In this document: one piece after another, positions 1-26,805 of the stretch | Position numbering within the stretch: position 1 is the stretch's first letter | Layout: each line of letters starts with the position of its first letter | DNA from: a virus | IMG/VR virus record: IMGVR_UViG_3300030329_004065 | Span: 1 to 26,805 of that record | Strand: one strand, 5' to 3' | Length of the DNA stretch: 26,805 nt | Made by a program: the position numbers and the translations under genes | Notes under the pieces: model-generated | The model's input: the letters and a program-made list of their open reading frames with translations, nothing else | Database searches by the model: none | What the model was told of the DNA's origin: nothing

Positions 1-1810
1 CAGGTGCATTAGTCCAATTAAGCCCTTGACTAAATGATTCAGCGTTAGTGGCACCATCTATATCCGCACCAAATCTCCCTGCTATAGCACTTTGAGCAAT
101 CACTGTATCTGACTCAGCCATTATATTTAAATAGAAGTTTTTAATACTACTACCGCTATTGTTACTTATTTGTGGTAAATATAATTCTACTTCTTCTGAT
201 GCTGGTATTGTTATAACTGTAGTTATACCCATTTCATCCCCGTCTGGATCAGCTAACGAATCCTCCCACTGTATTAAGTTTCTAAAAGTATTAACAGAAC
301 CGTCACCTAAAGATCTACCAGTGGTGAAATCTTCAATATCAACTTCTTGTATTTCCGCTCTAAACTTAGCGCCTTCCATTCCTTGTATTCTTAAGAATTG
401 ATCTCCAGTCCCGTTAGCATTACCAGTCAATGGGATCATCCAAGCAGAATCAGATAAACCGTCTGGATTTTCAACTTGAATTAAGTTTGCGTTTTCTAAG
501 TCCATCTCATCCCAAAGATTATCTACACCAAGAGATATGTTGGTTATAACGTAACCACCTTGAAGCAGCGGAGCCGCTGTTAAAAATCCACTTAAACTTA
601 AATCATTATTAACATTAAATTTGGCTGAGTTCATATCAGCAAGTTCATGCCAAAAGACACCATCACTAATATTACCAAACTCTTCAAGTTCTGACGTATT
701 GGGATATTTAAACCACCACTCTCTTTCCCAAGTTCTCGTTAAGTGATTTTTATTATTTGCTACGTACGCAACAGTGAATTCTGGAACTGTAGGGTCCCAT
801 GGAGCAGAAGCTGTGCTACTATATTTGTAATGAGAACCCGCTAAAATACTCTGTAAACCTGTGTTACTATCAGAAGCGGCTTCAGCTGTTTCAAATTCCT
901 GATCATCTTTAGCTCTTAGTTGATGGCAAGCTAATGCTAGATATTCCATTCCACCATCGCTATGCTTCATCTCTTTAGATATAGCAGAAGCTTCGTTAAA
1001 AGAATTAAACGCGTCATTAGGGGATCTATGTACAAATCCGTACTTACCTTGAGAAGCTGATGGAATAAGACTACTTCCTATAGCGGTGTTTTCTACATCA
1101 GTATCTATCTCAACTTTTATAGTACCTATCTTAGTCCACTGACCAACATCAACTGTCTTACGAACATATATAATATCATCTTTCTTGTTAAAATCGTTAC
1201 TTAGATTATGGTTACTACTTGATGGTACAGGTGTGGTTTTCCCATTAAAATCATCATTTAAAGGATCCGCAACACCACCCGCAGTGAAGGGAGTAAAAGT
1301 TACTTTACCAACACCTTCTTTACCCGCAAAACTTAAGTCAGTGTTTTCGCCGCTACTAGTATCAAAAAAAGTAAACTCTCCACCTCTTTCTTGATATTTA
1401 AAATCTGTTCTCAAAGCTAGTATAACGTCTCTAGAGGTTTGTAACATAGCTCTCCCACCTATATCCACTTTTATAACAGTATCTTGATTAATTGTAAAAC
1501 TATCATCTATATCAACAATAATCTCAACTTTATTATCTAAGTTGTATGGATCATTAGGTATAGTATCTTGCAAGGTAATACCTAAACCACCCGCACCACT
1601 ACCAGAAGCAATACCCGCAATATCTTCAGCTGGTAGTAAATACGTTTTATCTTCAAAGTCGCTTGCCTTGACAGCATAAACAAGACCTTCCTGAGTATTA
1701 TCAGGTTCTATATATAACTTTATATGGTTAGGAGCAATATTATTCTGGATGTTAGTTAAGCCAGTCTCTAACACATCTTGAACAATGAGACAATCTACTA
1801 ATTCAGCCAT
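1..1810 (-). CDS. large virion structural protein, C-terminus beyond window
   Basis: This reading frame starts at an ATG (1808-1810) and stays open for 603 codons to the left edge, so the C-terminus is missing. It begins MAELVDCLIVQDVLETGLTN. It has long stretches of beta-type, Asp/Asn/Gly-rich sequence, a Trp-rich patch (TRTWEREWWFKYPN, around residue 355), and no signal peptide or membrane segment. I do not recognise the family. It lies 20 nt downstream of the 1904-residue tail protein, in the same direction, and both start with MAEL. In crAss-like podoviruses the genes after the giant muzzle/stabilisation protein encode tail appendages or ejected cargo proteins, so a tail or cargo role is a position-based inference. 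The A/T-rich leader (TAAATTAAAAATTAAATAGC) matches the other starts here. The reading frame is secure; the function is not. Confidence 0.85.
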   Translation of the reverse strand, partial: MAELVDCLIVQDVLETGLTNIQNNIAPNHIKLYIEPDNTQEGLVYAVKASDFEDKTYLLPAEDIAGIASGSGAGGLGITLQDTIPNDPYNLDNKVEIIVDIDDSFTINQDTVIKVDIGGRAMLQTSRDVILALRTDFKYQERGGEFTFFDTSSGENTDLSFAGKEGVGKVTFTPFTAGGVADPLNDDFNGKTTPVPSSSNHNLSNDFNKKDDIIYVRKTVDVGQWTKIGTIKVEIDTDVENTAIGSSLIPSASQGKYGFVHRSPNDAFNSFNEASAISKEMKHSDGGMEYLALACHQLRAKDDQEFETAEAASDSNTGLQSILAGSHYKYSSTASAPWDPTVPEFTVAYVANNKNHLTRTWEREWWFKYPNTSELEEFGNISDGVFWHELADMNSAKFNVNNDLSLSGFLTAAPLLQGGYVITNISLGVDNLWDEMDLENANLIQVENPDGLSDSAWMIPLTGNANGTGDQFLRIQGMEGAKFRAEIQEVDIEDFTTGRSLGDGSVNTFRNLIQWEDSLADPDGDEMGITTVITIPASEEVELYLPQISNNSGSSIKNFYLNIMAESDTVIAQSAIAGRFGADIDGATNAESFSQGLNWTNAP

Positions 1811-1830
1811 GCTATTTAATTTTTAATTTA

Positions 1831-4800
1831 TTAAACCTCATCTACTTCTGTTACGGTTAGTGTGTAAGTTTTAACTATAGGCTTACTTACTATGTCTATA
1901 AGGCTAACACCTTGAACTGTAAACTCTTTAGTATCTAAATTACTTAAAGTTGTAGCATCTCCTTTTATATATTCAAACCACTTATTTTCTTTACTTTTAA
2001 ACTCAGGTACACTAGCTTCCTGTAAGTCTGTAGTAAATGAACTAACATACCAACCATCTTTGCTACTTAAGTCGTTGTAATAATTATTATAAGTTAAGCC
2101 ACCATTTGGATCAATATTGTTACTATTAACATCAAGTAAAGTATCTTCCACCCACCCATTAACTCGAGCTTGAGATCCTTCATAGTTCATAGACGTAAAA
2201 CCTTTAACAACTTCGGGGCTTTTGTTAAATAAAACTTCTACAGTAGAAGGAACTGATGCTTCACCGTAAAAACTGTTAGCATCAACTTGTAATGAACCAT
2301 CAAGCGAAACGTCTTCATTGTGATGAGACCATACAGGTTGTGTGCTGCTAGATGTTATTTTACCAGTAAGATATTCATCGTTTATAGATAAGCCAGTTTC
2401 CTGTACAAAAGATTTAAAACTAACCCAACCTTTAGTTTTCTCACTCCAGGAAACGGTTATATCGCTATAATTACTACCTTCAAATCTATTTAAAGATAAG
2501 TTATATTCTCCTTTTATCTCATCAAAACTACCTATCATATGAAGCGTAGAACTTAAGTTGTCTCTAAACCAAGAGATCATACCTACATCTGATATAGGTG
2601 TTAAACCGTCTTGAGATAATCTAAGAACTTTATTTCTTTGCTTATCAGTAAAGTACATTCTATAACCATCAACCGCTAAAGACTCAGGATTTGATGATAT
2701 ACCAAAATCACCTGCGAATGCTTTAGCGTCACCCAAAACAGCGTTAGAAGCTGTGACATTAGAGCTACCATCAGCATTGTATAGAGCATCTTTGTTAGCT
2801 AGTATTTTGAATACTTTATCTTCACAAAAAGCTACAACATTAGTGTCCCTAGTTTTTAAAGCTTGAATCGAACCATAAGAAGGATTTAAGTCTTTAGTTA
2901 TAGGTTGAGCCATGTTAAACTCGTTGAGGTTATTAACTCCACTAGTAGAATTATATATACCTGACCATATCATACCGCTGGCTCTATGCTCTTCACCAAA
3001 TACGTCTAAAGTAGTGGATACTTTAACCCCATTGTCTATTGTTGGTGCATTAAAGTCATCTCTAATTCTATCAGATTCTATACCATTACCAAAAGAGTAA
3101 CAGTTAAACCAACTAAGCGTGACAGGTTTGTTCCATAAATTATAATCTAATCTATAATAACCGGTCTCTGGTGGCTTATCATGATCACCAACAACCCATG
3201 CGGCAGGTTTGTAATTAGAATCAGTCCAATGTGTTAATTCATGCCAATGCTGTATAACTTGGGTTTCAGTTATAGTACCATCGTTGTGGTGAAATTGTAA
3301 TGTATCACCTATTTGAATACCAACTTCATGAACACCCTCTGATCCCACACTTCCTAAACCAACTACATCTCTGACAGCATGTATTACCACGAAACTTCCA
3401 GGTATTTGCAAACCATTTCTCATTACAGTTACTGTTGATTTTAAAGGTATATAGGATTGTATGTTTTCATTTTTTAAATATGTAGGAATCGCGTCTGTAG
3501 CTTCATAGTACAGATCCATACCAACATCTTCTTTAGGCTCTGTTTCCCATATACCATTACCAGAAACGATATCAACACTACCACCTGCGTCGTAATGCAT
3601 TTCAACGAACTCAATAGTACCAATTACACTACCATCGTGAAGCACGGCACTTCTAGGATCCCATTCACCCCATTGCATACCAATTTCTGGATTACCCTTT
3701 TTGTGAAAATAAGTTTTAAACATTTGTCGAACTGCTACCCCAGCTTCAGCATTGTGATCATTAAGATGACCACTAATGCATGTACAACAGCATTTATGGG
3801 CACTATGCCCAGCCCATCTGGGTTTGTGACCAGATATTACATATACTGTTTTAGTAGGGTCTCCAGCAAATCTAAATAACTTACCTTCCTCAGTCATTTT
3901 ATTATAAAACTCCAAGTTTCCACCGGTCTCAAAACCATTATAACCTACAGCGCCCCATTGTATAGCGTTAGCACCAGATGATCCATGGGGATGATCAGAA
4001 TCTTCATGAATACCTTTGTGATCGTTTGGACTATCTTGATCATCTTCTGCGTTACCAGAACCTTCTTCAGAACCTTGCGCATTGTCTATGTATGGCACAC
4101 CTTGACTTCCTCCACCAGCTATAACCGCAGGGCTTGCAGCAAAGTTAGGATGACCATCATACCATCTCCAAAAATCTTTTGTATTAATCCCGGCATTCCC
4201 ACATTCACATGCACCTAAGTCGGTTGGGTACCCAGGGTAACCATAACTTAAACTTATACCATTACTATGACTCCAACTACTACCCGTATAATCAACTCCT
4301 CCTTGTGAACCAGCTGAACCTGGTTGTGGATCAGCCACGGTACTAAAGTCACCCTTGTAAGTGTTGTTAACTCCAGGGTATCCATTAGAAGCCTGACTAG
4401 CAACATAACCATATTGCAACATGTCTACAGTAGCGTACGTTAAGTCATCATCAGTTTCTTCTATAACCTTGCTGGCTAGAATACCATCTTTATATATTTT
4501 AACAAAAAACTTTCCGTCAAACTCTGGTCTATTTTCGACTACAGCGTCTTTAACTTCAAACTCGTACTCATCTATTTCAGAATAATTATTCACCCCTAAA
4601 GCTTGAGCAAACGCTGCTGAGGGTCCAAATGGCTCTATTAAAGTTATGGTGTGATCATTGTCATTCATTCTAGCTATCTTCTTCCATTCAGAAAATCTAA
4701 CAGTACCTCCCTCAATAGCTCTTAACCTACCATAACCTATACCTTTAAATTCTATATTGTTAAACGCAGGTCCATATATATCGTCATCAAAACTAACCAC

Positions 4801-7545
4801 CATACTATCTTGCAAATTTGCATCAGATTGCATAGGTGCACATCCTAATATTTTATTGGTAGTTTTTATGAAATCAGGAGCCTCATTTTTTATAGCTAGT
4901 ATTTTATATCTTGCTTTCTCTAAGACCGGTCTCTCATTACCATGTTCATTTTTAAGTATTAAGTAGGTTTCTATATCCACTTTGTTTCTATCAGAAGATT
5001 GAAACGATAACCATAAATTCCCGTCTTCAGCATGATACCATCTATCCTGAACTAAATTGTAATATTCATTAGAAGTTTCTTTAACGTAGAACTTGTAATA
5101 CTCCATCCAATCAGCTGGGGACGAGTTGCTCCATTTTAATTGAGCTCTAAGTTTATTTAAGCTAGCAGAGTATTGCTTATCTATTTCAACGCTATCTGGA
5201 AACGAACCACCCGGAAATCCAGTTATAGGATCTCTGTCTAATCTTCCACCCAAACCTATAACAGGTGTTTCTCTACCGTACTTATCACCAAATACAACTC
5301 CGATTCTATACTTCCTTATTGATTTCAACGACTTCATTGGGTGTAGAGTGAGTTTAGGGTCTCCTGAAGGAGCTGCCGCTCTTGTGTAAACATCCTCCGA
5401 AGACGTTGGTGTTTTTGCAAATTCACTAGTATACTTTGAGAATTTTCTTACTTTCGCTCTTCCACCTGAATCGTCCGGACGGTGAGGTAAACCAGGGTGG
5501 GGTTGTGACACAAAACTCTGATCAACAAAAACCGATTCATTCACGTCATAGTTTTGTATGTAATTACCGTAAACTATCCTATTACCAGTGACTTCTTGAG
5601 CTAAAGCCTTTCTTGGAACATTATCCCAAGCTCTTAAAGTTTGTGATGATTCAAGAGTTCTATGTATCATTTCAGATGTTATATCTAAAACACCTGAATA
5701 ACTACCATCACCCACACTCTGCCACTCGTAGTTTTTAGATCTCTTTATTGTTTTAACAACATAAACGTTAGGAGATACAGTATCTTTATATAATATATCT
5801 ACTTCTAATACATCATCAGGTCTTAAAGCATCATCTACTATAAAGTCAGTAACTCTAAGCATTCTAATATTATTAACCATACCCAAGTTATGACCTTTCT
5901 TAGGCAGATAATCAAACCTACTAGGTAGAAAAGCTAACTCAGACCACGGCGCAAAAGAAGAATATTCACCATCTTGATATTTATATCTAAAAGAAAATCT
6001 ACCAAACTTCAGTTGAAAGTAAGCTTCCTTCTTGTTTGGTTCGTAGGTTCTAACACTCCAACCTTCATGATCAGGTGGAATATCGGGACTAATAATTTCT
6101 ATTTCTACCTCGTATTGATTACCAATTTCAGTATTAAAATTAGCACTAAGCACTCTTACAACAATAGACATACTATTGCTATACACCTCAAATCTTTGAC
6201 CTTCTGTAAATTCAAACCCAAGACTAGTCCATATTTTAACTTGATCACCGGGCTCCATAACCACACCACCAGGGGAGAAGTTTGAGGTGAATCCCGACGC
6301 ATATGAATCATCGTCCCCCCAAGGAGATGGTAAACTTGCAGACCAAGGTATTAATTCACCTTGTTGTCCTTCATAAAAACCATTCTCATACTTTGACATT
6401 TCTAACTTTGGAGAGGTTCTTGGAGCTCTTCTTATAACAGTAACATGATCTTGTATAACACCATCTTCGCTATCTATATCTATACTTCCAAGATTTTTTA
6501 AGGTAGGTTGATTAACGTCAGGATCATTTATCATTAAGTTAGTGTGCACGTCAAACCCACCAACACAACCAGCTTTACTTCTTTTAATATTTATTTTTCT
6601 AGGTTCTCCATTGTTATCTGTCCAAAATAATAAATCACCAGCGTTACCACCGGGTATTATATTTATTCCCGTTATAGGACTTTTACAGGAATGAAAGACT
6701 TTTTCTGGGTATTCATAAGATTTGTACGTACTGAAATTTAACGCTCTACCTACTTCTTTACGACTAGCGCGTGTATCACGTGCGGCGTAAGCTAAGAACG
6801 CTACAGCACTACCCGTAACACCTACAACATGCCTATCGAAATGTATTCTAGTCGTCACTAGATCATCCAAACCTTCTACCCTTAAAACCTTCAATTCAGA
6901 ACCTAATCCGTTATCCACAACAGTAGATGGACTATATTTAGATAGCAGTGGATTTGTTAGAGCATCATAAAACTGTATTTGCATCCCAGCTCTAATATTC
7001 TCTACTATAGTCCTTTGGTCACAACTAATATCTATATAATGAAACGGAACAGTTGACGAGCAATTCACGGTGTTATTACTATCTCTTATAGTGCCAATTG
7101 AAGCTATTGGAGCTTCTACTCTCCAGACATCTATGGCTACTGGTTGTATAGTTTTGTTAACATTGCTATACTCGATAATCATATCTTTGTATAGCTTAAT
7201 CTTATTTACGATCGTAGCATCTATATCAAATCTTCCAACAGTAAAATCAGCCTTATCTATAGAAGGTGAAGCTACAAAGAAGTAAGCTTTATTCGATCTT
7301 TCATCTGTGACAGAACCAACATGAATACTTTTATCGCCGATCCAATTAACCGTAGGATCAATATCAGCGCTAGCTCCGACTCTACCTTTAGTGCCATAGA
7401 GATTCTGCAATGCTCCTACATCGCTATCACCTGACGTTCTAATTTCTATATTTAAAGCATCTCTATATTCACCTTGAGGAACAATTCTCTCGTCGAGATC
7501 TTTATTCATCTTTCCTCCAGCAAATGTATGTCTTAACTCCGCCAT
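1831..7545 (-). CDS. giant tail protein (muzzle/stabilisation-type)
   Basis: This 1904-residue protein is by far the largest product in the window. Its N-terminus (MAELRHTFAGGKMNKDLDER, then a segment reading IVPQGEYRDALNIEIRTS) resembles large tail-hub proteins annotated as 'stabilisation' or muzzle proteins in Bacteroidota podoviruses, as far as I recall them. The rest is mostly beta-rich and aromatic-rich, with no signal peptide or membrane helix. An unusual Cys/His-rich insert lies around residues 1105-1260: GACECG with C1113 and C1115, several DHxxH-type clusters, and AHKCCCTCISGH with C1252, C1253, C1254 and C1256. The gene begins 5 nt after the 421-residue adaptor gene stops, which fits assembly at the distal end of the portal-ring tail. 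The function is inferred from position, size and N-terminal resemblance. A tail-spike or hub protein of another family is the alternative. Confidence 0.8.
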   Translation of the reverse strand: MAELRHTFAGGKMNKDLDERIVPQGEYRDALNIEIRTSGDSDVGALQNLYGTKGRVGASADIDPTVNWIGDKSIHVGSVTDERSNKAYFFVASPSIDKADFTVGRFDIDATIVNKIKLYKDMIIEYSNVNKTIQPVAIDVWRVEAPIASIGTIRDSNNTVNCSSTVPFHYIDISCDQRTIVENIRAGMQIQFYDALTNPLLSKYSPSTVVDNGLGSELKVLRVEGLDDLVTTRIHFDRHVVGVTGSAVAFLAYAARDTRASRKEVGRALNFSTYKSYEYPEKVFHSCKSPITGINIIPGGNAGDLLFWTDNNGEPRKINIKRSKAGCVGGFDVHTNLMINDPDVNQPTLKNLGSIDIDSEDGVIQDHVTVIRRAPRTSPKLEMSKYENGFYEGQQGELIPWSASLPSPWGDDDSYASGFTSNFSPGGVVMEPGDQVKIWTSLGFEFTEGQRFEVYSNSMSIVVRVLSANFNTEIGNQYEVEIEIISPDIPPDHEGWSVRTYEPNKKEAYFQLKFGRFSFRYKYQDGEYSSFAPWSELAFLPSRFDYLPKKGHNLGMVNNIRMLRVTDFIVDDALRPDDVLEVDILYKDTVSPNVYVVKTIKRSKNYEWQSVGDGSYSGVLDITSEMIHRTLESSQTLRAWDNVPRKALAQEVTGNRIVYGNYIQNYDVNESVFVDQSFVSQPHPGLPHRPDDSGGRAKVRKFSKYTSEFAKTPTSSEDVYTRAAAPSGDPKLTLHPMKSLKSIRKYRIGVVFGDKYGRETPVIGLGGRLDRDPITGFPGGSFPDSVEIDKQYSASLNKLRAQLKWSNSSPADWMEYYKFYVKETSNEYYNLVQDRWYHAEDGNLWLSFQSSDRNKVDIETYLILKNEHGNERPVLEKARYKILAIKNEAPDFIKTTNKILGCAPMQSDANLQDSMVVSFDDDIYGPAFNNIEFKGIGYGRLRAIEGGTVRFSEWKKIARMNDNDHTITLIEPFGPSAAFAQALGVNNYSEIDEYEFEVKDAVVENRPEFDGKFFVKIYKDGILASKVIEETDDDLTYATVDMLQYGYVASQASNGYPGVNNTYKGDFSTVADPQPGSAGSQGGVDYTGSSWSHSNGISLSYGYPGYPTDLGACECGNAGINTKDFWRWYDGHPNFAASPAVIAGGGSQGVPYIDNAQGSEEGSGNAEDDQDSPNDHKGIHEDSDHPHGSSGANAIQWGAVGYNGFETGGNLEFYNKMTEEGKLFRFAGDPTKTVYVISGHKPRWAGHSAHKCCCTCISGHLNDHNAEAGVAVRQMFKTYFHKKGNPEIGMQWGEWDPRSAVLHDGSVIGTIEFVEMHYDAGGSVDIVSGNGIWETEPKEDVGMDLYYEATDAIPTYLKNENIQSYIPLKSTVTVMRNGLQIPGSFVVIHAVRDVVGLGSVGSEGVHEVGIQIGDTLQFHHNDGTITETQVIQHWHELTHWTDSNYKPAAWVVGDHDKPPETGYYRLDYNLWNKPVTLSWFNCYSFGNGIESDRIRDDFNAPTIDNGVKVSTTLDVFGEEHRASGMIWSGIYNSTSGVNNLNEFNMAQPITKDLNPSYGSIQALKTRDTNVVAFCEDKVFKILANKDALYNADGSSNVTASNAVLGDAKAFAGDFGISSNPESLAVDGYRMYFTDKQRNKVLRLSQDGLTPISDVGMISWFRDNLSSTLHMIGSFDEIKGEYNLSLNRFEGSNYSDITVSWSEKTKGWVSFKSFVQETGLSINDEYLTGKITSSSTQPVWSHHNEDVSLDGSLQVDANSFYGEASVPSTVEVLFNKSPEVVKGFTSMNYEGSQARVNGWVEDTLLDVNSNNIDPNGGLTYNNYYNDLSSKDGWYVSSFTTDLQEASVPEFKSKENKWFEYIKGDATTLSNLDTKEFTVQGVSLIDIVSKPIVKTYTLTVTEVDEV

Positions 7546-7550
7546 AAACT

Positions 7551-8816
7551 TTACTTAATAGGTTTATTGATACCTCTTAATATTTGAGTAAACTCTTCCA
7601 TCTTAATATTTGAAAGTCTAATTTTAGCCTTCCTAGATTCCGCAAATCTCTCTTTTTTAAATCTCTCTACTACATAATTAGGCATATTAGATTTAGAAGA
7701 TATTATACCATATAGTATCCATTTGTACATAGCTTCCTCCGCAAATTTATGTACAACCATCTCTGCGTCAGTACCCAATCCATCACTTATATAATGAAGA
7801 ACTACTGTATCACCAGCAAGATCACTTCCGAAGTGAATGTATCCAGTTGAATTATCTATATAAAATGTACCATTCTGTTGAGCATGTTGAGGATCTAGAC
7901 CGTATCTTCTACCTCTGTGGTCAGTATTGTGATGATCTAAAGCATCATAATCTTGATTAGTACTTGTTGTATTACTATTTGATTTATATTTAGCCCAAGT
8001 GTCAGATTCTGATTGAGGAACTAAATTGTCACTTGTCTCCGTTCCACCAGCATTTATTATAGTCCTATGTGGACTACCAACAAAAGCAGTACCATTTGTT
8101 GCTTCAGTATAACTAGATACTATATGCTTGTAAGTTATAATTACTTTAGCACCATCTGTTTCAGTGTCAAAAGAACCTGTAGAACTTACAGCTGTAGCCA
8201 CCTTTGTTGCTACTTGAGCAGCAGTATCACTATCTGATACATCAACTCTAACTCTAATAGAACCAGCTGCTACAGGTGCGAAATCCCAAGAGTCGTTTTT
8301 ATCAAGTTGTATAACGTAAGAGTCATCATCAGTTCTATTCAATATAAAGTACGCGGCATCTCCTATGCTAGCACCAGCTAAAAACTCATAACTTATTTTC
8401 CTATAACCATCAGTTGAGAATGTGTATACACCCTCAGCGTCTTGGGTTATTGCTAATGGATTAGAAGTTTTACCCGTTGGGTATAAAATTTTTTCTATAC
8501 CATTACTATCCACTCTAGTTATCTTGGAATAATTAACATAATCTTGTGGTAGTATCATTTTAAGAGTGTTAGGAACTTCTATCTCTTGTGCTTTAAAAGA
8601 TCTAAGTATATCGTAACTAAACTCTTGCAATCCCCTCATAGCATGATATTGAACTTCCATGCGATTACATTTATTTATAATCTTATCCTCCCCGACATGT
8701 ATAAGCATGAAGCCATTTACAATATCATCTAAAGACACGAACTGGTAATTACCATAATTAGCTGAATTACCAGATCCATAATAAGTGTTTTGAGTAGTCG
8801 TTCCTAATAGTCCCAT
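7551..8816 (-). CDS. head-tail adaptor / ring protein with inserted beta module
   Basis: This 421-residue protein lies between the two paralogous ring proteins and the giant tail protein. The N-terminal part (residues 1-145) and the Lys/Arg-rich helical C-terminal part (about 345-421, with KWILYGIISSKSNMPNYVVE) look like a connector or tail-tube subunit. Between them, about residues 148-265, sits a Thr/Ser/Asp-rich beta module with the core VDVSDSDTAAQVATKVATAV. It resembles a module that recurs in phage tail and head-fibre proteins, and here it looks like a surface insertion. The start ATG lies 2 nt after the stop of the upstream 260-residue gene (TAATCATG), suggesting translational coupling. 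The connector role is inferred from order and length; I cannot assign a specific ring. Confidence 0.75.
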   Translation of the reverse strand: MGLLGTTTQNTYYGSGNSANYGNYQFVSLDDIVNGFMLIHVGEDKIINKCNRMEVQYHAMRGLQEFSYDILRSFKAQEIEVPNTLKMILPQDYVNYSKITRVDSNGIEKILYPTGKTSNPLAITQDAEGVYTFSTDGYRKISYEFLAGASIGDAAYFILNRTDDDSYVIQLDKNDSWDFAPVAAGSIRVRVDVSDSDTAAQVATKVATAVSSTGSFDTETDGAKVIITYKHIVSSYTEATNGTAFVGSPHRTIINAGGTETSDNLVPQSESDTWAKYKSNSNTTSTNQDYDALDHHNTDHRGRRYGLDPQHAQQNGTFYIDNSTGYIHFGSDLAGDTVVLHYISDGLGTDAEMVVHKFAEEAMYKWILYGIISSKSNMPNYVVERFKKERFAESRKAKIRLSNIKMEEFTQILRGINKPIK

Positions 8817-8818
8817 GA

Positions 8819-9601
8819 TTAATTATTTTTTGCAACTTCGTTGTTAGCTTCATCTTTCAGTGCCATATCAGATAGTTGAGGTTTTTCAGTGGACATACCA
8901 GCTAAATACAGTATTTTATTAATTAAAGAAGATCTTTCAGATTCATGAAGTTGAAAATCGATAGAACCTCCCGCAGAATACGATACAACACCTGTATTAA
9001 TATTAACAACACTATCCCATTTTGGAGTTGTAGGCTTTTTTATGTAATCTATGCGTGGATTAGCGGTAGGTGTTGGATATAAATACATTTTAACACCATC
9101 ATTTTCTTTGTAGTATATGTGGTCTAAATCTTTCTTTAAAAACACTTTGTTTGTTGAGAAAGCTTTCACCTTAGAAAAGTAACTCTTACTTACCTCTTTG
9201 AATTGTACAGCTGAACTAGCGCCAATGGTATATATGTCTTCAACCCAATATATAGATGACAGAGGATGTGTAACAACGTCAGTTGGATACCCATTAGTTT
9301 TATCTATCTCAACACTAACTACTCTAAAAGGATTCATTCTTTGTTGTACAAGATCTAATTCAGTGTTGTTATCATAATCTTTACTACTGTAGTAGACTAG
9401 TTTATACTCTTCAAGAAGTTTTTCAAATATATCTGACTGAGCTCTTTCTGCTAATACATTAAATTCTACAGGTGTCATATAGCTTCTGCGACCCCTACTA
9501 GATGAAGAAGATCCTTCAAAAGTTGTATCAACTTTCTCTAGATCTTCATTCCTAATAATGTTTAATATTTCTTTATAAACGCTATCTATACTTATCGCCA
9601 T
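8819..9601 (-). CDS. ring/tail tubular protein, paralogue 1
   Basis: This 260-residue protein is a clear paralogue of the next gene upstream (9657-10445). Both start with a short helix (SIDSVYKEILNII here, SVDNVYQQVLAIA there). Both then have Y[MI]TPxEFN, xRAQSDIFE/RKAQNDVFE, xxPFR, YWxExxY and YLYP/FFYP motifs, and a C-terminal helix reading LINKILYLAGMSTEKPQLSD here. A Ser-rich loop (EGSSSSSRGRRS, about residues 29-40) is unique to this copy. Short alpha/beta proteins in tandem between capsid and tail genes fit the stacked connector rings below the portal in crAss-like phages, and the P22 gp4/T7 gp11-like tail tubular role elsewhere. The paralogy is seen directly; the ring role is inferred. 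Confidence 0.8.
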   Translation of the reverse strand: MAISIDSVYKEILNIIRNEDLEKVDTTFEGSSSSSRGRRSYMTPVEFNVLAERAQSDIFEKLLEEYKLVYYSSKDYDNNTELDLVQQRMNPFRVVSVEIDKTNGYPTDVVTHPLSSIYWVEDIYTIGASSAVQFKEVSKSYFSKVKAFSTNKVFLKKDLDHIYYKENDGVKMYLYPTPTANPRIDYIKKPTTPKWDSVVNINTGVVSYSAGGSIDFQLHESERSSLINKILYLAGMSTEKPQLSDMALKDEANNEVAKNN

Positions 9602-9656
9602 ATTAATTTATTTAAAAGGTTATCGTATTAGGATAGCCTTATATTATGTAGACATA

Positions 9657-10445
9657 CTAGTTGCTTCTGTCAGCCTTATTCATTTGATCTTCTCTCAATG
9701 CTGAGTCAGTTAAAGGAACTTTCTCCATTGATATACCTGCTAACTGTAGTATTTTATTAACTAAAGTACTTTCTTCAGATGCGTGAACAACAAAGTTGGT
9801 AGTACCACCAGCATTGTATATAGGTTGATGATCAGCTACAACATAACCCCATTTAGGAGCTGGGAATCCTGAGACTGGTTTTATGAAATCGCATTTAGGA
9901 GCAAAATCAGAGCTAGGTACTGGATAGAAGAATATAGTATTAGTAGATTCTCTATAGAATACGTTTTTAGATCTGAACTCAAGATTACCACCCGAACCGT
10001 TGAATACCACGTGTTCTAGATTTTTTGGAAAACCTTTTGCCCCCATATAATCTTTGAAGTAGTTTACCTCTCTTTTAGTAACCTCTTCAAACACAATATT
10101 GTTTGCCATATCATAAACGCTTTCTAACCAGTAAACGGTATCAGTAGCATTTGTAGGAGCTATAGTACCAAGATTAGGATTGCCAGCAGTATTAAAGGTA
10201 ATATCCTCGTTAGTTAATCTAAATGGAGCCATCTTCTCTCTCAACATATTGAGATCGTTGTGTTGACCCACTACTTGTTCTGGATGTAAGAAAGCATCTT
10301 TATAATCTTGAAAAGTACTTTCAAATACATCATTCTGAGCTTTCCTAGCGAATAGGTTAAACTCCTGTGGAGTTATGTAACCCCTTTGTTCTTTATTAGC
10401 AATTGCTAATACTTGCTGATAAACATTGTCTACGCTTACACTCAT
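9657..10445 (-). CDS. ring/tail tubular protein, paralogue 2
   Basis: This 262-residue protein is the partner of the downstream 260-residue paralogue, and the shared motifs are listed there. It has YITPQEFNLFARKAQNDVFE early, a FFYPVPSSDFAP segment in the middle, and ends with a LVNKILQLAGISMEKVPLTD helix and a short charged tail. The start ATG overlaps the stop of the 53-residue miniprotein gene upstream (ATGA), so the two are probably co-translated. A 55-nt gap separates it from paralogue 1; it holds only a weak imperfect hairpin. The role is most likely a subunit of a connector ring between portal and tail. Duplication followed by divergence would give two different rings. Confidence 0.8.
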   Translation of the reverse strand: MSVSVDNVYQQVLAIANKEQRGYITPQEFNLFARKAQNDVFESTFQDYKDAFLHPEQVVGQHNDLNMLREKMAPFRLTNEDITFNTAGNPNLGTIAPTNATDTVYWLESVYDMANNIVFEEVTKREVNYFKDYMGAKGFPKNLEHVVFNGSGGNLEFRSKNVFYRESTNTIFFYPVPSSDFAPKCDFIKPVSGFPAPKWGYVVADHQPIYNAGGTTNFVVHASEESTLVNKILQLAGISMEKVPLTDSALREDQMNKADRSN

Positions 10446-10603
10446 TTTTGTTTTAATTTATAGGGGAATTGTTTGTTTAACCAATTCTTCCTTTTGTTAC
10501 ATCCACAATCTTTTTCGTCCTTAGTTACCATCTGGACTAAACTTTTTATACGTGTGAACTTCGTAAATTTTTCTATAGTATCTCCTAATCCTTTTGATTC
10601 CAT
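10442..10603 (-). CDS. conserved-looking miniprotein with DCGC motif (53 aa)
   Basis: A short gene of 53 codons plus TGA, beginning MESKGLGDTIEKFTKFTRIK. It continues with a Val/Lys helix and a C-terminal KDCGCNKRKNWLNKQFPYK segment containing C33 and C35. The pattern 'GLGDTIEKhTK...DCGCxKRxxxLNKxFPY' looks familiar from small proteins in tail gene clusters of Bacteroidota and marine phages, which supports a real gene, but I know no function. The stop overlaps the start of the next gene as ATGA. The leader from 10604 to 10660 is AT-rich and lies just after a strong terminator (10661-10692). This is therefore the first gene of the tail block and must have its own promoter or depend on read-through. 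Confidence 0.78.
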   Translation of the reverse strand: MESKGLGDTIEKFTKFTRIKSLVQMVTKDEKDCGCNKRKNWLNKQFPYKLKQK

Positions 10604-10660
10604 AACATTCTATTTTACTTAAATATAGTTACATAGTAAAGCAAAGAGTTAGCATTAGGT

Positions 10661-10692
10661 AAAAAAAATAGCCACCCGAAAGGATGGCTATT
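10661..10692 (-). terminator. Rho-independent terminator after 101-aa gene
   Basis: Read on the minus strand, an 11-bp stem (AATAGCCATCC / GGGTGGCTATT) encloses a TTTC loop and runs straight into eight T. The one non-Watson-Crick pair is G-U in the minus-strand RNA but would be a C-A mismatch in plus-strand RNA, so the element acts on leftward transcripts. It lies 21 nt after the stop of the 101-residue gene and before the tail block. Confidence 0.92.
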
Positions 10693-10713
10693 AATATTAA
10701 GTTTGCTTAATGA

Positions 10714-11019
10714 TTAAGCAGATACGTCAAGCGTGATTGCAGCACAAGCAGTTATACCAGAGTGGCAATAAGCGCTATTAGCATCATCAGCTATGATCAT
10801 TCTACCATATCCAATTCTAGAGCTTGCAAAACCACAAAGAGCTTGCACAACCTCTTCCTCTTTGCCAGCTGTAACTGTTAAAGCTACATTACTAACAATG
10901 TCATCTACCGGAGCGAAGTATACAGTTACCGCTGATGTTGAAGCATCAATAGCAATAATATCTTTTACCGGAAAAGCAGTTGCGTCATCCGCACCTGTTT
11001 GAAAATACCAAAAATCCAT
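10714..11019 (-). CDS. small beta-rich virion protein (decoration-type), 101 aa
   Basis: A 101-residue protein starting MDFWYFQTG, rich in Ala, Val and Asp, with alternating hydrophobic residues (SAVTVYFAPVDDIVSNVALTV). It ends ITACAAITLDVSA. It has no membrane segment or signal peptide. Its place shortly after the capsid gene and right before a strong terminator suggests an abundant capsid-associated protein, such as a decoration or auxiliary capsid protein. The 91-nt leader to the upstream gene is AT-rich and contains a degenerate heptad repeat. I do not recognise the family, so the role is inferred from position and composition only. Confidence 0.7.
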   Translation of the reverse strand: MDFWYFQTGADDATAFPVKDIIAIDASTSAVTVYFAPVDDIVSNVALTVTAGKEEEVVQALCGFASSRIGYGRMIIADDANSAYCHSGITACAAITLDVSA

Positions 11020-11057
11020 AATTTCTGTTTTAATAATTAATAAATAATTTGTTTTGA

Positions 11058-11085
11058 ATTAAGGTTTAAAGTTTAAGGATTAGGG
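11058..11085. repeat. four degenerate 7-bp tandem repeats
   Basis: On the plus strand the sequence reads ATTAAGG, TTTAAAG, TTTAAGG, ATTAGGG in strict 7-bp register, followed by a partial TTTATG. It lies in the 91-nt gap between the 134- and 101-residue genes, and so in the leader of the latter. It may be a binding site or simply low-complexity AT sequence. Confidence 0.55.
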
Positions 11086-11110
11086 TTTATGCTTATTTAG
11101 TATTAAGCTA

Positions 11111-11515
11111 TTATGAGAATGTTACAGCACCATCAGCTGCAGATTGACCATTCAACCAATACTGTGTACCGTCAAAAACAAGCTCATAATAATCACCAAC
11201 AGTGTCAGCCGCTAACTCAAGATTTATAGTTGTTGCTCCAGCTGTGCTAGGACCAACGCTATCCGTTAACTCGTTGACACCACCTTTGATAACCGCGGCA
11301 GAAGCCACAATAGTCCAATCTGAAGTTGCAAATGCAGTACCTACTATAAACTTAGCATTCCATCCTTCACTTGTGTTAGCCACAGTTGGTAACGTAATCG
11401 CTGCACCAGCAGCAGCATTTAATACAAAAATTTTTCCAGAGTCACTATCTAAACATTGATAAGCTCCATCTAAACTGTGTATATTTTTTCTTGTGTTAAA
11501 AAATACTCTTCCCAT
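11111..11515 (-). CDS. small beta-rich virion protein (decoration/head-fibre type), 134 aa
   Basis: A 134-residue protein starting MGRVFFNTRKNIHSLDGAYQ. Its body is a Gly/Ala/Thr beta pattern (FVLNAAAGAAITLPTVANTS, then ELVFDGTQYWLNGQS near the end). Segments such as GWNAKFIVG and DWTIVASAAVIKGG look like the beta-sandwich cores of phage decoration or fibre proteins. It is compact, without membrane segments or cysteine pairs. Its position after MCP and the 285-residue gene, and its pairing with another short beta-rich gene, support a virion surface role. The function is inferred. The leader of about 87 nt carries a 6-bp inverted repeat (TGTCAT/ATGACA, 11551-11571) and an isolated AAAAGGAGAG sequence about 60 nt upstream of the start. 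Confidence 0.7.
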   Translation of the reverse strand: MGRVFFNTRKNIHSLDGAYQCLDSDSGKIFVLNAAAGAAITLPTVANTSEGWNAKFIVGTAFATSDWTIVASAAVIKGGVNELTDSVGPSTAGATTINLELAADTVGDYYELVFDGTQYWLNGQSAADGAVTFS

Positions 11516-11598
11516 TTTTTAAGTTTTTAAAAATTTATAATTGTTTAATATGTCATCGGGTTGTAATGACACACTCTCCTTTTAGGTATTAAAGAGAC

Positions 11599-11615
11599 GC
11601 GGTTATGATAACCGC
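11599..11615. other. inverted repeat overlapping the stop of the 285-aa gene
   Basis: GCGGTTATGATAACCGC forms a 7-bp stem with a 3-nt loop and includes the TAA stop at 11603-11605. No T-run follows on the minus strand, so it is a poor intrinsic terminator. It could slow transcript decay or be a protein-binding site. Confidence 0.45.
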
Positions 11616-12460
11616 TTCTCAATATTAGTGTATACTTCCATACCTTCATCAGTTTTAAACCAATGAGCTAAAGCAGTATATGGGTGTTCATCAAACGGAA
11701 CTGTCATAAGTTTTCTACCATTAGAACCCCATGTGAAGGTTCTTTGATCTTGAGATAACTTTATAATGTTTAGTTCAGTTGCTTTGATACCGAAGTTTCT
11801 TAGTTGTACGTTATCGTCATTAACTAACTCTAAGAACAAACTAGGATTTCTTCTAGCATATAATAATAAATCACGTCTAAGTTCCTTAGAACTCATATCT
11901 GATACTTTAGAACCGACCTCTACACGCAAAACAGCTTCAGCTAGATCTATGTCTATATTTTTAGCCGCGTTAAGAGCTTCGATCTCCATTTCTAACCATT
12001 CAATTTCGTTAGTAGCTTGAGCCACTGGTTTCTCTTCATAGAACAATTTGTCTCTATCTGGGTGATACATAGATAACAATTTCTGTAATACAACTTTTTG
12101 TTTATCTATTATCAACATACCGTTTCTAAATACGATATGTTCCAATCTTTGATCGCCAGTCATTTCATCTACGAATGGTGTTCTTTGGTTGGAAGTATAT
12201 TTCAATTCTCTTTCGTAACCTTTTTCCTCGTCAAACCAATGTATGTTAGCTGATCTAATAGATCTTGATAGTGGTTTCTTATTACCAGTTAATCTATATA
12301 TTCTATCTTTCAGTTCCCAACCGTCTTCTAAAACCTTGTTTTGTTTTTCGACTCTCTTGGTTTTTCCAGGTTGCTCCATTACTTCAACCTGTTCAGCATC
12401 AGTGTTACCAGTGATAACCTTAGCTGCCTTCTCTATGAAGGACTCTTTTTTCTTTTCCAT
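11603..12460 (-). CDS. post-capsid structural protein of unknown role (285 aa)
   Basis: A 285-residue charged protein starting MEKKKESFIEKAAKVITGNT. It has a segment NKKPLSRSIRSANIHWFDEE (about residues 60-79), then a beta-rich middle (RTPFVDEMTGDQ, FRNGMLIIDKQKVVL, MYHPDRDKLFYEE) and a helical C-terminal half with RRDLLLYARRNPSLFLELVN. The pattern of a basic helical start, a 'rim' of hydrophobic strands and a Leu-rich C-terminus looks like proteins placed directly after the MCP in many marine phages, but I know no tested function. It lies between the MCP terminator and the decoration-type genes. Capsid-associated or DNA-binding roles are both possible. The reading frame is secure. Confidence 0.75.
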   Translation of the reverse strand: MEKKKESFIEKAAKVITGNTDAEQVEVMEQPGKTKRVEKQNKVLEDGWELKDRIYRLTGNKKPLSRSIRSANIHWFDEEKGYERELKYTSNQRTPFVDEMTGDQRLEHIVFRNGMLIIDKQKVVLQKLLSMYHPDRDKLFYEEKPVAQATNEIEWLEMEIEALNAAKNIDIDLAEAVLRVEVGSKVSDMSSKELRRDLLLYARRNPSLFLELVNDDNVQLRNFGIKATELNIIKLSQDQRTFTWGSNGRKLMTVPFDEHPYTALAHWFKTDEGMEVYTNIEKRLS

Positions 12461-12477
12461 AATATAATATAATAAAA

Positions 12478-12512
12478 ATTAAAAAAAATAAGGTGGGGCC
12501 GAAGCCCCATCC
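12478..12512 (-). terminator. strong UUCG Rho-independent terminator after MCP
   Basis: On the minus strand, GGATGGGGC-TTCG-GCCCCACC forms a 7-bp GC-rich stem (one bulged A) closed by the very stable C(UUCG)G tetraloop. TTATTTTTTTTAA follows. It begins 4 nt after the MCP stop codon, so most leftward transcripts should end here, with the genes downstream expressed by read-through or a new promoter. Confidence 0.93.
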
Positions 12513-12516
12513 TATA

Positions 12517-14013
12517 TTACTTCATCAACATAAAGTTGTTCGCACCTTGAACCACTAAACATCTTTCAGATAAATAGTGAATCTGCATAGCATCGAGCGC
12601 TGATGTAGTAGCTCCAACAGAACCAGTAACCCAAGACTTCAGCTTACGATTATCAGTTTGTGACGCTCTATATCTAACGTGTAAGAACGGACGCTTAAGG
12701 TTTTTACCTAAGTTTTGGTCGTACACACTAGAAACACCAGCAGGAACAATAATACCACGGATAGCTGCGCTACCTGCTTTATCATTAATACCACCACGAG
12801 TAGCTTTGTCATTTAAGTATCTCATATCAGATTTATAGAAGTCATAAGAACCTCTTCTAAAACCAGAGAAACCTAAGTTTAAAGCCATATCTTCATCGTT
12901 GTCGAATACTCCCCAAGAAGTACCGCCAGCTCCGTAAGAATTCATAGAAGCTAACATATCATCTATAGCAAGAGACGAAGCTCTGTTTAAGAATAACATA
13001 TTTTCTTCAATAGCACCTTGCTTGTCGAACTCTGCTAAGATAGCATCGAATTCAGCTAAGTCAGTTGCAGCATTAACACCAGAAATACCAGAAGTAACGT
13101 TACCTCTAGATTCAATGGCAGCAAATAAACCTTCAGTACCAGCTTTACCTTCACCAGCAACTGCAGCTCCACGAATTTGCTTGTCAGCAAAACCAATAGC
13201 AGAAGTACTAGAAGTTTTCTCAGCTTCAAGCATAGTCATTTCTAAATAATCAGTGAATCGAGCTCTAGTATCACCAGAAGCTTTTAAGTACCAGTAGTAC
13301 CCGCTTTGCCCTTCTTCACCAGAAACTTCAACCCAACCAATTTGAGATGCATCAGATCCAGATACTTCGTAGTAATCTTTCATGATAATTGGTTTGTTAC
13401 TGTACGACTTGAAAGAAGGCTCTAAAGCAGTTCTTCTCTCAGCACTGTAAGTACCAGTGTTATCACTGTAAGATTGTCCTTTACCGTACTCAGAACCGAT
13501 AACTAATAAAGTTGCCCCTTGAGAAGTTGTAGCGTGACCAGATAAAGTTGCCGCGTCGTAAGGTTCAACTGAAACAACGTTTGATTCAGGAGTTTCTACA
13601 ACTAAACATTTAGAAACTTTACCAGCACTAGCGATAAGTACTATATCATTAACTCTAATACCGTGGTTGTCAGCTGCTACCTCAGTATTACCATCAATAT
13701 CTGATTGCACAGTGAAAGTACCATTAGTATCTCCAGCTGTTGCAACTTGACCAATGTAAGATAAGTGTAATCTTGATTGCTCAGACCAAACAACTTGGTC
13801 GGCAGTCATAGACTCTTCAGCACCTACTTGGTTTAAGAAACCTGAAATAGTTCTTTGTCCGAACACTTCAGCTTCTTTCTCCATTAGGTCTGGAACGTAT
13901 TGTTGCGCCCAACCTTGATCAGTTTGTGACGCTAAATCTAGGTAATTTGAAGCCAACGTCTGTTGTACAGAAGCTGGAACTTTATTCTTCAAAAGACCAC
14001 CTTGAATTGCCAT
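12517..14013 (-). CDS. major capsid protein
   Basis: This 498-residue protein is the best candidate for the HK97-fold coat protein. Residues 41-90 contain PDLMEKEAEVFGQRTISGFL and GAEESMTADQVVWSEQSRLH, which resemble MCPs of marine and Bacteroidota phages. A Ser/Thr/Gly-rich beta insert follows (about 95-190). The C-terminal part is rich in aromatic and charged segments (RPFLHVRYRASQTDNRKLKS) and ends MLMK. It lies after portal and the acidic scaffold candidate and is followed by the strongest terminator in the window, as expected for the most abundant product. The leader (TTAATCTTTAAATTAAAAAA) has no Shine-Dalgarno sequence. The assignment rests on order, length and motif resemblance. Confidence 0.85.
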   Translation of the reverse strand: MAIQGGLLKNKVPASVQQTLASNYLDLASQTDQGWAQQYVPDLMEKEAEVFGQRTISGFLNQVGAEESMTADQVVWSEQSRLHLSYIGQVATAGDTNGTFTVQSDIDGNTEVAADNHGIRVNDIVLIASAGKVSKCLVVETPESNVVSVEPYDAATLSGHATTSQGATLLVIGSEYGKGQSYSDNTGTYSAERRTALEPSFKSYSNKPIIMKDYYEVSGSDASQIGWVEVSGEEGQSGYYWYLKASGDTRARFTDYLEMTMLEAEKTSSTSAIGFADKQIRGAAVAGEGKAGTEGLFAAIESRGNVTSGISGVNAATDLAEFDAILAEFDKQGAIEENMLFLNRASSLAIDDMLASMNSYGAGGTSWGVFDNDEDMALNLGFSGFRRGSYDFYKSDMRYLNDKATRGGINDKAGSAAIRGIIVPAGVSSVYDQNLGKNLKRPFLHVRYRASQTDNRKLKSWVTGSVGATTSALDAMQIHYLSERCLVVQGANNFMLMK

Positions 14014-14035
14014 AATTTTTTAATTTAAAGATTAA

Positions 14036-15214
14036 TTATTTTCTTTTTCTAATTTTGAATTTGAAATCATTAGAATCTTCACCTAGCACTCTAGCTTTTA
14101 TACCCCCAATATTTTCAGTACTATGAGTACCTCTAGGGTTGATGTCAATATTCTTACCTTTAGCTACAGTATCTTTTATCGCATCCGCTTTTCCTTGCTC
14201 ATAAAAATGTTGAGCAATAGCATCTGGATTCATTGCTGTAAATAAAGACTTATGATAACCCTTAGCGTCACTTAAATGTCTATCTTTATTCAAAAACTTT
14301 TCAATAAAGTTATTTATATCGCCTTGGGTTTGTTTGACATCATCCACGTTTTTAACATTAAACCTATATTTCTTATCTCCGACATTGTAGTCAAAACCTT
14401 TGAACTTATCGTTGAATAGATTATCAGTTTTTTGTTGAAAAACTTTTTTACTAGATTCTGCTAGTCTGTTAGTTTCTTCAGACTCTTTGTTGTAGCGGTT
14501 AAAGAAATCAATTGCTTTTTGCTGCTCAGATGTGAGTTTGCTCCCAGCTTTAATATCTTCGTAGTATTTGGTTTTTTGATTCTCTAAATAAGATCTCGCT
14601 TCAGCAACCTGCTCTTTCAGCGCAATCTTTTTAGATTTTATTGTTCTCTCATCGTCCATATCTTCATCAAATCCAAACTTCTCTTCTAATAAGAAATTTC
14701 TTTCTGATGCTGATAAATGAGGTTTTGTATTTCTATAGTATTCATCTAATACGTCAGAGCCATCTAATTCTGATATGTCTCTATTTAAATTTACGTAGTC
14801 ATTTAAATCCCCTCCAGTTTCTTCCATGAAGTCAACTAACTTCTGGATATTCTCTGGTAGAGGTTTACCAGTAGCTTCCGCTTCCTCTATAGCTTCTACA
14901 ACTTGCTCTTCAACTTGCTCTACCTCTTCTTCAGTTATCTCTTCTAATACTGGTACTTCTGTTTCTTGTACTTCTCCTTCCGGTTGTACTTTTTCTTGTT
15001 CTTGTGTGGTGTCGGTGGTTTCATCGCGTCCCACCACTCCTGTTGTGTTAGTTTCTGCTTCTGTAGTTTCATTAGTTTCTTGGGTTGGGGGTTTACTTAA
15101 ATCTACTTTATAAACGCTGTCATCTCCAGCTGTTTCAAATTTAGTTTCGTCGATAGTATTCTCGACGGTTTGCTCTACAGTTTCTTCAACTGTTTCTTTT
15201 GTTTCTTCTGCCAT
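14036..15214 (-). CDS. capsid scaffold / assembly protein candidate
   Basis: A 392-residue, very acidic protein between portal and MCP, where scaffold genes usually lie. The first 115 residues are low-complexity Glu/Thr/Val (MAEETKETVEETVEQTVENT onward). The middle is predicted helical and charged (about 180-290, with LENQKTKYYEDIKAGSKLTS), and the C-terminus is basic (FKFKIRKRK). An acidic helical body with a basic C-terminal coat-binding tail is the pattern of P22-like scaffolds, so the role is an inference from composition and position. I see no serine-protease motif. An internal head or ejected protein is the alternative. The start is the ATG at 15212-15214, in an AT-rich leader. Confidence 0.65.
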   Translation of the reverse strand: MAEETKETVEETVEQTVENTIDETKFETAGDDSVYKVDLSKPPTQETNETTEAETNTTGVVGRDETTDTTQEQEKVQPEGEVQETEVPVLEEITEEEVEQVEEQVVEAIEEAEATGKPLPENIQKLVDFMEETGGDLNDYVNLNRDISELDGSDVLDEYYRNTKPHLSASERNFLLEEKFGFDEDMDDERTIKSKKIALKEQVAEARSYLENQKTKYYEDIKAGSKLTSEQQKAIDFFNRYNKESEETNRLAESSKKVFQQKTDNLFNDKFKGFDYNVGDKKYRFNVKNVDDVKQTQGDINNFIEKFLNKDRHLSDAKGYHKSLFTAMNPDAIAQHFYEQGKADAIKDTVAKGKNIDINPRGTHSTENIGGIKARVLGEDSNDFKFKIRKRK

Positions 15215-15235
15215 AATAAAATATTATATAATTAA

Positions 15236-17638
15236 CTATCTAGGATCGAACCGGTTTAAACCTAGTCCTCCCCCTACTACATCATTACCTGATGACTCAA
15301 ACTTTTTAAGCGATTCACCCTTTTTTATTGCTTGTTGGTTTTGAGCTTTTCTATCTTCTCTTTGATCTAATCTATCTTCTTTTTGTGTTTCTCTTCTATC
15401 TAAAACCTCGTTATCCATATTCTTTAACTGCATATTTATCTGGAATTCGTGGTCCATTAATTCTTTCTTAACTAAAGCTTCTTGCTTCAAGTACTCTATC
15501 TTCATTTGATTCTTCTCTCTCTCAAGTTGAGAATCTATTTGGGCTTTAGCTTGGTTTTTCTGAATCTCTGCTTGCGCAGCCGCTTCTTGTGCTTGTTGAT
15601 TCGCTTGAGCTTGAGCTTCCATATTCTCTTGTTGAAGCTGTTGCTCTCTCTCCTGCTTCTTCTGTCTTCTAATCTTTAATAGTTGATTAGCTAACTTAAC
15701 GTTACGAACATCTCTAAGATCAATAGCATCATCAAGATCTAATGTACCTTGGGCTAAAGCTTGTTGAATATTATTTTCCAACATCTGTTTCTCTTCCTCA
15801 TCTGGCATCAACTCTATGAATATACCGAAGTCATATAAATGTAGATCATTCATGTCGCTTAGCGTAGCCACATTATGCGCACCTATAGATTGAATAAAAG
15901 CATCTTTTGTTGGAGAGTACTCTATAATATCGGATATTCTTAATGACAAAGCTTCAGCGTTTTCCGAGGCAAGCAATAATAAAGATTGCAATATATGTCT
16001 TGTTGCAGTGTTAGAGTTTGCTGCTGCTAGTTTTTGAATACCAACCAAAGTATTCTTGTCCGGTGTTGAAGCATCTCTAGCTTCATTTAATCCGGTAACA
16101 TCACGGATCATTTGTAAGTAGTAATTATAGGTCTGTATTAAACTTTGTATCTTATTACTACCGCTACCGTTTTGTATTTGCGATATAGGTACATTACCAG
16201 GATTACGATCTCCGTCAGAAGTAAATGATCTACCAATTACCGAACCAGTTTGGAAGAACATATTTAAAGCTTCTTGAGGATTATAATTAGTTCCATTACC
16301 AAGATCTATCTCAGCAAGTCCATCAGCATCCATATAAACACCATCAGGGACCATTCGTGACAACACTTGCTGTAGCTTTAAGTGTGTTAACTGTATCATA
16401 TCAGCAAATCCAGTTATTCTACTAACTATAGATTCTATTTTACCTCTATACATTCTAGGTGCTACAATGCTGTAGTTCATTTTAACTTTATCAAAGTTAG
16501 ATTTACTGCGTAGCATATTTTTAGCCATGCTCCACTTTAAAAGCTTGTCTGTACCTAATATTAAAACACCTTCGTATAAACATTCCATCACTCTTTCAAG
16601 TTTCATGAAGTTTCCTTCCATATCAGTTGGAGGATTAAAGGTGTCATCTTTCTCTATAATTCTTTCAGCACCAGTACTTAACTCTTTTACTTTATAAGTA
16701 TTGTTTTTGTGAGTCTTATAATTAAAGTAAAGAACATCTATTTTATTAGTATCTCTATTGTGATGATTCTTACTAGTTCCTTGATAACTTTTAACAGAAC
16801 TCTTAGGTCCTTCTACTATATCTTTAATGTCTGCTTCTGTTAGTTCTGGGAATTGTTTTACTAATTCATTTATTGGAACTTCTTTGACTTCTCCAATATA
16901 ATAGACATCATCAAAATAAGGTGAATCCGTATATGAGTATACCAAGTTAGCTGGATCCACATATTCAACTTTAGCGCCATCACTCCAATCGAATGTAGTT
17001 TTAGTTGCACCAATACCTATAGTAGTTAAATCATATAAACATCTTCTTTTTATTAGATCGAACTTACTACCCTCCATTAAGGTATTTATAGCTTGTTCTT
17101 CAGCTAGTTCAACAGCTTGCTTGTAATCCAACTGCATATGAAGTCCTAACTCCTCTTCAGTATCTGGTAAATCTTCTTTTTTATTCTGATATAAATTAAC
17201 CCCGAAATTATCCTGAACCTTATCGTTAAACTCACTAGTACGCATATCTCTCAATATAGACTCCATATATTCAGTTCTTTTACTAACTCCATATGAATCT
17301 TGAGAGTATGCCTTGACTTCATAAGTTCTTTGTGCCATACCATTTACTACAATATCGACAAACTTAGGCACTATAGGTACAGGTTTCCAATCTAAGTTTA
17401 AGTAGCTTAAGTCACCATTTATAGATAACTCGTTTTTGTATTTTTGTATTGGTTGCTCGCCTCTAGCGTAGAGTCTCAACTTGTGAAAGTTGTTTTTAGT
17501 ATTTAGATACTTTGAGGTATCATTGCTAAACCATTCATGCTCAATTGCCCTAGCAACCTTCAACCCGTACTCATAGGTCATCTTCTCTAAATCACTAACT
17601 GCTTGGGAGGGAAAGTTGTTTATCGCAGACTCTGCCAT
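15236..17638 (-). CDS. portal protein
   Basis: An 800-residue protein directly downstream of the large terminase, the usual place for the portal. It contains KLRLYARGEQPIQKYKNELS and, soon after, LDWKPVPIVPKFVDIVVNGM (about residues 75-105). These resemble portals of crAss-like and related Bacteroidota podoviruses. Residues about 656-775 form a long charged, Gln-rich, probably coiled-coil region (REQQLQQENMEAQAQANQQA and beyond), which could be the barrel domain seen in P22-type portals. The end reads GGGLGLNRFDPR. It forms the dodecameric ring through which DNA is packaged and to which the rings attach. It starts 3 nt after the TerL stop. The assignment is firm from position and size; motif support is by eye. 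Confidence 0.87.
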   Translation of the reverse strand: MAESAINNFPSQAVSDLEKMTYEYGLKVARAIEHEWFSNDTSKYLNTKNNFHKLRLYARGEQPIQKYKNELSINGDLSYLNLDWKPVPIVPKFVDIVVNGMAQRTYEVKAYSQDSYGVSKRTEYMESILRDMRTSEFNDKVQDNFGVNLYQNKKEDLPDTEEELGLHMQLDYKQAVELAEEQAINTLMEGSKFDLIKRRCLYDLTTIGIGATKTTFDWSDGAKVEYVDPANLVYSYTDSPYFDDVYYIGEVKEVPINELVKQFPELTEADIKDIVEGPKSSVKSYQGTSKNHHNRDTNKIDVLYFNYKTHKNNTYKVKELSTGAERIIEKDDTFNPPTDMEGNFMKLERVMECLYEGVLILGTDKLLKWSMAKNMLRSKSNFDKVKMNYSIVAPRMYRGKIESIVSRITGFADMIQLTHLKLQQVLSRMVPDGVYMDADGLAEIDLGNGTNYNPQEALNMFFQTGSVIGRSFTSDGDRNPGNVPISQIQNGSGSNKIQSLIQTYNYYLQMIRDVTGLNEARDASTPDKNTLVGIQKLAAANSNTATRHILQSLLLLASENAEALSLRISDIIEYSPTKDAFIQSIGAHNVATLSDMNDLHLYDFGIFIELMPDEEEKQMLENNIQQALAQGTLDLDDAIDLRDVRNVKLANQLLKIRRQKKQEREQQLQQENMEAQAQANQQAQEAAAQAEIQKNQAKAQIDSQLEREKNQMKIEYLKQEALVKKELMDHEFQINMQLKNMDNEVLDRRETQKEDRLDQREDRKAQNQQAIKKGESLKKFESSGNDVVGGGLGLNRFDPR

Positions 17639-17641
17639 AAT

Positions 17642-19870
17642 CTATCTTTTTATTATTGTTGAATTAAAACCTGTGTTTTTATATTTAGATATTGTTAGGT
17701 TTAATGGTTCTCTTTTATATTCTGGGTTTGGTCTATACAAATGCCTATTGCAAGCCATGATAGCTAAGCCAGTACTAATGGAAGCATCGTGCTTTGTTCT
17801 TTTAGTTATATCAAATCTACTCCAATCGTTTAATGTTTCGTTGAAGTACATAGTACCATAAGTACCGTCTTGAAGTAAACCTACATGATCGTTGATATAC
17901 ATTTCTATAGCTGCAGCGTGAGCTTGCTTTATATCTTCACTAGAATTTGGTATACCACCAACTTCCTTCTCCGCTACAGATAACTTGTTCCATATCTTAT
18001 CAGGGCGATTCATACTAAAACCTCTATAACCTCTTCTTCGTAGATAGTACAATAATCTTGGTTTATTGTTCTCCGCGAGTATTGGCATACCATAAAATAC
18101 TATAGCCATTAATACATCTTCAAAGAAAGTCTCAGCCGTTTGTGGTCTAGCTAAATACTCTAAGAAAAAAGTATTAGCTGGTGCATCTTCCATGCTAAAC
18201 TTAGTCAATCCATGTAGCGCTCCTTTAGATCCTTTACCGTCTACTGTCCCAGATATATCGTAACTATCGCAACCAAACGCCCCCATGTGTTCATTACCTG
18301 GGTATTTAATACCATTCTTTACTATTACACTATTTTGTAATTTCCTATTAGGTATCCAACTAACTTTAAACCTACCATTAGGGCTTGGATTAAAAACCAC
18401 TTGTGTATCTTTAATACCGTTAACCCACTGGAAATTACCAGTAGTTAATACTGAGGAATTTCTATTACCTTCGTTGTAATCAATCTGCTCATATATCTTA
18501 ATGAGATTAAATAAAGAGTTTTTCGTTTCATCTCTAAACGCATGTTCTTCTGATCTAGGAAATTGTCTATAAAATTCATTTAAAGCATCTTGGTCTTCCT
18601 TTAAACCATCTACCTCATTCTCCCAATAATCTACAACACCTATATCTATTAATTCACCATGAGGTCCTCGCCTTGCATCACTTGGTGTATCAAAAACTGG
18701 AATTCCGTACTCGTCAATAAATCCTTCATAATTCCATTCCATTGGTATAAACAAAGAATATAAACCAGACTTTGTCTGTCCATTTCTATTTCGCTTCGTA
18801 ACATCCGAGTCATAAAACAATTTTTTAAAGTTATCACCACCCTTATCTAAAGCATTGGATGTTGAGCCCATCATACACTTACCTACTATTCTACCACCCA
18901 ATCTCAAACAGGTTTTTGTTACTCGCCAATTATTTAATATGTTGTCAGGTCTCTCCCATTTACCACTTTCATCATGAACTAATAAAGAGAGTTTTTCCCC
19001 ATCGTAACTATTATCACCAGTGTTCTTCCAGTCAATAGTTGTATCAAGACCTTGCATATCATCCTGCTCCTCGTGCACACCCATCTTCCTACGAGTAAAC
19101 TTCTTAGCTGGAACACGATAAGCTAGTTCTGATTTAGGGCGATCCATACCGTCTTGTATAGGTTTAAAGAAAAACGGATAATTAATACTTATAGGTACTA
19201 TCTTATCTGTAAACATCTTCTTAGCATCAGCACCACTCTTTGATAACACTCCAAATCTACTATCACCCGCAAGGGTAGCTAAGTTAACAGTTTCAGCTGA
19301 ACTCATAAATGAGAAACCAGAACGTCTATTTTTAAGATAACACATCCCGTAACATCTTTGATCAGCTTTACACGCTTCCCAAAATATAAAAAATAACCTA
19401 TTAGCTTCTCTAAAATCCGGAGCTCCCACGTCAATCTTACTCCACTGTAAATACATGTAGTAACTACCAGGCATATACGTTGGAATGCCATTACTCATAA
19501 ACCAAAACCCATTCTCTCTTCTATCGAATTCTTGATCTATATATCCGTAATGAGCTTGCTTGAAATCCTCAGGATAATCTATCCAGTCAAATCTAGTTTT
19601 AATCTTTTTAAAAGCTTCAGGGAAATCAAACCTTCTCCACTTTTGCTCTGACTTCTTCTTAGAACAACTAAATACATCTTTAGGTGCTTTAGGTAAAGCT
19701 ATCTTCAAACCTTGTATCTCTAGTATTTCACCTATTTGACCAGACTTAGATATAACTATTACATCACTCTCTTTATCGTAACCATACTTCCATTTCTTAC
19801 CTTTATTAAGTCTATTAATAGTGGTTAGCTTTATAGGTTGTACTACCTTATATAGTGATTGCTCGTACAT
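17642..19870 (-). CDS. terL: terminase large subunit
   Basis: This 742-residue protein is the packaging motor ATPase and nuclease. The ATPase half shows a Walker A-like KNRRSGFS (180-187), a Walker B LSLLVHDE with D300 and E301 (294-301), and a coupling motif-like MMGSTSN (333-339). The C-terminal half has an RNase H-like nuclease pattern: GCDSYD with D535 and D538, ILAENN with E600, and a late KHDAS with D695. The triad assignment is by eye. It is long for a TerL because of an N-terminal extension of about 100 residues rich in Trp and Lys. Its start overlaps the stop of the terminase small-subunit candidate by one base, and the portal follows 3 nt later. Confidence 0.95.
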   Translation of the reverse strand: MYEQSLYKVVQPIKLTTINRLNKGKKWKYGYDKESDVIVISKSGQIGEILEIQGLKIALPKAPKDVFSCSKKKSEQKWRRFDFPEAFKKIKTRFDWIDYPEDFKQAHYGYIDQEFDRRENGFWFMSNGIPTYMPGSYYMYLQWSKIDVGAPDFREANRLFFIFWEACKADQRCYGMCYLKNRRSGFSFMSSAETVNLATLAGDSRFGVLSKSGADAKKMFTDKIVPISINYPFFFKPIQDGMDRPKSELAYRVPAKKFTRRKMGVHEEQDDMQGLDTTIDWKNTGDNSYDGEKLSLLVHDESGKWERPDNILNNWRVTKTCLRLGGRIVGKCMMGSTSNALDKGGDNFKKLFYDSDVTKRNRNGQTKSGLYSLFIPMEWNYEGFIDEYGIPVFDTPSDARRGPHGELIDIGVVDYWENEVDGLKEDQDALNEFYRQFPRSEEHAFRDETKNSLFNLIKIYEQIDYNEGNRNSSVLTTGNFQWVNGIKDTQVVFNPSPNGRFKVSWIPNRKLQNSVIVKNGIKYPGNEHMGAFGCDSYDISGTVDGKGSKGALHGLTKFSMEDAPANTFFLEYLARPQTAETFFEDVLMAIVFYGMPILAENNKPRLLYYLRRRGYRGFSMNRPDKIWNKLSVAEKEVGGIPNSSEDIKQAHAAAIEMYINDHVGLLQDGTYGTMYFNETLNDWSRFDITKRTKHDASISTGLAIMACNRHLYRPNPEYKREPLNLTISKYKNTGFNSTIIKR

Positions 19871-20145
19871 TATTTACTCCTTCCTTCAGCAAATCCTTGA
19901 AACTTAGGTTTACTTTCTTTTGGTTTATCTAAATCTTTAAGTATTCTTTCCTCTTCCTCTATTCTAGTTAGAATTTCAAAAGCATCAAAGATTGCTAGTT
20001 TTTTAGTTGCGGCAGCGTTCTTTAACCTGTCGGCAGATATATCGTCATCTGAATCTACAATAGGTTCCCTAGCTACTTTAATTAACTCTTCTACTGCTCT
20101 CTGCCCAGCTTGGATTATATTCTTCTTCGTCTCCTTGGTATTCAT
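19870..20145 (-). CDS. terminase small subunit candidate
   Basis: A 91-residue helical, charged protein that starts at the ATG at 20143-20145; a TTG two codons upstream is the only extension. It begins MNTKETKKNIIQAGQRAVEE and has an ADRLKNAAATKKLAIFDAFE helix, then a Lys/Glu-rich C-terminus. Size, helical character and a position directly before TerL (one-base overlap) suggest the DNA-recognition subunit, but the usual helix-turn-helix is not obvious. Its start lies inside the end of the upstream 199-residue gene, a 68-nt overlap in another frame. Confidence 0.7.
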   Translation of the reverse strand: MNTKETKKNIIQAGQRAVEELIKVAREPIVDSDDDISADRLKNAAATKKLAIFDAFEILTRIEEEERILKDLDKPKESKPKFQGFAEGRSK

Positions 20146-20677
20146 ATTCAATTGTAATAAAATTATTCATAACTCTATATAATCTCTCTCCGTCCACGAT
20201 GAACTCATACTCACTGTTAGGTTTAAATCCCACAAGTTGAGTTGGAAGGAATGCGCCATCAGAGTGCTTAACTATACCTATCAAAGGTCTTTCGACTTCT
20301 ACTGAAAACTTATCTTTACTTTTTAATGGTTTTACAAATGTATAGCCATTAACGCATTCCCAATCAGTAGTTTTATACATGTATATTTGATCGGGTGAAG
20401 CCAAGTATTCCCCTTCGTTTAAGAAACCTCTACTATTCTTCTCTTCACCCTTAACGTTATGCCACCTTCTAAATATATTATGATGGACTATTATCTCTTG
20501 ACCTTCCTGTAGATTATGAATATTATTAATAGGAGTAGAGATAACGATAGCTTTACGATTAACGTATCCATGATTAAATATTTCTGTATTTAATATTAGC
20601 TTTCTATCACCTACATTTACAGAATTGTTATATCTATCTCCACAAGGCTTTATGATATAATCGTATATAGGCTTCAT
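20078..20677 (-). CDS. tandem GroES-like protein (second co-chaperonin candidate)
   Basis: A 199-residue protein that appears to hold two small GroES-type beta-barrel modules. The first (1-105) has DYIIKPCGDRYNN, a loop around VGDRKLILN, a RKAIVIS strand, an LQEGQEIIVHHNIF strand (compare VKVGDIVIF of GroES) and a SPDQIYMY exit strand. The second (about 110-185) repeats the pattern: YTFVKPL, PLIGIVKHS, VGFKPNSEYEFIVDGERLYR and ITIEYEYQG. It resembles phage proteins that I recall being annotated as GroES-like. The end (EEEYNPSWAESSRRVN) overlaps the start of the next gene for 68 nt. It lies in the same operon as groEL and groES. The fold is inferred from the pattern and needs structural comparison. 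A different beta-barrel protein remains possible. Confidence 0.55.
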   Translation of the reverse strand: MKPIYDYIIKPCGDRYNNSVNVGDRKLILNTEIFNHGYVNRKAIVISTPINNIHNLQEGQEIIVHHNIFRRWHNVKGEEKNSRGFLNEGEYLASPDQIYMYKTTDWECVNGYTFVKPLKSKDKFSVEVERPLIGIVKHSDGAFLPTQLVGFKPNSEYEFIVDGERLYRVMNNFITIEYEYQGDEEEYNPSWAESSRRVN

Positions 20678-20901
20678 TAATAGTTGAGATCATATTCAAC
20701 TGATATAGCCATATTCTTATTGAAATCCTTCCAAGGTATAACTACATCTTTCTTTCTAATATATATAGAGTACTTTTCGTCTTCCTCTAATATATCACAT
20801 ATTGTATGACCACCATAGACGTCTTGACCAACAGAATAATGCATAGCGTCGTTCTTATAGTCTTTGCCTACTGTAATCTTTCTAATTACGTGGTTTTCCA
20901 T
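20677..20901 (-). CDS. small hypothetical protein (74 aa)
   Basis: A 74-residue protein (MENHVIRKITVGKDYKNDAM at the start) with a compact alternating beta pattern and a YGGHTICDILEEDEKYSIYI core. It has no cysteine cluster, membrane segment or known motif. It overlaps the upstream coiled-coil gene by 20 nt, and its stop overlaps the start of the tandem GroES-like gene by one base, so the three are probably translated together. I do not recognise it; its function is unknown. Confidence 0.72.
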   Translation of the reverse strand: MENHVIRKITVGKDYKNDAMHYSVGQDVYGGHTICDILEEDEKYSIYIRKKDVVIPWKDFNKNMAISVEYDLNY

Positions 20902-21166
20902 TTTCAGAAGGATAGTTAATTGTACCGTCAGTTAAATCTATATCAAAAGTGCCATACTCTTTACTGAACATATCTTGTAGTTCAACAATCTTAGTTTGAA
21001 TCCCAGCTTGTTGATGCATCAATTCGTGTTTTTGGGCTTCTAAAGCTCCAACTCTAAATTGTATAGCGTTATTATCATTTACTACTTGTTGTAGTTCTTT
21101 CAACTGCTCTTCAGTTATTTTTTCTGCTTTTGGTTTTAAGTCAACCATTTTCTCTTTTGTTGCCAT
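20882..21166 (-). CDS. coiled-coil protein of unknown function (94 aa)
   Basis: A 94-residue protein with a long helical, heptad-like region from about residue 17 to 70 (KITEEQLKELQQVVNDNNAI, then QFRVGALEAQKHELMHQQAG). A short beta-like tail follows (YGTFDIDLTDGTINYPS). Similar small coiled-coil proteins with a DGTI-type ending look familiar from marine phages, but no function is known to me. The leader is AT-rich (AATTAAATTTTATT). It overlaps the next gene by 20 nt. Confidence 0.75.
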   Translation of the reverse strand: MATKEKMVDLKPKAEKITEEQLKELQQVVNDNNAIQFRVGALEAQKHELMHQQAGIQTKIVELQDMFSKEYGTFDIDLTDGTINYPSENGKPRN

Positions 21167-21196
21167 AATAAAATTTAATTGTTAATTGTTTAATTG

Positions 21197-21532
21197 TTAA
21201 TATCCGAAATATAATATAACAGCAGCATTAGTGCCGTTTAATTGAACATGACTCCATCTGCCAAATAAAGCCATACCAGCTGGAAAAGCTTCATTAGTAG
21301 GTAGTGTAGATGGATTAACACCATTTAATGTATCATGCACAGTACTACCAAAATAAGCTGAGTTATCCGAATTAGCTGGTGTTAACTTAGTGAATCCGGT
21401 ATCATCAGATAAGCTAACTATAGATACTACCACCATCCCAGATGGAGGTTGAAATATACTAGTATTACCTGGTCCTATATAAGCACTACCTACTTGACCA
21501 AAGTTATATGCGTTTGCTTGATAAAAACTCAT
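21197..21532 (-). CDS. small beta-rich virion protein (111 aa)
   Basis: A 111-residue protein (MSFYQANAYNFGQVGSAYIG start) rich in Gly, Ser, Asn and aromatic residues, ending with LFGRWSHVQLNGTNAAVILYFGY. The compact all-beta look and the GRW-xVxLNG ending resemble small phage decoration or fibre proteins. It lies directly after the holin-like gene, with ATGA start/stop overlap, so co-translation is likely. No membrane segment or signal peptide is visible. The function is inferred from composition only. Confidence 0.65.
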   Translation of the reverse strand: MSFYQANAYNFGQVGSAYIGPGNTSIFQPPSGMVVVSIVSLSDDTGFTKLTPANSDNSAYFGSTVHDTLNGVNPSTLPTNEAFPAGMALFGRWSHVQLNGTNAAVILYFGY

Positions 21533-21921
21533 TTCTTTGTTTTTTCTAGTGATCTACCACCGAAGTAAGCACCGATCACTGTTATTAATACTAATTGTAA
21601 TAGATCAGTCCACTTTTGCTCTACAGTAAAAGCTATAGCCCCAGCATCGATAAATATCATTAATACTGTTGATACAACCAGAAATATAAGAACTAGTGGT
21701 CTAACATTCTTCGATAACCAAGAGTCAGACTTCATGTCTGCCTCCCACCTATTTGTCACTTGCTTTTGTAATTCTAACTCGTGGTTAGATATTAATTCTT
21801 TAATCTTCTGTTGAGCAGCCAACTTTTCTTCCTTAGTTGTAGTTAAATTATCTAAAACACCGCCAACATCTTTTATAAGTTTACCAGCTCCACTAGAAAG
21901 TATTTTTTGTAAAATACTCAT
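21529..21921 (-). CDS. holin-like two-helix membrane protein
   Basis: Starts at the ATG at 21919-21921 (130 residues), 2 nt after the stop of the upstream miniprotein; a GTG at 21960 would add 13 residues but overlaps that gene. The N-terminal half is helical and charged (GVLDNLTTTKEEKLAAQQKI). It is followed by WEADMKSDSWLSKNVRP and two membrane segments (about 74-93, LVLIFLVVSTVLMIFIDAGA, and 104-121), then a basic tail (GGRSLEKTKK). This matches the holins related to gene-transfer-agent proteins, with the conserved Trp-x-x-x-RP before the first membrane helix, so a role in host lysis is likely. No endolysin is in this window. Confidence 0.8.
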   Translation of the reverse strand: MSILQKILSSGAGKLIKDVGGVLDNLTTTKEEKLAAQQKIKELISNHELELQKQVTNRWEADMKSDSWLSKNVRPLVLIFLVVSTVLMIFIDAGAIAFTVEQKWTDLLQLVLITVIGAYFGGRSLEKTKK

Positions 21922-21923
21922 TA

Positions 21924-22025
21924 CTAGCAGCAGTCTTCGTTGCAAGGATTTAACGGACACTGTGGATCTTCACAGTGATCTTTATCCTCCTTAATTTCTA
22001 AACATTTATCGCATAATCTCCCCAT
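21924..22025 (-). CDS. cysteine-rich miniprotein (33 aa)
   Basis: 33 codons and a TAG stop (followed by a second stop, TAA, which overlaps the holin ATG). The product is MGRLCDKCLEIKEDKDHCED and then PQCPLNPCNEDCC: seven Cys (5, 8, 18, 23, 28, 32, 33) and one His in 33 residues. The CxxC start and the later Cys spacing suggest a zinc-binding knuckle. The ATG is one base after the stop of the winged-helix gene and the end is 2 nt before the holin start, so it fits the operon perfectly. A purely random open frame in this gap is unlikely but cannot be ruled out from one sequence. Confidence 0.68.
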   Translation of the reverse strand: MGRLCDKCLEIKEDKDHCEDPQCPLNPCNEDCC

Positions 22026-22026
22026 A

Positions 22027-22467
22027 CTATCTATCTTTATCTTTAATCATATCATCTATAGATTTATTCATAACCTTATCTGTATATGATTTATTTTTAT
22101 AATAAGGATTCTTTATTGACACAGGTATATCCTCTTCACCTAGTAGAATTCTGTATATTCTACTTATCATATGATTACACTTAAATGACGTTTTGTAAAC
22201 AGCGTACTTCATGGTCGTTCTGTTTCTTTCTCTCCAAACGTCTATCCACCCATTTCTTCGTAACCTCTCCCATCTATGCTTATCCCAAGAATAAGAATAC
22301 ACACCATTAATAAATTCATCACGTGTAAATCTATTTAAACAGTTTAAGTATATCAGTAGTTCTAGATCAGCATCATTTAAGTTATTAGCTTTACATATCC
22401 ATTTCCTAACTATTCTATAATACTTAAATAACTGTATCTGCTTTATGTCGTCAGCCGTTATCCTCAT
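22027..22467 (-). CDS. winged-helix-like phage protein (146 aa)
   Basis: A 146-residue protein starting MRITADDIKQIQLFKYYRIV. Its core is helical and basic with a turn-rich wing: NLNDADLELLIYLNCLNRFT, FINGVYSYSWDKHRWERLRR, then NGWIDVWRERNRTTMKYAVY. The spacing of helices followed by a hairpin and another helix is typical of MarR-like winged-helix folds; proteins of this type are common near terminase genes of marine phages. It could regulate late transcription or play a packaging/structural role. It overlaps the end of groES by 17 nt. The C-terminus is Lys/Asp-rich. The fold is inferred. Confidence 0.7.
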   Translation of the reverse strand: MRITADDIKQIQLFKYYRIVRKWICKANNLNDADLELLIYLNCLNRFTRDEFINGVYSYSWDKHRWERLRRNGWIDVWRERNRTTMKYAVYKTSFKCNHMISRIYRILLGEEDIPVSIKNPYYKNKSYTDKVMNKSIDDMIKDKDR

Positions 22468-22720
22468 CTACTAGAACTACATCTCTTAATCTAATAACTC
22501 TATACATAAGATCTTCATAAGCTATATCGTGGCCGGCGTGCTTATCGTACATCACCACCGTATTAACCTTTATGATGTCCGCTAAGTTTCCAACTGACAC
22601 TACTTTAGCTTTCTTATATCTATTATCTGTATCTGTATCATCAGTAAGTAGAAGTCCACCCGATGTAGTCTTCTGTTCTTTTATTTTTTCTATAACTATA
22701 TAATCGTTAACTGCCTTCAT
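22451..22720 (-). CDS. groES: GroES-type co-chaperonin
   Basis: An 89-residue member of the chaperonin-10 family. It has DYIVIEKIKEQKTTSGGLLL, in which GGLLL (21-25) corresponds to the GroEL-binding GGIVL of the GroES mobile loop. KAKVVSVG, IIKVNTVVMYDKHAG and RLRDVVLVDE match the other barrel strands. Between VGN and IIKV there are only a few residues where E. coli GroES has its 'roof' hairpin, so the dome would be open, as reported for T4 gp31. The start overlaps the end of groEL by 14 nt. It should form a heptameric lid for the phage GroEL and possibly for the host one. Confidence 0.9.
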   Translation of the reverse strand: MKAVNDYIVIEKIKEQKTTSGGLLLTDDTDTDNRYKKAKVVSVGNLADIIKVNTVVMYDKHAGHDIAYEDLMYRVIRLRDVVLVDEDNG

Positions 22721-24269
22721 TTACTCTTACGTTTGAAATTACACAATCCGCCGACATTATTGTAAGCGCTACACTAACTGCATTCTTTAAAGCTGTCTTA
22801 GTTACAAGTACTGGATCCACAATACCATTCTCAACCATATCAACGCACTCACCAGTTATAGCGTCAACACCCACACCCACAGCGCAATCCTTGTCACATG
22901 TAAACCCTGAGTTGGATAATATAGTTTCATATGGTGATTTTATAGCTTGAAGTAACACATTACCAGCTTGGCTGGTCAAAATTTTTTCGGAAGCGTTTAA
23001 TAATGCTACACCGCCTCCAGGAACTATCCCTTCCTTCAAAGCAGCTTTAGTAGCATATATAGCATCCTCAACTCTATCTTTCTTCTCTTTAAGTTCTACT
23101 TTAGAATCAGCTCCAACTTTAACAACACCTACACTACCTGATAATGTGGCTAATCTCTGCTCTAACTTCTTCTTAATAAACCCGTTCTTCTCCTCAGCAA
23201 TCATACCTTTAACTTCAACTATTCTCTCCAGTATAGTATTACTAGGTCCATCTAATGTTATAGTAGTATTTCTATCGTCTGTAACAGCAAACCCTACTTC
23301 ACCTAAATGCTCTGGAGTAATAAGATCTAGATCATCACCTAGTTCTTCGTTTATTACTGTAGAACCAGTTAATATAGATAAATCTTCTATAGCGTCCATA
23401 CGAGTAGGACCAAAACCTGGAGGGTCAACGATGTTTATTTTAATGTTACCCTTAACCTTGTTCATTAACAACGCGGATTTAACCTGCTGAGCTACTGGAG
23501 CTACAATAAGTAATGCGCGATTAGCTTTTATAACATGTTCTAAAACTCCTTGTATCTTGCGTATATTAGGGATTTCAGAGGAAACAGTTAAAACGTATGG
23601 GTTGTCTAACTCACATACATGTTTCTCAGTGTTAGTAATAAAGTGAGGGGAAGTTAATCCGCAGTCTATCTGTGCACCATCCACTGTTTCAACGTAAGTA
23701 TCCTCAGTAGGACTCTCTTCCATCAAAACAACACCGTGTTTACCTACATTTCTGTAAGCTTCAGCAATAATAGCCCCTAATTCCTTGTCATTATTGCAGG
23801 AAATTGCGGCAACAGCATCTAACATATCACCTTCTACCTCTATAGCGGTGGAATCTAAGTATTCCATAACCTCTACAAGGCACTGATTAACCCCATCTTT
23901 AATTTCTCTGATTGAAACGCCTGCAGCGACGGCAAAACGTATAGAATTTATAAGGGCTTCGACTAAAACTGTAGCAGTAGTTGTCCCATCACCCGCTTCT
24001 TTTACTGTATTTCGGGCAGCTTCCTTCACCAGGGTGGCTCCCATGTTTTCAACCGGATCAAATAAGACTACGCTTTCCGCAACGGTTACACCATCTTTTG
24101 TTATGACCGGTTTGCCGCGTCCATCTTCGTAAATAACGCATTTTCCCGATGCGCCCAATGTGGATTTCACGGCTTGTGCTAGCTTATTAACGCCAGCTAT
24201 TACTCTGTTTTCAGCTTCCTCGCCAAAGTTTAGATCTTTGACCAGTTCACTAGGTAAATTGTACTCCAT
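22707..24269 (-). CDS. groEL: GroEL-type chaperonin
   Basis: A 520-residue chaperonin-60, somewhat shorter than the E. coli protein (548). ATP-site residues are intact: KDGVTVAE with D59 (E. coli D52), GDGTTTAT with D94 (D87), RVEDA with D402 (D398), and VPGGGVAL. The C-terminus ends VRVNEGS and lacks the GGM repeats. By-eye alignment of the apical domain gives several changes at substrate- and GroES-binding positions: Y199 to L205, Y203 to H209, L234 to Q240 and L259 to K265; F204 (F210) and L237 (L243) are kept. It is in front of groES, unlike the bacterial operon, and within a phage structural block, so it probably folds phage proteins. Confidence 0.95.
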   Translation of the reverse strand: MEYNLPSELVKDLNFGEEAENRVIAGVNKLAQAVKSTLGASGKCVIYEDGRGKPVITKDGVTVAESVVLFDPVENMGATLVKEAARNTVKEAGDGTTTATVLVEALINSIRFAVAAGVSIREIKDGVNQCLVEVMEYLDSTAIEVEGDMLDAVAAISCNNDKELGAIIAEAYRNVGKHGVVLMEESPTEDTYVETVDGAQIDCGLTSPHFITNTEKHVCELDNPYVLTVSSEIPNIRKIQGVLEHVIKANRALLIVAPVAQQVKSALLMNKVKGNIKINIVDPPGFGPTRMDAIEDLSILTGSTVINEELGDDLDLITPEHLGEVGFAVTDDRNTTITLDGPSNTILERIVEVKGMIAEEKNGFIKKKLEQRLATLSGSVGVVKVGADSKVELKEKKDRVEDAIYATKAALKEGIVPGGGVALLNASEKILTSQAGNVLLQAIKSPYETILSNSGFTCDKDCAVGVGVDAITGECVDMVENGIVDPVLVTKTALKNAVSVALTIMSADCVISNVRVNEGS

Positions 24270-24305
24270 AATGTATTGAATTGAATTTAATTAAATTGTA
24301 TAATG

Positions 24306-24605
24306 CTAAGATTCGAAGGTTTTAACTACTTTCGGTCCACTAAGGAACTCCAGTTTTTTACCAAAATGCTCGACACTGCCATCGATAGCAGCTTCAGCTC
24401 CATCGAGAGTTTCTCTACGCGTGATGTCAACCCATTTTTCTTCGTCATTTGGGTTGTTGACTTCTGTTTGGTAGTAACCATTTGGTAATTGTGTTATTCT
24501 CCAGTTCTTTTTATCCGCTAAATGCTTCCATTCTGCGATTTTCTCTTCCGATACGTTCGGTTTTCCAGTATTTAGTGTACTGGTTTTGTAGTAATAATAG
24601 GTCAT
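24306..24605 (-). CDS. small hypothetical protein (99 aa)
   Basis: A 99-residue protein with MTYYYYKTSTLNTGKPNVSE at the start and a Trp-rich mixed body (AEWKHLADKKNWRITQLPNG, then YYQTEVNNPNDEEKWVDITR). It has no membrane segment, cysteine or recognised motif. It lies between the tandem beta proteins and groEL in the same orientation, with 36 nt to groEL and an AT-rich leader. It may be a structural or accessory protein; the function is unknown. Confidence 0.72.
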   Translation of the reverse strand: MTYYYYKTSTLNTGKPNVSEEKIAEWKHLADKKNWRITQLPNGYYQTEVNNPNDEEKWVDITRRETLDGAEAAIDGSVEHFGKKLEFLSGPKVVKTFES

Positions 24606-24640
24606 TTTTAATTGTTTTTGGTTTATAATTGATTTATTTA

Positions 24641-25219
24641 TTAAGTTGAAGCTACGTATACTTCTATATCTATATCGTTCAATCCAGGGTCTGCTTTTAT
24701 TGAGTGTAGGTCGTCAAAAAAACCTCCATTTGCTGTCGTCCAATCTCCTAATGCATAATTAGCCCCACCATCATCAACAAATACTGAGTCATGTGGTGAA
24801 CCCAGCATTAGGCTTTTACCTGCCTCTAGTAGATGTATAAACTCATCACCTGTATTAGAGTCTATTCCTCCATCTTCATCAGCTGAAATCATGAACTGTA
24901 TAGCTACAGATTCGGTATCATCTAGATTTGTTATTCTAATATACTTAGTGTTTTCTAAATCCATATGCGGACCATTAGCTGTGTGAACGTGTTCTTGGAA
25001 AGAAAGTAAAGTAGTTCTGTTCTGCTCATCTCCACTACCATCGCTGGCGAAACCATCACCGTCATTATCAATACCTTTTGGACATGTTACAATCCTCTTG
25101 TGTATATTTTTTATCCCAGCAATACTGAGAGTATTTTTAGAATTCCTTTGAACACCACCTAAGTCTATAGACTCTTCTATAGTAACCTTAAGCGTACTTG
25201 CTGTTAGTGTTGAAGCCAT
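24641..25219 (-). CDS. structural-type beta protein with calcium-loop-like insertions
   Basis: 192 residues, paralogous to the gene just upstream: both start MAST(L/V)(T/S)ASTL followed by VTI and a short I(D/N)L-G-V segment, keep an (R)(I/V)VTC strand, a (D/E)YIR(I/V)(S/T)NLD strand and an end with DI(D)(V/I)E(V/I). This copy has two acidic insertions missing from its partner: IDNDGDGFASDGSGDEQN (50-67), with D51, D53, D55 in the DxDxDG order of calcium-binding loops, and ADEDGGIDSNTGDEF (113-127). A virion surface role with metal-stabilised loops is an inference. The start is three bases after the partner's stop, so translation is probably coupled. Confidence 0.75.
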   Translation of the reverse strand: MASTLTASTLKVTIEESIDLGGVQRNSKNTLSIAGIKNIHKRIVTCPKGIDNDGDGFASDGSGDEQNRTTLLSFQEHVHTANGPHMDLENTKYIRITNLDDTESVAIQFMISADEDGGIDSNTGDEFIHLLEAGKSLMLGSPHDSVFVDDGGANYALGDWTTANGGFFDDLHSIKADPGLNDIDIEVYVAST

Positions 25220-25222
25220 ATT

Positions 25223-25696
25223 TTAAGATGATTTAGATGCTGCAAATATCTCAACATCAATGTTAGCACCCCCATTTGGTTTTACGATTATTTTCTTTAA
25301 GTTTGTCATAGTCCCGAAGTCAGGAGTCTCGTTAGCAGTAGTAATAGCTAGTGCTGCGGATGCTCCTAAAACATGACTCATACCTGGACCTAAAGTCACG
25401 GTGTAAGACTTACTTGTTGCCACTATACCTAACTCAGCAGTTTCTGCATTATCTAAATTTGATACTCTAATATATTCTACGTCACCAACATCTAATGCTC
25501 CAGCTGTAGAGTGTACATCAGTATCGAATACAGCTAATGTAGTTTCTTGACCAGTGGTACAAGTTACGACTCTACTAAATACTTCATCTATACCTGTTAT
25601 AGTGTGAGTTTTTGTAGACCCTTGTGGTACACCGTTTAAATTTATATCTTCTTTTATTGTCACCGTTAATGTCGATGCTGATACTGTTGAAGCCAT
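25223..25696 (-). CDS. structural-type beta protein, paralogue of downstream gene
   Basis: 157 residues starting MASTVSASTLTVTIKEDINL. It is a compact beta-rich protein with VVTCTTGQETTLAVFDTDVH, VEYIRVSNLDNAETAELGIV and a C-terminal IIVKPNGGANIDVEIFAASK. It shares its skeleton with the 192-residue neighbour but is shorter and lacks the acidic loops. No signal peptide or membrane segment is seen. The family is unknown to me; a virion or virion-associated role is inferred from the beta-rich composition and place in the structural operon. The leader is AT-rich (TATATAAAATAAAACAA). Confidence 0.75.
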   Translation of the reverse strand: MASTVSASTLTVTIKEDINLNGVPQGSTKTHTITGIDEVFSRVVTCTTGQETTLAVFDTDVHSTAGALDVGDVEYIRVSNLDNAETAELGIVATSKSYTVTLGPGMSHVLGASAALAITTANETPDFGTMTNLKKIIVKPNGGANIDVEIFAASKSS

Positions 25697-25720
25697 TTGT
25701 TTTATTTTATATATTTATTA

Positions 25721-26368
25721 TTATCTAGGTCTATTCCATCCGAAACCGCCCCATCCTCTTTCTCTTCTATTCTTTGCACGTTGAGCCTTGCGAGCTTCTT
25801 GTCTTTTTAGTCTTTTAAGCTGTCTATCAGATTTTGCTCCTCCACCTCTCAGTCTACGTTTCTGTCTCCAAGATAAATGCGAATCACCCTCGTGTGTTCC
25901 AAGTTCTACAGCTTCTTTATAGTTCTGATTACCTGTCCGATAATTACTTTTACCTTTAGTTTTAGTTTTACTACCACTTCCAGTTGATCTAGCCGTAGCT
26001 TCAACGGATTTCATACTAGCTTCAAATTGAGCATCTCCTGAAGCTTTCGCTCCCATCCCGCTGCCTCCTGTTTTTGGCGTTTTCGGCGTTTCTGGTTTAG
26101 GTGCATCCTCCATATAAGAACTCCAACTTTCTTCGATCTGTTTCCTACCTCTTACACCGAATTGCTCTTTTTGATCTTTAGCGTAAGCAGCTTTACCAGC
26201 TTCATCATATGAATATACGTTCCCACCTGGAACTACCGTGTTTCCATATTTATCTGTACCAACGTTATATCCTTTGTCGTGAGGAAATGGACTTGGAGTA
26301 TAATCACTAGCTGATCCAGTACCTTCACCGAAGTTGATAGGGTTTTCTTTTTGTTTTTTATAAGGCAT
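25721..26368 (-). CDS. basic, low-complexity protein of unknown function (215 aa)
   Basis: 215 residues, first gene of the leftward block. The N-terminus is Gly/Tyr/Pro-rich (MPYKKQKENPINFGEGTGSA). The middle is Ser/Gly/Thr/Lys-rich (SVEATARSTGSGSKTKTKGK). The C-terminus is strongly basic: RQKRRLRGGGAKSDRQLKRL and then repeated KRQEARKAQRAKNRRER-like residues before GWGGFGWNRPR. Such a disordered, Arg/Lys-rich tail suggests nucleic-acid binding, for example a cargo protein packaged with DNA, but this is an inference. I do not recognise a family. The ATG at 26366-26368 has an AT-rich leader. Confidence 0.72.
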   Translation of the reverse strand: MPYKKQKENPINFGEGTGSASDYTPSPFPHDKGYNVGTDKYGNTVVPGGNVYSYDEAGKAAYAKDQKEQFGVRGRKQIEESWSSYMEDAPKPETPKTPKTGGSGMGAKASGDAQFEASMKSVEATARSTGSGSKTKTKGKSNYRTGNQNYKEAVELGTHEGDSHLSWRQKRRLRGGGAKSDRQLKRLKRQEARKAQRAKNRRERGWGGFGWNRPR

Positions 26369-26508
26369 AACTATGCTTGTTTATTTCGTTACTCCATTAT
26401 AATCACATTGTTCTAGAATTATTTACAGTGTGACATTAGGTAGTTATTCATTCCTTTATATAGGCTATTGTCATACTTTCCGTATTATAAATTTTGGGGG
26501 AGAGTGTT

Positions 26509-26575
26509 GCCCCCCTCTTTTTAACCCGCCCCCTCTCCCGTCAAAGTCAAATCTTTTAGGCCAGCCCCCTTTTTT
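26509..26575. repeat. three C-rich repeats in an AT-rich genome
   Basis: GCCCCC(C)TCT-type units occur at 26509 (GCCCCCCTCTTT), 26528 (GCCCCCTCTCCC) and 26564 (GCCCCCTTTTTT). A run GGGGGAGAG at 26496-26504 can pair with the first unit. In DNA this AT-rich the block stands out. It may be a protein-binding site or a structured element. Confidence 0.5.
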
Positions 26576-26597
26576 CCCCACCATTTGCCATCTTCTC

Positions 26598-26642
26598 TAT
26601 ATTATATATATTTACCTTTTTATATATATTATATATTTTTAC
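26598..26642. repeat. two 18-bp AT-rich direct repeats, 27 bp apart
   Basis: TATATTATATATATTTAC (26598-26615) and TATATTATATATTTTTAC (26625-26642) differ at one position. They lie 69 bp before the start of the rightward gene. This is a candidate DNA-unwinding element, iteron pair or repeated promoter box. Confidence 0.6.
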
Positions 26643-26710
26643 AAAGCTAATACGAAGTTAATTGGATAATATATATGAAATTAATCATTAACTATTAAAC
26701 ATTATATACT

Positions 26711-26805
26711 ATGTCAAATTCTACTTCTACTTTAACTACTAAAAGATTTGTTATTCGTCAATCATTAATTGGTAAAAATACTATTATTACCTTCGTGAAT
26801 AAGAA
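26711..26805 (+). CDS. rightward gene, N-terminus only
   Basis: An ATG at 26711 opens a frame that stays open for 31 codons to the window edge: MSNSTSTLTTKRFVIRQSLI, then GKNTIITFVNK. It is the only plus-strand gene and divergent to the block of structural genes, so it is probably the first gene of the other arm (early or replication functions). The leader (AACTATTAAACATTATATACT) is AT-rich without a Shine-Dalgarno sequence. Too little is visible to assign a function. Confidence 0.65.
   Translation, partial: MSNSTSTLTTKRFVIRQSLIGKNTIITFVNK

Follow-up and report, generated by a model that had tools for sequence, protein, structure and literature searches.

The window analyzed here, an IMG/VR virus fragment of 26,805 bases, carries groEL followed by groES, the reverse of the bacterial order. 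The two genes probably encode a working GroEL-GroES machine that belongs to the lineage of a marine Flavobacteriia-type phage, with a folding cage adapted to phage proteins and most likely to those of the virion. The features considered are the following:

22707..24269, minus strand: groEL, group I chaperonin large subunit, 520 aa (Pfam, PHROG, residue survey, tree)
22451..22720, minus strand: groES, co-chaperonin Cpn10, 89 aa (Pfam, PHROG, AlphaFold2 and Foldseek, loop lengths)
22707..22720, minus strand: groEL/groES overlap, 14 nt, ATGAAGGCAGTTAA (sequence, junction alignment, overlap in relatives)
20078..20677, minus strand: probable tandem double-Cpn10 (Cpn20-like) co-chaperonin, 199 aa (PHROG 13932, AlphaFold2 model, CPN20 match)
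22027..22467, minus strand: gene 3' of groES, 146 aa, phrog_17028, function unassigned, sharing 17 nt with groES
24306..24605, minus strand: small conserved gene 5' of groEL, 99 aa (same-strand relatives in 74 survey loci)
17642..19870, minus strand: terminase large subunit (TerL), 742 aa (PHROG 6681, 1.5e-171)
15236..17638, minus strand: portal protein, 800 aa (PHROG 6547, 6.2e-145)
12517..14013, minus strand: virion structural protein, 498 aa (PHROG 13704, 1e-101; Elemovirus-like position)
1831..7545, minus strand: 1904-aa structural protein with a candidate crAss muzzle C-terminal-like domain (Pfam PF25729)

The groEL reading frame matched Pfam Cpn60_TCP1 (PF00118; E=1.5e-52) over profile positions 1-488 of 490, as well as PHROG 5725 'chaperonin groEL' (E=1.5e-133). 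With this full-length profile and the catalytic and nucleotide-binding residues, the protein is a group I chaperonin (Cpn60/GroEL). The groES frame matched Pfam Cpn10 (E=4.5e-11) and PHROG 3188 (E=1e-14), and its AlphaFold2 model matched Cpn10/GroES structures in Foldseek; the Cpn10 profile, the modeled beta-barrel and a mobile loop with a hydrophobic tripeptide identify it as Cpn10/GroES. The first-pass annotation had described a complete cassette with groEL 5' of groES and a 14-nt overlap. These coordinates proved exact, down to the shared stretch 22707-22720, and both reading frames were confirmed, although the GroEL is incomplete in one respect, as it ends without the C-terminal GGM tail.

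The cassette had also been placed in one leftward block with terminase, portal and capsid genes. The genes for TerL, portal and the virion structural protein do lie 3' of it on the minus strand, and the TerL relatives of the window are Flavobacteriia phages. The capsid assignment is plausible, not specific: the 498-aa protein is likely the major capsid protein, judging from its position. The 1904-aa protein matched PF25729 with E=1.3e-5 and 26.0 bits, below the cutoff of 27, which suggests a crAss-like tail muzzle and not a fibre. A PDB sequence search with the capsid, portal and 1904-aa proteins gave no useful match. A conserved three-gene unit of groEL, groES and the gene at 22027 was rejected, because other small genes intervene in most relatives.

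The survey of gene order took the 80 IMG/VR relatives that scored best by GroEL (70-89% identity) and added two named phage genomes as well as the window itself. In 83/83 distinct phage loci, a count that includes the window as L001, groEL preceded groES on one strand, and the overlap was exactly 14 nt in 66 of them. TerL was encoded on the cassette strand in 73/74 loci, Elemovirus being the exception. Cellular loci were groES-first without exception (39/39, comprising 31/31 from Bacteroidia and 8/8 from other bacteria), in agreement with the literature on bacterial operons (PMC5406781) and with the first-pass annotation. The window lacks the arrangement of a bacterial groESL operon, with groES directly upstream of groEL. 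Conservation of the groEL-groES arrangement among the phages is far above chance. In two loci (L025 and L059), groES was located about 420-440 nt 3' of groEL, with no overlap.

Relatives were also sampled by TerL, which avoids the circularity of GroEL-based sampling. In 8 of the 11 TerL-sampled loci that extended 7 kb or more upstream, groEL was found, each time followed by groES. When TerL-selected records were searched whole, 10 of 18 contained groEL with a Cpn10 gene directly after it. For seven of the eight records without groEL, TerL was no more than about 3 kb away from the end of its contig; in record L224, groEL was absent from the 10 kb upstream of TerL. Because TerL-selected records reaching far enough upstream carry groEL followed by groES, the cassette is close to universal in the window's phage clade, and the conservation in related phages on which the first-pass reading depended was borne out by the 10 records of this kind.

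At the level of search methods, a tblastn search of phages with the 89-aa GroES gave no match, while a profile search does detect GroES in cultured relatives. Two more divergent groEL-groES cassettes (L118/L161, G006:C66, and L115/L162, G007:C687) were noted on contigs of uncertain origin, probably phage. In crAss phage cr111_1 (L097), a member of Crassvirales, groEL is followed by an overlapping 89-aa gene and then by a 'putative 10kDa chaperonin' gene shortly before TerL, in a window-like layout; the 89-aa gene was rejected as GroES, having no GroES match.

The GroEL phylogeny was based on 74 sequences in an unrooted tree, in which the Elemovirus, phi38:1 and crAss GroELs form long branches. 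The window GroEL fell inside a 33-row phage clade (95/93), all with groEL before groES, and outside a separate clade (100/98) that joins cellular GroELs with phage GroELs acquired from bacteria. Its identity to cellular GroELs did not exceed about 44%, and it did not fall within any host genus. No bacterial genus with a chromosomal GroEL inside the window clade and the same gene order was found. Gene order followed GroEL phylogeny in this tree, on which it requires two changes.

Some other phages do carry captured host genes. The GroELs of Bacteroides phage DAC22 and gut phage MT835992 are nested in bacterial GroELs and keep the order groES-groEL, and those of several Vibrio phages are likewise nested, with groEL alone. 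A similar origin of the window cassette, in which a host groESL operon was captured recently and then rearranged, is contradicted by the low identity to cellular GroELs, by the position outside their clade and by the order fixed across the phage clade; it was rejected on tree placement and gene order, and its probability is close to nil. The lineage-fixed order and overlap, together with a tree position outside the cellular radiation, therefore support the earlier view of a phage-evolved unit and not a recent host block.

Contigs assigned to bacterial or archaeal MAGs (L084-L090) were also found to carry the window-type phage cassette. At least one of these candidate cellular carriers, a 63-kb 'Sphingobacteriales' contig (L085, the same contig as L164), has TerL, portal and double co-chaperonin genes and is a phage contig, either mis-binned or from an integrated phage; therefore, none of L084-L090 was taken as a bacterial homologue. 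Among plasmids, groEL matches occur in 1,325 records, and in the Salmonella IncI plasmid CP082371 (L124) a complete groES-groEL pair is flanked by aac(3)-VIa on one side and by an IS91-family transposase gene on the other.

Residues D52, D87 and D398 were conserved in 81/81 clade GroELs, and K51, T89-T91 and D495 in 23/23 sampled ones, with variation at N479/D. The ATPase residues of the window GroEL are intact, and a canonical active site is predicted.

Substantial changes were found at the ring-ring interface. The equivalents of E434, S463 and V464 are deleted in 81/81 clade GroELs, and the position of R452 is usually occupied by E, N, K, Q or D, while Bacteroidia cellular GroELs keep R452 in 30/31 and V or I at position 464 in 31/31. 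Through two indels, segment 420-440 has 13-14 residues in place of 21, and segment 448-475 has 22-24 in place of 28. A GGM tail was present in 0/81 clade GroELs versus 31/31 from Bacteroidia. Of the residues involved in allostery, R197 is replaced by C in 79/81 and E386 by K in 81/81, so that the R197-E386 pair is lost, and substitutions (Y203H, L234Q, L259K) affect apical residues that in E. coli bind both GroES and substrate. Engineered single-ring GroEL carries the substitutions R452A/E461A/S463A/V464A (PMC5575113), and the GroEL of phage EL also splits (PMC7185714). Taken at the level of sequence, the deleted ring-ring contacts and the missing GGM tail suggest that the clade GroEL may be a single-ring or easily splitting machine.

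With its ring-ring contacts, R197-E386 pair and GGM tail all gone, the phage GroEL could also be read as decaying, or as a decoy that does not fold proteins. This is very improbable in view of the complete conservation of D52, D87 and D398 in the clade and of dN/dS values well below 1. Between the window and its close relatives L002, L003 and L005, dN/dS was about 0.08-0.09 for groEL and 0.06-0.10 for groES, and both genes are under purifying selection; for the gene at 20078-20677, the same relatives yielded 0.09-0.12.

The distances of GroEL, GroES, the 20078-20677 protein and TerL were correlated (r 0.67-0.79), with r=0.79 for GroEL and GroES. Within single pairs of genomes, the two genes diverged differently: between the window and L005, groES was near-identical (dN 0.019) and groEL diverged (dN 0.083), and the pattern was reversed between L002 and L003, with groEL near-identical and groES diverged. 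Such mosaic groEL/groES pairs point to recombination within the cassette.

The phage GroES keeps the hydrophobic tripeptide of the mobile loop (GGLLL/GGLIL), while the loop itself comprises 29 residues in 78/81 clade sequences versus 27 in 39/39 cellular ones. The roof segment has 10 residues in 81/81 clade sequences, compared with 14 in 27/31 Bacteroidia and 19 in other bacteria, E. coli included. Part of the roof shortening may be host background, because the GroES roof of Bacteroidia is already shorter than that of E. coli.

These changes have a precedent in T4 gp31, in which longer loops and the absence of a roof enlarge the cage by 8% and let it take in gp23 (PMC6318259), the capsid protein, which is folded there (PMC3012670). 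Like gp31, a phage lid for virion folding, the window GroES has a longer mobile loop and a reduced roof relative to bacterial GroES; the direction of both changes is the same, and the loop change is smaller than in gp31. A difference is that gp31 acts with the host GroEL and has no phage GroEL partner, and the similarity of the window GroES to it is weak (PHROG 931 'head morphogenesis', E=0.006).

Following the gp31 model more closely, the phage GroES might mainly cap the host GroEL, leaving the phage GroEL as a GroES-independent holdase. The retained GGLLL-type loop, the altered apical contact residues of the phage GroEL and the ability of the phage EL GroEL to function without E. coli GroES (PMC7185714) are consistent with such a division. 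We regard it as quite improbable, given that groEL and groES always occur together and mostly overlap, that the distances of their products track each other and that both genes are under purifying selection. A cognate pair is the preferred reading.

A second co-chaperonin-like gene (20078-20677) is located one small gene upstream of TerL. Relatives were present in 75 survey loci, spaced 200-250 nt from TerL in 69 of the 74 loci where both could be placed, and 36 columns were invariant among 26 sequences. The protein matched PHROG 13932 'co-chaperonin GroES' (4.6e-9), and its Elemovirus counterpart carries the annotation 'co-chaperonin GroES'. A Pfam search gave neither a Cpn10 nor any other match, and in hhalign domain 2 reached 52% and domain 1 reached 9%; one unrelated control scored 16%. 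Identification as GroES from sequence alone failed (no Pfam match, hhalign 0.8%), and the tandem-Cpn10 assignment therefore rests on the predicted fold.

The AlphaFold2 model (pLDDT 76, pTM 0.74) had as its best PDB match in Foldseek CPN20 (7ekq_R), over the full length, with E=1.6e-4 and TM 0.57/0.58. It was followed by CPN23 of the same Chlamydomonas ClpP complex (7ekq; E=5.2e-4, also full length) and then by Cpn10s, and the second-best viral match was 'Chaperonin cpn10' of Cellulophaga phage phi18:3. On this model, a tandem-Cpn10 fold is highly probable. That the protein serves as a lid is a more tentative proposal, to which we give slightly less than even weight. CPN20 and CPN23 cap ClpP in 7ekq, so that Cpn20-like proteins need not act on chaperonins only. 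The 74-aa protein encoded just upstream (20677-20901) weakly matched the second half of Cpn10 in a profile comparison (16%), perhaps by chance.

In the proposed mechanism, groEL and groES would be made from one message, and the 14-nt overlap would probably couple groES translation to that of groEL, so that barrel and lid would be produced at the same time. The phage GroEL would bind and hydrolyze ATP through its canonical active site, and the cognate GroES would presumably cap it through the mobile loop. With such a site and such a cap, the pair could fold proteins independently of the host GroEL. Judging from the shortened roof, the longer loop and the lost ring contacts, the cage has probably been re-tuned to phage proteins, most likely to large virion proteins from the same late block, such as the 498-aa structural protein. 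We infer both the ring state and the clients of the phage GroEL, the clients solely from gene location and the gp31 precedent.

A functional chaperonin could instead have a general job, acting on replication or other phage enzymes or on host proteins, with its late-block position incidental. In phi38:1, groES and groEL adjoin DNA polymerase and exonuclease genes, in Elemovirus the cassette lies on the strand opposite TerL, and the chaperonin of phage EL has been described as having no substrate specificity (PMC5934643). The shared strand of cassette and TerL in 73/74 loci of the window's clade and the capsid precedent of gp31 (PMC3012670) speak against a general job, which we consider rather unlikely, while giving it more weight than the other alternatives. 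The dedicated folding of virion proteins suggested by the first-pass annotation gains from the late-gene strand and is no more than plausible; the Elemovirus opposite-strand cassette and the phi38:1 cassette in a replication region indicate that the link to virion genes is lineage-specific.

Whether group I chaperonins work naturally as single rings is debated, mainly on the basis of engineered GroEL and mitochondrial Hsp60. In the widespread marine phage clade, many natural GroELs lack the very inter-ring residues whose mutation produced engineered single-ring GroEL, and every one is accompanied by its own GroES and, likely, a second lid. If these GroELs fold proteins as single rings, the question would become directly testable with small cognate proteins that are safe in the laboratory, and the phages would be shown to re-tune a folding cage. 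An extension of this idea, a GroEL that is naturally single-ring and works with two phage lids, the roof-shortened Cpn10 and the Cpn20-like protein, possibly in mixed lids that form a phage-specific cage, is, taken as a whole, unlikely.

Phage GroELs of this group and the reversed order are not new; for the order this follows from the work of Marine et al. in 2017, who reportedly found viral GroELs divergent from those of bacteria and subunit gene order linked to GroEL phylogeny. A limited literature search found no earlier description of ring-ring contacts deleted throughout a clade, nor of a phage protein resembling Cpn20. New here are the interface deletions with GGM loss, the altered GroES lid and the probable second, double co-chaperonin.

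Among known phages, the 'group 2' putative Flavobacteriaceae phages of Nishimura et al. 2017, phi38:1 included, carry GroEL homologues, and like the window they are marine Bacteroidetes phages with GroELs related to those of Cellulophaga phages (PMC5332604). Cellulophaga phage phi38:1 has a TerL related to that of the window and differs in the arrangement of its genes (Cpn10, one gene, groEL) in a replication region. Maribacter phage Panino, which has a related host, carries GroEL and GroES (PMC11590407). Pseudomonas phages EL (gp146) and OBP (gp246) also encode GroEL-like proteins with single-ring states (PMC7185714, PMC5934643), but these have no known co-chaperonin and show much greater divergence (for EL, about 22% identity to GroEL).

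MW202828 (Podoviridae sp., Manatee Spring) shares the order groEL-cpn10 on the TerL strand and a double co-chaperonin-like gene before TerL. It differs in a 44-nt groEL/cpn10 overlap and in a cassette about 9 kb upstream of TerL. Its TerL is 63.6% identical to that of the window but its GroEL only 36.7%, a gap that may reflect fast evolution or replacement.

Elemovirus (phages of Flavobacterium sp. BAL314, e.g. NC_055854), in which groEL and groES are both already annotated, shares groEL before groES with a short overlap, a second co-chaperonin-like gene directly before TerL, and related TerL and portal proteins. In contrast to the window, its GroEL is only about 37% identical and retains the S463/V464 region, the overlap is 1 nt, and the cassette lies on the strand opposite TerL.

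For the proposed two-lid cage, the analogue is the chloroplast Cpn60/Cpn10/Cpn20 system, in which Cpn20 (CPN20/CPN23) has two tandem Cpn10-like domains and occurs beside a single-domain Cpn10 (PMC5780408). Tandem Cpn10-like domains and an accompanying single-domain Cpn10 are common to both systems; Cpn20 is a plastid protein, whereas the phage protein has an apparent tripeptide loop only in domain 1 and a sequence similarity near the detection limit.
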